A stretch of DNA of 64,000 bases from Halalkaliarchaeum sp. AArc-CO (GTDB lineage: Archaea; Halobacteriota; Halobacteria; Halobacteriales; Haloferacaceae). Both the position numbers and the translations under genes were made by a program. The notes under the pieces were generated by a model. The model searched no databases and was not told the origin of the DNA. It saw only the letters and a list, made by a program, of their open reading frames with translations. Below are positions 1 through 64,000 of the stretch, piece by piece; position 1 is the stretch's first letter, and each line of letters opens with the position of its first letter. The DNA lies in NCBI RefSeq assembly GCF_024972735.1, contig NZ_CP087723.1, positions 434,001 through 498,000 of the forward strand, given 5' to 3'.

Positions 1-420
1 GCCGGGCTCCCCCGCGCCGAGAAACGCGAGTTTCCACCGGCAGAGCTGCCCGTCGGGACGCTCGCGGCTGTAGTCGTCCGGCCCGTCGACCGGCACTCCA
101 GCCGCGTCGAGCCGCGAGGCGTCCCGGGCGATGTCCGACGACCGGGCGGCCCACGCACACGGGCCCGCGTTCGACTCTATCGCGTCGTTCCAGAGGGGCG
201 CGGTTCCGACCTCGTCTTTCGCGATGAGTTCGATGTAGGTGGTGTCGTCGAACCCGACGATGGACATGTGTGTCGGCATCTCGTCGTGGGAGCCGCCGTA
301 GTCCGGGTCGATGCCGACGCTCTCGAAGGCTGCCTCGAGTCGATCGAGATCCGAGCCGGCGATCGTCACGTGGTCGATCTGCACCTCGTCGCTGGCTGTG
401 TCCGTCCTCTCTGCGTCCAT
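1..420 (-). CDS. VOC-fold (glyoxalase-like) protein, 3' part beyond window
   Basis: The frame is open from an ATG at 420 to the window edge (140 codons, no stop), so the gene is partial. After a polar N-terminus it reads VQIDHVTIAGSDLDRLEAAF, the first beta-alpha unit of a vicinal-oxygen-chelate fold (His in HVTIAG). HMSIVGFDDTTYIELIA and AFLGAGEPG follow, as in Glyoxalase_3-type proteins. A TATA-like CCCAATATC lies upstream on the minus strand at about 440-450. The substrate is unknown because VOC proteins range from dioxygenases to resistance proteins. The family call is good; the function is open. Confidence 0.75.
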   Translation of the reverse strand, partial: MDAERTDTASDEVQIDHVTIAGSDLDRLEAAFESVGIDPDYGGSHDEMPTHMSIVGFDDTTYIELIAKDEVGTAPLWNDAIESNAGPCAWAARSSDIARDASRLDAAGVPVDGPDDYSRERPDGQLCRWKLAFLGAGEPG

Positions 421-486
421 AGCCTGGAGTTCGGGCGGACGATATTGGGTATTCGGGTAGGGGACGTACGGAAACGTCTCCGTTAT

Positions 487-597
487 CAGTTGTTGGCAAT
501 GTGATTTACTTTAGTTAGCTCGGAACGCGTAAACTGGCGTTCCGAACTCGATTACCGCGGATTCGTATATAAACCTGAGTCATATTGCCAACTACTG
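487..597. mobile_element. 111-bp MITE-like element with 14-bp TIRs and TTAT target duplication
   Basis: The ends are inverted copies: CAGTTGTTGGCAAT (487-500) against the reverse complement of 584-597, CAGTAGTTGGCAAT, with one mismatch. The match runs 3 bp further inward with one more mismatch. Both outer flanks carry the tetramer TTAT (483-486 and 598-601), as expected of a target-site duplication. Inside lies a second, perfect 9-bp inverted repeat (520-528 and 537-545) and a TATA-like box. There is no coding capacity, so this looks like a non-autonomous miniature transposon. The parent transposase family is not known to me, and only one copy is in this window. Confidence 0.65.
566..573 (+). 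promoter_or_regulatory. TATA box inside the MITE, reading rightward
   Basis: TATATAAA, followed 26 bases later by an ATG (600-602). The spacing fits a leaderless haloarchaeal promoter. The reading frame it opens (to 785) looks like no known protein and runs antisense to the end of the PIN toxin gene. The promoter may therefore drive an antisense transcript, or be left over from a disrupted gene. Confidence 0.4.
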
Positions 598-638
598 TTA
601 TGGCAAGCAAACACGCCGGCTCTTTCTCGACAGAACGG

Positions 639-1025
639 TTAGTCGAGGTCTCTCGGGTCGAGGCTCTCCACTTCGGGGATTCTCGGATAGAGCGTGTCCG
701 TGGAGACGATAGGCTCACCAAGTGTCTGGGCGGTTCCGAGGTGGATACCGTCAAAGACGTTCAACGAGTCGTACTGCGACCGTAGTTCTGCCGCGGCGTC
801 TACCGCATCTGTACCGAGTGGCATCATCTCAATCCCCCGGTTGGCGATCTCCTGGTGAGCGCACACGACCCGGTCGCGCGGCCATTCGTCTTCCATCACG
901 TACTGGAGTTCGATGCCTGTGGCGACGGATGTCCTCGGGGGGTCCATCGCCTCCAGATCGACTTCGCTTGCGAGCCAGTCGTCCTCCTTCAGTTCAGCGA
1001 GAATGACGTCCAGATCAAGATACAC
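639..1025 (-). CDS. PIN-domain ribonuclease toxin (VapC-like)
   Basis: A 128-residue PIN protein. I start it at the GTG at 1025, which gives YLDLDVILAELKEDDWLASE and overlaps the upstream antitoxin stop by 11 bp; the longer open frame to 1124 only adds antitoxin sequence read out of frame. Acidic residues expected of the PIN metal site are visible: Asp in YLDLD, Glu in GIELQYV, Asp in NVFDGIH and Asp in IVSTD. PIN toxins are Mg-dependent endoribonucleases, often cutting tRNA or rRNA. The overlapping partner makes this a type II toxin-antitoxin pair. Confidence 0.85.
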   Translation of the reverse strand: MYLDLDVILAELKEDDWLASEVDLEAMDPPRTSVATGIELQYVMEDEWPRDRVVCAHQEIANRGIEMMPLGTDAVDAAAELRSQYDSLNVFDGIHLGTAQTLGEPIVSTDTLYPRIPEVESLDPRDLD

Positions 1026-1239
1026 GTTTGCGTTCCAGACGCTCTTTGACAGCTTCGTGGGCGCGCTCTGCAGTCTGTTCGTGGATGCGCTCCAGGCGTT
1101 CCTCTCGAACAACCAGCCGAGCACCGTACCGCAGCGCTTCGGACCGGGAGCCGAAGACGCCGTCCTCGACGAGAGCGTCGAGGCGATTCACCAGCTCCGA
1201 TGGAAGCGACACTGGCACAGATTTTCTCTCGCTACTCAT
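1015..1239 (-). CDS. Ribbon-helix-helix antitoxin/regulator
   Basis: 74 residues beginning MSSERKSVPVSLPSELVNRL. The short beta strand (KSVPVSLP) followed by two helices (ELVNRLDALVEDG, SRSEALRYGARLVV) is the ribbon-helix-helix fold of MetJ/Arc/CopG repressors, and the basic C-terminal helix would hold the toxin. It overlaps the PIN gene and presumably binds its own promoter upstream of 1239, where an AT-rich TATA-like stretch (about 1252-1265) is present on the minus strand. It is well supported as the antitoxin by its fold and position. Confidence 0.85.
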   Translation of the reverse strand: MSSERKSVPVSLPSELVNRLDALVEDGVFGSRSEALRYGARLVVREERLERIHEQTAERAHEAVKERLERKRVS

Positions 1240-1314
1240 ACCTATACATACTTTATACGATTGTATAAACTCATCGTGTCGGTGTGGAATGTCGACTTCT
1301 TTTAACGGGTGTTC

Positions 1315-1577
1315 GGGGATGGAGGGAGTGTACCCCTCGCCAGTGAGTTTCGCTCGCGGCTACGCTGCTCGCTCCACTTACTGGTTCAAATCCCCCCGAC
1401 CGGACAGCGATACAGCCGGCGCTCGAAAGTGAGCGCCGGCAGAATGATGGGGACGGAGGGATTGTGAACCTCAGTCGTTTCGCTCGCGGCTACGCCGCTC
1501 GCTCCACTCCCTGGTTCAAATCCTTCCGACCGGACAGCGATGCAGCCGGCGCTCGAAGTTGAGCGCCGGCAGAATAG
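1315..1577. repeat. Two tandem ~130-bp units carrying tRNA-Trp 3'-end fragments
   Basis: Unit A starts at 1315 and unit B at 1449; the intact tRNA-Trp 3' end then follows at 1578. Each unit opens with a degenerate copy of the tRNA T-arm/acceptor (GGGGAYGGAGGGA...), then shares TTTCGCTCGCGGCTACGC. Next comes an inverted T-arm-like piece (GGTTCAAATCC at 1383-1393 and 1513-1523), then a perfect 10-bp hairpin GCCGGCGCTC/GAGCGCCGGC (1415-1440 and 1545-1570). The stretch 1240-1577 holds no protein gene. Repeated tRNA ends are typical scars of site-specific integration or tandem duplication. Confidence 0.7.
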
Positions 1578-1751
1578 TGGGGACGGAGGGATTTGAACCC
1601 CCGATCGACTGATATCTCCGGTGTGCCTCGGTACTCCAGAGGGTCGTCAACGCGGCCGATGATCAGTCGGCCGCTCGGAATATCAGTCTGGAGTTCGTCA
1701 CCTGGCGTTGCCTCTGGAGTCAGTCGCCCTCCCTGGCTGGGCCACGTCCCC
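1578..1751 (-). tRNA. tRNA-Trp (CCA) with 100-nt intron
   Basis: The mature 74-nt cloverleaf folds cleanly: acceptor GGGGACG/CGTCCCC with discriminator A at 1578, D-stem GCCC/GGGC with loop AGCCAGGGA, anticodon stem ACTGA/TCAGT, and T-arm GGGGG-TTCAAAT-CCCTC. The anticodon CCA is at complement 1715-1717. Exon 1 is about 1714-1751, the intron about 1614-1713 and exon 2 about 1578-1613; the boundary could shift by one base. No CCA is encoded. Intron-bearing tRNA-Trp is a haloarchaeal hallmark. Confidence 0.95.
1614..1713 (-). ncRNA. tRNA-Trp intron acting as box C/D 2'-O-methylation guide
   Basis: Within the intron, box C is GTGACGA (complement 1695-1701), D' is CCGA (1675-1678), C' is TTGACGA (1644-1650) and D is CCGA (1628-1631). 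An 8-bp hairpin GCGGCCGA/TCGGCCGC lies between D' and C'. The sequence before D pairs with the anticodon loop so that the fifth base upstream of D faces C34. The sequence before D' pairs with the 3' anticodon stem so that its fifth base faces U39. These are the two sites known to be guided by the Haloferax volcanii tRNA-Trp intron. Both D boxes are CCGA rather than the usual CUGA. Confidence 0.8.
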
Positions 1752-1862
1752 TCGCATGTGTCATTCGTTCGTTCCCGACTAAAGGGATTTCGATCGACGC
1801 CACGCCGGCGCCCACCTGTCGGCCCTCGCCGACTGACTGTCACTTCCGTTGGGGGAAACGGC

Positions 1863-2087
1863 TCACTCCCGATCGTCGTCGCTCCACGCGCAGTCCTGAC
1901 ACTTGTAACCGACCACGAACTCCGTGATGCTGGGCATGTATCCGACCTGCAGGACGTTCCCCCCGCAGTCGGGACACTCCCTGTCGGCGTCCTCGATCGC
2001 TTCCGCCTCCATCGGTCGCTCGCCCTCGATCAACTCCGCCAGTCGGCCGGCGTTCACCATCCGTCCTTCGACGACCCGATTGCTCAT
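1863..2087 (-). CDS. Haloarchaeal zinc-ribbon protein (DUF5795-like)
   Basis: 74 residues, MSNRVVEGRMVNAGRLAELI at the start. There are two CxxC pairs, CPDCGG and CQDCAW, about 24 residues apart, which should form one zinc ribbon. It resembles the DUF5795 family restricted to Halobacteria. It lies 54 bp downstream of the DUF5794-like membrane protein on the same strand and is probably co-transcribed with it. Its role is unknown; a nucleic-acid or protein-binding adaptor would fit a lone ribbon. The DUF number is from memory. Confidence 0.75.
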   Translation of the reverse strand: MSNRVVEGRMVNAGRLAELIEGERPMEAEAIEDADRECPDCGGNVLQVGYMPSITEFVVGYKCQDCAWSDDDRE

Positions 2088-2141
2088 ACCGTTTCTTGGG
2101 GTCTGTCTCCTAAGCGCTTGCGCACGTCGGGCCGGAACCGG

Positions 2142-3341
2142 TCACATCCAGGGCGCGCGCGAGTCGTCCTCGCCGGGGACGGCCGTGTAATCGTCGTCCT
2201 CCTCGCCGTCGGCCTGCCCGTCACCGTCGGCCTGCCCGTCACCGTCGGCCTCCCTCTCGTCTGCATCGATCTCCGTTTCCTCCCGGTCGGCGGACGCGGT
2301 GTCGCCAGCCTCGCCGTCGCCACCCTCGTCCTCGCCCGTAGCGTGGACGATCCCGCCGTTGGAAACCGGGCCGGGGGCGTGGCCGCCGGGTCGACTGTTC
2401 ACGCCGGGATGTCCCTCGGCGACCGCGCCGCGGGCGGCGATCTCCCGGTCCGCCGGGGTCGCATCGGAGCCGAGCCCCAAAGACGAGGCGGTGACCGACC
2501 GCGCCGTCGCGCCGAGCGATCCGGCGGTTCCGCGATCGGCGGTCGTCCCCGAGACGATACCGGCGTCCGGGTCGTCGCCGTCGTCGTCCGAACGGAGCGT
2601 CGGAGTCGGCGTCGATTCGGGGTCGTACGCCAGCAGGGCGGCGACACACAGCGTCGCCAGCGCGATCGGCGCGTCCGTATCGAGCACGCCCAGGATCGGC
2701 AACGCGAGCACGCCGAGCGCGATCGCCGAGCCGAACCGGAACCGGTCGAGGTCGACCCGCCCGCGGAGGTGCGGGCCGAGCAGGGCGACCGCGAGCGCGA
2801 ACCCGACGCCGACGCCCGCCGCCGCGGCGCCCCGAAGCACGACGCCGACGTCGTTCGTGAGCTGCAGTGCCGCTCCGTTGAGGTCGATGCTCGCGACCAG
2901 CCCCAGCGCGATGATCACGCCCGCGTTCGGGAGGTACTCGTCGAGCTTCGAACTCGCTGTCTTGGCGGCGATGGCCAGGATCACGAGCCCCGCAAAGCGG
3001 GTGAAGATTTCGAGGTTCAGCAGGCTGTCGAAGGTGACCGCAAGCGCTGCCTGCGCGGCCGCGACGGGGATCAACACCGCCCCGATGAGGAGAATGGAGA
3101 CGGCCTGCTCTCTGGGCGTGCCGTCCATCTCCGCCAGGATGACCGCCATCGTGGCGGAGCCACCGAAGATGAGCAGTCCCGTCTCGAGGACGCCAAACGG
3201 CGTCGCGAGCGCGCCGGCGATCACCAGCGCGGGGAAGATCCCGTCGATCAGCGGCAGCGCCATGACGGTGGCGAGCAGCCGGGTTGCCCCGCCCACGCGC
3301 CGTTCGATCCGTAGTGCGATCGGATGTTGTGAGACGCTCAT
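2142..3341 (-). CDS. Multi-pass membrane protein with acidic tail (DUF5794-like)
   Basis: 399 residues. The first ~235 hold about six or seven hydrophobic segments (for example LLATVMALPLIDGIFPALVI and FAGLVILAIAAKTASSKLDE). The rest is a low-complexity, acidic, probably cytoplasmic tail that ends with tandem DGDGQA units encoded by an 18-bp repeat near 2205-2245. It matches a haloarchaea-only family I recall as DUF5794; no transport signature is recognisable. It is the first gene of a likely two-gene unit with the zinc-ribbon protein. The start ATG at 3341 is the only good one before the hydrophobic core. Confidence 0.75.
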   Translation of the reverse strand: MSVSQHPIALRIERRVGGATRLLATVMALPLIDGIFPALVIAGALATPFGVLETGLLIFGGSATMAVILAEMDGTPREQAVSILLIGAVLIPVAAAQAALAVTFDSLLNLEIFTRFAGLVILAIAAKTASSKLDEYLPNAGVIIALGLVASIDLNGAALQLTNDVGVVLRGAAAAGVGVGFALAVALLGPHLRGRVDLDRFRFGSAIALGVLALPILGVLDTDAPIALATLCVAALLAYDPESTPTPTLRSDDDGDDPDAGIVSGTTADRGTAGSLGATARSVTASSLGLGSDATPADREIAARGAVAEGHPGVNSRPGGHAPGPVSNGGIVHATGEDEGGDGEAGDTASADREETEIDADEREADGDGQADGDGQADGEEDDDYTAVPGEDDSRAPWM

Positions 3342-3826
3342 TCAGGCACGATAACGGCCGTCACCGGAGTCGGCCACCCGGCGATGTACGCGCGACGCGA
3401 TCGAACCCGAAGCGACCGCTTCGGTGCGGGGGGTTCCGCTGGGCTCCCGGAGATTACCGAAACGGTTGCCGAACGTGGGTGCGTCTACGCCGGGGTGCTC
3501 CGATTTGCGTGTTCCACGCATCGCTGTAAACCCGAAGTTCGTGCCGGAGTCGACGCTCGGCTGGCCGGCAGTACGCGATGGAATGGAACACTCGGAGTCC
3601 ATACTCGTAATAATTGCCGATTTAGTATTAAACGTTGTGTGTGAATAGGGAACAAACTCCGGAATACTCCGGCTTCATTTATAAAGCCACACTACGTATC
3701 TTTGCGTTGTCGTCGGTTTTCCTGACGTTTTTGAACTTCTTCCGGCCGAAATCCGGCTCGCCGATCCGACCCGTCCGGCCGGAAGGTGGAGGATACTTAT
3801 TTCCCTTGCCGGTCGAACTCCGGACG
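3342..3826. other. 485-bp intergenic region between divergent genes
   Basis: No convincing gene. It contains a relatively AT-rich stretch (about 3600-3720) with a TATA-like TTTATAAA at about 3680-3687 and a second box, TACTTATTT (3794-3802), 25-33 bases before the uspA ATG, which is the likely main promoter. A 9-bp inverted repeat CTTCCGGCC/GGCCGGAAG (3739-3747 and 3777-3785) sits just upstream of the second box and could be an operator. An open frame extending uspA upstream to 3635 is not used, since the protein family starts at the ATG at 3827. Confidence 0.6.
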
Positions 3827-4267
3827 ATGTACGATCGAATCCTGTATCCGACGGACGGAAGCGAAGGTGCGCAAGCGGCGCTCGAACACGCGATCGACCA
3901 CGCGCTCCAGTACGACGCGTCGCTGCACGTCCTGTACGTCGTCGAGGAGACGCTCCCGGCGATGGAGGCGGGCGCGCCCGACGTGCTGGAGGCGCTCGAG
4001 GGACACGGACAGGAGGTCATCGAGGAGGCTCGAGAACGAGCGGTCGACGCCGGCGTCGGCTCGGTTCAGGCGTCAGTCGCCGCCGGCTCGCCGTATCGAC
4101 GGATTCTCAAATACGTCGAGGAGTCGGAGATCGACCTGATCGTGATGGGTACCCACGGACGTCGGGGAATCGACCGGTATCTGCTGGGCAGTGTCGCCGA
4201 GAAGGTCGTCCGGACTGCCGATTGTCCGGTGCTCACGGTTCGGGCCGAAAACGAAAAACAGGAGTAG
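3827..4267 (+). CDS. Universal stress protein UspA family
   Basis: 146 residues, MYDRILYPTDGSEGAQAALE, a single Usp domain of normal length. The C-terminal ATP-binding signature G-2x-G-9x-G(S/T) is present in MGTHGRRGIDRYLLGSVAEK, so this is an ATP-binding type. The start is set by the family N-terminus and by the TATA box about 30 bases upstream, giving an almost leaderless mRNA. Haloarchaea carry many Usp paralogues; a second lies at 17.0 kb. No ligand or stress can be assigned from sequence. Confidence 0.92.
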   Translation: MYDRILYPTDGSEGAQAALEHAIDHALQYDASLHVLYVVEETLPAMEAGAPDVLEALEGHGQEVIEEARERAVDAGVGSVQASVAAGSPYRRILKYVEESEIDLIVMGTHGRRGIDRYLLGSVAEKVVRTADCPVLTVRAENEKQE

Positions 4268-4291
4268 TCGTCCGTACCGGTGCAGTGTCGA

Positions 4292-4627
4292 TCAGCTCTG
4301 TAACTCTACGTTCTCGATGACCTCGACCGAGACCGCGTCGACGCCGATCCGGGCGAACTGGGTTTCGACGTGTTCCTTCGCCGCCTCGATCGCGTCCTCG
4401 CGGGTGTCGAACCCCCGCGGCATCGGCGACTCGAACGCGATCCGGATCTCCTCGCCGTCGACGCGCTGGACGCTCCCCCCGCTTTCGACCTCGTAGAACT
4501 CGTCGCAGATCCACACGTACGGCGCTCCCTCGTCGGGGCTCCCCTTGAACGTCGGCGGCGTCTCGCCGCGCTCGTAGATCGTCCCCGTGAGTTCGGTCCC
4601 TCCCCCACGGCCGCGTACCAGCAACAT
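4292..4627 (-). CDS. Conserved haloarchaeal protein (DUF7113-like)
   Basis: 111 residues beginning MLLVRGRGGGTELTGTIYER. Conserved-looking blocks are PPTFKGSPDEGAPYVWICDE, FYEVESGG and FESPMPRGFDTREDAIEAA. It is a small soluble alpha/beta protein without cysteines or membrane segments. I recognise it as a haloarchaeal family of unknown function, with the DUF number uncertain. It converges on uspA with 24 bp between the stops. The alternative upstream start would add an unrelated arginine-rich segment and is rejected. Confidence 0.7.
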   Translation of the reverse strand: MLLVRGRGGGTELTGTIYERGETPPTFKGSPDEGAPYVWICDEFYEVESGGSVQRVDGEEIRIAFESPMPRGFDTREDAIEAAKEHVETQFARIGVDAVSVEVIENVELQS

Positions 4628-4968
4628 ACTGCCGATACGCGACCGGCGGGTAAAAGTCGTGGGATCGCCGGAACGGCGGCGGGTTCGTCCGAACCCGACA
4701 GGGCTTTGTACGTTCCGGCCCGACCATGACAGTATATGACACGATTGGATCCCTGTGGCGTGTCCGGAGGACGCGAAGCCTCCGGACCGTGCGAGCCGCT
4801 CGGGAGGCGCGGGCCGCCCGACGGCGGCACAGTCCGAACGGTTCAGAGCCTGTCGTCCCGGAACAAAGCACTTATTCGGCGACTGCAACGACTCTCGAAC
4901 GCGAACGGTGCGAAGAGAACCGACGCGACGAGGACCGACGCAACAACGAACGGAACCCAACTCGAAGC
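4628..4968. other. 341-bp region upstream of cdc48 with promoter and hairpins
   Basis: No protein gene is credible here. It holds a hairpin GGGTTCG-TC-CGAACCC (4681-4696), a TATA-like AGTATATGAC near 4731-4740, the structured stretch described at 4758-4866, and a second TATA-like box, CACTTATTC (about 4869-4877), which probably drives cdc48 with a leader of about 70 nt. Confidence 0.55.
4758..4866 (+). ncRNA. Candidate structured RNA upstream of cdc48
   Basis: About 25 bases after a TATA-like box, the sequence folds into a perfect 9-bp stem GTCCGGAGG/CCTCCGGAC (4762-4770 with 4779-4787, 8-nt loop). A second GC-rich stem follows (GCCGC-TCGGG with CCCGA-CG-GCGGC, about 4795-4827), then a weaker GGTT/AGCC loop. 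It does not look like SRP RNA, RNase P RNA or a tRNA. It could be a small RNA or an mRNA leader element; GC-rich DNA also folds by chance, so confidence is low. Confidence 0.3.
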
Positions 4969-7191
4969 ATGAACGAAGTTCAACTCGAAGTGGCGAAGGC
5001 GTACCCGAACGACTCGGGGCGTGGCATCGCCCGTCTCGACCCAGACACGCTTTTGCATCTCAAACTCTCCCCCGGCGACATCATCGAAATCGAAGGGGGT
5101 GAAACGACCGCAGCGAAGGTGTGGCGCGCGGACCGGCAGGACTGGAACACCGACACGGTCCGCGTCGACGGCTTCACACGCCAGAACGCCAATGTCGGCA
5201 TCGGCGAGCGCGTGACGATCCGGAAGGCAGACGCCGAGAAGGCCGACAAACTCGTGCTCGCACCCCCCGAGGAGGCGTCAGTGCAGTTCGGCTCCGACGC
5301 CGCCGGCATGGTGAAACGCCAGATCCTCAAGCGGCCGGTCGTCGAGCGCGACATCGTCCCGGTGATGTCGAGCACGAACCACCCGTTCATGCGCTCGCCC
5401 GGACAGGCGATCCCGCTGATCGCCGTCTCCACAGAGCCCGAGGGCGTCTGTCTCATCACCGAGGACACCGAGGTCGAACTCCGCGAGGAGCCGATCTCCG
5501 GCTTCGAAAAGACCGGCGGTGGGATCACTTACGAGGACATCGGCGGCCTGCAAAACGAGATCCAGCGCGTCCGGGAGATGGTCGAGCTGCCGATGAAACA
5601 CCCCCAGATCTTCAAGAAACTGGGGATCGAGCCGCCCCAGGGGGTGTTGCTCCACGGCCCGCCCGGGACCGGCAAGACGCTGCTTGCGAAAGCGGTCGCC
5701 AACGAGACCTCAGCGTCCTTCTTCTCCATTGCGGGGCCGGAGATCATCTCCAAATACTACGGCGAGAGCGAACAACAGCTCCGCGAGATCTTCGAAGACG
5801 CCAAAGAGGAGTCGCCGTCGATCATTTTCATCGACGAACTCGACTCCATCGCGCCCAAACGCGAGGACGTCACCGGCGAGGTCGAACGCCGTGTCGTCGC
5901 CCAGCTGCTCACGATGATGGACGGCCTCGAGACCCGGGGGCAGGTGATCGTCATCGCGGCGACGAACCGCGTCGACTCCGTCGATCCCGCCCTGCGCCGT
6001 CCGGGTCGGTTCGACCGCGAGATCGAGATCGGCGTCCCCGACGAGGCTGGCCGCAAGGAGATCATGCAGATCCACACGCGCGGGATGCCGCTGTCGGACG
6101 ACGTGAGTCTGGACCGGCTCGCCGACGAGACCCACGGCTTCGTCGGCGCCGACATCGAGAGCCTCACCAAGGAGGCGGCGATGAAGGCGCTGCGGCGCTA
6201 CCTCCCGGAGATCGACCTCGACGAGGAGGACATCCCCCCGAGCCTCATCGACCGGATGATCGTCAAGCGCACCGACTTCGACGGGGCACTCACGGAGGTC
6301 GAGCCCTCCGCGATGCGGGAGGTGCTCGTCGAACTGCCGAAGATCACCTGGGACGACGTCGGCGGGCTCGAGGGCGCGAAACAGCAGGTCAAAGAGAGCG
6401 TCGAGTGGCCCCTCTCGAAGCCCGAGAAGTTCGAGCGGATGGGGATCCAGGCGCCCAAGGGCGTGCTGCTGTACGGGCCGCCCGGGACCGGCAAGACGCT
6501 GATGGCGAAAGCGGTCGCCAACGAGACCAACGCCAACTTCATCTCGGTGCGGGGCCCGCAGCTGCTCTCGAAGTGGGTCGGCGAATCCGAGAAGGCGATC
6601 AGACAGACGTTCCGGAAGGCCCGACAGGTGAGTCCGACGATCATCTTCTTCGACGAGCTGGACTCGCTTGCCCCCGCCCGGGGGCAGGACGCCGGCAACA
6701 ACGTCTCCGAGCGGGTCGTAAACCAGCTGTTGACCGAACTCGACGGCCTCGAGGAGATGGGCGAGGTGATGGTGATCGGCGCGACCAACCGTCCGGACAT
6801 GATCGATCCGGCGCTGATCCGGTCTGGCCGGTTCGACCGGCTGGTGATGGTTGGCTCCCCCGACGAGGAGGGTCGCGAACAGATCCTCAAGATCCACACC
6901 CGCGAATCGCCGCTCTCGCCGGACGTGAGTCTGCGCGAGATCGCCGAGATAACCGACGGCTACGTCGGCTCCGACCTCGAGTCGATCGCCCGCGAGGCCG
7001 CCATCGAGGCGCTTCGGGAGGACGACGACGCCGAGGTGGTCGAGATGCGACACTTCCGGCAGGCGATGGATTCGGTCCGCCCGACGATCACCGACGAGAT
7101 CCTCAGCTATTACGAGGAAATCGAAGACCAGTTCCGGGGCGGCGGCGCGGACGCGATGCGGGAGCGCGGCGGCCGGATCGGCTTCCAGTAA
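4969..7191 (+). CDS. cdc48: Cdc48/p97-type AAA ATPase
   Basis: 740 residues with the full archaeal Cdc48 (VAT) layout: an N-domain (about 1-190, beginning [20 protein letters not shown]), a first AAA module with Walker A GPPGTGKT (Lys236) and Walker [10 protein letters not shown], and a second AAA module with GPPGTGKT (Lys509) and IIFFDELDS. It is a hexameric unfoldase that feeds substrates to the proteasome and remodels complexes. The Met at 4969 fits the conserved N-domain; longer in-frame extension upstream is arginine-rich and unlike the family. The C-terminus is short, after the final helix YYEEIEDQF. Confidence 0.97.
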
Positions 7192-7283
7192 CGCGACCGA
7201 TCGCCGGATCTTCCGGTGGAATCGGTTCGGTAGATCCACTTCGGTGGGGGAAAGTTGAAGTCCGACAGTCACAACCACCGAAC

Positions 7284-8363
7284 ATGAAGTGTGCCCTCGT
7301 CGGAGTCGGCCAGGCCGGCGGCAAGGTGACGACCGCCCTCGCGAACTTCGACACCCGCATGGAGTTCGGCGCCATTCGCTCGGCGCTGGCGGTCAACACC
7401 GCCACGGCCGACCTGCAGCCCCTCCCTCTCGACACCGTACTGATCGGCCAGGACCGCGTCAACGGCCACGGCGTCGGCGGCGACAACGAACTCGGCGCCG
7501 AAGTGATGGAGTCGGATCTCCCGGAGGTAATGGACGCGCTCGACGACAAGATCACCTCCGAGACGGAGGCGGTGTTCGTGATCGCCGGGCTGGGCGGCGG
7601 CACCGGGTCGGGCGGCGCGCCGGTGCTCGTTCGCCGGCTCAAGCGGATCTACAACGTGCCCATCTACGCGATCGGGATCCTTCCCGGTCAAGACGAGGGT
7701 GCGCTGTACCAGGCGAACGCCGGGCGATCGCTCAAGACGGTCACACGGGAGGCCGACTCGCTGCTTCTGGTCGACAACGACGCCTGGCGCGACAGCGGCG
7801 AGAGCGTCCAGGAGGGGTTCGACGCGATAAACAACCACATCGCCCAGCGGCTCGGGCTCCTGCTTGCGGCCGGGGAGGCCGTCGAGGGCGTCGGCGAGAG
7901 CGTCGTCGACTCCAGTGAGGTGATAAACACGCTCGCGACCGGCGGTATCTCCGCGCTGGGATACGGCGCCGCAGCCAGCGGCGAGACGGCCGAAGACAAC
8001 ATCAACACGGTGACGAGCACGACCCGCAGCGCGATGTTCACCGGGATGAGCCTCCCCGGAGCGAGCAAGGCCGACACGGCGCTTCTGGTCGTCGCCGGGC
8101 GTCCGGAGGCGATCCCTCGCAAGGGCGTCGAGCGCGCACGCCGGTGGCTCGAGGAGGAGACCGGCAGTATGGAGGTGCGCGGCGGCGACTTCCCGCTGTC
8201 TACGGATCGGCTCGCGTCGCTGATCCTCCTCGGCGGGATCGAACAGTCCGACCGGCTCGAACGGTTCATCGAGCGCGCCCGCGAGGCCGTCGAGATCGCC
8301 GACGAGGAGCGCGCCGACCCCGCAAAAGCGTTCGACAACGAGGCGATCGAGGACCTGTTTTGA
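7284..8363 (+). CDS. cetZ: CetZ-family tubulin/FtsZ-like GTPase
   Basis: 359 residues. The nucleotide-binding start MKCALVGVGQAGGKVTTALA, the tubulin signature GLGGGTGSGGAP (Gly104-Gly111) and the NELGAEV and ILPGQDEGALYQANAGRS segments are those of CetZ rather than FtsZ1 or FtsZ2. CetZ proteins polymerise at the membrane and control cell shape and motility in haloarchaea. Several paralogues usually exist; which one this is cannot be told here. It lies 92 bp after cdc48 on the same strand, in a probably separate unit. Confidence 0.9.
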   Translation: MKCALVGVGQAGGKVTTALANFDTRMEFGAIRSALAVNTATADLQPLPLDTVLIGQDRVNGHGVGGDNELGAEVMESDLPEVMDALDDKITSETEAVFVIAGLGGGTGSGGAPVLVRRLKRIYNVPIYAIGILPGQDEGALYQANAGRSLKTVTREADSLLLVDNDAWRDSGESVQEGFDAINNHIAQRLGLLLAAGEAVEGVGESVVDSSEVINTLATGGISALGYGAAASGETAEDNINTVTSTTRSAMFTGMSLPGASKADTALLVVAGRPEAIPRKGVERARRWLEEETGSMEVRGGDFPLSTDRLASLILLGGIEQSDRLERFIERAREAVEIADEERADPAKAFDNEAIEDLF

Positions 8364-8367
8364 TCGG

Positions 8368-8979
8368 TCAGGCGTCCTCGCCGTCTGACGTCCGATCCTC
8401 GCTGCCGTCCGGATCCTCGCTGTCGTCCCACCCGTTCCGGTAGCGTTCCTTTGCGGACTCGAAGGACAGCTCCTCCAGCTCGCGCCCCCGGCGGGTTTCT
8501 CGTTCGGCGATCGCCTCCGGATCCGGGTTGACGTCGTCGTCGATCCGGGCGAACGAGCCGTGGACTTTCGCGTGACACCAGCGACACAGGCCGACGGTGA
8601 GTTCGTGGGACGTCCCGTCCGTGGCCCTGTCGGCGTCTCCAGCGCGGGAGCCCGGATTCGAGCCGCCGTACGAGAGGTGATGTTCCTCGATCAGCGGCCG
8701 GACGCTCTCGCCGGCGAGCCGGCGCTCCTCGAGGCCACACCGGATGCACTGTTTCCCGTCGGTGGTCCACCGGTACTTCGGACACGCCTGCCAGTTTCCC
8801 GCCTCGCCGACGTGACACTGGTAGTCGTCGCTGCGCCGTGCGTCGGCGAACTCGGGGTCGTCGCCGGCGCGTTCGAGCGCGAACCGGCACCGCCCGTCGT
8901 CTGTGAGGTGATCACAGATCCCCGCGATCGCGTACGGGTCGTCGACGCCGACCGGCGTGCCGGTGGGTGTTCGTTTCAT
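8368..8979 (-). CDS. HNH endonuclease-like protein
   Basis: 203 residues. The nuclease core has CIRCG (zinc), EEHHLSYGG (the HH of the HNH motif) and [11 protein letters not shown] (second zinc pair plus the final His). An N-terminal cysteine/histidine cluster ([25 protein letters not shown]) suggests a further metal site. The C-terminal 45 residues are acidic and probably disordered. It may be a haloarchaeal-specific family (I recall DUF7097) of unknown role. Stops of this gene and cetZ are 4 bp apart, tail to tail. Confidence 0.8.
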
Positions 8980-9028
8980 GGGTCGATCGCTCCGTCGCCG
9001 CGTCCATCGCCCAGTTCGAAACGGCGTC

Positions 9029-9037
9029 ATTTATACC
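9029..9037 (+). promoter_or_regulatory. TATA box of aspS
   Basis: ATTTATACC, 23 bases before the ATG at 9060. The spacing implies a leaderless or nearly leaderless aspS transcript, typical of haloarchaea, and supports the chosen start. Confidence 0.6.
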
Positions 9038-9059
9038 GTGCGGCCATGAACCGACGTGT

Positions 9060-10364
9060 ATGCAAGATCGGACCTACGCGGCCGACGCCGAGCCCGGGAG
9101 TCGGGCGACGGTGGCCGGCTGGGTTCACGAGATCAGAGACCTCGGCGGGATCGCGTTCCTCATTCTCCGGGACACGACCGGCCGAATCCAGGTGAAGTTC
9201 GAGAAAGACGAGATGGACGACGAGCTCGTCGAGACGGGGCTGTCCGTCTCCCGGGAGTCGGTCGTCGCGGTCACCGGCGGCGTCGAGGAGGAGTCCCGGG
9301 CGCCGACCGGCGTGGAGGTCGTCCCCGACTCGATCGAGGTGATCGCACCCGCGGACACCGACCTCCCGCTGGACCCGTCGGGCAAGGTCGACGCCGAACT
9401 CTCGACCCGGCTGGACAACCGGACGCTGGACCTTCGCAAACCCGACGTGAAGGCGATCTTCGAGGTGCGCGCGGAGATCCTCCGGGCCGCCCGCGAGGAG
9501 CTGCGCTCGGTCGGCTGTACCGAGATCAACACACCGAAGATCGTCGCCACCGGCACCGAGGGCGGCACGGAGCTGTTCCCGATCACCTACTTCGGCGAGG
9601 AGGCGTTTATGAACCAGTCGCCCCAGCTGTTCAAGCAGTTGATGGTCGGCTCCGGGCTCGAGCGCGTCTTCGAGATCGGTCCGATCTTCCGGGCCGAAGA
9701 GCACAACACGCCACGGCACCTCAACGAGGCGACTTCGATCGACTTCGAGGGCGCCTTCTGTGACCACTCGGACGCGATGGACGTCTGCGAGTCGGTCGTT
9801 ACGGGCGTCTACGAGTCGGTCGCGGAGAACTGCACCGAGCAGCTGGAGGCGCTCGGGATCGCCGACGAGTTCTCGGTTCCAGACGGGGAGTTCCCCCGGC
9901 TGACCTACGAGGAGGCGATCGAGCGGATCAACGCCACCGGCGCGCTCGACGAGCAACTCGTGTGGGGCGACGACCTGCCGACGGAAGGCGAGCACGCGCT
10001 CGGCGAGGAGGTCGGCGGCCACTACTTCATCACGGACTGGCCCTCCGAGATCAAGCCGTTCTACATCAAAGACTACGACGACGACGAGACCGTCTCGACG
10101 GGCTTCGACCTGATGCACCCGCGGATGGAGCTCGTCTCGGGCGGGCAGCGCGAACACCGCCACGACCGTCTCATCGAAGGGTTCCAGCAGCAGGGGCTCG
10201 ACCCCGAGGAGTTCGAATACTACACGAAGATGTTCAAGTATGGGATGCCCCCGCACGCCGGCTGGGGACTGGGCGGCGAGCGTCTGGTGATGACCCTCCT
10301 GGATCTGGACAACATCCGCGAGGCCGTCATCTTCCCGCGCGACCGACAGCGCCTCTCGCCGTGA
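9060..10364 (+). CDS. aspS: Aspartyl-tRNA synthetase, archaeal type
   Basis: 434 residues, normal for the archaeal enzyme. The N-terminal OB-fold ([20 protein letters not shown]) binds the anticodon. The class II core shows motif 2 [20 protein letters not shown] and motif 3 [14 protein letters not shown]. It charges tRNA-Asp; many archaeal versions also charge tRNA-Asn for transamidation by GatCAB, and sequence alone does not decide that here. The start follows a TATA box by one leaderless spacing. Confidence 0.96.
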
Positions 10365-10392
10365 GAGGGGACGGCAGTGAGACGACGAAGCG

Positions 10393-11247
10393 ATGACGAG
10401 ACCGACGGCCTCGACGGCGTTCGCCCCGGGACACGTTACTGCGTTTTTTAGCATTCACCGGGGCGAATCACCGTCTGCGTCCGGCTCGCGGGGCGCGGGC
10501 CTTGCACTTTCCGAAGGGGTCACCGCGACCGTGCGCCCGGCAGCGGATAAAAACGAGAGGAAAACTCAGATCCGCCTGAACGGAACGCGGGTGACGATCG
10601 AGGCGGTCGAACACGTCCTCGCGGAGCTCGGCGTCACGGCCCGAGTTCGACTCGAGACGCCGCTGCCGCCGGGGGCCGGCTTCGGCGTTTCGGGCGCCGC
10701 GGCGCTCGCGACGGCGCTTTCGGCGAACCACGAGTTCGGCTGCGGGCGGACCGAAAACGAGCTCGTCGGAATCGCCCACGCCGCCGACGTCGAAGCGGGG
10801 ACCGGCCTGGGGGACGTGGTCGCACAGGCTCGCGGCGGGATTCCGATCCGGGTGGAGCCCGGCGCTCCCGGCTACGGCAGCCTCGACGGGATCCCGGACT
10901 GCCGACGCGTCGAGTACGTCACCTTCGGCGAGCTGTCGACGCCGGACGTGCTCTCGGGGGAGACGGAGGCGCTGTCTGCGGCCGGCGAGTGCGCACTCAC
11001 TGGGCTGTTGGACGATCCAACCGTCGAGACACTGCTGGCGGAGGGGCGCCGCTTCACTCGCGAGATCGGCGTCGCGGCCCCCGAGGTCGCGGAGGCGATC
11101 GACGCGGTCGACGACGCCGGGGGGGAGGCGTCGATGGCGATGCTGGGTCGGAGCGTCTTCGCGCTCGGGACGGGGTTGACCGACGCCGGCTACGATCCGA
11201 CGATCTGTCGGACGCATTCGGCGGGCGCGACACTCGAGCCCGAGTAG
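10393..11247 (+). CDS. Pantoate kinase (GHMP family)
   Basis: 284 residues. The GHMP ATP-binding motif is PPGAGFGVSGAAALATALS, preceded by an N-terminal AFAPGHVTAFFSI typical of archaeal pantoate kinase (PoK). PoK phosphorylates pantoate to 4-phosphopantoate, the archaeal detour in CoA synthesis that replaces PanC. The gene faces the next enzyme of the pathway, phosphopantothenate synthetase, tail to tail with 35 bp between stops, which backs the assignment strongly. It begins 28 bp after aspS and may share its transcript. Confidence 0.92.
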   Translation: MTRPTASTAFAPGHVTAFFSIHRGESPSASGSRGAGLALSEGVTATVRPAADKNERKTQIRLNGTRVTIEAVEHVLAELGVTARVRLETPLPPGAGFGVSGAAALATALSANHEFGCGRTENELVGIAHAADVEAGTGLGDVVAQARGGIPIRVEPGAPGYGSLDGIPDCRRVEYVTFGELSTPDVLSGETEALSAAGECALTGLLDDPTVETLLAEGRRFTREIGVAAPEVAEAIDAVDDAGGEASMAMLGRSVFALGTGLTDAGYDPTICRTHSAGATLEPE

Positions 11248-11282
11248 CAACCTCCCGTGTCCGCTGTCCGACCGCCGGAGGA

Positions 11283-12044
11283 CTACGCCCCGTCGTCGGC
11301 GAACGATCCGGTTCTGATCGTCCGTTCGGCCGCCTCGAGCGCGTCTTCGGGGTCGAACTCCCGGACGATCGCCTCGAGTTCCTCCCGCGGTCGGTCCCGC
11401 AACGCCCGCGCGTGCCGGGTCACATTCGGCACCGCCCGGAGGACGTTGTCGACGATCGGAACGTCGGCGACCCGGGCGGATCGGGAGCCGGGGTTCAGGT
11501 CGATCACGATCTCCGTTTTGCTCAGGTCCGAAAGCGCGGCGGCCCGGTCGCCGTCCTCCAGCGGGACGAGGACGACGTCGGCGGCGGCGATGCCGTCGGC
11601 GTCGACTTTCGCCCGTTCGTGTGCAAGTCCCGGAATCCGAGCGTCCGCCGCGAGGCCCTTCACCTCCGTCGCACCGTGTTCCCGGAGGTAGTCGGCGATC
11701 GCCTGCATGCGCTCGGCCGTCCGGTTGAACAGGTTCACCTCGAGGTCGGCGTCGACGACGTCGGCGAGTTCGACGATTTCGCCGGGGACCAGGGCTGCGA
11801 CGTTTCCGTTGACCGAAAGCACCGGCCGGTCGGCGAGAAGCAGGTGGGCGGCGGCCGCCCGGGCGGCCAGATCGGCACTCTCGATCGTGCGTTCGCCAAG
11901 CAGGTAGTCGAACGCCTCGCCGCGGCCCTGGGCGATGAGCCCCTGGCGACTCGTGATCCCCCGCTCGACGCCCCCCTCGATCCGGTGACGGGTCACGAGC
12001 GACTCGTATCTGGGGTGGTCCTCGGGGATTTCTACGTCTGTCAC
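11283..12044 (-). CDS. 4-phosphopantoate--beta-alanine ligase (phosphopantothenate synthetase)
   Basis: 253 residues starting at a GTG (12044), giving VTDVEIPEDHPRYESLVTRH; the frame is open further upstream but that part is not family-like. Conserved stretches include SVNGNVAALVPGEIVEL and VEVNLFNR-like VNLFNRTAERMQAIADYL, and IDLNPGSRSARVADVPIVDN, diagnostic of archaeal PPS (DUF137/COG1701). It joins 4-phosphopantoate with beta-alanine using ATP in CoA synthesis. It pairs with the convergent pantoate kinase gene. Confidence 0.93.
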   Translation of the reverse strand: MTDVEIPEDHPRYESLVTRHRIEGGVERGITSRQGLIAQGRGEAFDYLLGERTIESADLAARAAAAHLLLADRPVLSVNGNVAALVPGEIVELADVVDADLEVNLFNRTAERMQAIADYLREHGATEVKGLAADARIPGLAHERAKVDADGIAAADVVLVPLEDGDRAAALSDLSKTEIVIDLNPGSRSARVADVPIVDNVLRAVPNVTRHARALRDRPREELEAIVREFDPEDALEAAERTIRTGSFADDGA

Positions 12045-12182
12045 GGCGGAACGTTTGCCCCCGACGTACAAGGGGTTTGCTGGACGGCGCGAACGACTCC
12101 GGCTCGCGGTTCCAGCCGGTAGTGTGCGGTTTTCATCGCTTCGACGGACGGTTTTTATTGTGGTGCCCGATATGCCACCAGT

Positions 12183-12755
12183 ATGTACGAACGAGCGTCC
12201 GCCGTGGACGTGTACCGGCAAGCGCTTCCAGTGATCGTCGTCAGCCTCGTTGCCGGACTGTTCGCAGGGACGATACTCGGGAGCGAACCGATGCGCGCCG
12301 GAATCGAAAGCGTCCCCGGGATCCTCGTTTTGCTCCCTGCGTTTCTGGCGACCCGGGGCGGCGTCTACGGCTCGCTGGGCGCACGACTCTCCAGCGGTCT
12401 CCATCAGGGGGTCATCGAACCACGGTTTACCTTCGACCGGCGTCTCTCGAACGCCGTCGTCGCTTCCTTTATCAACGGGATGGTCGTCTCCGTGTTCATC
12501 GCGGTCGTGGCGTTTCTCGTCCTCTGGATCGCCGGCGGGGGTGGAAACTTGTTGCAGCTGGTCGGAATCATGATCGTCGCGGGCTTTCTGTCCGCGGTTC
12601 TCATGCTGTCTACGCTCGTTACGGTCGTCTTCGTCGGCTACCGGCGAGGCCTCGATCCTGACAACATCGTGGGACCGCTGGTCACGACGCTCGGCGACGT
12701 GTTCGGCGTCGTCTTCCTTTTGGTCGCCATCTATCTCGTGGGGCTGTTCCTATGA
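12183..12755 (+). CDS. MgtE-type magnesium channel, first membrane half
   Basis: 190 residues containing only an MgtE integral-membrane domain with five hydrophobic segments ([20 protein letters not shown] and IMIVAGFLSAVLMLSTLVTV among them). The MgtE pore signature ILVLLPAFLATRGGVYGSLG and the GLDPDNIVGPLVTTLGDVFG motif are present. The cytoplasmic N and CBS domains of bacterial MgtE are absent. Its stop overlaps the ATG of the next gene (ATGA), so the two halves should be made together as a heterodimer. A TATA-like TTTTTATTG lies about 30 bases upstream. Confidence 0.9.
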   Translation: MYERASAVDVYRQALPVIVVSLVAGLFAGTILGSEPMRAGIESVPGILVLLPAFLATRGGVYGSLGARLSSGLHQGVIEPRFTFDRRLSNAVVASFINGMVVSVFIAVVAFLVLWIAGGGGNLLQLVGIMIVAGFLSAVLMLSTLVTVVFVGYRRGLDPDNIVGPLVTTLGDVFGVVFLLVAIYLVGLFL

Positions 12756-13420
12756 GCGACGACTATGCGGGCGACGACCTCACGGGGCTGAGTGACTCGC
12801 TGGGGGAACTCTACGAGAAGTTCTCCGAGGAGGACCACCCGGCCGACCAGCTCGCCCCGAAACCGATCGACCACGACTGGCAGATCAAACCGATGGTGCT
12901 GACGATGGTGCCGCTGCTCGCCGGGCTGTCCGTCCTCCAGATGGTTTCGGGCTCCGTTCTCGAATCGTTCGAGGAGGTCCTGCTCGCGAACCCGGCGCTT
13001 TTGATCCTGGTTCCCGTCCAGATCGGAACCGCCGGCAACCTCGGATCGATCATGTGTTCCCGGCTGTCGACACAGTTGCATCTGGGAACCTTCGAGTTCG
13101 CGGTCGACAACCCGTCGATCCGGTCGAACTCAGGAGCGATCATCGGGCTGGGGGTCACCGTTTTCGCGCTTGTCGGCGTCGCCGCCTGGGCGATCGGTCG
13201 CGCTCTCGGAGGGACGCTCGGGCTCGTGGAGGTGCTCACGATCTCTCTGGTCAGCGGAACGCTCCTTGCCGTCTTCGTCGTCGTCGTGAGCCTGATCGCC
13301 GTCTCGACGTCCTATCGACTGGGGTACAACCCCGACGACACGACGATCCCGGTCGTGACGAACGTCTGTGACATCACGGGGGTTCTGATCCTCTTTGCGG
13401 TCATTACGGTCGTCCTTTGA
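12752..13420 (+). CDS. MgtE-type magnesium channel, second membrane half
   Basis: 222 residues. After ~45 polar residues, five hydrophobic segments make up a second MgtE domain. The pore motif here reads LLILVPVQIGTAGNLGSIMC and the second motif NPDDTTIPVVTNVCDITGVL. It overlaps the first half by 4 bp and, like it, lacks CBS gating domains. Together the two would make the ten-helix unit that bacterial MgtE builds as a homodimer. Mg or Co transport is expected but ion choice is not provable here. Confidence 0.9.
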   Translation: MSDDYAGDDLTGLSDSLGELYEKFSEEDHPADQLAPKPIDHDWQIKPMVLTMVPLLAGLSVLQMVSGSVLESFEEVLLANPALLILVPVQIGTAGNLGSIMCSRLSTQLHLGTFEFAVDNPSIRSNSGAIIGLGVTVFALVGVAAWAIGRALGGTLGLVEVLTISLVSGTLLAVFVVVVSLIAVSTSYRLGYNPDDTTIPVVTNVCDITGVLILFAVITVVL

Positions 13421-13527
13421 TATCCTGCCTGTCAACTGCGGCGCCGTCACTGCTGACTCTCGCAGTCGGCTCCGCGTCGGTCCGCCGTAGCACTCACTCT
13501 TAACCGGTCGCGGACGAACTACGCGAC

Positions 13528-14706
13528 ATGGAAGAGATCGCCTACCGCTCCCGGAACGTCAGGGAGACACTCGTCGAGCTGAAGAACATCTCGGAGCTGT
13601 CGGTCGATCTGGGGTATGCAGCTGCTCTCTACGACTATCCGCTGTTGGCAGAGGAGGTCCTCGAGCTGGAGGCCCGTGCCGACTCCCTGCAGTATCCCGC
13701 GAAGATCGCGTTGATGCTGGCGGCAAAACGCTCTTCGGACGCCGAGCAGCTGGTCGGGATCGTCCAGGTCGTCGAGGCCGCGGTCGGGATCACGAACGCG
13801 GCGGCCGACATCGCTGCGATCGTGACAAACGACATCGGTCTCCCGACGGAGGTCCGGGGATCCCTCCCGACTGCAGACGAAGTTCTCCTGAAAGCGACGG
13901 TCGGCGCGGACAGCGAGGCGGCCGGACGAACGCTCGGGGACCTGTCGTTCGAGACGGAGGCGGGTGTAAGCGCGATCGCGATCCGTCGCGGGAACGGGTG
14001 GAATATCGATCCGAACGAGGAGGCGATCCTCGAGGTCGGGGACGTCGTCATCGGACGTGGTCCGGAGGCGGGCGTGCGGACAGTCCGAGAGATGCTAACC
14101 GGCGATCCCGACGCCACCGGGGATCGACACAGTGACGACGTCGACGAGCTCGGCCGCGCCGCCGACATGCTCGTCGATCTGAAGGACATCTCCGAGCTTG
14201 CGGTCGGGCTCGCCTACGCAGCGGTGCTTTTCGACGACGACCAGCTCGCCGCGGAGGTGCGCGACCTGGAACGCCAGTCGGACGCGCTGAAAAACGAGGT
14301 CGAAACGCTGGTGATCGAGGCGGGCGACCGGGTGAGCGAACCCGCCAGCCTCCGGGGACTGCTCCATCTTGCGACGGCCTCGGAAGCGATCTGTGACGCG
14401 GCGATCCGGATCGCAGACATCGTGTTGCGGGACGGCAGTGTCCACCCGGTGTTCGGCCAGGCGATCGGGGACAGCGACGAACTCATCACGACGACGGCGG
14501 TCGAACCGGGGAGCACGCTCGCGGGGGAGACCCTCGGCGGAGTCGAACTGGAAGAGGCGACCGGGGTGGCGATCATGGCGATCCACCGGGGAAACAACTG
14601 GATCCTGGCACCGACCGGCGAGACGCAGCTTTTCGCCGACGACGTGCTCATCGCCCGCGGGCCCGAAGACGGCGCAAACACCGTTCGCGAGTGGGCCCGA
14701 GAGTGA
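13528..14706 (+). CDS. Doubled PhoU-like/RCK_C (TrkA-C) regulatory protein
   Basis: 392 residues formed of two homologous halves of about 195. Each has a helical PhoU-like part (VELKNISELSVDLGYAAALY; VDLKDISELAVGLAYAAVLF) followed by a TrkA-C/RCK_C domain (VSAIAIRRGNGWNIDPNEEA; VAIMAIHRGNNWILAPTGET). RCK_C domains bind small ligands and gate channels. Lying 107 bp behind a split MgtE that lacks its own gating domains, it is a good candidate for the missing regulatory subunit. That role is inference; the domain calls are firm. Confidence 0.85.
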   Translation: MEEIAYRSRNVRETLVELKNISELSVDLGYAAALYDYPLLAEEVLELEARADSLQYPAKIALMLAAKRSSDAEQLVGIVQVVEAAVGITNAAADIAAIVTNDIGLPTEVRGSLPTADEVLLKATVGADSEAAGRTLGDLSFETEAGVSAIAIRRGNGWNIDPNEEAILEVGDVVIGRGPEAGVRTVREMLTGDPDATGDRHSDDVDELGRAADMLVDLKDISELAVGLAYAAVLFDDDQLAAEVRDLERQSDALKNEVETLVIEAGDRVSEPASLRGLLHLATASEAICDAAIRIADIVLRDGSVHPVFGQAIGDSDELITTTAVEPGSTLAGETLGGVELEEATGVAIMAIHRGNNWILAPTGETQLFADDVLIARGPEDGANTVREWARE

Positions 14707-14788
14707 ACGCTGGCGGAGCCCGGGAGCGGTCCTTCGGGGGACGTAGCGCCGGTGGGTTTGATATGTCCCCGCCGGGAACGAGCATCTA

Positions 14789-15256
14789 ATGCCGGAAATA
14801 CGGATCACTGAGCCTCAGGAACTGCGGTTCGACTCGCTACGGGAAGAACTCGAGGAGGCGCACGTCGACCAGTACGGAACGGTCCGGGACTGTGACGTCG
14901 TCTCGTACCTGTTGGATCTCGCCGACGCGGTCGAGGACCCCGATCGGGCGGCCGCGGCTGGAACGCAGATCGACGGCGACGAAGCAGAGATCGAACAACC
15001 GGAGGACGCCGAAGAATCGGACACTGAAACGGACGCGGAAGCGACAGACGACGGCGTAGAAGAAGATGACGGCGATAACAACGACGGCGACGACGAATCG
15101 CGGCTGAACGCGATGATGAGCCTGCTGGACACCCACGAGGACAAGTGGCGGGAAGGCGACGGGGAGGCGCGATACGAAGTCGATCTGCCTGACGGGGAGA
15201 CGGCGACTGCCCAGACCAAAGACGACGTGCGCGCGCTGCTTTTCAAGAACTACTGA
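14789..15256 (+). CDS. Uncharacterised acidic haloarchaeal protein
   Basis: 155 residues, not recognised. An ordered-looking N-terminus (RFDSLREELEEAHVDQYGTV, then VVSYLLDLADAVED) is joined by an extremely acidic linker (about residues 62-105) to a C-terminal block (MMSLLDTHEDKWREG...RALLFKNY). There are no cysteines or membrane segments. It starts 82 bp after the PhoU/RCK_C gene and ends 3 bp before the next small gene, so the two small genes are likely co-translated. Confidence 0.65.
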   Translation: MPEIRITEPQELRFDSLREELEEAHVDQYGTVRDCDVVSYLLDLADAVEDPDRAAAAGTQIDGDEAEIEQPEDAEESDTETDAEATDDGVEEDDGDNNDGDDESRLNAMMSLLDTHEDKWREGDGEARYEVDLPDGETATAQTKDDVRALLFKNY

Positions 15257-15259
15257 CGG

Positions 15260-15562
15260 ATGAGTGTCCTCGATACGATCCGGTCGTGGGTCCGATCCCT
15301 GTTCGGCGGCGAGTCACCCGAGCCTGCAGACGGGGAGTCGGCGGAGACGACGGATCCGGAATCCGAACGCGAACCGGGGCTCGATCCCGACGGCGTCACT
15401 GAAGTACGAGTCGAGCGCGACGACGATCCGATCGATCGGCTCCGGGAAGTGAAGCAACAACGTGCCGAAGAATCCGCCGAAGGCGATCATGGCGACCGAG
15501 AGCAAGACGAACCCGATCGGGACGAAGACGGTTCGGGCGAAGGCGACCTGGACGCCCCGTAG
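15260..15562 (+). CDS. Uncharacterised small acidic protein
   Basis: 100 residues starting MSVLDTIRSWVRSLFGGESP. The first 16 residues could form an amphipathic membrane-touching helix, and the rest is almost entirely Asp, Glu, Gly and Arg and is probably disordered. It lies 3 bp downstream of the previous acidic gene. Coding is supported by the tight spacing and a conventional start, but composition alone could mislead. No function can be assigned. Confidence 0.55.
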   Translation: MSVLDTIRSWVRSLFGGESPEPADGESAETTDPESEREPGLDPDGVTEVRVERDDDPIDRLREVKQQRAEESAEGDHGDREQDEPDRDEDGSGEGDLDAP

Positions 15563-15606
15563 ACGTTTTTAAGTGGATTTCTCAGGGATTCTGCCGTTCC
15601 AGTCCC

Positions 15607-16890
15607 TCAGATCCCGCGTTTCGAGAGCTCGAGAACGCTCCCCGCGAGCACGTCGATCCCGATCTGGATCGACTCCTCGTCGACGTCGAACCTGCTCGTG
15701 TGGTGGCCGCCCGGGTGGTCGGTACCGACGCCGACGTACGTCGCGTAGCCGCCGTTGTCCTGGACGCGTTGCATGAGGTAGGTCGCGTCCTCGCTGCCGC
15801 CGAGCTCGTCGCGCTCCAGCAGGTTCGTCACTCCCGAAACGTCCCGGGCGATCTCGGCGACGACGTCGACCAGCTCCTGATCGCTTTCGGCGCTGGGCGC
15901 CTCGCCGCGGGTCTCGACGTCGACCTCGCACTCGTGCATGGTTGCGGCGCTTTCGAGTACGCGTTCTGCCTTCTCGTAGGCGTAGTCGGCGAGGTCAGTT
16001 GTTTCGCCCCGCACCTCTCCTTCGATAAACGACTCCTCGGGGATGATGTTCGTGGCGGTGCCGCCGCCGACGATCCCGGCGTTCACCCGCGTCGCGCCGT
16101 CGGCGTGCCGCGGGATCGCATACAGGTTCTGGACCGCGGTCGCCAGCGCCTGGACGGTGTTTTTCCCCTGTTCGGGGTGACCGCCGGCGTGGGACGGCTC
16201 CCCCGAAAACTCCGCGAAGAAATGCCTGACAGCCAGGAAGCCGTCGATACCAGCGATCACCTCGCCCGTGGGATGATCCAGTCCGATGTGGACGGCAAGC
16301 AGGTAGTCGACGTCGTCGAGGTGACCGGACTCGGCCATCGGTTTCCCGCCGACGATCAGCTCCTCGCCCGGCTGGAAGAACACCTTCAGTGTACCCGAGA
16401 AATCGGATGCGAGGATCTCGTCGATCACGCCGAGCCCGAACGTCGCGTGGGCGTCGTGGCCGCAGGCGTGCATGTAGCCGTCGTGTTTCGACCGGAACCC
16501 CTCGTCTGCAGGGACGTGACCCGCCTCGCCCGACTCTGCGATCGGGAGTCCGTCGATGTCGACCCGGAGGCCGATCGTCGGGCCCTCCCCCCGTTCGATC
16601 ACGGCGACTGCGCCGGTGAACCCACCCTGCAGCGTCTCCAGGATCTCGGGATCCGCGCCCGCAGAAAGCGCCCGGTCGTACCACTCGGCCAGCTCCGCCT
16701 CGTCGGGGACGTTCATCCGGGCCTCCGCGCGGTGGACATCTCGACCGTAGTGGATCTCGTCGACGTCGCGCTCGCGTAACGCCTCGACGATCCGCGCTGT
16801 CGTGTAAAACTCCCGCCAGGCCGGTTCCGGCCGTTCGTGCAGATCGCGCCTGAAGGCGATCAGGTCGTCGGTCTTGGGTGTCGAAGCCAT
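15607..16890 (-). CDS. M20-family amidohydrolase (AbgB/aminoacylase-like)
   Basis: 427 residues. Metal ligands appear as MHACGHDAHATFGLG (HxD-type start) and FFQPGEELIVGGK; the lid domain includes SGEPSHAGGHPEQGKNTVQA and the C-terminus GVGTDHPGGHHTSRFDVDEE. This matches M20D amidohydrolases, which cut N-acyl or p-aminobenzoyl-glutamate-type amides with a di-metal site. The ATG at 16890 is the last Met before the conserved DLIAFRRDLHERPEPAWREF. The actual substrate cannot be read from sequence. Confidence 0.9.
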   Translation of the reverse strand: MASTPKTDDLIAFRRDLHERPEPAWREFYTTARIVEALRERDVDEIHYGRDVHRAEARMNVPDEAELAEWYDRALSAGADPEILETLQGGFTGAVAVIERGEGPTIGLRVDIDGLPIAESGEAGHVPADEGFRSKHDGYMHACGHDAHATFGLGVIDEILASDFSGTLKVFFQPGEELIVGGKPMAESGHLDDVDYLLAVHIGLDHPTGEVIAGIDGFLAVRHFFAEFSGEPSHAGGHPEQGKNTVQALATAVQNLYAIPRHADGATRVNAGIVGGGTATNIIPEESFIEGEVRGETTDLADYAYEKAERVLESAATMHECEVDVETRGEAPSAESDQELVDVVAEIARDVSGVTNLLERDELGGSEDATYLMQRVQDNGGYATYVGVGTDHPGGHHTSRFDVDEESIQIGIDVLAGSVLELSKRGI

Positions 16891-17005
16891 ACAGGAGGAT
16901 CGGGCCACGCCGGTATAAACGCGGGTGAACCGGCACTGTCCGGGCTGCATGACTGTCTTCAAAATTTATACGAACGACTATGATGGTATCTGAGAAACGT
17001 AAGAT

Positions 17006-17440
17006 ATGGGACAACACGTCCTCGTTCCGATCGACGGGTCCGAGACCGCCTGGAAAGCCCTCGACGTTGCACTCGAGCTGTTTCCCGAGGGTGAGCTGTC
17101 GGTGTTGCACGTGATCGGCCCGGCGGGCATCGCTACCGACGCCGACGGCGGCGTCCTCGACAGCAAAGCGTACGACCGGGCCAAAGCGGAGGCCGAAGAG
17201 CTGAACGCGGAAGCGAACGACCGGATCGACGCCGCCGACCCCCCTGTGCCGGCGCTCCGGGCGGTGGCGCTCGAAGTCGGAGATCCCGCACGTGAAATCC
17301 TCGACTACGCCGAGGCGAACGACGTCGACCACGTTGTGATGGGGAGCCGCGGCCGGTCGAGCATCGAGCGGTTGCTTCTGGGGAGCGTCTCCGAGACGGT
17401 TCTGCGTCGCGCGCCGATGTCGGTAACAGTCGTTCGGTGA
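17006..17440 (+). CDS. Universal stress protein UspA family
   Basis: 144 residues, MGQHVLVPIDGSETAWKALD, with the ATP-binding motif MGSRGRSSIERLLLGSVSET near the end. A TATA-like AATTTATAC at about 16963-16971 lies some 35-43 bases upstream. It is a second Usp paralogue, not close to the one at 3.8 kb. No neighbour suggests a specific stress. Confidence 0.92.
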   Translation: MGQHVLVPIDGSETAWKALDVALELFPEGELSVLHVIGPAGIATDADGGVLDSKAYDRAKAEAEELNAEANDRIDAADPPVPALRAVALEVGDPAREILDYAEANDVDHVVMGSRGRSSIERLLLGSVSETVLRRAPMSVTVVR

Positions 17441-17518
17441 GGCGGTGGAGCGCCCGCGCCCGGGGTGTCGTCCGGACTGTCGCCGACAGCTTATATACGA
17501 AGCCGAACCAGACGGCCC

Positions 17519-17896
17519 GTGACCGACGGATGCCTCCACTGCGGGAAACCACTCGGGAACAGGACGGCGCTGTGTTACGCCTGCGAATCCGACGGCATCG
17601 CCGTCGAGGACGTCGTCGACGTGGACGAGGACGTCTACGATCGGCTCGAACGGTACTTCGTCCTCGCGTCGGTGCGGTGCTCGAACTGTGGCGACGTCCA
17701 CGGCGTCGTCACCGTCGACGGCGACACCTACACTGCAGCCGACTTCGGCATCGAGACGGAAACGGAGTGGCGACAGCGGATGGACGAGGCGGAGGCGTGG
17801 ATCGAGGAACACCGCGAGGCGGTCGAGCCCGCGTTGCGGCTGCTCGAACGCGACTGGCCCAGGTCGGTCGAGGCCGTCCGGAGCCACGTGCTTTGA
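17519..17896 (+). CDS. Small double-zinc-finger protein, uncharacterised
   Basis: 125 residues from a GTG at 17519 (VTDGCLHCGKPLGNRTALCY). A TATA box CTTATATACG (17490-17499) sits 20-29 bases upstream and fixes this start. It has two CxxC knuckles at the N-terminus (CLHC, CYAC) and another, CSNC, at about residue 60, followed by GDVHGVVTVDGDTYTAADFG and a helical C-terminus. It is 10 bp upstream of the Dna2-like gene and may be co-transcribed. Zinc binding is likely; the role is unknown. Confidence 0.75.
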   Translation: MTDGCLHCGKPLGNRTALCYACESDGIAVEDVVDVDEDVYDRLERYFVLASVRCSNCGDVHGVVTVDGDTYTAADFGIETETEWRQRMDEAEAWIEEHREAVEPALRLLERDWPRSVEAVRSHVL

Positions 17897-17906
17897 GCCG
17901 ACAGCG

Positions 17907-20780
17907 ATGAGCGTTCACCGACACCGTTTTTCCGTCCGGGGCGCTGCATCGACCGTGAACCTCCGCGGCGTCATCCTCGAGGTCGGCGAGGTCCGAACGG
18001 TTTCGACGCGGTACGGAGACCGGGATCTGGTCGAGTTCGGCGTGCGACCGGTCGGCCCCCGCGAGAGCGATCCCGACGAGGCGTACCTCGCGGGTACTGG
18101 CGGCGACGCCGACGTCGGTGACGAGGTTCGGGTAACGTTGTGGGGCAAGTGGACACACACTGCCGAGATCGCCGACCCGGGAATGGAGCTTCTGGTCACC
18201 GACGTCCAGACCGACGAGTATCGCGGCGAGACGACGTACGCGACCGGCGGCGACTCCGCGGTCGTCCTCCAGCCGGACTTCCTGGTCGACGTCACCGACG
18301 TCCGGTCGTGGGTGCAGTGTCCCCGGCTGTACTATTTAAACAAGCTCTCGGGGATCCCGCTGAACTATCCGGTGGTCAAAGGGACGATCGTCCACGAGGT
18401 GTTCGGCGACCTGTTGCGCGGTGGCGACCTCGAGGAGGCCGTCGCCGACCGCGTCGAAGAGGCGGGGCTGGAGCTGGGGCTGCTCGGCCGCGACCGGCGT
18501 GAAGTGATCGACGAGGTGCGGCGCAATGCCGCGGCGATCGACGGCTGGCTCGCCCAGGGCACCCTCGACGGCGGCGACGACTGGCGGTCGGAACACACGC
18601 TCGTCTCGCCGACCTACGGGATGAAGGGTCGGGCGGACGCGCTCCGACGGGGGATGCCCGTCGAACTCAAGACGGGGAAAAACACCAACCGCGAGCCGCG
18701 GTTCCAGGACAAGATCCAGGCGGCCTGTTACGCGCTGATGCTCGAAGAGCGCGGCGTCCCGGTCGACACGGGGACGCTTCTGTACACCAAAAACACCGCG
18801 CTGGACCGGAGCGAAGCCCAGGGCGACCTCTCGCCGGCGAAGGACTTCTCGATCGGCGACGGCCTGCTGGAGTTCGTGATCCGGACGCGAAACGAGATCG
18901 CCGCAATGGAGTACGCCGTCCTGGCGGACGACGACCCGAACGCGGGCGTCCCGACGGGCTACGAGGCCGACGCGACCTGCGAGTACTGCTTCGAACAGGA
19001 CACCTGTCTTGTGGTCTCGGGCCGGCTGAACCAGGAGTCGAAGGCAGGCACGCTCGGTGCGCCCGTTCCCGAGGAAGAGCAGGAGTACTTCGACCGGTTC
19101 TACCGACTCATCGAGGCGGAGCGCCGGGAGGTACACGCCGCCTACCGGAAACTGTGGGAGAAAACCCCCGGAGAGCGGGCAGCTTCCGACCGCGCGCTGG
19201 TGGACCTGGAGCCGATCAGCCGGGAGGAGCGTCCCGACGGTCGGTGGGAGCTGCGGGCGCGAAAGCCCGACGGCGTCGTCTCGAAGCTCCGGGAGGGTGA
19301 CGTCGCGCTCGCCAGCGACGGCGATCCGGTCGCCGGCCACGCCGAGCTGTGCCGGATCCGGGAGCTCGGCGAGACGGTCGTCGTGACGGCCGACGAACCG
19401 GTCGAACTGCGGCGGCTCGACGTCTATCCCTCCGAGCTGACGGTCGACCGGTATCTGACGGCATTGCACGACGCGGTGTTGACGGGCGACCCCGACCGGA
19501 AGGACGTGCTGTTCGGCCGGCGCGAGCCGGGGTTTTCCGGCCCGCAGCGGACGTACGTCGACAACAACGAGGCACAGAACGAGGCGGTGAACCTCGCGGT
19601 GCACGCCGACGACTGTGCGCTGATTCACGGCCCACCCGGCACCGGAAAGACGTACACGATCGCCGAGATCGTTCACGCGCTGGTCGAGGACGGACAGCGC
19701 GTGTTGCTCTCGGCGTTCACGAACCGGGCGGTCGACAACGCCCTCGAGACGCTCCGTGAGCGGTCGGCAGAACGGGCGGCAATCGATGGGGCGAGCACCC
19801 TCGAGGACGAGATCGTGAGGGTCGGCACGAAAACGGGCGTCCGGGGGGACATGCAGGACCTCCGGCTCGTCCGGCGGGGCGATCCCGACGACCGGGCGGC
19901 CACCCTCCGGGAGGCGTCCGTGGTCGCGGCTACGACCGCCGCCTGCGGCTCCCGTGCGCTCCGGGAAGAGTCGTTCGACGTCGCCATCGTCGACGAGGCG
20001 TCACAGCTCACCGAACCGGGGACGCTCGCGGCGATCAACCGCGCCGACCGGTTCGTGCTGGTTGGCGATCACCAGCAGCTGCCGCCGGTCGTCCGGGCGG
20101 AAAACGGCCTGCGGACCTCGCTTTTCGAGCGTCTCGTCGAGGCGTACCCCGACGCGTCGGTCATGCTCGACCGGCAGTACCGGATGGCACAGCGGATCCA
20201 GGCGTTCTCCTCGATGGAGTTTTACGACAATGCGTTGCGGCCCGCGAACGGGAGCGTCGCCTCCCAGACGATCGGGGACCTGGGCGTCGACCCCGCCGAC
20301 CTTCCGACGGAGCTCCGGGGCGTCGTGAACTTCGTCGACCCCGACGGCAGACAGGAGGGGAACGCGAACCCGCAGGAGGCGAAGCGGGTCGCCGAGATCG
20401 TCCGCGCCTACCGGGAGGCTGGCGTCGAGGCCGCCGATATCGGCGTCATCGCCCCGTTCCGCGCGCAGGTGGCCGAGATCGATCGGCGGGTCGACGTCAC
20501 CGTCGACACGGTCGATCGGTTCCAGGGCTCCAGCGAGGAGGTGATCGTCGTCTCGCTGGTCGCCACCGGTGCGCTCGATGGGCCGCTGTTCGAAGACCAC
20601 AGGCGGATCAACGTGGCGCTCACCCGCGCCCGGAAGGCGCTCACGCTGGTGGGCGACCCGAACGCGCTCGCCACGGAGCCGTTCTACCGGCGGCTGCTCG
20701 ACTGGGCGGATCGAAAGCGCGGATCGCGGATCGAAACCTCGAGTCAGCAGAAAAACCCAACGATCGATCGGGACCGATAA
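17907..20780 (+). CDS. Dna2-like Fe-S nuclease/superfamily 1 helicase
   Basis: 957 residues in three parts. An N-terminal OB-like region (about 13-90) comes first. A PD-(D/E)XK nuclease of the Cas4/Dna2 type follows, with Cys138 (CPRLYYLNK), [29 protein letters not shown] and the Fe-S cysteines 358, 361 and 367 ([10 protein letters not shown]). The helicase has Walker A GPPGTGKT (Lys581), [35 protein letters not shown] and [13 protein letters not shown]. It resembles eukaryotic Dna2, which trims flaps and resects ends in replication and repair. The four cysteines suggest a [4Fe-4S] cluster. Confidence 0.93.
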
Positions 20781-20814
20781 AGTCAGGTGGCCAGTCCCGG
20801 AACGTTCCCCAAGA

Positions 20815-22623
20815 ATGTTCGAGAAGGTGCTGATCGCCAACCGTGGCGAGATCGCGGTGCGCGTGATGCGTGCCTGCGAGGAGCTCGGCGTCGACACCGT
20901 CGCGATCTACAGCGACGCGGACAAACACGCCGGTCACGTGCGCTACGCAGACGAGGCGTACAACGTCGGCCCGGCGCGGGCTGCCGACTCGTATCTCGAC
21001 GGCGACGCGGTGATCGAGGCGGCCCGGACGGCCGGGGCCGACGCGATCCACCCGGGCTACGGCTTCCTCGCGGAGAACGCACGCTTTGCCGCCGCGGTGG
21101 AGGAGACCGACGGGCTCACCTGGGTCGGTCCCGAAAGCGACGCGATGGAGCGGCTCGGCGAGAAAACCCGCGCACGCCAGGTGATGGAGGCCGCGGGCGT
21201 CCCGATCGTGCCGGGGACGACCGAACCGATCGAGACGGCCGACGCCGTGCGCGAGTTCGGCGACGAGCACGGCTATCCGGTCGCCATCAAGGCGGAGGGC
21301 GGGGGCGGCGGTCGCGGCATGAAGATCGTCGAGGGACCCGACGAAGCCGACGAGAAACTCGCGTCTGCGCAACGCGAGGGGGAGGCGTACTTCGACAACG
21401 ACTCGGTGTACCTGGAACGCTACCTCGAGCGTCCGCGCCACATCGAGGTGCAGATCATCGCCGACGAGGCGGGCAACGTCCGCCACCTCGGGGAACGGGA
21501 CTGCTCGCTGCAGCGACGACACCAGAAGATCATCGAGGAGGCGCCCTCACCAGCGATCGACGACGAGCTCAGAGAGAAGCTCGGCGAGGCCGCCCGGCAG
21601 GGGGTTCGCGAGGCGGGATACACGAACGCCGGCACCGTCGAGTTCCTCGTCGAGGAGGGCGAGTTCTACTTCCTCGAGGTCAACACCCGGATCCAGGTCG
21701 AACACACTGTGACCGAGCAACTCACCGGAATCGACATCGTGAAAGAGCAGCTCCGGGTCGCCGCCGGCGAGGAGCTGGGCTTCACCCAGGGGGACGTCGA
21801 GCTCAGGGGCCACGCCATGGAGTTCCGGATCAACGCAGAGAACCCGGCCGCGGAGTTCGCGCCGGCGACCGGAACGCTGGAGACGTACGATCCGCCGGGC
21901 GGGATCGGGATTCGGCTCGACGACGCGGTCCGGCAGGGAGACGAAATCGCCGGCGAGTACGACTCGATGTTCGCGAAACTGATCGTCGAAGGGCGCGACC
22001 GGACGGAGTGTCTCGACCGATCCCAACGTGCGCTTTCGGAGTTCGAGATCGAGGGACTCCACACGGTGATCCCGTTCCACCGGCTCATGCTCGAAGACGA
22101 CGCGTTCGTCGCCGGCGAGCACACGACGAACTATCTCGATTCGGTGCTCGACCCCGAGCGGATCCGCGAGGCGGTCGAACGATGGGGAACCGCCGGCGAC
22201 GACGAGGAGACGACGGACGCCGACGCCGACGAAGAGACGACCGAACGGGAGTTCACCGTCGAGGTGAACGGCAAGCGCTTCGAGGTGAGCCTCGAAGAAC
22301 GTGGCGCGCCCGCGATCCCGAACCCGTCCGGTGGCGGCGGAAGCGCCCGCCAACGCCCGCCGCAGGCGACCGGGGACGACGAGGACGAGGGGCCGGTCGT
22401 CACCGGCGAGGGGGAGACCGTCACGGCGGAGATGCAGGGAACCGTCCTCTCGGTGGACGTCGACGAGGGCCAAGAGGTCGGCCCGGGCGACGTCGTGCTG
22501 GTGCTCGAGGCGATGAAGATGGAAAACGACGTGGTCGTCGAGCGCGGCGGCACCGTGACGCAGGTGCTCGTCGAGGAGGGGGAAAGCGTCGACATGGGCG
22601 ATCCCCTGATCGTCCTGGAGTGA
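20815..22623 (+). CDS. pccA: Acyl-CoA carboxylase alpha subunit (biotin carboxylase + BCCP)
   Basis: 602 residues. Biotin carboxylase fills about 1-450 ([20 protein letters not shown], then [10 protein letters not shown] and [14 protein letters not shown]). An acidic linker runs from about 455 to 520, and a biotinyl domain ends the protein with EAMKMEN (biotin on Lys568). This is the fused subunit of haloarchaeal acetyl/propionyl-CoA carboxylase, which carboxylates biotin with ATP and bicarbonate. The carboxyltransferase beta subunit is not adjacent. Choice between acetyl- and propionyl-CoA rests with that partner, so the symbol is tentative. Confidence 0.93.
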
Positions 22624-22689
22624 GCACCCGGACGTCCCTCGGTACCGACCCTCGCTCGTCTTTTTGCCGTACCAGTCACAGGTGGTAGT

Positions 22690-23403
22690 GTGTCACAACG
22701 TAGTACGGACCATGATCCGTACGGTCGCGCGATTCGCGATCATTACCTGGGAGTCCGCGAGGAACCGCTCCTCGACCGTGACGGGCCCGAAACGCGCGAA
22801 CACAGGATCGAGGAGTGGTACTTCGGCGAGCACGACCCGGACGCCTGGCGCGACCAGTGGCTCGAGGGACCGCTGCTGGACATGGGGGCCGGCGCCGGTC
22901 GGGACGCACTATTTCACCAGCGGCGGTTCGAAACCGTCGCGATCGACGTGAGCGAACAGCTCGTCGAAACTATGCGCGACCGCGGCGTCGACGACGCTCG
23001 GGTGGGGGAGATGTTCTCGCTTCCGGCGCAGTTCGAACGCGACCGGTTCCGGTCGGCACAGGCGATCGGGACCCAGGTCGGCCTCGCGGGTTCGATGGCC
23101 GGCGTTCGAGCGTTTCTGGGCGATCTCGCCACCGTTACAACAGCCGACGCGACGGCGGTGATCGACAACTACGCGCCCGAGTTGGACGCCACGACCGACG
23201 TCTTCGCGTATCGTGAGGATCCCGCCCCCGGCCTCGCATACCGGGCGTTCCACTGCGAGTACGAGGGTGACGTCGGACGGACGCTGTTGTTTCGTCTCTT
23301 CGACGTTGATCGCCTCCGGACAGCGACAGTCGGAACCCCGTGGGAGGTCGCCGGGGTCGAGTACGGGGCGACGCAGTGGCGGGCGGCCCTGAAAAAGGGA
23401 TGA
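22690..23403 (+). CDS. SAM-dependent methyltransferase, class I
   Basis: 237 residues from a GTG. Motif I is GPLLDMGAGAGRDALFHQRR, with the acidic end of strand 2 in TVAIDVSEQLVETM. The Rossmann core is otherwise divergent (QAIGTQVGLAGSMAGVRAFL). The N-terminal HDPYGRAIRDHYLG precedes a REHRIEEWYF segment found in haloarchaeal orthologues. The substrate is unknown. It follows the carboxylase gene by 66 bp on the same strand; no functional link is evident. Confidence 0.85.
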   Translation: MSQRSTDHDPYGRAIRDHYLGVREEPLLDRDGPETREHRIEEWYFGEHDPDAWRDQWLEGPLLDMGAGAGRDALFHQRRFETVAIDVSEQLVETMRDRGVDDARVGEMFSLPAQFERDRFRSAQAIGTQVGLAGSMAGVRAFLGDLATVTTADATAVIDNYAPELDATTDVFAYREDPAPGLAYRAFHCEYEGDVGRTLLFRLFDVDRLRTATVGTPWEVAGVEYGATQWRAALKKG

Positions 23404-23450
23404 GGGAATCGCCGATCTCGATTTTTGGGTAACGGGCTCGCCTCGTCCGT

Positions 23451-23681
23451 TCACCCCATCGCCATGTACGTCTGGGTGTCCTCGACGCCGGCGATCTCCT
23501 GGAGTGCAGTCGTCGAGACGGACTTCACGTCGCCGGGGGATTCGGCGTCGACCTTGACGATGAAGTCGACGTCGCCGGCGACGATGTGGACGTCGACGAC
23601 GCCCTCCAGCGCCTCCAGTTCCGATTTGATTCGGTCGGCCTCGCCGGTGTTGACCTTCACCATGATGTATGCGACGACCAT
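23451..23681 (-). CDS. Stand-alone Lrp/AsnC ligand-binding (RAM) domain protein
   Basis: 76 residues, MVVAYIMVKVNTGEADRIKS, covering just the beta-alpha-beta-beta-alpha-beta RAM domain (DVHIVAGDVDFIVKVDAESP) with no DNA-binding helix-turn-helix. Such proteins form rings that bind amino acids or other small ligands. Its start lies 2 bp after the stop of the TrkA-N gene, so the two are an operon. A second RAM-only gene lies on the opposite side of trkA, reading away. Confidence 0.9.
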   Translation of the reverse strand: MVVAYIMVKVNTGEADRIKSELEALEGVVDVHIVAGDVDFIVKVDAESPGDVKSVSTTALQEIAGVEDTQTYMAMG

Positions 23682-23683
23682 GC

Positions 23684-24370
23684 TCAGTCACCCCCCACGG
23701 CAAGCGGTTCGACGTCTTCACCGATGAACAGTTGCCGGACCTCCGAGAGCGCCTCGAACTCCGCGAGCACGGCGACCCTGTCGCCGGGTTCCAGCGAGTA
23801 ATCTCCCAGCGGGATGCCCAGCGACTCGCCCTCCTTCCCGAACGCGAGGATCCGGGCCTCCGCCGGGAGTTCGGTCTCGTCGAGGCTGTAGCCGTACAAA
23901 GGGGACGACTCGGGGATCGTGATCAAAAGGACCTGGAGGTTGGAGGCGATGTCGGCGATCGCCTGAATGTTCCCGCCCAAAAGCGCGTTCTTCGCGCCGA
24001 TCGCGCCCAGCCGTTCGGGATAGACCACCTCGTCGACCTCGTCGGCGTACTCCCTGTAGATGTCTTCCCTGTAATCCTCGTCGATCCGCATCACAGTCCG
24101 GCAGCCGTGGTGTTTGGCGATCATACAGGCGGCAAAGTTGGCGTTCAGGTCGCTCGTCAGCGCGCCGACCGCGTCCGCGGTCTCGAGTTCGGCCTCCTCG
24201 AGCACCGTCTCCCGGGAGCCGTCGCCCTCGACGACCTCGAAGCCTGCCTCACGGACTCGATCCGCGGTTTCCGGATCGCGTTCGACGACCACGATCTCGT
24301 GGCCCTCCTCGGCGAGTACGCGGGCCGTCCGCAGTCCGACCCGCCCACCACCAATGATAACGTAACGCAT
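23684..24370 (-). CDS. TrkA-N/TrkA-C potassium-channel regulatory protein
   Basis: 228 residues. A Rossmann RCK_N domain opens with MRYVIIGGGRVGLRTARVLA (GxGxxG) and VVVERDPETADRV, and an RCK_C domain is about 145-228 (SLDETELPAEARILAFGKEG). It binds NAD(H) or ATP and should gate a K+ uptake system of the Trk/Ktr kind, but no membrane subunit is in this window. The coupled RAM protein may add ligand sensing. The next gene upstream is divergent, with 114 bp between starts. Confidence 0.92.
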   Translation of the reverse strand: MRYVIIGGGRVGLRTARVLAEEGHEIVVVERDPETADRVREAGFEVVEGDGSRETVLEEAELETADAVGALTSDLNANFAACMIAKHHGCRTVMRIDEDYREDIYREYADEVDEVVYPERLGAIGAKNALLGGNIQAIADIASNLQVLLITIPESSPLYGYSLDETELPAEARILAFGKEGESLGIPLGDYSLEPGDRVAVLAEFEALSEVRQLFIGEDVEPLAVGGD

Positions 24371-24484
24371 ACCCGTGACATGAACCCCCGTGGAAATAAC
24401 CGTTGCCCCGAAGGCATCTCGTCGTTCCCCCCGAGTCGCCACACCGGGGGAAGGCTTTTGCGATATCGTGTCGTTCGGTAACAT

Positions 24485-24718
24485 ATGGTACACGCATTCG
24501 TCATGGTGAAAGCTGACGTCGGGGAGGCAGCGACGATGCTCGATCGGATGGACTCGGTCGAGGGTGTTACGGAGGCGCACGTCGTGGCCGGCGACTACGA
24601 TCTGATCCTCGAACTCGAGGCACCGGAGGTGTACGACGTGTTGCAGGTGACTGCAAACGAGGTGCAGGCCCTGTCCGGGATCACGGACACGAAGACGTAC
24701 GTCTCGATGGAGGATTGA
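24485..24718 (+). CDS. Stand-alone Lrp/AsnC ligand-binding (RAM) domain protein
   Basis: 77 residues, MVHAFVMVKADVGEAATMLD, with AHVVAGDYDLILELEAPEVY and a final TDTKTYVSMED. It has the same fold and length as the RAM protein at 23.5 kb but is clearly diverged from it. It also lacks a DNA-binding domain. It is transcribed divergently from the TrkA-N gene, so trkA is flanked by two RAM-only genes. The start follows a TATA-like TTTTGCGATATCG by about 20 bases. Confidence 0.9.
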   Translation: MVHAFVMVKADVGEAATMLDRMDSVEGVTEAHVVAGDYDLILELEAPEVYDVLQVTANEVQALSGITDTKTYVSMED

Positions 24719-24782
24719 CGTCCCAATGGAGGATTGGTCTGCCCGTTCGTAGCCCGAACGAACTGGAAACGGCGTGTTCTCC

Positions 24783-25859
24783 TCAGTCCAACTCGAGTTC
24801 CTGTGGATCGTGCTCCTCGAGGAGCGCCTCGAGTTCGGACCGCTGTTTCTCCTGGGTCGGCGTCGGGTCCGCGTACACGTGATCGAACAGGTCGTCGGGA
24901 TCCGGGAGGCCGGCGTCCTCGGCGGTCTCGATCGCCGCCGCGATCTCCTCGTTCGCCTCCTCGCGGAACCGCTCGACCGTCTCGTCGTCGAGGACGTCCT
25001 CCTCGCGAAGGAACGCCTCGAATCGCTCGAGCGGGTCCCGCAACCGCCAGTCGGGGTGATCCGGCTCCTCGTCCCGGTACCGGGAGGGATCGTCCGCAGT
25101 GGTGTGGGCTCCCCGCCGGTAGGTGAGCGCCTCCACGAGTACAGGGTTTCCGTCCCGGGCAGACGCCAGCGCGTCCGCAACCGTCTCCCGAACGGCCAGG
25201 GGGTCGTTACCGTCGACTCGGACGCCGTCGATCCCGTAGGCGTCGGCCTTGGCCGCGATCGATTCGCTTGCAGTCTGGCGATCCGCCGGCAGCGAGATCG
25301 CCCAGCCGTTGTTCTCGCAGAAAAACACCGTCGGTGCGTCGAAGACGCCGGCGAAGTTCACGCCCTCGTGGAAATCCCCCTCCGAGGTCGCGCCGTCGCC
25401 GAAACAGACGAGCGACGCCCACTCCTCCTCGAGGTAGTTCGCGGCCATTCCCGCACCGGCGGCGTGAGGAATCTGGGAAGCGATCGGGATGGCCTGTGGG
25501 AAGACGGGGACGTCGTGATCCGAGTGGTACTCCGCACGCCCGCGGCGGAACAGGAGAATGTCACTCATCGGAACGCCCCGGGCGATCTGCAGTGCGTTCG
25601 AGCGGTACGTCGGGAACAGCCGGTCTTCCGCAGCCATCGCGTGGGCGGCGCCGACCTGTGCGGCCTCCTGTCCCGCGAACGGCGGGTAGCCGGACATCCA
25701 CCCCCGCCGCTGGAGCGCGACGGCGCGCTCGTCGAACCGTCGGGCCCGGACCATGTCGCGGTAGAGATCCCTCGCCGCCGCGGCGTCGTACCGGCTGTCC
25801 GACAGCGACCCCTCACCGTCGCCGACGACGGTGTGGAACTCGTCGGTGAAAGCGTCCAT
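24783..25859 (-). CDS. 2-oxoacid dehydrogenase E1 component, alpha subunit
   Basis: 358 residues. Thiamine diphosphate motif: GDGATSEGDFHEGVNFAGVF...ENN. Other family marks are YPPFAGQEAAQVGAAHAMAA and HTTADDPSRYRDEEPDHPDW. The alpha subunit decarboxylates a 2-oxoacid together with a beta subunit. No beta, E2 or E3 gene is beside it, so the substrate (pyruvate or branched-chain oxoacid) and even the partner are unclear. Haloarchaea have several such clusters; this appears to be an isolated copy. Confidence 0.9.
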   Translation of the reverse strand: MDAFTDEFHTVVGDGEGSLSDSRYDAAAARDLYRDMVRARRFDERAVALQRRGWMSGYPPFAGQEAAQVGAAHAMAAEDRLFPTYRSNALQIARGVPMSDILLFRRGRAEYHSDHDVPVFPQAIPIASQIPHAAGAGMAANYLEEEWASLVCFGDGATSEGDFHEGVNFAGVFDAPTVFFCENNGWAISLPADRQTASESIAAKADAYGIDGVRVDGNDPLAVRETVADALASARDGNPVLVEALTYRRGAHTTADDPSRYRDEEPDHPDWRLRDPLERFEAFLREEDVLDDETVERFREEANEEIAAAIETAEDAGLPDPDDLFDHVYADPTPTQEKQRSELEALLEEHDPQELELD

Positions 25860-25982
25860 ACCCCCGGATTGCGAGGAGTGGTGTTAAAAGAGGTGGTCCG
25901 CGACCCCCTCGACGTCGTGCGCCGGCACGGATTCTGACGGATGACGGGCGATTTTAAGTGCTCGACAGCCTACCACTCACAT

Positions 25983-27029
25983 ATGAGTGAAAAATCGTAC
26001 CTGTGCGGGGGCGAGGACGCGGACGACGTCGTTCGGGTTGGACTGAACGGTTTCGGCCGGATCGGGCGCAACGTCTTCCGCGCGCTGCTTTCGGATCCCC
26101 GGATCGAACTCGTCGGCATCAACGACGTGATGGACGCCGAGGACATGGCGTATCTCGGAAAATACGACTCGGTGATGGGACGGCTCGACGGGCTCGAGCT
26201 CGAAGACGACGCCCTGTCGATCGGCGGCACGAGCGTCCCGATTTTCGACGTTCAGAGCCCTGCGGAACTCCCGTGGGACGAACTCGACGTCGACGTCGCT
26301 TTGGAGTGTACCGGCGTGTTCCGGACGTACGATGACGCGTACGGCCACGTCGAAGGCGGTGCCGACACCGCGATCATCTCCGCGCCGCCGAAGGGCGACA
26401 AACCTGTCAAACAGCTCGTCTACGGCGTCAATCACGAAGAGTACGACGGCGAGGACGTCGTCTCGAACGCCTCCTGTACGACGAACAGCGTCACGCCGGT
26501 CGCGACGGTGCTCCACGAGGAGTTCGGCATCCGGTCGGGGACGCTGACGACGGTCCACGCCTACACCGGCTCACAGAACCTCATCGACGGTCCGATGGCC
26601 AAAACCAGGCGGGGGCGGGCCGCCGCGGAGAACATCGTCCCGACCAGTACCGGCGCCGCACAGGCCGCAACCGAGATACTGCCGGAACTCGAGGGGAAAC
26701 TCGACGGGATGGCGATCCGGGTGCCGGTCCCGAACGGCTCGATCACGGAGGTCGTCGTCGACCTGGAGTCGTCGCCGGACGCCGCAGAGATCAACGAGGC
26801 GTTCCGCGCGGCGGCCGACTCGGGTCCGCTGGCGGGCGTGCTCGGTTACACCGACGAGGAGGTCGTCTCCCGGGACATCACGGGCCTGCCGTTCTCCACG
26901 TACGTCGACCTGCCGTCGACGAACGTCGTCGGTGAGGACGGGCTCGCGAAGATCCTCACCTGGTACGACAACGAGTACGGCTTCTCGAACCGGATGCTCG
27001 ACATGGCGGCGTTCCTCGCCGCCTACTGA
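25983..27029 (+). CDS. gap: Glyceraldehyde-3-phosphate dehydrogenase, type I
   Basis: 348 residues. The NAD(P)-binding VGLNGFGRIGRNVFRALLSD is followed by the active site SNASCTTNSVTPVAT (Cys165) and the C-terminal WYDNEYGFSNRMLDMAAF. The bacterial-type fold is usual in haloarchaea alongside the archaeal type II enzyme. It interconverts glyceraldehyde 3-phosphate and 1,3-bisphosphoglycerate. Phosphoglycerate kinase follows 75 bp later. A TATA-like GATTTTAAG (about 25950-25958) lies near -30. An N-terminal extension of ~18 residues precedes the Rossmann fold. Confidence 0.96.
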   Translation: MSEKSYLCGGEDADDVVRVGLNGFGRIGRNVFRALLSDPRIELVGINDVMDAEDMAYLGKYDSVMGRLDGLELEDDALSIGGTSVPIFDVQSPAELPWDELDVDVALECTGVFRTYDDAYGHVEGGADTAIISAPPKGDKPVKQLVYGVNHEEYDGEDVVSNASCTTNSVTPVATVLHEEFGIRSGTLTTVHAYTGSQNLIDGPMAKTRRGRAAAENIVPTSTGAAQAATEILPELEGKLDGMAIRVPVPNGSITEVVVDLESSPDAAEINEAFRAAADSGPLAGVLGYTDEEVVSRDITGLPFSTYVDLPSTNVVGEDGLAKILTWYDNEYGFSNRMLDMAAFLAAY

Positions 27030-27104
27030 ACCGCCTCCGGACTGTATCGACCGCCGACTGACCCGACGAGTTAATTCGGTTCCAACGAAACCAGCCGACT
27101 ACCC

Positions 27105-28322
27105 ATGTTCAGGACCATCGACGATCTGCCTACCGAACAGCGCCTGCTCGTCAGGCTCGATTTGAACTCGCCCGTCGAAGACGGCGAGGTACAGGACAAC
27201 CGCCGGTTCTCCCGACACGCCCGCACGGTTCGGGAACTCGCGGAGGCCGGCCACCGGGTGGTCTGTCTGGCCCACCAGGGGCGACCCGGACGCGACACGT
27301 TCGTCTCGCTGTCCCAACACGCCGACGTTTTGAGCGAGCACGTGGGTCGCGAGGTCGGGTTCGTCGCCGACACGTACGGCGAGGAGGCGCAGGCCGCGAT
27401 CGAGGAGCTCGGGCCGGGCGAGATCCTCCTTCTGGAGAACGTCCGGATGTGCGTGGACGAACTCCCGGAAAAAGACCCGGAAACCCACGCGAAAAGCGAG
27501 TTCGTCGAGACGCTTGCGCCGCTTTTCGACGCCTACGTGAACGACGCCTACTCGGCGGCCCACCGGAAGCACGCCTCGCTCGTTGGATTTCCCGTCGTCT
27601 TGCCGGCGTACGCCGGCCGAGTGATGGAAACGGAGTACGAGGCCAACACCGCGATCGCGACCCGGGAGTTCGACGGACCGGTGACGATGGTCGTCGGCGG
27701 GACCAAGGCGACCGACGTGATCGGGGTGATGGACGCGCTCGAGGACCGCGTCGATCGGTTCTGTCTCGGCGGCGTCGCGGGCGAGCTCTTCTTGCGCGCG
27801 GCGGGTCACGACGTCGGCTACGACCTCGGCGACGGCGATCTCTACGACGACCAGTGGGCGGACAACCGGGAGACGATCGAGCGCGTCCTCGAAGAGAAGG
27901 GCGATCAGCTCACACTCGCGGTCGATTTGGCGTACGCCGACGCCGACGGAGAGCGGGCGGAAGTGACTCTCGAGGAGATCGACGAGAAAACCGAGGACTA
28001 TCTCGACGTCGGCACCGAAACCGTCGACGTCTACGGGGAGTTGATCCGCGAATCCGACGCAGTCTTCGTGAAAGGGGCGCTCGGCGTCTTCGAGGACGAG
28101 CGGTTCGCCGACGGGACGGTCGGCGTGCTCCGGGCGATCGCCGACACCGACTGCTTTTCGGTCGTCGGCGGCGGTGACACCTCCCGGGCGATCGGGATGT
28201 ACGGCCTCGACGAGGACGACTTCTCGCACGTCTCGATCGCTGGCGGGGCGTACATCCGGGCGCTGACCGGCGAACCCCTGCCGGCAGTGGAGCTGTTGCA
28301 GACCGCAGACGACAGAGAGTAG
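27105..28322 (+). CDS. pgk: Phosphoglycerate kinase
   Basis: 405 residues. Recognised by RLLVRLDLNSPVEDGEVQDN, RFSRHARTVRELAEAGHRVV, YVNDAYSAAHRKHASLVGFP and VGGGDTSRAIGMYGL. It transfers phosphate between 1,3-bisphosphoglycerate and ADP. It lies directly after gap, giving the lower glycolysis/gluconeogenesis pair. Its own TATA-like box AGTTAATTC is about 27070-27078, so it can be transcribed separately. Confidence 0.96.
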   Translation: MFRTIDDLPTEQRLLVRLDLNSPVEDGEVQDNRRFSRHARTVRELAEAGHRVVCLAHQGRPGRDTFVSLSQHADVLSEHVGREVGFVADTYGEEAQAAIEELGPGEILLLENVRMCVDELPEKDPETHAKSEFVETLAPLFDAYVNDAYSAAHRKHASLVGFPVVLPAYAGRVMETEYEANTAIATREFDGPVTMVVGGTKATDVIGVMDALEDRVDRFCLGGVAGELFLRAAGHDVGYDLGDGDLYDDQWADNRETIERVLEEKGDQLTLAVDLAYADADGERAEVTLEEIDEKTEDYLDVGTETVDVYGELIRESDAVFVKGALGVFEDERFADGTVGVLRAIADTDCFSVVGGGDTSRAIGMYGLDEDDFSHVSIAGGAYIRALTGEPLPAVELLQTADDRE

Positions 28323-28379
28323 TCGAGACGGTACCCCCGGCAGCGTACGTTTTTGCCCGTCGCGTCCACACTGTCGGGT

Positions 28380-28895
28380 ATGCTGCTCGGAATCGTTTCG
28401 GACACCCACGACGACCTGGACGCCGTCGAGGCGGCGGTGACGTTCTTCGAACGCGACGGGGTCGACGCAGTCGTCCACTGTGGCGACTTCGTCGCACCCT
28501 TCTCGGCGACCCCGTTCGACGCCGGCTTCGACTTCTATGCGGTCCGGGGGAACAACGACGGCGAGTGGAACCTCCAGTCGGTGGTCGACGGCTTCGGAAC
28601 CTATCTCGGCGAGGCGGGCGCGCTGTCGCTCGACGGTCGCGATATCGCCGTGTATCACGGCACCAGCGACGTGCTCGTCGACGGTTTGGTCGACGCCGGA
28701 ACGTACGACTACGTCCTCCACGGCCACACCCACGCCCACGGGATCGAGGAGCGCGGCGGGACGGTTCGGATCAATCCCGGCGGGCTACCGATTCCCGTCG
28801 AGGGGGCGGACGACGTCTTCAGAGTCGCCACGATCGATCTCGCCGCGGGCCCGGGAGCGGACGCGGTCGACCACCACGTGCTGGACCGGCCGTAG
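28380..28895 (+). CDS. Metallophosphoesterase, YfcE/MJ0936-like
   Basis: 171 residues. Di-metal site motifs are present in order: GIVSDTHDDLDA, VVHCGDFV, RGNNDGEW, YHGTSDV and LHGHTHAHGIEERGGTVRIN. The family acts on phosphodiesters in vitro, with natural substrates rarely known. The start is the Met directly before LLGIVSDTH. It follows pgk by 57 bp on the same strand. Confidence 0.93.
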   Translation: MLLGIVSDTHDDLDAVEAAVTFFERDGVDAVVHCGDFVAPFSATPFDAGFDFYAVRGNNDGEWNLQSVVDGFGTYLGEAGALSLDGRDIAVYHGTSDVLVDGLVDAGTYDYVLHGHTHAHGIEERGGTVRINPGGLPIPVEGADDVFRVATIDLAAGPGADAVDHHVLDRP

Positions 28896-28913
28896 GAATC
28901 ACCGTCGATTGCG

Positions 28914-29732
28914 TTAGTTTTCGGGGTGGTTCTCGACCCAGTCAGGACGGTCGACGGAGACGTTTTCGGTCCGGTACTCGTAGGTGAGTTCCTGGCTGAC
29001 AGTCGCGTCGCGGTTGAGCAGGTAGTGAAGGTACGTTTCCGTCCCCCGGGTGAGTTCCCACCGTACGTCCGCGGCCACCAATACGGACGTCTCGGGATCG
29101 ATCTCGACTGTCCCCTCGGCGTCGGAAATGCGGTACGACTGTTCGCCGGCGTACCAGCCGGATTCGGGCCGGAGCGTTCGTATCTCCGGACTGTCGTCGT
29201 TTCCGGCAACTGCGTCGTGGTCGACCGTGTCGTACTGCACGAGGCGAAGCTGTGCGGCGACGACCGAGGCGGCCCCCGCGAGCCTGTCACCGCCGTCGGT
29301 GCTGGGGTCGGCGTCCACGGTCGTTATCGTCACCGATTCGCCGTTGCCTCGGTGTGTGAGGACCTCCAGATCCTCGTCGTCGTCGAACTGCTGCATGCGG
29401 GCGTCCGCCTCCGATTCGTCGACGACGTACCGGGCGTATTCGGCCCCGGAGGTGCCGTTCGGCTGGTATCGCTCGACGACCGTCTCTCCCTGGACGGTCC
29501 GGACGTACCGCTCCCCGGACGCCGCCACTGCGCCGTCGATCTCCAGTGTCGATTCGCCGTCGGTCACGATGGTCGCGAGGAGGTGGTACTCGTCGGAGAC
29601 GGGGGACTCGAACGCCTCCACGGCGGGACGCGGCTCGGCTTCGGAGACCGGATACGCGACGCTCGCTACGAGCAGGACGTTTCCCACGACGAGAGCCACG
29701 ACGACCAGCACGGGGAAACGTGGGCGGTTCAT
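28914..29732 (-). CDS. Membrane-anchored extracytoplasmic protein, uncharacterised
   Basis: 272 residues. One N-terminal hydrophobic helix (FPVLVVVALVVGNVLLVASV) would act as a signal anchor; no lipobox cysteine follows. The remainder is a soluble acidic domain with repeated short beta-rich stretches (LEIDGAVAASGERYVRTVQG, TEIDPETSVLVAADV-like) reminiscent of haloarchaeal outer-surface LolA-like proteins. That similarity is weak and inferred. A TATA-like TACTTAAGTG lies upstream at about 29757-29766. Confidence 0.65.
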   Translation of the reverse strand: MNRPRFPVLVVVALVVGNVLLVASVAYPVSEAEPRPAVEAFESPVSDEYHLLATIVTDGESTLEIDGAVAASGERYVRTVQGETVVERYQPNGTSGAEYARYVVDESEADARMQQFDDDEDLEVLTHRGNGESVTITTVDADPSTDGGDRLAGAASVVAAQLRLVQYDTVDHDAVAGNDDSPEIRTLRPESGWYAGEQSYRISDAEGTVEIDPETSVLVAADVRWELTRGTETYLHYLLNRDATVSQELTYEYRTENVSVDRPDWVENHPEN

Positions 29733-29841
29733 TCCGTCTGGGATTCGTCCGGTATCACTTAAGTACTGACGCCGTCGCTGCCCGTCACCCGAAGTCGGTT
29801 CAACCGCCAGGTATACGTTCGACAGCCCCAAACCGAGCGAT

Positions 29842-30189
29842 ATGACACGCTGTCGTCTGCACGTGTTCCCGCCGGGGGACGACGACGTTCCCGCCGAGCC
29901 CGACGAGATCGAGGAGCGTCGACGAGAGCTCGAGTCGGTGTTCGACGACCTGTTCACTCGGACGGACGCGACCCCGATACAGGACACCTCTCCGGAGTGG
30001 GTCTCGGCCGTCTTCGAAGAGGAGGACGGGGTCGACCGCGTCGACGAGTTCGAGGAGGAGTCGCTCCGGATCTACCCCGAGGCGGACGTGCTTCGGAGCC
30101 GTCAGAGCCGCAACGTGATCGACGGCCGGGGGGAGCAGGAGGGATACGACGAGGCGATCATCCTCCAGGTGACGTACGCGATCTCTTGA
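29842..30189 (+). CDS. Uncharacterised haloarchaeal protein
   Basis: 115 residues, MTRCRLHVFPPGDDDVPAEP, soluble, with a helical acidic middle (IEERRRELESVFDDLFTRTD) and a C-terminal beta-like end (EAIILQVTYAIS). No motif that I recognise. Codon bias and a clean ATG support it as real. It faces threonine synthase tail to tail across 150 bp of hairpin-rich DNA. Confidence 0.65.
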   Translation: MTRCRLHVFPPGDDDVPAEPDEIEERRRELESVFDDLFTRTDATPIQDTSPEWVSAVFEEEDGVDRVDEFEEESLRIYPEADVLRSRQSRNVIDGRGEQEGYDEAIILQVTYAIS

Positions 30190-30240
30190 TCCGCCTCTCG
30201 GAACGTCGATCCCCCGGGACGTACCGTTTGAAAGTAAAAA

Positions 30241-30310
30241 CGCGATATATTTCACCCGAAAGATTAGCCACTGCGAGTGAAACTATCGCGTACTCCTCCG
30301 TTCGGAGGAG
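30241..30310. terminator. Two adjacent hairpins between convergent genes
   Basis: First hairpin: CGCGATA-TA-TTTCAC (30241-30255) pairs with GTGAAA-C-TATCGCG (30277-30290), with a small internal loop. Second: CTCCTCCG-TT-CGGAGGAG (30293-30310), a perfect 8-bp stem with a 2-nt loop. Being inverted repeats they act on either strand, suiting a shared end for the two convergent transcripts (stops at 30189 and 30340). No long U tract follows, so processing or mRNA-end protection is equally possible. Confidence 0.5.
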
Positions 30311-30339
30311 CGCCACATACCTGCGGTCACACTCTTTGT

Positions 30340-31569
30340 TCACTCCCCGTACCGGGCGGCCACGTCGTCGATCGAAGGGGAGATCGACTCGATCTCACCG
30401 CCGGCTTCGAGTGCGGCTTCCGCGTCTTTCAGTCCGTGACCGGTCACGACCGCAACCACCGAGTCACCTGGATCGACGATGCCCAGCCCGCGAGCCTTCC
30501 GGATCCCTGCGATCGGCGCTGCGCCCGCCGGCTCGGCGTAGATCCCCTCGACACTCCCCAGGAGCTTCTCGGCGGCGAGGATCTCCTCGTCGCTCACGAG
30601 GACGGCCGTGCCGTCGCTTTTCTCCAGGGCCCTGCAGGCTTTGACCGTGTTCCGTGGGCGCCCGACGGCGATGCTGTCGGCGACGGTCTCCGCGACCGCC
30701 GCGGTGTCGTCGTGGCCGTGAAACGCGTCGTGGATCGCGCTTGCTCCCTCGGCCTGGACGCCGAGCAGTCGGGGCTCCTCGTCGACGAATCCGAGCTCGC
30801 AAAACTCGTGAAAGCCCTTCCAGCCGCCGGCGACGGTGCAGCCGTCACCCATCGCGAAGACGACCCAGTCGGGAACGTTGCCGCGGGTCTGCTCTGCGAG
30901 TTCGTGGCCGACCGTGCGTTTCCCCTCGACCTGAAACGGATTGACGGCGGCGTTCCGGTTGTACCAGCCGTAGCGGTCGGTGACGGCCATGCTCAGGTCG
31001 TACGCCTCGTCGTAGCTCCCCTCGACTGCGAGCACGTCGGCGCCGTACACGAGTGCCTGGGCGAGTTTCTCCTCCGGTGTGTCCCCGGGGACGAAGATCC
31101 GGCACTCGGCGCCCGACCGTGCGGCGTATCCCGAAAGCGAGGCGGCGGCGTTGCCGGTCGACGCACAGGTGACCACGTCCCGTCCCGCCGTTCGGGCTCT
31201 GGTGACTGCGACGCTCGAGGCCCGGTCCTTCAGAACGCCCGTGGGATTCCGGCCGTCGTCCTTGATGTGGATCTCGACCCCGAGTTCCTCGCCGAGTCGG
31301 GGCGCTTCGAGCAGCGGGGTTCCCCCCTCGCCGAGCGTCACCGGGCTGACGTCTGGATCGACCGGGAGGAACGCACGGTATTTCCACTGGCTCGGGATGT
31401 TGCCGTCGAGGTCGGCGTCGAACAGCTCTCGGATCCGCGCGTAGTCGTACCGGACCTCGAGAATACCCCGGACGCCGTCGTGTTCCGGACACGTGTAGAT
31501 GACCTGGTCCGGCTCGTAGCGCGCGCCACACAGGGTACACTCGAGCGTCCGAACGTGTGGGAGGCCCAT
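30340..31569 (-). CDS. thrC: Threonine synthase
   Basis: 409 residues. An N-terminal zinc ribbon (CTLCG, CPEH) precedes a PLP fold-type II core: GGTPLLEAPR, then the PLP lysine in GRNPTGVLKDRASSVAV (Lys114), CASTGNAAASLSGYAA and VEGSYDEAYDL. It converts O-phosphohomoserine to threonine. The start at 31569 is the Met before the ribbon; the upstream open frame runs into tRNA-Met. It lies 75 bp downstream of that tRNA on the same strand. Confidence 0.93.
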   Translation of the reverse strand: MGLPHVRTLECTLCGARYEPDQVIYTCPEHDGVRGILEVRYDYARIRELFDADLDGNIPSQWKYRAFLPVDPDVSPVTLGEGGTPLLEAPRLGEELGVEIHIKDDGRNPTGVLKDRASSVAVTRARTAGRDVVTCASTGNAAASLSGYAARSGAECRIFVPGDTPEEKLAQALVYGADVLAVEGSYDEAYDLSMAVTDRYGWYNRNAAVNPFQVEGKRTVGHELAEQTRGNVPDWVVFAMGDGCTVAGGWKGFHEFCELGFVDEEPRLLGVQAEGASAIHDAFHGHDDTAAVAETVADSIAVGRPRNTVKACRALEKSDGTAVLVSDEEILAAEKLLGSVEGIYAEPAGAAPIAGIRKARGLGIVDPGDSVVAVVTGHGLKDAEAALEAGGEIESISPSIDDVAARYGE

Positions 31570-31644
31570 ACCGCTACCAGACAGCCTCGAATAATAAGCT
31601 CGGTCCACGTCCTCGTCGGCTCGGCTCGCGGAAGAAACGACGGA

Positions 31645-31795
31645 TGGCCGGGGCGGGCTCCGAACCCGCGATCTCCGCATGGCCCAGGTACGAGGCTCGG
31701 CAGGCCCCAGGGGCGCACGGAGGCTTCCAAGGCGAACCGCACCGAATCTCGAAACCCTATGAGTGCGGCGCTATGTCCAGCTAAGCCACCCGGCC
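31645..31795 (-). tRNA. Elongator tRNA-Met (CAT) with ~77-nt intron
   Basis: Acceptor GGCCGGG/CCCGGCC with discriminator A at 31645, D-arm GCT...AGC, anticodon stem CCGCA/TGCGG and T-arm GCGGG-TTCGGAG-CCCGC. The anticodon CAT is at complement 31759-31761. The intron spans about 31681-31757, inserted one base 3' of the anticodon's neighbour as in other haloarchaeal elongator tRNA-Met genes. No CCA is encoded. The lack of a perfect run of three G-C pairs in the anticodon stem argues for elongator rather than initiator. Confidence 0.92.
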
Positions 31796-31915
31796 TCGCT
31801 TTCACGTACTGCGATGAAGGCCTTTAAGCTTCTCATCTCGACCGGCCGACGCCGGGAGGATCTGCTCGAACGGCATCCGAAACGGGGAAAGCCACCGAGT
31901 CCCGAACGGGAGCCA

Positions 31916-32848
31916 ATGGAGTCGGGAACGATCGGCCTCGCCGCGGTGGACGGCCCGTTCGACCTGCAGGCGACCCTCGAGAGCGGGCAAAGCTACCTCT
32001 GGGATCGATCCGACGGCCGGATGTACGACAGCGGCGACGCCACGCCCAGGAGCGGAGACGCGTGGTACGAGACGGTCGTTCCACCGATCGAGGGCCTCAC
32101 CGACGACCGAGTTCCTCTCCGGGTGCGGCAGGTCGGCGGCGTCCGCGACGGAACCCTCGAGTGGGAGTCAACCGTCGACGCGGTGCCCCTTCTGACGCAC
32201 CTGCTGCGACTGGACGACGACCTCGATGCGATCCGGGCTGCAGCCCCCGACGTTCCGCTGTTCGACCGGGCGTTCGACGCCTACGAAGGGATGCGGCTGG
32301 TTCGGGATCCTGCGTTCCCGTGTCTGATCTCGTTTATCTGCTCGGCCCAGATGCGCGTGTCGCGGATCCACCGGATGCAACGATCGCTCGCGGAGACGTA
32401 CGGCGATGCGGTCCAGTTCGACGGCCGGACGCTTCACGCGTTTCCAACGCCCGACCAGCTCGCCGCCCGAACCGAAGCCGAACTTCGGGAGCTGTCGCTG
32501 GGCTACCGGGCGCCGTACGTCCGGAAAACCGCGGGGATGGTCGCCGACGGCGAGGCGGATCCCCGCGAGGCCGCCGACCTCCCCTACGAACAGGCCCGCG
32601 AGTCGCTCACCCGGTTCGTCGGCGTCGGCGACAAGGTCGCAGACTGCATCCTGCTGTTCTCGCTGGGCTACCTCGAGGCGATCCCGCTGGACACCTGGAT
32701 CCGGACCGCTGTCGCCGACCACTTCCCCGACTGCGACCGGGGAACCTACGCCGACACCGCGCGGGCGCTGCGCGACCGGTTCGGCGGCGAGTACGCCGGC
32801 TACGTCCAGACGTACGTGTTCGCACACCTCCGCGGCGGCGGGAAGTGA
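31916..32848 (+). CDS. Ogg1/AlkA-type HhH-GPD DNA glycosylase
   Basis: 310 residues. N-terminal OGG_N-like part (FDLQATLESGQSYLWDRSDG) is followed by a helix-hairpin-helix GPD domain: FICSAQMRVSRIHRMQRSLA, RFVGVGDKVADCILLFSLGY with catalytic lysine position 240, and IPLDTWIRTAV with the conserved Asp259. The lysine and aspartate together suggest a bifunctional 8-oxoguanine glycosylase/lyase rather than simple AlkA. The Met at 31916 is chosen because earlier starts overlap tRNA-Met leader sequence. Confidence 0.88.
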   Translation: MESGTIGLAAVDGPFDLQATLESGQSYLWDRSDGRMYDSGDATPRSGDAWYETVVPPIEGLTDDRVPLRVRQVGGVRDGTLEWESTVDAVPLLTHLLRLDDDLDAIRAAAPDVPLFDRAFDAYEGMRLVRDPAFPCLISFICSAQMRVSRIHRMQRSLAETYGDAVQFDGRTLHAFPTPDQLAARTEAELRELSLGYRAPYVRKTAGMVADGEADPREAADLPYEQARESLTRFVGVGDKVADCILLFSLGYLEAIPLDTWIRTAVADHFPDCDRGTYADTARALRDRFGGEYAGYVQTYVFAHLRGGGK

Positions 32849-32875
32849 ATGGGGAACACGAGTCGTCGATAGCGC

Positions 32876-33307
32876 TCACTTGCCGACGGATTCGAGGAAG
32901 TCCAGCCAGCGTTTGTGGTCCGCGATGGAGGATTTCGTCGCCTGCTCCCCGTACGTGGGTCGCCGGAGGTTCTCGAGGGCGTTGATCGCGCGGTCGAGCC
33001 CGATTATCTCCTCGGCGATCCGGTCGGCCTCAGCCCGCGTCAGCGACTCCGTTTCGAGCCGGCCGTGGAGCTGTTTGCGCCGCTTCGAGAGCTCGGTGGT
33101 CGCCTCCTTGACGAGGTCCCTGGCGTCCGGCGGCACTCCCTCGACCTTCCGGGTTTCGATGAGGAACTCCCTGAGGTGAAACTCCTCGCCGCCGACGGCG
33201 ACCGTCTCGGGGGTCCGCGCGCCGACGGTCGCCCCCTGGCGGTTGACGCGACGCAACAGCTCCTCGCGCTTCTGTTGGTCCAACGTTTCGTCTTCCTCCC
33301 CGTCCAT
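32876..33307 (-). CDS. Conserved helical protein (DUF5788-like)
   Basis: 143 residues, mostly charged helix. Conserved-looking: KREELLRRVNRQGATVGART, EEFHLREFLIETRKVEGVPP and the C-terminal RWLDFLESVGK. I take it for the haloarchaeal DUF5788 family, from memory. It is 51 bp downstream of dnaK on the same strand and could be a chaperone-linked accessory, but that is only a positional hint. No catalytic motif. Confidence 0.75.
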   Translation of the reverse strand: MDGEEDETLDQQKREELLRRVNRQGATVGARTPETVAVGGEEFHLREFLIETRKVEGVPPDARDLVKEATTELSKRRKQLHGRLETESLTRAEADRIAEEIIGLDRAINALENLRRPTYGEQATKSSIADHKRWLDFLESVGK

Positions 33308-33358
33308 ACGCGAACAGAGACGACCCGTACAAAAGAGCTTCAGGTTCTCGTCGTCGCG

Positions 33359-35320
33359 TTACTCCTCGTCGTCCTCGTCGCTGTCGTCGACGTCCTCGAA
33401 GTCAGCGTCGACGAACTCGTCGCCTTCGGCGGCGTCACCGGCGCCCGCACCTGCGGCACCGCCCATGCCGCCGGGTCCTGCGCCGGCCGCGCCGCCCATG
33501 CCGCCCGGACCGGCACCTGCGGCGCCGCCCATGCCGCCCGGACCCGCGCCGGCCTCGCCGGCACCGGCCTGGGCCTGTTGCTGGTACATCTGCTTGCCGA
33601 TCTCCTGCAGCTCGGTCGACAGTGCCTCGGTGGCGTCCTCGATCTCCTCGGTGGTTGCGTCGTCGTCTTCGAGGGTGTCCTCGACGTCGGCGATGGCGTC
33701 CTCGATCGACGCGCGCAGGTCGTCGTCGACGGCTTCCTCGTTTTCTTCCAGCAGGGTCTCGGCACGCTGGACGGCGCTTTCCGCCTCGTTGCGCGCTTCG
33801 ATGCGCTGGCGCCGCTTTTCGTCCTCCTCGGCGTGTTTTTCGGCCTCTTCCTGCATCTGTTCGATCTCCTCGTCCGAGAGGCCGGCGCCACCTTCGATCG
33901 TGATCGACTCTGCGTTGCCCGACCCCTTGTCTTCGGCGGAGACGTTGACGATGCCGTTCTCGTCGATGCTGAAGGTCACCTCGATCTGCGGGGTGCCGGC
34001 CGGCGCCGGCGGAATGCCGGTGAGCTGGAATGCGCCCAGGAGTTCGTTCTCCTCGGCGATCTCGCGTTCGCCCTGGAAGACGCGCACGTTGACCGAGGTC
34101 TGGTTGTCGGCGGCGGTGGTGAAAACCTTCGACTCCTCGGTCGGGATCGTGGTGTTCTTCTCGATGAGCCGCTCGAACAGGCCACCCTTGACCTCGATCC
34201 CCAACGAGAGCGGCGTCACGTCCAGCAGGACGATGTCGTCGACTTCGCCGCCGAGCACGCCGCCCTGGATCGCCGCACCCAGCGCGACGGCCTCGTCCGG
34301 GTTGACGTTCTTTTTGGGCTCCCGGCCGGTCAACTCCTCGACTTTCTCCTGGACCATCGGCATCCGGGTCGATCCACCGACGAGGAGTACTTCGTCGATG
34401 TCGTCCTTGTCGTAGCCGGCGTCTGCAAGCGCCTGTTCGGTCGGCCCGACGGTTCGCTCGATCAGGTCCGTCGTGAGCGACTCGAACTTCGCCCGGGTGA
34501 GGCTCTCCTCGAGGTGGACCGGCCCGGAGTCGGTCGCCGTAATAAAGGGCAGGTTGATCGTCGTCTCCTTGCGGCTCGACAGTTCGACCTTCGCCTCTTC
34601 TGCGGCCTCGGTGAGCCGCTGGAGCGCCTGTCTGTCCTCCCGGAGATCGATCCCGTGATCGTTTTCGAACTCGTCTGCGACGTAGTCGATGATCGCCTCG
34701 TCCCAGTCGTCGCCCCCGAGGTCGTTGTCCCCGTTGGTCGCGACGACCTCGTAGACGCCGCCGCCGAGTTCGAGGATCGAGACGTCGAAGGTGCCGCCGC
34801 CGAGGTCGTACACGAGCACGGTCTGATCGGACTCGTCGTCGAGGCCGTACGCCATCGACGCCGCGGTCGGCTCGTTGACGATCCGTTCGACCTCGAAGCC
34901 GGCGATCTCGCCGGCGTTCTTCGTCGCCTGCCGCTGCCGGTCGTTGAAGTAGGCAGGGACCGTGATCACTGCCTTCTCGATCTCGTCGCCGAGATACTCC
35001 TCGGCGTCGCGTTTGATCTTCTGGAGGATCATCGCCGAGATCTGCTCGGGGGTGTACTCCTCCCCCTCGATCTCGACGGTGTACTCTTCATCGCCCATGT
35101 GCCGCTTGATCGACTGGATCGTCTTGTCGGGGTTCTGGACTGCCTGGTTCTTCGCGGGTTTGCCGACGAGACGTTCGCCGTCGTCGGTGAACGCGACCAC
35201 GGAGGCGGTGGTTCGGTCCCCCTCGGCGTTGACGATGATTTCGGGCTCGCCACCCTCCATCACCGCGAACGCGCTGTTGGTGGTACCGAGATCGATACCG
35301 AGAATCTTGTTGCTCGCCAT
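33359..35320 (-). CDS. dnaK: Chaperone DnaK (Hsp70)
   Basis: 653 residues. Nucleotide domain with [37 protein letters not shown] and [19 protein letters not shown], a substrate domain with [14 protein letters not shown], then a helical lid. The tail has three to four 11-residue [11 protein letters not shown] repeats (33-bp DNA repeats, about 33456-33560) and ends DEDDEE in place of the bacterial EEVD-like end. It folds proteins with GrpE and DnaJ, which are not adjacent. The Met at 35320 directly precedes the core; a longer frame upstream is unlike Hsp70. Confidence 0.97.
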
Positions 35321-35549
35321 CTTGGTCTCACGTATCGGCTCCCGGCCGTTAAAGGTTACTAGATAGCGATCGTCGGGAGCACAGACGAAGACGGCTTCCT
35401 CTTGCGATTCCGTCTTCCGGCACGTGGCGATATCCGTTTCATTTATATTGAACCTGTAGACTGCCGGCGTCGGCTGTGGCTCCGTTCGACTGGTGTATTC
35501 CCCCGGGGAGACTGACAAGAGTTACGTCGGCCCGCTATCTACCGCGAGT

Positions 35550-36950
35550 ATGGACCAGCGGACGCGAGTTCTCGTCGTCGGCGGTGCGGTGCTGCTTCTC
35601 GTCGTCGCCCTCGGCGTGCAGGCGGTCGCGATCGACCGGGGGACAGTGGTTGAGCAGGACGCGGAGGCCGGCGAGCCGTATCCCGGAAATACGCTCGTGG
35701 GCGTCCACTCCTGGGATAACGACGGTCGACTCGTCGAGATCACTCCCGACGGGGAAATCGCCTGGGAGTATGCGATCGACGACTCCCGGTTCTTCGGAAT
35801 CGATCCGTTACGCGAAGGCGAGGCGGCGCCCGGGATCGAACCCCAGGAGGACGGCAACGTGGTGCTGTTTGCGCTCGGGGAAGTGATCCCGGCCGAGAAC
35901 TGCGACGAGGAACATCTCTCATACGAAGCGACGTTCTCACACGGGCTGGATCCCCACGAACACTGCGTGAAAAACCGGGTGATCCTGATGGATCGCTCGA
36001 ACGAGGAGATCGTCTGGGAGTACAACTGGCACGACGAGATGATCCACTGGCACGAGGTTCACGACGCCGTCGTCACCGAGGACGGCGAGGTGGCGATCAT
36101 CGACATGGGCAAGAACCGCGTGTTCACCGTAAACGAGGCTGGCGAGATCACCTGGGAGTGGTACGCCGCCGATCACATCGATCAGGGGACCGAGTTCTTC
36201 GAGGAACACGTCGAAGCCAGCCCGCACGTCGACGATCCCGACGACTACGCGAAGTCCAGCGAGGTCGACGACTGGATCCACTGGAACGACATCGTCGAGA
36301 CCGAAGAGGGGAACTTCCATCTGTCAGTGCGCAACTACGACATGCTCATCGAGGTGGACCCCGAGACCGACGAGATCGTCGACACGATCGGCCAGCCCGG
36401 CAACCACTCGGTGATGCAACATCAGCACAACCCCCAGCATCTCGAAGAGCACGGCACCGTCCTCATCGCCGACAGCGAGAACAACCGTGCCGTCGAGATC
36501 GACGCCGACACCGAGGAAGTCGTCTGGGAGTACACCGGACCCGAGGGTGATCCCCTCCAGTGGCCTCGGGACGCCGATCGCCTTCCCAACGGAAACACGA
36601 TTATCACCGACTCCCGGAACAACCGGATCCTCGAGGTCAGCCCGAGTGGCGAGGTCGTCTGGCAGTTCGAGGACCCCGACGGGGCGGTGATCCCACTGCC
36701 GTACGTCGCCGACAGGCTCCCGGTGGGTGAGACCGCCGGCGGACCGCCGGGCTACGAACTCGACGAGCGGACTGCCGCGGATCACGGCGTGACAGAGCAG
36801 GTACGCGAGGCTGAAACGCTCGCCCGGTGGGTGCTCCCCGGCTGGATGCATCTCCCGCAGCTTTTGAACCTGCTTGCGATCGTCTTGGGGTCCGCGTGGC
36901 TCCTGGGTGAAGGGGCGTTGTACGGGTGGCGGCGTTACCGGGCTCGCTGA
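35550..36950 (+). CDS. Arylsulfotransferase-like (ASST) beta-propeller membrane protein
   Basis: 466 residues. An N-terminal membrane helix (VLVVGGAVLLLVVALGVQAV), a propeller of repeated blades (LVEITPDGEIAWEYAI, VDPETDEIVDTIGQPG, EIDADTEEVVWEYTGPEGDP, EVSPSGEVVWQFEDPD) and a second helix near the end (LLNLLAIVLGSAWLLGEGAL) before basic residues. The histidine-rich HWHEVHDAVV and QHQHNPQHL segments match ASST-type proteins. Both ends would be cytoplasmic with the propeller outside. Sulfotransfer itself is not proven; the family contains many of unknown function. Confidence 0.8.
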   Translation: MDQRTRVLVVGGAVLLLVVALGVQAVAIDRGTVVEQDAEAGEPYPGNTLVGVHSWDNDGRLVEITPDGEIAWEYAIDDSRFFGIDPLREGEAAPGIEPQEDGNVVLFALGEVIPAENCDEEHLSYEATFSHGLDPHEHCVKNRVILMDRSNEEIVWEYNWHDEMIHWHEVHDAVVTEDGEVAIIDMGKNRVFTVNEAGEITWEWYAADHIDQGTEFFEEHVEASPHVDDPDDYAKSSEVDDWIHWNDIVETEEGNFHLSVRNYDMLIEVDPETDEIVDTIGQPGNHSVMQHQHNPQHLEEHGTVLIADSENNRAVEIDADTEEVVWEYTGPEGDPLQWPRDADRLPNGNTIITDSRNNRILEVSPSGEVVWQFEDPDGAVIPLPYVADRLPVGETAGGPPGYELDERTAADHGVTEQVREAETLARWVLPGWMHLPQLLNLLAIVLGSAWLLGEGALYGWRRYRAR

Positions 36951-36994
36951 CGACGGCTTCCATTCCGCACTACAGGTTCACAGGAGTTCACGGC

Positions 36995-37897
36995 TCACAG
37001 CAGTTCACGAACCACTCGCGCCGCCGCCGGCGCGTCCGCAGCGAACACGTAGATGATCGGCTCGACGCCGACCTCTGCGGTGTGATAACAGACAAACGGA
37101 GGGTCCGGCTCAGCGCGTTCGAGGACATTCCGAACCGCCTCGGGTGTGTCCGTCCCCGTCTCGAGTTCGACGACCTGATATCCCGAGCTGGACAGCGCCT
37201 CCAACAGCTCTTCGTCGTAGCGGATGTTGACCGCGCCGCGAACGTCCGCCCCCGACTCGCGGGCGGCCAACAGTACGGACGCGAGGTGATCGCTCACGCC
37301 GAACTCCACCTCGCCGGGAACCGTCGCTCTCCCTTTCACGTCGACCAGCCGACCGGGCACGGCAGCGACGTCGTCGACGCCGGCAGCACCCGGCAGACAC
37401 TCGACCACGTTGGAGCCGACCGCCGGGATCAGCCCGGCGAAGCCGGAGGCGTTCGTCAGCGTCCGCAGCCCCCGCCGCACCGACGAGAGCACCTGTTCGG
37501 TCGTCCGCAGCGCGCCATCCGGGTCGTGGATCGCGTACTCGACGTCGACCTCGGCAAGCTCCGGCATCGCCGCCTCGTGGAGCTCCGCGAGCAGGTCGCC
37601 GTCCTCGAGCCGCCGGATCAGCACCTCCGCCTCCACGAGCGCCTGGACGCTGGTCACGTCGCCGGTCGAGAGCCCCTCGCCGATCCGTTCGACGAGCGAC
37701 CGCACCCTGTCGTCGGCCATGATCCGGTCGTTCGTTGCGACGTCGCCGTGGGCGTACTTCGAGACGGCCGACTGGCTCACCCCGAGCGCGTCGGCGACTT
37801 CGTGCTGGGTGAACCCACGGTCGCGGAGCTCTTCGGCCAGCATAGACCGGAACGTTGGCAGGAATTCCTCGACGACGATCTCCTCGATGAACTTCAT
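36995..37897 (-). CDS. thiR: HTH-ThiN thiamine regulator (ThiR)
   Basis: 300 residues. N-terminal helix-turn-helix ([28 protein letters not shown]) followed by a ThiN domain (about 130-300: [40 protein letters not shown]). In haloarchaea this combination is ThiR, a repressor of thiamine synthesis and transport genes that senses a thiamine intermediate or product; free ThiN domains make thiamine phosphate. Its ATG overlaps the dcd stop (ATGA), so it is translated with dcd. No obvious Thi operator was found in this window. Confidence 0.85.
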
Positions 37898-38526
37898 CGT
37901 CCCGATCCCTCGTCGTCGGCTCTCGGGTCGGGTTCCGCCCGGTCTGCGGGGGTGAACTCCGGATCGTTGCCGATCCGGGACGCCTGTGGGCCGCGCTGGC
38001 CCTGGTACTTGGAACCGCGCTCCTCGCCGTAGGGGCGGTCGGCAGGCGATTTCAGTTCGGTGAACGTGAGCTGGGAGATGCGCATTCCGGGCGTGAGTGC
38101 GACCGGCGCGCTGCCGAGGTTCGACAGTTCGAGGGTGATCTGGCCCCGGTACCCAGGATCACACAGGCCGGCGGTGGCGTGAACGACCACGGCGAGGCGC
38201 CCCAGCGACGACCGTCCCTCCACGTGGGCGATCAGATCGGACGGGATCTCCACGCGCTCTTTGGTGGTCCCGAGCACGAAATCGCCGGGATGGAGAATGA
38301 AGTCCTCCCCTTCGGGAACGCGGGTCTCGGTGACGTACTCCTCTACCTCCTCTTCGGCGTTCGGGTGGATGCAGGGAATGTTCGTCCGCTGAAACTCGAG
38401 GAACTCCTCCCCGAGTCTGAGGTCGACGCTTGCCGGCTGGATCTGGGTGTCGTAGTCGTCGATCGGCTCGATCACGAGGTCGCCGTCCTCAAGCCGAGCC
38501 AGAATGTCGCCGTCGGAAAGGATCAT
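37894..38526 (-). CDS. dcd: dCTP deaminase
   Basis: 210 residues. [53 protein letters not shown] (catalytic Arg/Ser/Glu region) and [15 protein letters not shown] identify it. It deaminates dCTP to dUTP; bifunctional enzymes also cut dUTP, and this cannot be separated by eye. The last ~35 residues are an acidic haloarchaeal extension. A TATA-like TTTTTATTC lies at about 38551-38559. It is the first gene of an operon with thiR. Confidence 0.93.
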
Positions 38527-38639
38527 ACTCCCCTGGCCGTTCCGCCGGGAATAAAAACCTCCGGCTTGCGGGCTGTCGCATCCTCCCGGACACGACGACA
38601 TGCGCAGGTGATTTATCCCGCTGCCGTCTCCCCACGACT

Positions 38640-39824
38640 ATGGAACCGCCCGGGGCCGACACCGTCCTCGTCCGATACGGCGAGATTACTACCAAGAGCC
38701 CACGCGTCCGTGGGTGGATGGAACGGGAACTCCGGGAGAACCTCTCGGCGCTGTTGTCGGACCGCGGGATCGAAGCGACAATCGAGCCCCGCTATCGGTC
38801 GCGGCCGCTGATCCACACGACCGAGGCCGACGTCTCGGCTGCGACCCGGACGGCGGCCGACACGTTCGGCGTGACCTCCGCGAGCGCGGCGCTCCGGACG
38901 GCGCCGACCACGGAGGTGATCACCGACGCACTAGCACGGACCGCCACAGCTGAGTACGACGGGGGAACATTCGCGGTCCGGGCGCGGTGTGCGGGCGAGG
39001 ACCATCCGTTTTCGAGCGAGGAACTCGGCGAGATCGGCGGCGACGCGGTGTGGGACGCAGTAGAGGACGACTTCGAGCCGGCCGTCGATCTCGACGATCC
39101 GGACTGGTCGGTCTCCGTCGAGTGCCGGTCCGAGGACGCGTTCGTCTTCCTCGACAGGGAGGATGGGCCCGGGGGACTCCCGCTCGGGAGCCAGGAGCCA
39201 CTCGTCGCACTGGTCAGCGGCGGGATCGACTCCCCGGTGGCCGCATACGAGGCGATGCGCCGCGGCTCGCCGGTCGTTCCACTGTACGTCGATCTGGGTC
39301 GCTTCGGGGGGATCGACCACCGTGCCCGGGCGGCCGAGACCGTCGCGACGCTCTCGGAGTACGTTCCCGGCGAGGACCTCCGGCTCCGGATCGCGCCCGG
39401 CGGGGAGGCGGTCGAGACGCTGATCGAGGGGATGGATCAGGGACGGATGCTCGCCTGGCGTCGGTTCACGTTCATGGTGGCCGAGGCGGTCGCAAACCGG
39501 GAGGACGCTGTCGGGATCGTCACCGGGGAGGCGATCGGCCAGAAGTCGAGCCAGACCGCGAGCAACCTCGCGGTGACGGCCGCCGCCACGTCGCTGCCGA
39601 TCCACCGGCCGCTGTTGACGGCGGACAAAAACGACATCGCAGCGCGGGCCCGCGAGATCGGGACGTTTCCGGATTCGACGATCTCGGTCGGCTGCAATCA
39701 ACTGGTTCCGGAACAGCCGGAAACTCGGGGCGAACTCTCGGAGATCGAGGCGATGGAGCCCGACGAGCTGGCGGAACTTGCGGCGAAGGCGGCTCGCGAC
39801 CTCGACCTCGTCGATCCCGACTGA
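38640..39824 (+). CDS. thiI: tRNA 4-thiouridine synthase ThiI
   Basis: 394 residues. An N-terminal ferredoxin-like/THUMP region (ADTVLVRYGEITTKSPRVRG, TRTAADTFGVTSASAALRTA) precedes a PP-loop ATPase (VALVSGGIDSPVAAYEAMRR) and GEAIGQKSSQTASNL. There is no C-terminal rhodanese domain. It makes s4U8 in tRNA by adenylating U8. A Cys in VGCNQLVPEQ may be the conserved catalytic cysteine. A TATA-like GATTTATCC lies about 22-30 bases before the start. Confidence 0.94.
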   Translation: MEPPGADTVLVRYGEITTKSPRVRGWMERELRENLSALLSDRGIEATIEPRYRSRPLIHTTEADVSAATRTAADTFGVTSASAALRTAPTTEVITDALARTATAEYDGGTFAVRARCAGEDHPFSSEELGEIGGDAVWDAVEDDFEPAVDLDDPDWSVSVECRSEDAFVFLDREDGPGGLPLGSQEPLVALVSGGIDSPVAAYEAMRRGSPVVPLYVDLGRFGGIDHRARAAETVATLSEYVPGEDLRLRIAPGGEAVETLIEGMDQGRMLAWRRFTFMVAEAVANREDAVGIVTGEAIGQKSSQTASNLAVTAAATSLPIHRPLLTADKNDIAARAREIGTFPDSTISVGCNQLVPEQPETRGELSEIEAMEPDELAELAAKAARDLDLVDPD

Positions 39825-39858
39825 CGGAGGCACCGCCCCACCGCCGTTCGACTATCCC

Positions 39859-40602
39859 TCACGTCAGCGCCAGGAGCCCCCACCCCGCCAGTGGAATCCC
39901 GACGGCGAACGCTGCGGCCGGCCACTCCAGGTCGTGGACTTCGCCGATTCCAGCAGCGAGGAGATACCACTGCCACAAAAGCGTCAGGACCGAGGCGACG
40001 AGCAGGGGTGTCTCGAGTGGCGCGAGAACGGCCGCGAGCTGGTCGGGAAACGACTGGACGGGGCCGGTGAACGTCGTGGTGCCGAGCACGTACCGAAGCC
40101 CCGCAAGGCCGACGAACAGTCGGACGAACTCGGGGACAGCGCCCCAGGCCGCGACTCCCAGGGTGGGGAGCAACCCCCCGTCACCGCCCGCGATCCGGGC
40201 GAAGGCGAACAGCGCGACCCCGGCGACTGGCCACAGCAGCAAGCTGAAAACGAAGACGGGGAAGACGTACTCGCCGGCAGCCTCCCGGATCAGCGAGCCG
40301 GCGTCGCGTTCCACCGTCGCCGGTTCGTCGCAACCGTCGCCGAGCGCCGAGTCGGGATCGTCGCCGTGGGCGTCACACACCCACTCCGGGGGGCGGTCCG
40401 GATTGTCCATCGTCACCGTGGCGTCGGTGCTCGCCGCGAGCAAGCTACCGAGATACCAGACGCTTCCCGACAGGACGATCGCGAGCGCGAGCACGATCGC
40501 GAACCCGGCGGCTGCGCTCGTGGCGAACTGCCGTTCGCGGAAGAACTCCCGCGGGGAGCGGAGGAACTGTTCGACCTGGCGGCGAAACTCCTGGAGGGCC
40601 AT
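39859..40602 (-). CDS. Yip1-type multi-pass membrane protein
   Basis: 247 residues with five hydrophobic segments ([60 protein letters not shown] and [17 protein letters not shown] among them). An extracytoplasmic loop of ~50 residues carries two cysteines (VCDAHG, DGCDEP) that could form a disulfide. The pattern fits Yip1-domain proteins. Function in archaea is unknown. It is convergent with thiI, with 34 bp between stops. Confidence 0.75.
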
Positions 40603-40691
40603 ACTCCCCTGTCTGTTCCCCGACCGTCAAATGTTTTCGTGCCGCCGGCGTGGACGGTCAGCCCTTTAACGGCTGCCCGCCAGGTTCGCGT

Positions 40692-41030
40692 ATGAAGCAG
40701 GCAATCGTCGCCCGAACCGACCTCGGTATGGGCCAGGGGAAACTCGCCGCGCAGGTGGCCCACGCGTCGCTTTCGGCCTACGAGGAGGCCGACCGACGGA
40801 CGCGGCGGGCCTGGAAAGGAGAGGGGCAAAAGAAGGTCGTCCTCAAAGCCGCAGGGGAAGCCCAGCTGTTCGAACTCGCGGACGTCGCAGAACGCGAGGG
40901 ACTGCCGTACGCGATCGTCCGCGACGCGGGCCACACCCAGCTCGATCCCGGAACCGTGACCACGCTCGCGGTCGGCCCGGGGAACGACGAGGTCGTCGAC
41001 CGGGTCACCGGGGAGCTTTCGCTGTACTGA
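40692..41030 (+). CDS. pth2: Peptidyl-tRNA hydrolase, Pth2 type
   Basis: 112 residues. [40 protein letters not shown] and [20 protein letters not shown] are the Pth2 signature. It frees tRNA from peptidyl-tRNA that drops off ribosomes. Its stop and the next start share one base (TGATG), tying its translation to truD. The upstream 14 in-frame codons are not family-like. Confidence 0.95.
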
Positions 41031-42469
41031 TGCGCCCGGCACACCCCAGAGAACAGGTCGTCGGGATCGACTACTACGTGAGCGACGCCGAGCCGATCGG
41101 CGGCCGGCTCCGGGACCGCCCGGCAGACTTTCGCGTCCGCGAGATCGAGGCGTTCGACGTCGAACCCGCCGACGCCGATCCGGGCGCGTATCCGGACGTC
41201 GTCTGTCGAGTCACGCTCCGGGCGTGGGATACGAACGACTTCGCGGCCCGGCTGTCGGACGTGCTGGGGATGAGCCGCGAACGGATCTCCTGGGCCGGCA
41301 CCAAGGACAAACACGCCGTCACCACGCAGCTGTTCTCCGTCCGGGGCGTCGCTCCGGAACGGATCGCGGCGATCGACGGCGACGGTGACAGTGACGGATC
41401 GGGAATCGACGGCGCCGAGATCGACGTCGTCGGTCGCGCCGGTCGGCCGATCTCCTTCGGCGACCTGGCCGGAAACGCCTTCGAGATCGTCGTTCGCGAC
41501 CCCGACCGACCCGAACTCGCAGACGACGTCACCGCCCAGCTCCGGTCGTTCGCCACCGGCGGAGACGAAGAATCGTCCGATGGTCCCGGTCCCGAGATCG
41601 GCGTCCCGAACGTCTTCGGCCACCAGCGGTTCGGCAGCCGGCGGCCGATTACCCACGAGGTCGGGCTCGCGATCGTCAGGGGCGACTGGCGGACGGCAGT
41701 CAGGACCTACGTCGCCAGCCCGTTCGAGGCGGAGCCCGACGACACAAGGAGAGCACGCGCTTTCGTCGACGACCAGTTCGAGTCGGCGTCGCCGGACTGG
41801 CAGGCGTGCCTGGATGCAGTCCCCCGCAAGCTCGGCTTCGAGCGCGCGATGCTGCACGGCCTCGTCGACGCCGAGGCCAGCGATCCGGGCTCGACCGCGC
41901 CCGACGCTCCCGTCCCCGATGACGGCGGCGTCTGGCGGGCGGCGCTCGAGGCGGTGCCGAGCAACCTCCAGCGGCTGTTCGTCCACGCCGCACAGTCGTA
42001 TCTGTTCAACCGGATCTTGAGCCGACGCCTCGACGCCGGACTCCCGTTTCACCGGCCGGTCGCCGGCGACGTCTGCTGTTTCGCCGACGCCGACGCGCCA
42101 CCGGAGATCCAGAAACCGGACCCCGACCGGCTCCAGCGGGCGGACGACTCCCGGGTCCAGATTCTTTCGCGCCACTGCGAGCGCGGCCGGGCGTTCGTCA
42201 CCGCGCCGCTCGTGGGCACCGAAACCGAGCTGGCGGACGGCGAGCCCGGCGAGATCGAACGCGAGGTGCTTTCCGACGCCGGAGTGCAGCCTGCAGACTT
42301 CACACTCCCCGGGGAGTTCGACTCGACGGGTACCCGGCGGGCGATCCTCCTCCGGACCGACGTGACTGTCGAGGCCGATCCGCTGACGCTCTCGTTTGCG
42401 CTTCAAAGCGGGAGCTACGCGACCGCAGTGTTGCGGGAATATCTGAAGGTCGATCCGCTGTCGCTTTGA
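41030..42469 (+). CDS. truD: tRNA pseudouridine synthase D
   Basis: 479 residues. The catalytic aspartate lies in [13 protein letters not shown] (Asp93), with [20 protein letters not shown] and [15 protein letters not shown] as other TruD marks. It forms pseudouridine 13 in tRNA. Pth2-TruD pairing is common in haloarchaea and consistent with a tRNA-maintenance operon. There is a ~10-residue acidic insertion at about 121-131 ([10 protein letters not shown]). Confidence 0.95.
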
Positions 42470-42536
42470 GACTAGTCTCCCGATCGATGCGCGGGATTTC
42501 GCTTCCGTTAACCCGCGCCGTTTCCAACCTCGGGGT

Positions 42537-43382
42537 GTGAGACGGTTCGACGCGGCGTACCTGGACCGAACGCGACGGGGGATGTGGGCGGAGGACCGTA
42601 CGGCCCTCGCCGACCTCGACCTCGGGAGCCGACGCCGGATCCTCGACGTCGGCTGTGGGACCGGCGAACTCACCCGCGTGCTCGCCGAGGAGGCCGTCGA
42701 CGGTCGCCGGCAGGACAGAGCGACCCCCGAGCTCGTCGGCGTCGACGCCGATCCGTCGCTTCTGTCTGTCGCCCGCGACCGATGGGTCGCCGGAGACCTC
42801 CCGGCGCCCGCGTCGTTCCTCAGGGGGGACGCGACCCGGCTGCCGTTCGGCGACGGCGCGTTCGACCTGGTCGTCTGTCAGGCGCTTTTGGCCAATCTCC
42901 CGGAGCCGGAGGCCGGCGTCGACGAGTTCGTCCGCGTTTCCTCACAGCTGGTCGCGGCGATCGAACCCGACAACGACGCCGTCGCCGTCTCCTCGACGGT
43001 GGACGCCGAGGAGACGCTCGAACCCCGTGTCAGGGAGGCGTACATCGACGGCGTCGGGACCGACGTCGCGATCGGCGACCGGGTCAAGGCCCTCTTTGCG
43101 GACGCCGGGCTCTCGGACGTCCGGGTTCGCCGCTACCTCCACGAGAAGCGCGTCGAACCCCCCTACTCCGAGCTCGCCCTCGAAAGCGCCGCCAGGAAGG
43201 CGTCGGGCGGGGGGCTCGCAGACCATGCTCGGGAGTTGCGACGTGCACTGGGGTCGGAGGGATACGACGACCTCCGCGGGCGGTGGCGCCGGATGGGCCG
43301 GAGCGTCGTCGAGCAGATGCGCGCCGGGGAGTACGAGCGCGTCGAGGTCGTTCCGTTTTACGTCACCGTCGGTAGACTGTAG
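42537..43382 (+). CDS. SAM-dependent methyltransferase, class I
   Basis: 281 residues from a GTG at 42537. Motif I is RILDVGCGTGELTRVLAEEA, the strand-2 acid is in LVGVDADPSLL, and motif post-II is ATRLPFGDGAFDLVVCQALL. The N-terminus RRFDAAYLDRTRRGMWAEDR is typical of haloarchaeal members. The substrate is unknown. It follows truD by 67 bp, so a tRNA or translation substrate is possible but unproven. Confidence 0.88.
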   Translation: MRRFDAAYLDRTRRGMWAEDRTALADLDLGSRRRILDVGCGTGELTRVLAEEAVDGRRQDRATPELVGVDADPSLLSVARDRWVAGDLPAPASFLRGDATRLPFGDGAFDLVVCQALLANLPEPEAGVDEFVRVSSQLVAAIEPDNDAVAVSSTVDAEETLEPRVREAYIDGVGTDVAIGDRVKALFADAGLSDVRVRRYLHEKRVEPPYSELALESAARKASGGGLADHARELRRALGSEGYDDLRGRWRRMGRSVVEQMRAGEYERVEVVPFYVTVGRL

Positions 43383-43482
43383 CCGTCGGTGGCACAGGAC
43401 GTCGGCAGTCCGGGCCGACGGCGGTCCGGGCCGACGGTGGCCCGTCAGTCAGACTGATTAACCACTACGACAGTTGTAAACT

Positions 43483-45891
43483 ATGGCGGCAGACTATTCA
43501 CCGGCTGCGCTGCTCGAGGCCGAAACGGACCGACTGTGTGGTCGGTGTCTCGACGCCGTCGACGCCGAGGACGACCGGTTCGAGGCGGCGAAGACGATCG
43601 CCCCGATGCTGGGGGCTCACTGGCGGGACGACCACGCTACGTTCGGCTTCTGGACACCACAACTCCTCGAGTCGGGCGTCCCGCCGGAGGACGTCTCCCT
43701 GGAGCTTATCACGCCGACCGAGCCGGTGGACCTCTCGGGCGAGCCCTCGACAGTGTCGGTGCGTCACGAACGCGTCCCGACGCGCCGGACCGGCGAGTTC
43801 ACCTGGGCGGCGGTTTCGGGCGTCCGCCCCGGTACCCGCGACCGGCTGGGCACCCTGTACCGGCTCGTGTACCCCGACGACGACGGGGGGACGGAGACGA
43901 TCGGCGATCCCCTCGCCTACTCGCTCCCGTTCGGGGCGTACGCGCCGCCGGAGCTGTACGACGTCGACCGGCTCGACCGCGAGCGCGACGACCGGGCGTA
44001 CTTCGAGGCGCTTGGCACCGACGGTGAACGGATCGAGACGATCGACCACGACGGCCTCCCCCGGGTCGAGCCGGCGACGAACCTGCTCGAGATCCATCCG
44101 GGAACCGCAACCGAGTCGGGGACGCTGGCCGGGCTGACACGCCGGTTCCGCGAAATCGGCCGCAAGAAGCGGGCAGGGGAACCGCTCACCCCTGCCGAAC
44201 GGAACTTCGACGGTTACGACGGTGTCCAGCTGATGCCGATCGCACCGATTACGGAGGGCGACTACCAGCCGGACGGGTTCCGGATCGAGGAGACGACCCC
44301 GGACGCGGGCCGGGCGACGGTGACGCTGTGCCGCCCGGAGCTTATAAACTGGGGCTACGACGTCGTCGTCTACGGCTTCGGCGCGATCAACCCGGCGATC
44401 CTCGGGACCGGCCGCCCCGACGAACTGGTCGATTTCATCGCCACGCTCCACACGCTTCCCGAGCCGATGCGCGTGGTGTTCGACGTCGCCTTGGGCCACG
44501 CCGACACCGGGGCGGTTCCCCTCCTCTCCGACGAGTACTTCCAGGGGCCGGGGATGTACGGGCAGGAACTCGAGTACACCCAGCCGACCGTCCGGGCGAT
44601 CCTGCTCGAACTCCAGCGACGGAAGATGGACTGGGGTGCCGACGGGATCCGCGTCGACGGCGCCCAGGACTTCACCAACTGGGATCCCGAGACGGAGTCG
44701 GAGTGGCACGACGACGAGTTCCTCGCGGAGATGGACGCCGTCACCCAGACCGTCGCGGGGACGGAGTACCGGCCGTGGATGATCTTCGAGGACGGCCGGC
44801 CCTGGCCCGAAGAGGACTGGGAGCTCGCCTCAACCTACCGAGAACTGATCCGGGAGCACCCGCACGCCTTCCAGTGGGGACCGGTGACGTTCGCCCACAA
44901 CACGCCGGCGATTCTCACCTTCTGGGCCCGCAAGTGGTGGCGGGTCCGGGAAGTCGCCGAGATGGGGGGTCAGTGGATCTCCGGGGTCGCCAACCACGAC
45001 ACGCTCCGGCGGGGGGCGCAAGTCGAGGTGGGCGAGGAGTGGAACGCCACCCAGGAGAACCCGTACCTCGCGGAGACGCTGCCGGAAACGATCGAGTCCG
45101 CCTATAACAACCCCGCCGCGAACGTGCTGTTTTACGCCTTCCTGCCGGGGGTTCCAATGGAGTTTCTCAACGCCACCATGCGGGCGCCGTGGGACTTCGT
45201 CCGCGACACCGACGACACCTGGAACGTGAAAGTCGTCGGCGAGGCGGCCTACTTCGTCGACTGGCGCGTCCCCGCAGATCGGTTCGACGACCCGGCCCAC
45301 TTCACGCGACTGAAGGATCTCGGCTTCGAAACCCGCGAGGACCTTCAGGAGTTCGTCCACGCGCTCGCCTCGACGGTCGAGTTGACCGACTACGACCTCG
45401 ATCGGATGGCCGAGATCCTCTCGACGCTCTCCCCGCCGATCGCGGACGGGGAGCCCACGGCGGCCGACCTCGAGGCGTTCGCGCTCGCGTGGATGCGCGA
45501 CGTCGCCGACTACTGCAACCTCTCGAACTGGACCGACGAACAGGATTCCGACCGGACGGCGTTCGACCGACGGGTTCGGCAGTTCCGCCACGACCGACCG
45601 TGGCTCCGGCACGACCTCCGCGAGGACGACGTCTTCGGGCGGCGTCATCCCGCCGACGGGACCGTCCTGTATTACGGCCTGCGGCGCGCACCGGACGGGA
45701 GCGAGGACCTCCTGTTCGTCGCCAACATGGAGGGCCAGCCCGCGACGGTGACGCCGACGGAACTCCTCGACGCGACAGTCGGCGGCTGGAAGCGGGCGCT
45801 TTCGACGCCCGGCCTCGAGGAGCCGATCGCCGAACTCCCGGTCGAGCTCGCCGACAGCGAGGCGGTCGTGTTCTCGCGACGGCGGCAATAG
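43483..45891 (+). CDS. GH13-like hydrolase, candidate glucosylglycerol hydrolase
   Basis: 802 residues. Catalytic motifs of the alpha-amylase clan are present: GIRVDGAQDF (Asp392, nucleophile), WMIFEDGRPWP (Glu436, acid) and GVANHDT (Asp506). The long N-terminal part and divergent spacing differ from ordinary amylases and recall the glucosylglycerol hydrolase group, which breaks down a compatible solute. That identity is from memory and not proven. There is no signal peptide, so the enzyme is cytoplasmic. It opens the carbohydrate region; the next gene is an SDR on the same strand. Confidence 0.75.
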   Translation: MAADYSPAALLEAETDRLCGRCLDAVDAEDDRFEAAKTIAPMLGAHWRDDHATFGFWTPQLLESGVPPEDVSLELITPTEPVDLSGEPSTVSVRHERVPTRRTGEFTWAAVSGVRPGTRDRLGTLYRLVYPDDDGGTETIGDPLAYSLPFGAYAPPELYDVDRLDRERDDRAYFEALGTDGERIETIDHDGLPRVEPATNLLEIHPGTATESGTLAGLTRRFREIGRKKRAGEPLTPAERNFDGYDGVQLMPIAPITEGDYQPDGFRIEETTPDAGRATVTLCRPELINWGYDVVVYGFGAINPAILGTGRPDELVDFIATLHTLPEPMRVVFDVALGHADTGAVPLLSDEYFQGPGMYGQELEYTQPTVRAILLELQRRKMDWGADGIRVDGAQDFTNWDPETESEWHDDEFLAEMDAVTQTVAGTEYRPWMIFEDGRPWPEEDWELASTYRELIREHPHAFQWGPVTFAHNTPAILTFWARKWWRVREVAEMGGQWISGVANHDTLRRGAQVEVGEEWNATQENPYLAETLPETIESAYNNPAANVLFYAFLPGVPMEFLNATMRAPWDFVRDTDDTWNVKVVGEAAYFVDWRVPADRFDDPAHFTRLKDLGFETREDLQEFVHALASTVELTDYDLDRMAEILSTLSPPIADGEPTAADLEAFALAWMRDVADYCNLSNWTDEQDSDRTAFDRRVRQFRHDRPWLRHDLREDDVFGRRHPADGTVLYYGLRRAPDGSEDLLFVANMEGQPATVTPTELLDATVGGWKRALSTPGLEEPIAELPVELADSEAVVFSRRRQ

Positions 45892-45941
45892 CTCCGGTTT
45901 TCGACCACCCGCTTTTTGTCCGTCGCCGCCGACGCGCCGGT

Positions 45942-46652
45942 ATGACAAGCGACGACGACCGCGTTGCCGTCGTGACGGCGGCCGGACGCGGGATCGGCGC
46001 GGCGTGTGCACGGACACTGGCCGACGGGGGGTACACCCCGGTACTGCTGTCGAAATCCGGCGCGGCAGTCGACGTCGCCGAGGAGCTGGGCGGCGTCGGG
46101 TTCGAGGGGTCGGTGACGGAGTCGGCCGACCTCGGCGCGCTGGTCGAGGCCGCCACCGACCGGTACGGGCGGATCGACGCGGTCGTGAACAACACCGGCC
46201 ATCCGGCGACGGGGCCGCTGTTGGAGATCGACGACGAGGCCTGGCACGAGGGGCTGGATCTCGTGCTGTTGAACGTCGTCCGGATGGCCCGGCTCGTCAC
46301 GCCGATCATGCGCGAGGCCGGCGGCGGCTCGATCGTCAACGTCTCCACGTTTTCGGCGTTCGAACCTTCACCCGACTTCCCGGTGTCGTCGGTGATCCGT
46401 GCGGGGTTGGGTAGCTTCACCAAACTCTACGCCGACCAGTACGCCGCGGACGGCATCCGAATGAACTCCGTGCTCCCCGGATTCGTGGACAGCTACGAGG
46501 TCGACGAGGAGACGCGCGCGGAGATCCCGATGGGCCGGCCCGCCGGCACCGACGAGATCGCCGACGTGGTGGCGTTCCTCTGCTCGCCGGAAGCGAGCTA
46601 CCTGACGGGACAGAACGTCCGTGTCGACGGCGGGCTCACTGACTCCATCTGA
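45942..46652 (+). CDS. SDR-family protein with altered catalytic YxxxK
   Basis: 236 residues. Classical Rossmann start AVVTAAGRGIGAACARTLAD, NNTGHP and C-terminal VAFLCSPEASYLTGQNVRVD. Where SDRs have YxxxK, this protein has SSVIRAGLGSFTK: the tyrosine column is Ser and the lysine column Arg. The catalytic-region serine in NVST is kept. It may bind NAD(P) without standard chemistry or use another mechanism. It lies 50 bp behind the GH13-like gene and is probably co-transcribed. Confidence 0.85.
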   Translation: MTSDDDRVAVVTAAGRGIGAACARTLADGGYTPVLLSKSGAAVDVAEELGGVGFEGSVTESADLGALVEAATDRYGRIDAVVNNTGHPATGPLLEIDDEAWHEGLDLVLLNVVRMARLVTPIMREAGGGSIVNVSTFSAFEPSPDFPVSSVIRAGLGSFTKLYADQYAADGIRMNSVLPGFVDSYEVDEETRAEIPMGRPAGTDEIADVVAFLCSPEASYLTGQNVRVDGGLTDSI

Positions 46653-46703
46653 GATGCCCGACAGCCGTCGTCCCGGTCGAACCGCGAGCCAAAACTGTCC
46701 CAG

Positions 46704-47789
46704 TCACTCGTCGAAGAAGCCTTCGACCCCGCCCAGTTCGAGGACGAACTCCGGCCCGAACGCGGTCGCCGGCGTCTGGAAACCGGCAGCCGGACCCTCC
46801 CCGCCGTCGCCGGGGGCGGAATCGAGCAGCCGTTGTGCCGCCGTCGTCGCGGCGTCGACGGTGAACGCGTACGTCTCCGGGGTTTTCAGGCGGGAGGTAA
46901 CCGTCCGGTCGCCGTCCGTCGCTTCGCCCCAGACGTAGCAAGCACCCGTCTCCCGCTGGGTTTTCGACGGGCCGGTGACGGTCGCCCGCACGAGCCGCTG
47001 GAGCCCCCGTTTCACTGGCTCCGCGCCGAGTATCGGCGACAGGAACCGTCCGAAACGGAGAGCGATCCCGACTGATCTCGGCAGCGCCAGATACACCGCC
47101 ACGTTCTCGATCCCGGTCGATCGGTACGCCGTCGAAAGGTCGCCCATGGGGGCCAGCACAGCGTTGCGCTCCCCGCGGCCGAAGTCGATTCGTCGGCGTC
47201 CCCTGCCGACCGGGACGTCGACGATCTCGCCGTCGCGGCGCCGTTTCCCGCCCGCTTCGAACTGCTCGATCGCCGTCGCGAGCGTCCCACGGGAGACAGT
47301 TCCCGACGGGTCGAACCCGAGGCGGAGCCGCGTCGCGGTCGGTAACCGGTCGTACAGATGGCGGGCCAGACAGTCCGTTGGCACGACGTCGAACCCCACG
47401 CCGGGGAGCAGACAGACGCCGGCAGCCGCTGCCTCCGCGTCCCGGGCGGCGATCGCCTCGAACACCGGAATCTCGCCGGTGACGTCGAGGTAGTGCGTGC
47501 CGGTCCGGAGACACGCCTCGACCAGCGGCCGGTAGGTGTCCACGAACGGCCCGGCACAGTTCAACACGGCGTCGACGCCCTCGAGGTTCGGCACGATGGA
47601 GTCGGCAGCGTCGCCAGCCAGCCCGGAGTCGAGTCCGAACACCGCCCCGTCACAGTCGATACGGTCCGCGAGTGCGGCGACGTGCTGTCTGTCCCGCCCG
47701 GCCACGACGACGTCTACGTCCCGGGAGACGGCTTCCGCCGCAACTAGCTCGCCCGTGTATCCGTAGGCACCGTATATCAGTAGCGTCAC
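46704..47789 (-). CDS. Saccharopine-dehydrogenase-like (trans-acting enoyl reductase type) protein
   Basis: 361 residues from a GTG. The Rossmann motif is LLIYGAYGYTGELVAAEAV, with AVLNCAGPFVDTYRPLVEAC, GTHYLDVTGEIPVFEAIAAR and LLPGVGFDVVPTDCLARHL. These identify the saccharopine dehydrogenase-related reductases, some of which reduce lipid or polyketide enoyl groups. Lysine metabolism is not implied. It is convergent with the SDR gene, 51 bp between stops. Confidence 0.85.
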   Translation of the reverse strand: MTLLIYGAYGYTGELVAAEAVSRDVDVVVAGRDRQHVAALADRIDCDGAVFGLDSGLAGDAADSIVPNLEGVDAVLNCAGPFVDTYRPLVEACLRTGTHYLDVTGEIPVFEAIAARDAEAAAAGVCLLPGVGFDVVPTDCLARHLYDRLPTATRLRLGFDPSGTVSRGTLATAIEQFEAGGKRRRDGEIVDVPVGRGRRRIDFGRGERNAVLAPMGDLSTAYRSTGIENVAVYLALPRSVGIALRFGRFLSPILGAEPVKRGLQRLVRATVTGPSKTQRETGACYVWGEATDGDRTVTSRLKTPETYAFTVDAATTAAQRLLDSAPGDGGEGPAAGFQTPATAFGPEFVLELGGVEGFFDE

Positions 47790-47915
47790 GAACTGTTCAC
47801 GACGGTCGATAGGCGTTCGATTCCCCTGGAACTATCGGCGTTTCGACGGATGGAACTGCACGTCGCCTGACGAAACACGTACCTCTTTCAGGCTCCTCCA
47901 CGAAGGGAGAACGTA

Positions 47916-48362
47916 ATGGCAGACGAAGTAGTTTCACTGCTCAAAGAGGCGTACAACGACGAGATGGAGACGGTCATGAACTACATGGCCAACGCGATCC
48001 TGCTCGAGACGATCCGCGGCGAGGAGGTCGCCGAGTCGCTCAAGGAGGACATCGAGGAGGAGCTGGGCCACGCCGAGGAGCTCGGCTACCGGCTGCGCTA
48101 CTACGGCGAGCGCCCCCCCGCGTCGATGGGGTTCTCCGCGGCACAGGAGTCCCTCCAGCCGCCCGAGGACACCGCGGACGTCCTCTCGGTGATCGACGGC
48201 GTCCTCGAGGCCGAATCCGACGCGATCGAAACCTACGAGGAACTCGTCGAGGCCGCTGCAGAGGCGGGCGATTACGTGACGGAGGACCTCGCCGTCGAGC
48301 TGCTCGCCGACGAGCAGGCCCACAAGGCGGAGTTCCTCAGCTTCAAACGCGAGTACGAGTAG
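47916..48362 (+). CDS. Ferritin-like di-iron protein
   Basis: 148 residues in a four-helix bundle. Iron ligands are visible as EMETVMNYMANAIL (Glu), EELGHAEELGYRL (E..H), ESDAIETYEELVE (Glu) and DEQAHKAEFL (E..H). It resembles bacterioferritin/rubrerythrin-like proteins without a rubredoxin domain. A GGGAG element 9 bases upstream of the ATG is a rare Shine-Dalgarno-like signal here. Role: iron storage or peroxide defence, undecided. Confidence 0.85.
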   Translation: MADEVVSLLKEAYNDEMETVMNYMANAILLETIRGEEVAESLKEDIEEELGHAEELGYRLRYYGERPPASMGFSAAQESLQPPEDTADVLSVIDGVLEAESDAIETYEELVEAAAEAGDYVTEDLAVELLADEQAHKAEFLSFKREYE

Positions 48363-48364
48363 CG

Positions 48365-49888
48365 CTAGTTCTCCGGCAGCCGGCCGGTTCGCCCGGTCAA
48401 TTCACGCAGCCGTTCGGCGGGGAACTCCGCGAGCAGTGCCGACGGACACCGCCACTCCCAGTTTCCCGCGAGGGTACCGGGCGTGTTGAACCGGGCGTCG
48501 CTTCCCAGTCCGAACAGATCCTGTAGCGGCGCAATCGCGAACACGGAGTCGCTTTCCCACGCCGCCTCGATGAACTCCCAGTGGATCTCGCTCCCGTCGG
48601 TTGCCATGTAGTAGTGCAAACAATCCCGGTGTCCCCCCTCGAGTGACTCGTAGTAGCCGCGGACGGTGTCGGTGTCGTGCGTCGACGGATACGCCACGCT
48701 GTCCGCGTCGTACGTGTGTGGCTGGTAGCCGTGGTCGTCGGTACACCAGTCGGCGTACTGCATGACGTTCATTCCCGGGGCGGCGAGCTCCCGGCGGAGT
48801 GTTTCCGCCTCGTCGGTGACGTGACCCAGGTTCTCGGCGATTGCCGGCAGCCCCTCCTTGACCGGATCCGCCGCCCGCTCGATCGTCTCGAACAGGTCCC
48901 GTCCGGGCCCCGGTCGCCACTCCCCCTCGCGTGCGGGTGCGTCGGCGGGGATCGCCCAGAAGCTCTCGAACCCCCGGAAGTGATCGAGCCGGACGACGTC
49001 GACGAGATCCAGGGTCCACGCCAGTCGGTCGACCCACCAGGCGTAGCCGGTCGTCGACAGCGCGTCCCAGTCGTACACCGGGTTCCCCCACTTCTGGCCG
49101 TCGTCGTCGATCCCGGGTGGAACGCCGGCGACGACGGCGGGTTCCCCGTCGGCGTCCAGTTCGAACAGCTCCCTGTGGGCCCACACGTCGGCGCTGTCGT
49201 GTGCGACGTAGATCGGCACGTCGCCGACGACGTCGATCCCGAGATCCGTCGCGTACTCGTGGAGCCGATACCACTGGTCGTGGGCGACCGCCTGCAGGAA
49301 GATCCGATAGCCGATCTCGTCGTCCAGCTCGTCGCGGGCACGCTCGAGTACGTCGTGCTCCCGACGGCGGAACTCAGCCGGCCAGTCGGTCCAGGACCGA
49401 TCGCCAAACCGTTCCTTCAGTGCCCTGTAGAGGGCGTAATCCCCGAGCCACTCTGCCCGCGAGTCGAACGCCTCGACAGTTTCGACGAGGTCGGACGGTC
49501 CTTGCTCCCGGTAGCTCCGGTACGCCTCCCGAAGCAGGGGTCGTTTGTATTCCCGGACGGCGTCGTAGTCGACGCAGTCGTCGGACAGCTTCGGAGACCC
49601 GTCGCGCTCGGTTTCGACACGGTCTGCAGAGAGCAGCCCCCGATCGACCAGCTCATCGACGTCGATCAACAACGGGTCGATTGCGAACGCCGAACACGTC
49701 TGGTACGGCGAATTGCCGTAGATTCCGACGGTCGGCCCGAGCGGACACAGCTGCCACAGTGACTGGCCAGCCTCAGCGATCCGGTCGAGGAAGCGTCGAG
49801 CGGGCGCGCCGATCGTCCCGATCCCGCCCGGGGCGGGAAGCGCGGTGGGATGGCAGAACACCCCCGATCGCCGCTCGAAGTCGGTCAT
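48365..49888 (-). CDS. malQ: 4-alpha-glucanotransferase (GH77, amylomaltase)
   Basis: 507 residues. It has FCHPTALPAPGGIGTIGAPA near the start, YGNSPYQTCSAFAIDPLLID, the nucleophile region VRLDHFRGFESFWAIPA, the acid region LPAIAENLG and YPSTHDTDTVRGYYESLEGG. It transfers maltosyl and longer units between maltodextrins. There is no signal peptide. Its ATG overlaps the stop of the large GH15 gene (ATGA), so the two form one operon for intracellular dextrin processing. Confidence 0.95.
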   Translation of the reverse strand: MTDFERRSGVFCHPTALPAPGGIGTIGAPARRFLDRIAEAGQSLWQLCPLGPTVGIYGNSPYQTCSAFAIDPLLIDVDELVDRGLLSADRVETERDGSPKLSDDCVDYDAVREYKRPLLREAYRSYREQGPSDLVETVEAFDSRAEWLGDYALYRALKERFGDRSWTDWPAEFRRREHDVLERARDELDDEIGYRIFLQAVAHDQWYRLHEYATDLGIDVVGDVPIYVAHDSADVWAHRELFELDADGEPAVVAGVPPGIDDDGQKWGNPVYDWDALSTTGYAWWVDRLAWTLDLVDVVRLDHFRGFESFWAIPADAPAREGEWRPGPGRDLFETIERAADPVKEGLPAIAENLGHVTDEAETLRRELAAPGMNVMQYADWCTDDHGYQPHTYDADSVAYPSTHDTDTVRGYYESLEGGHRDCLHYYMATDGSEIHWEFIEAAWESDSVFAIAPLQDLFGLGSDARFNTPGTLAGNWEWRCPSALLAEFPAERLRELTGRTGRLPEN

Positions 49889-52800
49889 TGCTCCCCGTGA
49901 ACGTCCCCGAGATCGACCGGCGCCATCGTCGTCCCGACGTCGACCAGCTCCGTCGCGTCGCTCGCGGCGATCACGCGGATCTCGTCTGCACCGGGTTCGA
50001 CCTCGAGGGCGGTCTCGAAGGTGCCGTCGTCGACCGGAACCGAAATCGTCTCGTTTGGCGCCCAGACGACGACCTCGTCGCCGTCGGTTTCGCCCGACAC
50101 CGCGACGACTGTCGACCCGTCGTCGTTCGTTTCGACAGCGGGTTCGGCGATCGATAGCGACGGTCCCTCGGGGGCGTCACCTTCCCGGTACCGTTCGGCC
50201 AGGAACCGGGGGGTCTCGACGGGTTCGCCGGCGTCGATGCCGTGGGCCAGCCGAACGAACCCGGCCATGCTCCAGGCCAGCGGGGTCGCCGCACCGGTTC
50301 CCTCGCCGAACTCCCAGCCGTACTCGGTCGGGTATTCGCGATCCCACACCTGTTCTGGCAACATCCGTCCGTCGTTTCCGAATCCCGCCATCGTCTCGAG
50401 CAACGCGCTGGGATCGAGCTCGCCGCCGTCGGTGCCCCGCTGGAGCTCGTACTCGCCGCGCTCGCCGGTGAAGATCGGCCACAGCCGGCCGCTCCCGTTC
50501 CGGTTCGTTCCCCAGGGGGCCCCCTCGTCGGGTTCCGTGTCGCCGATCTCCCCGTAGCCGTCGCCGTTGTACCGGTACCACGCCGGGCCGTGGGGGGTCT
50601 CCGTCCGGATCGCGTCGTCGACGACCGCCACGGAGTTTTCGATCGGCGGATCGTCCGGATCCCGGATCCCCAACCTGACGAGCTCGAGGAAGCCGGCGTC
50701 GACGATCTCCCGCTCGTCGAGGGTCGGTCCGTTGTTCGCCAGTTCGCGGCGGACGCCGCTGTCGGGGTTTCCGTTGCGGGTGACCCGCACGTAGTAGGGC
50801 GCCGGCTCGAACCGTCCGGTGCCCGCGGTGGCACACCAGTCGTCGACGCGAGCGCGCCAGTCGTCGGCGTGAGCCAGATACGAAAGCGCGTCGGCGCGTT
50901 CCCCCTCCCCGTCGGCCAGTGACGCCCCGCAGCCGAGTCCCGCGATTTCGGCGGCGATCGTCGACGGGGAGTAGCCGGCTTCCTCCTCCCACCGCTCCTG
51001 GCCGGATCTGGGGCCCGACCGGAGGAGATACTCCAGGGAGCCGCGGACGTTGCCGTAGTCGTAGCTCACGTCCTCGAAGCCGATCCCGTGATGGTCCGCG
51101 AGCTGGTAGGCCATCACCGACGGGAACGAGATGTTGTCGAGCTGTTCGCCGCCCCAGCGCGTCCGGCCGTCGAGGTAGGTGTTTTGCGGCAGGAAGCCGT
51201 TGACGCGCTGCTGGTACTCGTAAATGTATTCGAGGGAGTCGACGGCGCTTTCGACGTCGCCGATCGCCCGCAGCGCAGAAAACACCTGATAGAGGTCGCG
51301 GGCCCACGCGAAGTTGTAGCCGAAGTCGCGGGGATCGGTCGCGTCGACTGCCTCGCCCCACGGAACCGACGGGCTCGCGATCCCGGCGCCGGTGAACGTC
51401 TTGTCCTCGACTGCTTTCAGCACCGCGATCGCCGCGCGGTACTGCCGGCGGAGGTCCGGATCCCCGGCGACGCTTTCGGGCGGCTCGAACCGGTCGAGGT
51501 ACGACCGCCACCCGTCGAGGTACGCCTCCCGGACGGACACGTAGCCCGCATCGAGCGTCCGTTTGGCTTCCATCATTGCGTCGTCGACGTCGGCCTCCTC
51601 GGCGAACCCGACGGAGACGAGGTCCGCGAGCGAGCCGACGTCAGTCCCGAGCCGACCGACGAGCACGGCGTGTCCCGGCTCGGTCTCCCCCCGGGGTTCG
51701 GGGAGGGTGCCGTCGGCAAACAGGCCGACGAGACCGTCGCTTCCCGACCGGTCGACGGTCGCCCACTCGAACTGGCGCCGCGAGGCGATCGCGGCGGCGA
51801 CCCGGTAGGGCTCGCCGTCGGTGTCGACGATCGCGGGGTCCTCGGCGGCACCGGTCTCACTGGCTGCCAGCGCGTAGCCGTCGCCGTCTGCGACCGTACG
51901 GGCTTCGGTTCCTCGCATGTACCCCGAAAGCGCCGCGTTTCCGACGACGTACACGTCGTAGCCGTTCCCGTCGCGGGCGGTGAAGCTCACGTCCAGCAGG
52001 ATCGACTCGCTTCCCGGGTCTGTCACGTACTCGACGACCAGTTCCCACTCGTGGCCGTCGCGGCCGGTCTCTGCGATCGTCTGTCTGTACACCGGCCCCT
52101 CGGTGCCGACCATCTCGGTGGATCGGGAAATCGTCTCGGCGTCGTCGTCGGTCCGCGTTTCGTTGTGCGTTCGGGCGGTGTACGACGACTCGGCGTCGGC
52201 GTCGACGACGAGGAAGTCGATCGTGCGGAAGTTCATCAGATCGACGCGGGGGAACCGGGGCTCCGTCAGGGCTCCCTCCGTCAGCGTGAACCACACGCGG
52301 GAGGGATCCGACGCGTTGTGATCGCAGGCGGTCCCGACGCCGTACGTCTCGCCTGTGGTCCACGTCGAATGCCCCGCCGGGCCGGTCACTTGCGTCGGTT
52401 CGGCCTCGACGCCGACGGCGTCGGCCGCCGCGAGTCGGGCGACGGTCCCGGCCCGGAGCGCGTGAGCCCACGCGAACGGGACGGCGCTGTCGGGCGAGCC
52501 GTCGTCGAAGGTCTGTTCTGGAAGCGAACCCCCTGGCCCCGAAAGCGGCCCGTCCGGGGCCAGAAGCGAGAGCAGATCCCGCGACCGCTCGAACGCGGAG
52601 GCGGACGCGTCGTCCTCGCCGGCCGATGCCAAGAGCACACCCAGGTCGGCGCTGGCTTCCCCAGCCCACGCGACCGAAAGCGGCCAGATCTTCTCGCCGG
52701 CGTCGGACGGCCGACGCCAGTCGTCGCCCTGGTAGCGTGCCATCCCGGAGACGCCGCCCCCCCCGCCACGGCGGAGCCCATCGATCGTGGACTCGACGTG

Positions 52801-54474
52801 GGTTTCGAGCCGGTCGAGCCGGTCGGCGTCGATCCCGTCGCGGAGCGTGGCGTACTCCCGGTGGGCGCTCGCGAGCGCGAGCGTGGCGGCGTCGAACCGT
52901 TCGTCCCCGGGCTTGCGGAGGTAGCGGTCGCCGTCCCACCGGTCGTCCAGCCGCTCGTAGATCGCGTCGGCCCGCCGTCGCGCTTCCGCTTTCAGCTCCT
53001 CGTCGACCGGCGCGCGGGCGACCCCGGAAAACGCCTCCAGGAACGCCGCGGCCGTGTGGGTAAAGCGGCCGATCTCGGTCTCCCAGACCCCCTGGCAGTT
53101 CCCGGGGAGCCCGTCCGCGTCGAGATCGTCGACAAGCGCCTCGAACGCGCGTTCGATCGTTCCCTCGATCGACCCAGCGCGCTCCGGGGCGTCGGTTGCT
53201 GTCCGAAGGTACGTCGCGAGGTATGTGAGGACGCTTGCGGTCCCGTCCGGCTGGTGGATCCGACCCTCACCGGAGACGCGGTCGTTCGCCCATCCCGGCG
53301 CGAGCGATCCGTTGTGGGCCCACACCCGCTGTGGCCAGCTCCCGTCCGGTAGCTGTGTTCGGCGATAAAAGTCACAGGCGTCCGCATGGCGGTCGCCCAG
53401 GTCGAGATCGAACGTCCTCTCGAGATCGAGCAGCCGTCGCGAGACGGCGGCGTCGTCGCGGAACCAGGCGTAGCCGTAGCCGCCGGAGTGAACGTGGGAG
53501 GGGTCGTATTCGGGGCCTTTGATCCGGGCCCCCGTCGGTGCCGTCAACAGTGAGATCGCCCGGAAGTCCGTCCGGATCGCCTCGCGGTACGGGACGCCGG
53601 CAACGTCGGGATCGACCGCCGCGATCGCGCGGTTGCGGATCTGCCGGTCGGTCTGGTAGTGATCGGCAAAGGCCCTGACGCGGGCCAGTGCGTCCTCGCG
53701 TTCGGTCTCGCGGTTGTCGGCAAGCAGCGTGACGAGCGTCGTCTGCAGGAAGTCGCCGTCGTCCGAGAGCGGCACCTCGAGGAGGACGGTGTCCGAAAGC
53801 GGGTGATGGACGCCGTTCTCCTCGCGGGCGTACTCGAGATCCGTGTCGTCGGTGTCCTCCTTGCCGTTGCTCTCCCCGTCGTCGGCAGCGCCGCCTGCAG
53901 GGTCAGCCGCTCCCGTCGTCGACAACGATTCGAACCACTCGCGGGGACGGCCGATCGCCCTGTCGAGCCCGGTCGAAGCGGTCACGTAGTCGTGTTCGGC
54001 GTCGTGAAACACCTCGAGGACGTCCTCGTGGCGGAGCAGTCCGGTGCTCCGGCGCTGGCCGTCCGGCCTGAACTGCACTGCCGCGACGATCCGCGCCCGG
54101 TCGGGCACCTCCCCGTGGAGTTCGAAGTGGGTCAGGTGCGCCCCGTCGAGCGTGTAATCGTACTGCCTGATCGTGTACGATCCAGCGTCGTGCTCGGTCA
54201 CGACCACCGTCGTCTCCCCGTCGTAGGCCTGTCTGCTCGTCTCCAGCTCGTCGAACCAGTTCGTCCCTTCGCGGGAGCGGACGCCCAGCCGCGAGCGTTC
54301 GATCCCGTGTAATCCGAGCGTCGCCGCCGAGTAATCCCGCAGCGACCCGTTCCGATCGACGTACACCAGCCGTCCCGCGTCGCCACTGAAAAGGCCCTCC
54401 GTCGATCGGCGTTCTCCCGGGTACCACTCCTCTGCTCCCCTGTCGCGTTCGTGTTCGGGTATCGCTGTGCGCAT
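49885..54474 (-). CDS. Tandem double GH15 protein (two glucoamylase-type units)
   Basis: 1529 residues in two parts. Part 1 (1-~690) parallels the 699-residue protein at 58.4 kb over its whole length: GYGYAWFRDDA, acid Glu465 (CQGVWETEIGRFTHT) and base Glu653 (LPEQTFDDGSPDSA). Part 2 (~695-1529) is a bacterial-type glucoamylase: a beta-sandwich start (HSTWTTGETYGVGTACDHNA), an (alpha/alpha)6 barrel (GYNFAWARDLYQ), acid near Glu1164 (RWEEEAGYSPST), base Glu1374 (LPEQVWDREY) and an Ig-like end. No signal peptide, so cytoplasmic. It releases glucose from oligosaccharides; part 1 may be trehalase-like instead. Confidence 0.85.
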   Translation of the reverse strand: MRTAIPEHERDRGAEEWYPGERRSTEGLFSGDAGRLVYVDRNGSLRDYSAATLGLHGIERSRLGVRSREGTNWFDELETSRQAYDGETTVVVTEHDAGSYTIRQYDYTLDGAHLTHFELHGEVPDRARIVAAVQFRPDGQRRSTGLLRHEDVLEVFHDAEHDYVTASTGLDRAIGRPREWFESLSTTGAADPAGGAADDGESNGKEDTDDTDLEYAREENGVHHPLSDTVLLEVPLSDDGDFLQTTLVTLLADNRETEREDALARVRAFADHYQTDRQIRNRAIAAVDPDVAGVPYREAIRTDFRAISLLTAPTGARIKGPEYDPSHVHSGGYGYAWFRDDAAVSRRLLDLERTFDLDLGDRHADACDFYRRTQLPDGSWPQRVWAHNGSLAPGWANDRVSGEGRIHQPDGTASVLTYLATYLRTATDAPERAGSIEGTIERAFEALVDDLDADGLPGNCQGVWETEIGRFTHTAAAFLEAFSGVARAPVDEELKAEARRRADAIYERLDDRWDGDRYLRKPGDERFDAATLALASAHREYATLRDGIDADRLDRLETHVESTIDGLRRGGGGGVSGMARYQGDDWRRPSDAGEKIWPLSVAWAGEASADLGVLLASAGEDDASASAFERSRDLLSLLAPDGPLSGPGGSLPEQTFDDGSPDSAVPFAWAHALRAGTVARLAAADAVGVEAEPTQVTGPAGHSTWTTGETYGVGTACDHNASDPSRVWFTLTEGALTEPRFPRVDLMNFRTIDFLVVDADAESSYTARTHNETRTDDDAETISRSTEMVGTEGPVYRQTIAETGRDGHEWELVVEYVTDPGSESILLDVSFTARDGNGYDVYVVGNAALSGYMRGTEARTVADGDGYALAASETGAAEDPAIVDTDGEPYRVAAAIASRRQFEWATVDRSGSDGLVGLFADGTLPEPRGETEPGHAVLVGRLGTDVGSLADLVSVGFAEEADVDDAMMEAKRTLDAGYVSVREAYLDGWRSYLDRFEPPESVAGDPDLRRQYRAAIAVLKAVEDKTFTGAGIASPSVPWGEAVDATDPRDFGYNFAWARDLYQVFSALRAIGDVESAVDSLEYIYEYQQRVNGFLPQNTYLDGRTRWGGEQLDNISFPSVMAYQLADHHGIGFEDVSYDYGNVRGSLEYLLRSGPRSGQERWEEEAGYSPSTIAAEIAGLGCGASLADGEGERADALSYLAHADDWRARVDDWCATAGTGRFEPAPYYVRVTRNGNPDSGVRRELANNGPTLDEREIVDAGFLELVRLGIRDPDDPPIENSVAVVDDAIRTETPHGPAWYRYNGDGYGEIGDTEPDEGAPWGTNRNGSGRLWPIFTGERGEYELQRGTDGGELDPSALLETMAGFGNDGRMLPEQVWDREYPTEYGWEFGEGTGAATPLAWSMAGFVRLAHGIDAGEPVETPRFLAERYREGDAPEGPSLSIAEPAVETNDDGSTVVAVSGETDGDEVVVWAPNETISVPVDDGTFETALEVEPGADEIRVIAASDATELVDVGTTMAPVDLGDVHGEQ

Positions 54475-54583
54475 CGTGTATCTCGTTCGTGTTCCGATCG
54501 CAGTGATTTCTCGTCCCGGTTCCCCCGCGACGAGACCGACACCGTCTCGCCGTTCTCGACTCCGATCGCGCGTCCGTATTCTT

Positions 54584-54607
54584 CAAATAAGTACTACGCA
54601 CGTAGTA
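54584..54607 (-). promoter_or_regulatory. TrmB-like operator palindrome abutting the TATA box
   Basis: TACTACG-CA-CGTAGTA (54592-54607) is a perfect 16-bp palindrome of the form TACT-N8-AGTA, close to the TACT-N7/8-GAGTA site I recall for Halobacterium TrmB. Read on the minus strand it is directly followed by TATA-like CTTATTTG (54584-54591), so a bound protein would cover the BRE. It controls the double-GH15/malQ operon, with a leader of about 85 nt. Confidence 0.65.
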
Positions 54608-54750
54608 ACCATTTCGGTCGTCCTATCGCCGTGACGTCCGGCCCATCGTCGTTGCGCGAACACGTTTTCGTTTCCTCGGCTCGCCGGGACTCGGTCGTTT
54701 CGTCGTCGACAGGGAAAGATATGTTACCACTCGACGTGATAGTTAATCGC

Positions 54751-55080
54751 ATGTCAGATCAGATCGACGATCCGGAGGAGCTGCCCGCCTCGGCCGGCGA
54801 ATTCGCGACAGAGCACCGCGACGTGTGGGACGCCTACGCCGACCTCGGAGAGGCGTGCGCTGCGGCAGGCCCGATCGACGACGAGACCAAGCGGCTGGTC
54901 AAACTCGCGCTCGCGATCGCCGCTGAGTCGGAGGGGGCGGTCCACTCGCACGTCCGGCGGGGGCTCGAAGAAGGGGTCGACCCGGAGACGCTCGAACACG
55001 CGGCGATCCTGGCTATCCCCACGATCGGGTTCCCGAAGGCGATCGCCGGGCTGACCTGGATCCGGGACGTAACGGAGTGA
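54751..55080 (+). CDS. Carboxymuconolactone decarboxylase/AhpD-fold protein lacking CxxC
   Basis: 109 residues, helical: ATEHRDVWDAYADLGEACAA, LVKLALAIAAESEGAVHSHV, ETLEHAAILAIPTIGFP. The AhpD redox cysteines are absent from the ESEGAVHSHVRRG helix, though the histidine stays. So this is not an AhpD-type peroxidase helper; closer to the decarboxylase side of the family or a degenerate member. An in-frame ATG at 54721 would add ten residues, but the Met at 54751 fits the family start. Upstream 54475-54750 holds no gene. Confidence 0.82.
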   Translation: MSDQIDDPEELPASAGEFATEHRDVWDAYADLGEACAAAGPIDDETKRLVKLALAIAAESEGAVHSHVRRGLEEGVDPETLEHAAILAIPTIGFPKAIAGLTWIRDVTE

Positions 55081-55276
55081 GGCTATTTTCCCGGGAGAGG
55101 GCCACTCCGTGGGTCGTTTTCGGGTAATATCCTGCCATTCGATCTCACAGAACGTTTATTCTTCTTCGGCTGAATGTATATACAGACACCGAGATCGCCA
55201 GGTCACGTACAGATCTCTCCGTTGAGCAGTCGGATAGAGTTTGGGTACACGGGCCGAGGTTCTGCGGTTCACTATC

Positions 55277-57238
55277 ATGACTCACGATACATTCGAGGAC
55301 AATATGCAGTCGGGGACCCGCGGCGGTTCGCTTCCCGAAAGCAACAGACGAGCGGACGATACCGAACGGACCGAAAACGAGTCGACGAAGCGAGACTCTA
55401 TCGCACACGATACGTTCGACGCCGCGTACTTCCGTCGAGCCGTCGAGCAGTCCGCCTCGGCGGTGTTTTTCACCGACACCGACGGTACCATCGAGTACGT
55501 CAATCCGGCCTTCGAAGAACTCACCGGCTACGACGCAGCGGAGGCGATCGGACGCAACCCGCGAATCCTCAAGTCGGGACAACTCCCCGAGGAGTACTAC
55601 GAGCGGATGTGGGGAGCCATCCTCGCGGGCGAGGTGTGGCGCGAGGAGGTCCCGAACCACCGTGCCGACGGGGAGCTGTACTACGCAAACCAGACGATCG
55701 CACCGATCAGGAACGGAACCGGCGAGATCACGGAGTTCGTCGCGATCCAGAACGAAATCACCGAGTACAAACGGCTTTCTCGCGACCTCGAAGTGTACGA
55801 GACGATCGTGCAGCAGCTCGAAGATCCGGTGATGCTGCAGGATCTCGACGGGAACTTCGTGGTGGCAAACGAGGCCGTAAGCGAGCACACCGGCGTCCCC
55901 ACCGACGAACTCGTCGGCCGCGACGAGTTCGCGTTCATGGACGCGGAGTCGGCCGCGTTTGTCGCCGACCGGAAGCGCGAGGTGCTCGAACGCGAGGAAT
56001 CGGTCTCCTATGAGGTTTCCCCGTCGTTTCCCGGCACCGAGGAGGAACGATCGTTCAACACTCTCCGGTACCCCTTCTACGACGAGAGCGACGAACTGGC
56101 CGGAACGATCGCGATCTGTCGAGACTTCACCGAGCTGAAACGGCGGGAGGAGCAGCTCGTCCAGTACAAATGTGCAGTCGAAGGCGCCTACGACCTGATC
56201 GCGGCGTGTGACGCCGACGAACGCCTCGTGTTTGCGAACGGGCCGTACTGTCGGTTCCACGGTATCGATCCCGATTCGGTCGACGGGCTCACGGTGAGAG
56301 ACGTTGTCGACGAGGAGACCTACGACGCGGCGAGCGACCGGATCCAGCGTGCGCTCGCGGGCGACTCCGTCAAATACCGGATGCGGCGGACCCACGACCA
56401 GCAGGGGGATCGCATTCTCGACGTCCGGTACTATCCGATCGGGAGCGACGGCATTGCCGACTGCGCCGGCCCTACGGACGCCTCCAGCGACGGCGCCGAT
56501 GCAGTACGAGGAGCGGTCGCGATCATGCGGGACGTCACCGACGACGCCGAGCGGGAGCAACACCTCGCAGTCGTCGATCGACTGCTCAGACACAACATCC
56601 GCAACGAACTGAACGTCGTCCACGGCCGGGCAGCGCAGATCCGCGAGGAAACGAACGGGGAGACCGTAAAATTGGCCGACGGGATCCTCACCCCGGTCGA
56701 ACGACTGCTCGAGACTGCGGAGAAATCCAGGGCAGTCACCGAGATCCTCAGGAAGCGAACCGACAGGGAAACGATGGACGTGGCGGCCGGCTGTCGGGCG
56801 GCTGCAAGGTGGATCGAAAACCGTCACCCGAACGCCAGCGTCGACGTCGTGGCGCCCGCGTCGGCGGTCGCCACCGCCTCGCCGAACCTCGGGGATGCGA
56901 TCGACGAGCTCCTCGAAAACGCAGTCGAACACGCCGACGTGGAACGGCCGTCCGCCGAGATCCGCATTACCGAAGCGACAGAGTCGGTCCACGTCTCGAT
57001 CAGGGACCAAAACCCCGCGATATCGGAGATGGACCGGGCAGTCCTCGAGAACGGTCGACCGCCGAACCAGCTTTCACACGGCAGCGGATTGGGGCTGTGG
57101 CTGGTCTACTGGATCGTCGCCCGATCCGGCGGAACGATCACCGTACGCGAGGTCGAACCGCGGGGGAACCTCGTCACGATCGAACTCCCGCGCGGGACGC
57201 CGACGGACGGGGACCGACTCGAGGACGGTCCGGGCTGA
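55277..57238 (+). CDS. PAS-domain sensor histidine kinase
   Basis: 653 residues, no membrane segment. Three PAS domains (about 58-165: FFTDTDGTIEYVNPAFEELT; 185-300: MLQDLDGNFVVANEAV; 305-420: LIAACDADERLVFANGPYCR), then a HisKA-like dimerisation helix with His439 (LLRHNIRNELNVVHGRAAQI) and an ATPase domain with ELLENAVEHA (N box) and GSGLGLWLVYW (G box). It is a soluble kinase of the haloarchaeal type; the ligand and response regulator are not nearby. Two TATA-like stretches (CGTTTATTC, GTATATAC) lie at about 55150-55190. Confidence 0.92.
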   Translation: MTHDTFEDNMQSGTRGGSLPESNRRADDTERTENESTKRDSIAHDTFDAAYFRRAVEQSASAVFFTDTDGTIEYVNPAFEELTGYDAAEAIGRNPRILKSGQLPEEYYERMWGAILAGEVWREEVPNHRADGELYYANQTIAPIRNGTGEITEFVAIQNEITEYKRLSRDLEVYETIVQQLEDPVMLQDLDGNFVVANEAVSEHTGVPTDELVGRDEFAFMDAESAAFVADRKREVLEREESVSYEVSPSFPGTEEERSFNTLRYPFYDESDELAGTIAICRDFTELKRREEQLVQYKCAVEGAYDLIAACDADERLVFANGPYCRFHGIDPDSVDGLTVRDVVDEETYDAASDRIQRALAGDSVKYRMRRTHDQQGDRILDVRYYPIGSDGIADCAGPTDASSDGADAVRGAVAIMRDVTDDAEREQHLAVVDRLLRHNIRNELNVVHGRAAQIREETNGETVKLADGILTPVERLLETAEKSRAVTEILRKRTDRETMDVAAGCRAAARWIENRHPNASVDVVAPASAVATASPNLGDAIDELLENAVEHADVERPSAEIRITEATESVHVSIRDQNPAISEMDRAVLENGRPPNQLSHGSGLGLWLVYWIVARSGGTITVREVEPRGNLVTIELPRGTPTDGDRLEDGPG

Positions 57239-57256
57239 CTGCGCCCGCGTTCGCGC

Positions 57257-58321
57257 TCAGGCAGCCAGAAGTGTCACGGCGCTTGCTTCCACGTCCTCGA
57301 CGAACGCGCCTGGTCCGCCGACGGTTACCACTGTCCCGTCGTCCGTCTCCAGCGTGAGCGCGTGTTCGACCGGGAACTCGTTGTTCGCGGGCGTTATCAG
57401 CCCCTGCGTGACGTCGACGACGCGGCCCTCGATGGCGACGGGTTCGTCGTCCTCCGTCGCGCGTCCCTCGACGCTCGCCCGCAGGTCGGTCCCCGCCCGG
57501 AGGTGGCGGGTTGCCTGGAGCACCGCATGGCGGAAGTCGGCGAACTCCCGGGGGAGCGGCGCCGGATCGGCGACCGCGACCTCCTCGGCGACGGGCCAGT
57601 AGTTGCCCAGGAAGGACCCGACGATCACCGGCCCCAGCTGCTCCTGGGTGAAGACGATTGCCTGGCGATCGGAGTTGGACCGTACCAGCATCTCCATCGG
57701 CGCCAGGACGCCGATCCGGCTGTCGACCGCGAGGATCGTCGGCATCGGCTCGCTCCAGGTACGGGTGACGCTTGCGATTCCGTTGAGTTCCGGCAGCGTC
57801 TCCGACAGCTCCGTCTGGTCGTCGACGCCGGCGACGATCAGCAACACCAGCACCCCACGGTCCACCGCGGCGGCCAGTTCCTCGCGCACGTCCGGGAGGT
57901 GGTCGATCGGCAGCGACAAAACGAGCTCCGTCTCCGCCTCGCGGATGAGGGCCCGGATCCGCTTGAGGACGGTCACCCGCGATTTGACGACCTCGAACTG
58001 GTCGGCCGTCGGTTCGACCTCGGCGTACCGCTGTTTTAGCCCCGGCAACATTGCGTCGACGTCCCGTTGCAGGCTCTCGATCACCTGCTCGGGCGGGTTC
58101 GCGCGGATCACTGTCGGCACGACGTGGTCGTTGACCTCTGCAAACCCCCGTTTCTCCAGCGTCTCGCTGACGCTGTAGACGTACCGCTTGGAGACCCCCG
58201 CCGCGTCGGCGATCTGGCTCGCGGTCGCCTCGCCGTGGGCGAGCAGCGTGAGATACGTGTCGATCTCCTTGTCGGAAAAGCCGAACCGACCGAGGAGGTC
58301 GACCAGCGTGGACTCGTCCAT
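57257..58321 (-). CDS. trmB: TrmB-family sugar-sensing transcription regulator
   Basis: 354 residues. Winged helix at about 15-65 (IDTYLTLLAHGEATASQIAD, AAGVSKRYVYSVSETLEKRG), then the TrmB effector domain (LVLSLPIDHLPDVREELAAA, VGSFLGNYWPVAEEV, VVDVTQGLITPANNEFPVEH). TrmB proteins bind maltose, glucose or related sugars and control sugar transport and glycolysis/gluconeogenesis genes. It is divergent from the 699-residue GH15 gene and central to the glucan locus, matching that role. The palindrome at 54.6 kb is a likely target. Confidence 0.93.
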   Translation of the reverse strand: MDESTLVDLLGRFGFSDKEIDTYLTLLAHGEATASQIADAAGVSKRYVYSVSETLEKRGFAEVNDHVVPTVIRANPPEQVIESLQRDVDAMLPGLKQRYAEVEPTADQFEVVKSRVTVLKRIRALIREAETELVLSLPIDHLPDVREELAAAVDRGVLVLLIVAGVDDQTELSETLPELNGIASVTRTWSEPMPTILAVDSRIGVLAPMEMLVRSNSDRQAIVFTQEQLGPVIVGSFLGNYWPVAEEVAVADPAPLPREFADFRHAVLQATRHLRAGTDLRASVEGRATEDDEPVAIEGRVVDVTQGLITPANNEFPVEHALTLETDDGTVVTVGGPGAFVEDVEASAVTLLAA

Positions 58322-58433
58322 ACGTCTACACTACCCACCGTTCACTTAGATGGGTCGGAACGCTCCACTGGCCAAACGTATGAACTAAAATTACACCAAA
58401 GATTAAAATCGGGTGGGTCCTTCTGCACGAACG
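58322..58433. promoter_or_regulatory. Divergent promoter region of trmB and the GH15 gene
   Basis: For the rightward gene, a TATA-like AGATTAAAATC (about 58402-58412) lies some 22-32 bases before the ATG. For trmB, TCTAAGTGAACG is the best candidate. An ACCCAC...ATGGGT half-palindrome (about 58329-58353) is the only dyad seen. No TACT-N8-AGTA operator occurs here. Confidence 0.45.
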
Positions 58434-60533
58434 ATGAGTGATCGCGACCCGCCGGTCGGCGAAGAACGAGAGGGAGAGACTCCCCCCCGGTTTCCCGGAG
58501 AGCGTCCCACGACGACCGGACTGTTCTCGGGCGGCGGCGATCGGCTGGTTCACGTTCGCCCGGACGGTTGTCTCCGGGACTTCGGCTATCCGCTTTCGGG
58601 GCTGTCCGGGATCGATCGGGCCCGGTTTGCGCTCCGGTTCGACGACGAGGTAGTCCGGTTCGCTGGCTGTGACACGACACAGCGTTACGTCGACGAGAGT
58701 TCGCTCGTGGAAACCGTCCACCCAACGCCTGCGGGTCCGGTTCGTCGCCTGGATCTAAACGAGGGCCGGGCCCACCTGACCCGGTTCGACCTCTCGGACC
58801 TGTCGGCGAGTGCGGAATCGGCCGACGATGCCGGCACGTCCGACCTCGCACTGCTCGTCTCGCTGGCGTTCTCGCCGGACGGCCGAACCGACCGCGTCGG
58901 CCAGCTCCGCTATCCCGACTCGATCGAAGTGTATCACACACGGGAGAGTGATTTCCTCGCGGCCGATCCCGGCTTCGAGTCGGTCCGGGCCGGCACCCCA
59001 GCCCACGGGTTCGAGTGGGCCCGATCATTCGATGGCAGCGGTGCCACCGACGGGCAACGATACGAGGAGGAGCGCCTCTCGCGGTGGATCGGCGCCGAGA
59101 TCGTTCCGGACGGCAGGACGGTTACGCTGGTGTCGTTGTTGACGAACCGAGCCGACACGCCGCGCGATCGCGCACGAGACCGACTCGAGGAACTGCTCGA
59201 TCGGTTCGAGGATCGCCCGGCGTTCGAGCGGGCAGCCGCGGCGGCCGGCGTCGGGGTTACCGACGCCCCCGTGACTGTTCCGTCCTCCGTGCCCGGTCGG
59301 GACGGTGCCGTCGAAGACCTCCGCGTCGTTTCGATGCTTTCCGGGTCGACCGGGCTCCGGATCGCGGGCCCCGACTTCGATCCGGCGTATCGACACTCGG
59401 GCGGCTACGGCTACACGTGGTTCCGTGACGACGCGGAGATCGCGGGGTTCCTACTGACTGCCGACCGTGTGTTCGACCTGGATCTCGGCGCCTGGCACCG
59501 CCGATCCGCCGAGATGTACTGCCGAACCCAGCTTCCGGACGGCACCTGGCCCCATCGCGTCTGGCCCGTCGACGGCTCGCTCGCCCCCGGCTGGGCGAAC
59601 AGCCGCCTCGAGACGGGCGAGAACGGGGAGTACCAGGCGGACCAGACCGCAAGCGTCGTGACGTTTCTCGCGCGGGTCCGGGACCGGCTCGATTCCGACG
59701 CGGACGGGGACCTTCCCGCCCAAGTGGACGAGGCCCTGGCGGCCGGGCTCGACGGACTCGACGCGACGCTTGCAGCCGACGGGCGTCCCGAGGTGTGTCA
59801 GAACGCCTGGGAGGACGCCGCGGGTCGGTTTTCCCACACGGCTGCGACGTTCCTCGAGGCGTACGCTGGGGTTGCGGCTGCAACATCGGTCGATTCTGAT
59901 CTCCGAGCGCACGCACGTGAGCAGGCCCATCGGGTGTCCGCCGGGATCGACGACTTCTGGATGGACGACCGGGGGGCCTTCGCGATGCGGGAGACGCCCG
60001 ACGGGGAACTGGACCGACGTTTCGACTCCGCGTCGTTCGCGCTCGTGGGCGCCCACCGGTCGTACGACCGGGTGTCCGGCGTCGACGACGATCGTCTCGA
60101 CCGGCTCGTTTCACACGTCGACTCGCTCGTCGAGGGGCTCTCTCGGAACCCCGAGGACGGACCCATCGAAGGGCTCGTCAGGTACGAAGGCGACGAGTGG
60201 CGCCGGGAAGAGCAGACGGAACCCAAGGTGTGGACGGTCTCCACGGCGTGGGGGGCTAATGCGGCCACGGAACTGTCCGTGCTCTTGTCAGAGCGGGACG
60301 ATCCTCGGGCGCCCGACTGGACCCGCCGGGCCCGCGAACTGCTCGCACTGGTCGAGCCCGGCGGCCCGCTCGCGGCACAGACCGGTTACCTTCCCGAACA
60401 GTTCTTCGACGACGGCACCCCCGACAGCGCCACGCCGCTTGGATGGCCCCACGCGATCCGGCTGTCGACCCGCGCCCTGCTTTCCGAACGTGGAGTGCTG
60501 CGGATGGACGACGAGCCGGTCGCGACCGACTGA
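58434..60533 (+). CDS. GH15 glycoside hydrolase, paralogue of double-GH15 N-half
   Basis: 699 residues. Its layout equals residues 1-690 of the 1529-residue protein: PTTTGLFSGGGDRLVHVRPD at the start, HSGGYGYTWFRDDAEIAGF, acid Glu460 (CQNAWEDAAGRFSHTAATFL) and base Glu655 (LPEQFFDDGTPDSATPLGWP). No signal peptide. It should hydrolyse terminal glucose from alpha-linked oligosaccharides or trehalose in the cytoplasm. It is head to head with trmB. The two paralogues suggest a past duplication and fusion. Confidence 0.88.
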   Translation: MSDRDPPVGEEREGETPPRFPGERPTTTGLFSGGGDRLVHVRPDGCLRDFGYPLSGLSGIDRARFALRFDDEVVRFAGCDTTQRYVDESSLVETVHPTPAGPVRRLDLNEGRAHLTRFDLSDLSASAESADDAGTSDLALLVSLAFSPDGRTDRVGQLRYPDSIEVYHTRESDFLAADPGFESVRAGTPAHGFEWARSFDGSGATDGQRYEEERLSRWIGAEIVPDGRTVTLVSLLTNRADTPRDRARDRLEELLDRFEDRPAFERAAAAAGVGVTDAPVTVPSSVPGRDGAVEDLRVVSMLSGSTGLRIAGPDFDPAYRHSGGYGYTWFRDDAEIAGFLLTADRVFDLDLGAWHRRSAEMYCRTQLPDGTWPHRVWPVDGSLAPGWANSRLETGENGEYQADQTASVVTFLARVRDRLDSDADGDLPAQVDEALAAGLDGLDATLAADGRPEVCQNAWEDAAGRFSHTAATFLEAYAGVAAATSVDSDLRAHAREQAHRVSAGIDDFWMDDRGAFAMRETPDGELDRRFDSASFALVGAHRSYDRVSGVDDDRLDRLVSHVDSLVEGLSRNPEDGPIEGLVRYEGDEWRREEQTEPKVWTVSTAWGANAATELSVLLSERDDPRAPDWTRRARELLALVEPGGPLAAQTGYLPEQFFDDGTPDSATPLGWPHAIRLSTRALLSERGVLRMDDEPVATD

Positions 60534-60580
60534 TCGGGGACGGCGGCGGTTTAACTGCCGCTCAAAAGGGGGAGTTCTTC

Positions 60581-60635
60581 TGAGGACACCTCGATCGAGG
60601 GCACTTTTGAGGACACCCTGATCGAGGGCACTTTT
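60581..60635 (+). terminator. Duplicated 27-bp terminator-like repeat
   Basis: Two copies with a 27-bp period (60581 and 60608), plus a degenerate third start (about 60635-60650). Each has a short hairpin (CCTCGATCGAGG at 60589-60600; CCCT/AGGG at 60616-60628) followed by CACTTTT, as in intrinsic terminators on the plus strand. It lies 47 bp behind the GH15 stop and before the convergent ABC gene stop at 60665. Confidence 0.55.
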
Positions 60636-60664
60636 GAAAACATCCGGATTGGGAATCTGCCGTC

Positions 60665-61801
60665 CTACGTAGAGGAGGTGCTCCTCGACGCCGCCGCCGT
60701 CCGGGTCGGATCGACCCCGTCCGTGCGAACCGCAGTTCCGTCGTCGCCGAACAGGTGGAGGTCGCTCTCGTCGAACGACACGTGGACTCTCTCGCCCATC
60801 GACGGCTCGACTGCGGCGTCGACGCGCGCGATGAAGTTGTGGCCAAGATCCAGATAGACGTAATTGTCCGAGCCGACGGGTTCGACCACCTCGACGGTCG
60901 TTTCGAGGCCGTTATCGGTGATGAAGACGTCCTCGGGTCGGATCCCGGCGGTGTAGCTTGTCCCGCCTGAGACCAGCTCCGACAGCTGGCCGTTCAACGC
61001 GACGTCGAAGTTCCCGTCGGGATCGACGAGCCGGAGTTCGCCCCCCGTATTGTGTGCCTCCACCTCGAGGAAGTTCATGCTCGGCGAACCGACGAAGCTG
61101 CCGACGAACTCGTTTGCGGGGTTGCGGTACACTTCCTTCGGTTCCCCGACCTGCTGGAGAACGCCGTTTTCCAGGATCGCCATCCGGTCGCCCATCGTCA
61201 TCGCCTCCTCCTGGTCGTGGGTCACGTACAGCGCGGTGATATCCAGTTCGTCTTGCAGCCGCTGGATCTCCGTGCGCATCTCCACCCGGAGCTTGGCGTC
61301 GAGGTTCGACAGCGGCTCGTCGAACAGGAACACGTCCGGCTCCCGGACGATCGCACGCCCCAGCGCGACGCGCTGTTTCTGACCACCCGAAAGCTCGTCG
61401 GGTTGCTGTTCGAGCAGCTCGCCGATTCCCATCATGTCGGCGGCCCATTCGACCTTCTCCCGGCGTTCTGCCTTCGTGAGGTCGGTGGACATCCGGAGCC
61501 CGAACTCCATGTTCTGGAAGACGGTCTTGTGGGGGTACAGCGCGTAGTTTTGAAACACCATCGCGACGTCCCGCTTGCGTGCGTGCCGGTCGGTGACGTC
61601 CCTGTCGCCGATGTACACCCGGCCGTCGGTGGGCCGCTCCAGTCCCGCAACCATCCGCAACGTCGTCGACTTCCCGCAGCCAGACGGCCCGACGACGGTG
61701 AGGAACTCCCCGTCATTCACCGTCAGGTCGACGTCGTCGACGGCGACGATGTCGCCCGCGTCGAACTCCTTTCGCAGTGATTCGAGCCGTACGGTTGCCA
61801 T
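60665..61801 (-). CDS. malK: ABC transporter ATPase, MalK/UgpC type
   Basis: 378 residues. Walker [30 protein letters not shown], signature [16 protein letters not shown], Walker [21 protein letters not shown] and a C-terminal TOBE region ([20 protein letters not shown]). It powers uptake of sugars such as maltodextrin or glycerol phosphate; the glucan enzymes around it favour maltodextrin. The ATG at 61801 is preferred to an in-frame GTG six bases earlier. The permease genes are not in the window and probably lie after the binding-protein gene at the right edge. Confidence 0.92.
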
Positions 61802-61891
61802 TGTCACGAATCAGGTATGACAGGCAATAACTCTTTCCCAAATTTTCGAAAGTGTGAGGTAAAATTTCGTATTAATTCTCACCCGATCGTT
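61802..61891 (-). promoter_or_regulatory. Gap between amylase and malK with possible promoter
   Basis: An AT-rich 90 bp. On the minus strand a TATA-like CGAAAATTT (about 61841-61849) could start malK separately from the amylase gene. A short TGTCA-N11-TGACA dyad (61802-61822) touches the malK start codon. Whether malK is read through from the amylase gene cannot be told. Confidence 0.4.
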
Positions 61892-63691
61892 TCACGTCCA
61901 GATTGCCCCGGATCGCTCCCCGAGTGTGAGTTGATCTCCGTCCTCTCCCCGGTCTGGTTGCTGCTCCACTGACCCTGTGGCAAACAGCACGTCGCCACCT
62001 TCGCCCACCAGTGGCACGTCGACGGCTCCGGGGCCGCGGTTGATCGCGACGGTGACGGGCCGTCCGTGCGTTGCCTGATCCGACCCGTGGGCCGCAGGGA
62101 TGCTCCGGGTGAACACCAGGGTGTCCTCGCTCGACCGCTCGCGGTCGAACCGCACCTGGCCGCGCCGGAGTACTGTCCGGGTCGTCCGGAGGTCGATCAG
62201 CTCCCGGACGTCTTCCCGAAGCGCCGAATTCTGTTCGGACTCGTCCCACGTCATCGGTCGCCGGCAGTCGGGATCGTCGCCGCCGGTCATCCCGACCTCG
62301 TCGCCGTAGTACAAGCACGGCGTCCCCCGATAGGTGAAAAGCAGGAGAAACGCCAGTCGAAGGATCTGCTCGTCACCGCCACACCGGTGGAGCAGTCGCG
62401 GCGTGTCGTGGCTCCCGAGCAGATTGAAAAGCACGCCGTTCGTCGGGTCCGGGTGGCGCATGCGGTGGCGCGTCATCTTGTCGATGAACCCGACGGCGTC
62501 GATCTCGGGATCCGCGAGGAAGTCGTAGACGGCATACGAGAACGGGTAGTTCATCGCGGCGTCGAACTGGTCGCCCTCCAGCCAGGGGCGCGCGTCGTGC
62601 CAGATCTCCCCGAGGATGTACGTCTCCGGGTCGATCGACTTGACTTCCCGGCGAAGGTCCCGCCAGAACCGGTGATCGACCTCGTTTGCGACGTCGAGAC
62701 GCCAGCCGTCGATCCCGAACTCCTCCACCCAGTAGGTGGCGACGTCGAACAGGTACTCCCGGACCGCCGGATTCGCGGTGTTCAGTTTGGGCATCTCCGG
62801 GACGAACGCGAACGCGTCGTAGCTGGGTCGGGGGTCGAACTCGATTGGGAACTCGTGGACGTGAAACCAGTCTGCGTACTCCGAGTCGGCGCCGTTCTCG
62901 ACGACGTCCTGGAACGGCTCGAACGTCCACCCACAGTGGTTGAACACCGCGTCGAGCATCACACGGATCCCCCGGCCGTGGGCCCGATCGACGAGTCGCG
63001 TCAGGGTCTCTTCGTCCCCGAACTGCGGGTCGATCCGCATGTAATCGGTGGTGTCGTACTTGTGATTCGACGGCGCCTCGAAGATCGGAGTGAGATACAG
63101 CGCCGTGACGCCCAGTTCCTCGAGGTAGTCCAGGTTGTCGATGATCCCCTCGAGGTCGCCGCCGTAGAAACTGTCACGATCGGGGCGTCCGCCCCACGCT
63201 TCGACATCGTCGGGATCCCGGCTCGGATCCCCGTTAGCGAACCGTTCCGGAAAGATCTGATAGAAGACGGCGTCGGCGACCCACTCCGGCGGGTCGACGA
63301 CCCCATCCGGGTGGAGGTACGGATACTCGAAGTAGTGGAGGGGGCGTTCTGCTCCCATCGTGGGTAGCTCGTTGATCGATCCCTCCTCGAACCCCCACTC
63401 GGTGAACCAGAGCTCCTCGTCGTCTGTCGAGAGGTGAAACGCATAACAGAGGCGCCCGTGAGCCGGTTCCACGGCGGCCTGCCAGTAGTCGAACCGGTCG
63501 TCCGCCCCGATTGACCGCATCGATGTACGCTTCGCGCTTTCGGGCCAATCGTACTTGTCGCCGTGGACGATTCGACACTTCCCGACGTCCTGTCGCTCCG
63601 TTCGGAGCCTGACGTGGACCGTCTCCTTGTCGGGTGCGTACGCGTACTCGCTCTTCGGGCGGTGATGCACCGCCTCCCGCGTGATGGCCAT
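61892..63691 (-). CDS. GH13 cyclomaltodextrinase/neopullulanase-like enzyme
   Basis: 599 residues. An N-terminal CBM34-like beta domain (about 1-125) precedes the barrel: WVADAVFYQIFPERFANGDP, region I DAVFNHCG, region II GWRLDVANE (Asp333), region III GEIWHD (Glu362) and region IV LLGSHDTPR (Asp429). The N-domain and MPKLNTANPAVREYL are typical of the neopullulanase/cyclomaltodextrinase subfamily, which opens cyclodextrins and cuts maltodextrins. No signal peptide: cytoplasmic. The ATG at 63691 (MAITREAVHHRP) fits the family better than upstream options. Confidence 0.93.
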   Translation of the reverse strand: MAITREAVHHRPKSEYAYAPDKETVHVRLRTERQDVGKCRIVHGDKYDWPESAKRTSMRSIGADDRFDYWQAAVEPAHGRLCYAFHLSTDDEELWFTEWGFEEGSINELPTMGAERPLHYFEYPYLHPDGVVDPPEWVADAVFYQIFPERFANGDPSRDPDDVEAWGGRPDRDSFYGGDLEGIIDNLDYLEELGVTALYLTPIFEAPSNHKYDTTDYMRIDPQFGDEETLTRLVDRAHGRGIRVMLDAVFNHCGWTFEPFQDVVENGADSEYADWFHVHEFPIEFDPRPSYDAFAFVPEMPKLNTANPAVREYLFDVATYWVEEFGIDGWRLDVANEVDHRFWRDLRREVKSIDPETYILGEIWHDARPWLEGDQFDAAMNYPFSYAVYDFLADPEIDAVGFIDKMTRHRMRHPDPTNGVLFNLLGSHDTPRLLHRCGGDEQILRLAFLLLFTYRGTPCLYYGDEVGMTGGDDPDCRRPMTWDESEQNSALREDVRELIDLRTTRTVLRRGQVRFDRERSSEDTLVFTRSIPAAHGSDQATHGRPVTVAINRGPGAVDVPLVGEGGDVLFATGSVEQQPDRGEDGDQLTLGERSGAIWT

Positions 63692-63727
63692 GGCCGCTTT
63701 CGTGGCGGTAGCCGTAAAACCGTTCGG

Positions 63728-63756
63728 CACTCTTCGAGAAGAGTGATGTATAATTT
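63728..63756 (-). promoter_or_regulatory. Amylase promoter with palindrome downstream of TATA
   Basis: CACTCTTC-GA-GAAGAGTG (63728-63745) has perfect 8-bp arms. On the minus strand the TATA-like AAATTATAC (63748-63756) comes first, then the palindrome about 3 bp later, covering the expected start of transcription. That position suits a repressor. The dyad is not the TACT-N8-AGTA form seen at 54.6 kb, so a different regulator is possible. Confidence 0.55.
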
Positions 63757-63854
63757 CGTAGCACGTTTTTTAAACCCGAATATTCGCGATATAGGCCTCA
63801 AAAACCGCCTTTGCGGCATTGTTGCACTCTCTGGAACGTGAATCCTTCCCAAAT

Positions 63855-63863
63855 CTTTAAAAC
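63855..63863 (+). promoter_or_regulatory. TATA box of the lipoprotein gene
   Basis: CTTTAAAAC, 32-40 bases before the ATG at 63895, in an AT-rich stretch that also holds the 8-bp palindrome TGAATTCA (63865-63872) near the probable transcription start. It drives a gene divergent from the amylase. Confidence 0.5.
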
Positions 63864-63894
63864 ATTGAATTCATTATTCATCATAGATTCAGCC

Positions 63895-64000
63895 ATGAGA
63901 ACGAATCGCAGAAAGCTGCTCGGCGCACTGGCGGGAACGGGCTTCGTGGGCGTTGCAGGCTGTGTCGGCGTCGAAGAGGACGACCCCGACGACGGCGCGG
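63895..64000 (+). CDS. Tat lipoprotein, likely sugar ABC transporter substrate-binding protein (partial)
   Basis: The 35 codons visible read MRTNRRKLLGALAGTGFVG, then VAGCVGVEEDDPDD: a twin-arginine signal (NRRKLLG) with a lipobox cysteine at residue 24 and an acidic linker. This is how haloarchaeal ABC binding proteins begin. The adjacent amylase and the MalK-type ATPase point to a maltodextrin-binding protein, but the mature domain is beyond the window so that part is inference. Confidence 0.7.
   Translation, partial: MRTNRRKLLGALAGTGFVGVAGCVGVEEDDPDDGA

Follow-up and report, generated by a model that had tools for sequence, protein, structure and literature searches.

A tandem PhoU-RCK_C protein accompanies split and fused MgtE pores across an archaeal phylum

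The window, a 64,000-nucleotide stretch from the 3.18-Mb, two-contig genome of Halalkaliarchaeum sp. AArc-CO, whose nearest named relatives in the searches were haloarchaea, carries two overlapping genes, here called mgtE-A and mgtE-B, followed on the same strand by a gene for a protein here called C (Table 1). An earlier note, made from the letters of this DNA, had read the first two genes as MgtE membrane domains only that overlap by 4 bp and lack the N and CBS domains of bacterial MgtE, and the third as a doubled PhoU plus RCK_C protein. This reading was borne out. A and B contain one PF01769 domain each (80.6 bits, E 1.5e-22 for A; 70.5 bits, E 2e-19 for B; cut-off 27.6), and the Pfam scan of the two proteins found no domain beyond PF01769, neither MgtE_N (PF03448) nor CBS. 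The stop codon of A and the start codon of B share the letters ATGA, a 4-bp overlap that is also the commonest spacing among the A/B pairs measured (13 + 33 of them). C begins after a gap of 107 bp. Pfam recognised in it two TrkA_C (RCK_C) and two PhoU stretches (E 5.5e-29 and 5.8e-10) in the order PhoU, RCK_C, PhoU, RCK_C, and a single half-profile hits the protein twice, both times with E <1e-60, which makes C a true tandem duplicate. The region upstream (window 8967-12404) holds genes for an aspartate--tRNA(Asn) ligase and a pantoate kinase-like protein (below cut-off), with a 4-phosphopantoate--beta-alanine ligase on the opposite strand. A further RCK_C (TrkA_C) gene is found about 9 kb downstream of C (window about 23684-25180, strand -).

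Table 1. Genes and features of the two mgtE gene sets. Positions are those of the window, except for the second set, which is numbered within its own stretch (L005).
Feature	Position	Strand	Description
mgtE-A	12183..12755	+	190 aa; MgtE membrane domain only; counterpart of the N-terminal half of fused archaeal MgtE
mgtE-B	12752..13420	+	222 aa; MgtE membrane domain only; resembles the C-terminal half of fused archaeal MgtE
ATGA shared by A stop and B start	12752..12755	+	Read from the sequence
C, tandem PhoU-RCK_C protein, proposed regulatory subunit	13528..14706	+	392 aa; PF02080 x2, PF01895 x2
C, PhoU unit 1 (residues about 11-100)	13558..13827	+	Three-helix unit in model; half-profile match
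C, RCK_C domain 1 (residues about 119-191)	13882..14100	+	PF02080 match; model
C, PhoU unit 2 (residues about 206-300)	14143..14427	+	PF01895 at residues 217-299; model
C, RCK_C domain 2 (residues about 317-392)	14476..14703	+	PF02080 at residues 324-389; model
Second set, C	7375-8580	+	Points towards B and A
Second set, B	8612-9250	-
Second set, A	9250-9879	-

All three genes are present again in the same genome, 1.5 Mb from the first set and in a rearranged order, and B and A of this second set overlap too. The existence of a second set indicates that the three-gene arrangement is no accident. The two A genes are separated by a tree path of 0.88 and the two B genes by one of 1.09; judged from their sequences, both pairs of paralogues are old and show no recent copying. 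A search of the whole host genome for MgtE_N gave zero matches. Separate CBS-domain partners, which according to the earlier note would speak against its reading, have no adjacent candidate at either mgtE pair: the genome contains 35 CBS matches, none of them near a pair, and the closest lies about 54 kb from the second one.

The relation of A and B to fused archaeal MgtE was investigated with 90 A/B pairs and 25 fused proteins recognised by script. At the pore motifs, the A consensus reads tRGniyg.lGsRlgsalHqG and DPDn.vgP.vtT.GD, and the B consensus gGnlGsil.aRlssalHlG and DPDDtvIP.vt...D. On comparison of the consensus sequences, the N-terminal half of the fused proteins is like A and the C-terminal half like B, and the order A-B of the split genes is the same as the N-C order of the fused domains. 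A tree was built from 104 rows whose reading frames had been checked. In it, A and the fused N-halves occupy one side (99/97; 100% of 200 bootstrap trees), and a separate side (100/100) consists of 14 long MgtE proteins. B and the fused C-halves yielded no single clean side; two changes are needed there, and the program issued a long-branch warning. A constraint joining A with the fused C-half was disfavoured at p-AU 0.016, in a test that was picked after a tree had been viewed. The comparison describes A and B as two old and distinct half-families. Proteins that occur fused in some species usually work together in one complex. Because A and B are fused in some species they are read here as a heterodimer, and most likely make up one heterodimeric, SLC41-like pore.

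The pore aspartate motif is kept in 90/90 A and 90/90 B proteins. The motif P(D/A)X4PX6D was found in both halves of the window pair, and PX6GN in B, with GG instead in A. At this position, GG occurs in 10 of the 90 A genes, and these ten form a group of paralogues with the A of the window among them. GD is read in 38 of the 90 B genes, which belong to Methanosarcinaceae-like loci; the two halves thus vary at different spots. A model of a fused MgtE from an ANME-2 record (L136) reached a pLDDT of 83.1 and a pTM of 0.81, with an input alignment (A4) in which A and B rows were both aligned to the fused N-half and only six rows covered the other half. A second aligner ranked MgtE first and matched the model to the pore domain of TtMgtE over 177 of 178 residues (Z 15.4). 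Foldseek gave no match to the model at E 0.001 or better, and by E-value placed MATE transporters above MgtE. The modelled helices run as five long ones, one more and five more; an extra crossing would orient both halves alike, as in the MgtE dimer. A PDB sequence search with A alone found no match, the PDB search with profile A4 retrieved bacterial MgtE only, and the cut-off of NCBIfam TIGR00400 (232.75) was not reached, the scores being 19.2 and 24.2 bits.

The closest solved relative of C is PH0236 from Pyrococcus horikoshii (PDB IDs: 1vct, 2bkn; profile E 7.7e-66), which is 36-38% identical to the units of C; 1vct matches residues 2-195 with E 1e-36. PhoU and TrkA_C are both present in 44/44 relatives of C. 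In the model of C (44 sequences, pLDDT 83.5), the two PhoU units jointly match a whole PhoU protein, 4q25, with Z 22.7 over 197 residues, and the RCK_C domains match known RCK_C folds at Z 10-14, reaching about 14 with KhtT and MthK. Based on these matches of the PhoU core and of RCK_C, C looks like two PH0236 units joined in one chain. A nucleotide-binding RCK_N (TrkA_N) domain gave no match in C at E up to 1, and the score against NCBIfam phoU_full (TIGR02135) was 11.8 bits, below the cut-off of 130.25. The domains of C are of kinds found in regulators of channels and transporters, such as the RCK_C relatives KtrA/KtrC, KhtT and MthK; the earlier note had described them as gates of other channels.

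Both domain types of C offer candidate ligand sites. Within the PhoU units, ten acidic residues (E23, D27, E43, E48, D94, E223, E243, E248, E286, and D290) are invariant in 44/44 relatives. In PhoU, ExxxD motifs are metal-binding. The ExxxD positions of unit 2, E248/D252 and E286/D290, are kept; in unit 1 of the window protein E48/D52 is kept, but the other position reads V86/N90, residue 86 being E or D in 40 of the 44 relatives. For the RCK_C domains, binding of c-di-AMP is described for BusR and several K+ transporters in the available text of PMC8517857. In an alignment with the c-di-AMP pocket of BusR, the hydrophobic positions of C are similar and the polar positions differ. The position of BusR His160 is T or S in 41/44 C relatives (unit 1), and where KtrA, KtrC, and KhtT have an Arg, 43/44 have E or D (unit 1). 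As a ligand of the RCK_C domains of C, c-di-AMP is attractive but, given this mixed comparison, no more than possible.

Gene neighbourhoods were surveyed from both sides. Around C, the best 80 C loci from a scan of named genomes were used, a set that leans to Methanosarcinaceae. MgtE lies within the flank of C in 53 of these best 80, at a gap of 18-290 bp in 50 of the 53, and among the remaining 27 some stop at a contig edge. The 53 linked loci fall into six arrangements. Split MgtE stands before C on the same strand in 36 loci and on the other strand in 3, and after C on the other strand in 5 and on the same strand in 2, one of them via a spurious overlapping ORF (L155); fused MgtE stands before C on the other strand in 6 loci and on the same strand in 1. 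That C and MgtE stay close although so variously arranged points to a function in common. Around MgtE, 62 loci were used, namely the two sets of this genome plus 60 further stretches: C is within reach in 20 and outside the fetched stretch in 42, and for most haloarchaeal and all fused-MgtE stretches of this set it is located elsewhere in the genome. Adjacency of C and MgtE is frequent and not constant. At the locus L057 (4909-8573, genome G168) a single C is flanked by two A/B pairs. A split pair adjoins a CBS-type MgtE in L066 (6267-8875) and in L162 and L171 (about 6200-8820), this protein having about 380 aa with CBS and MgtE domains, and the genome concerned no MgtE_N match; both pore types can be neighbours.

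Co-occurrence was then scored in a sample of 245 genomes of the phylum, taken with a completeness filter of 90. MgtE was searched by PF01769, and the C family by an alignment of 16 C proteins (A1) at E 1e-30 or better. Paired or fused MgtE was defined as at least two PF01769 matches per genome, a genome-level count and not a comparison place by place. Both traits were found in 206 genomes, MgtE only in 2, C only in 3, and neither in 34, giving a phi of 0.92 (n=245), where phi and Fisher's test ignore kinship. The linkage of the three genes that the earlier note had put forward therefore stands as a genetic coupling across the phylum, with 5 discordant genomes, whereas its constancy does not, MgtE and C being neighbours in 53 of the best 80 C loci and 20/62 MgtE-chosen loci. 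The three-gene system is phylum-wide and no local oddity. The 6 genomes with a single MgtE match are all without C, and the listed genomes of families f16 and f18 are all without both traits. Families f23 and f24, considered as a rough check on kinship, contain genera of both kinds, and there C and the MgtE pair change together. MgtE matches are present in the laboratory species Haloferax volcanii and Methanosarcina acetivorans.

All five discordant genomes are drafts of 90-95% completeness. In G147 and G155, drafts of 95% completeness with a fused MgtE, C was not found even at a lax cut-off. The number of genomes with both traits is corrected to 205 once G164, which carries a decayed locus, is moved. 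This genome has two MgtE matches, both of the strong, long type, and the one that was read out (L009, 33-1911) carries a CBS domain. Of its C, a single PhoU and one truncated RCK_C are left (L181, 1243-2406), adjoining the CBS-type MgtE, and an A/B pair was not found in the genome. The Natrialba loci L162 and L171 read C, B, A, CBS-MgtE, an order from which one deletion could remove half of C plus B and A. A deletion of this kind may account for the state of G164; being one event, it supports the coupling of C and the pair mildly.

Two control families were counted in the same genomes. TrkH was chosen as the K+ transporter likeliest to share an RCK partner; it is present in 232/245 genomes, with 199 having both TrkH and C, 33 TrkH only, 10 C only, and 3 neither (phi 0.06). 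MgtE_N is present in 26/245 genomes, 12 with and 14 without C (phi -0.38 against C), and absent from 197 of the 209 C-bearing genomes, so that the built-in sensor domain is commoner in genomes missing C. With TrkH flat and MgtE_N opposite, C tracks the pore that lacks a sensor, rather than K+ transport. In several genomes (e.g. G001, G018, and G046) MgtE_N occurs without any PF01769 match; the domain also exists separately from the MgtE pore.

C is very probably coupled in function to the paired or fused MgtE pore. We propose, with a probability of roughly 0.6, that it gates the pore directly as a cytosolic subunit, taking the place of the N/CBS sensor. The A/B heterodimer would stand in for the homodimer of bacterial MgtE and for the single fused chain of other archaea, and C would be the dedicated soluble regulatory subunit of this Mg2+ pore. 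Its two PhoU units could form one PhoU-like core beneath the pore. The PhoU core with its conserved carboxylates, the RCK_C pair, or both would bind the signal, in the simplest case Mg2+ or another divalent ion, and binding would alter the open probability of the pore, instead of MgtE N plus CBS. Besides a divalent ion bound at the PhoU core, the RCK_C pair might provide a second input. The assignment of a divalent metal as the signal read by C is tentative. In halophilic and methanogenic archaea, the flow of Mg is probably placed under a detachable regulator.

C could also belong to the same Mg2+ physiology and act at a distance, never contacting the pore. It would then pass a signal on, to a kinase or a transcription factor, as PhoU does when phosphate is sensed, or control the degradation of A/B. 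PhoU proteins work through protein contacts in signalling, and the position of C elsewhere in the genome at 42 of the 62 MgtE-chosen loci would suit such a role. However, the adjacency of C and MgtE survives six arrangements, and the nearest solved RCK_C relatives are mostly regulators of channels or transporters, although BusR is a transcription factor; action at a distance is unlikely on this evidence. Another question is the direction of transport. Haloarchaea live in high Mg2+ and Na+. Rather than an influx channel, A/B might be an exporter of Mg2+ driven by Na+, the function reported for human SLC41A1, with C controlling export. The CBS-free double MgtE is the nearest described kind to SLC41 in the available text of PMC9276622, but the retention of the MgtE pore aspartate motif in every A and B of the 90 pairs counts against export, which we regard as possible without favouring it.

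Regulation of K+ transport by C, which would accompany MgtE merely via shared descent, is suggested by the RCK_C homology to KtrA, KtrC, KhtT, and MthK and by the title "putative potassium channel related protein" under which PH0236 is deposited in the PDB. Yet the association of C is with paired MgtE and not with TrkH (phi 0.92 against 0.06), and it is MgtE that adjoins C, no K+ transporter having been noticed among those neighbours that were annotated, which were some only. A role in K+ transport is accordingly very unlikely. We give hardly any weight to a separate CBS or MgtE_N protein that senses Mg2+ in trans for A/B while C has a different job: the 35 CBS matches of the host genome provide material for it, but they keep their distance from both pairs, and MgtE_N is missing from the host as well as from nearly all C genomes (197/209).

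Direct gating by C is the reading that we prefer. Its widest form, in which A/B is gated in trans by C, C senses a divalent metal plus a small molecule, SLC41 shares this descent, and PH0236-type proteins are Mg2+ regulators, is rather doubtful as a whole. If it were true, A/B and the fused form would be the ancestral stock of the CBS-free SLC41 transporters of animals, C would be a regulator lost or replaced in the SLC41 lineage, and PH0236-type proteins would regulate Mg2+ rather than K+. The available texts of PMC13022745 and PMC9276622 describe the regulation of CBS-free MgtE/SLC41 as open, and C would be a concrete, testable candidate. The PH0236-type crystal structures were released in 2005-2006 under titles such as "unknown function", and the coupling would suggest a role for this family.

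A and B bear a probable likeness to animal SLC41. They have the membrane domain and the pore aspartate motif in common with bacterial MgtE (TtMgtE, PDB IDs: 2zy9 and 4u9l; PF01769 with MgtE_N and CBS; TIGR00400), but are without MgtE_N and CBS and would pair unlike subunits where bacterial MgtE pairs identical ones. Gating of MgtE is Mg2+-dependent and proceeds via N, CBS and the plug helix, as described in the available text of PMC8104411. CBS-free double MgtE in archaea is already known, since it is described in PMC9276622. In the text available from that source, double PX6GN and P(D/A)X4PX6D motifs are restricted to Archaea, choanoflagellates and metazoa, the archaeal and metazoan double-motif forms are without CBS, and the SLC41 family might be regulated differently. 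Like A plus B, these archaeal double MgtE/SLC41 proteins have two MgtE domains and no CBS, A corresponding to the N-half; they differ in being one chain where two overlapping genes are found here, and the available text of PMC9276622 mentions no dedicated PhoU-RCK_C partner. The available text of PMC13022745 likewise reports two MgtE domains in some prokaryotic proteins and a CBS-free algal protein whose regulation is unknown, and states that eukaryotic CBS-free proteins need structural studies. A publication tying a PhoU-RCK_C partner to MgtE was not found in the available texts of the open-licence literature; one paper lists MgtE, TrkAH, and Pst/PhoU, and treats them as separate systems.

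On the side of C, the PhoU-RCK_C unit is common with PH0236 (PDB IDs: 1vct, 2bkn, 2bko, and 2bkp), but the crystal chain contains one unit and C two in tandem. With KtrA/KtrC, KhtT, MthK, and BusR, C has the RCK_C fold in common, whereas it is without RCK_N, carries RCK_C on a PhoU core and would have a Mg2+ pore as its partner. The paired PhoU units of C match the whole fold of PhoU from the Pst phosphate system, whereas in C they are interrupted by, and then trailed by, RCK_C domains.
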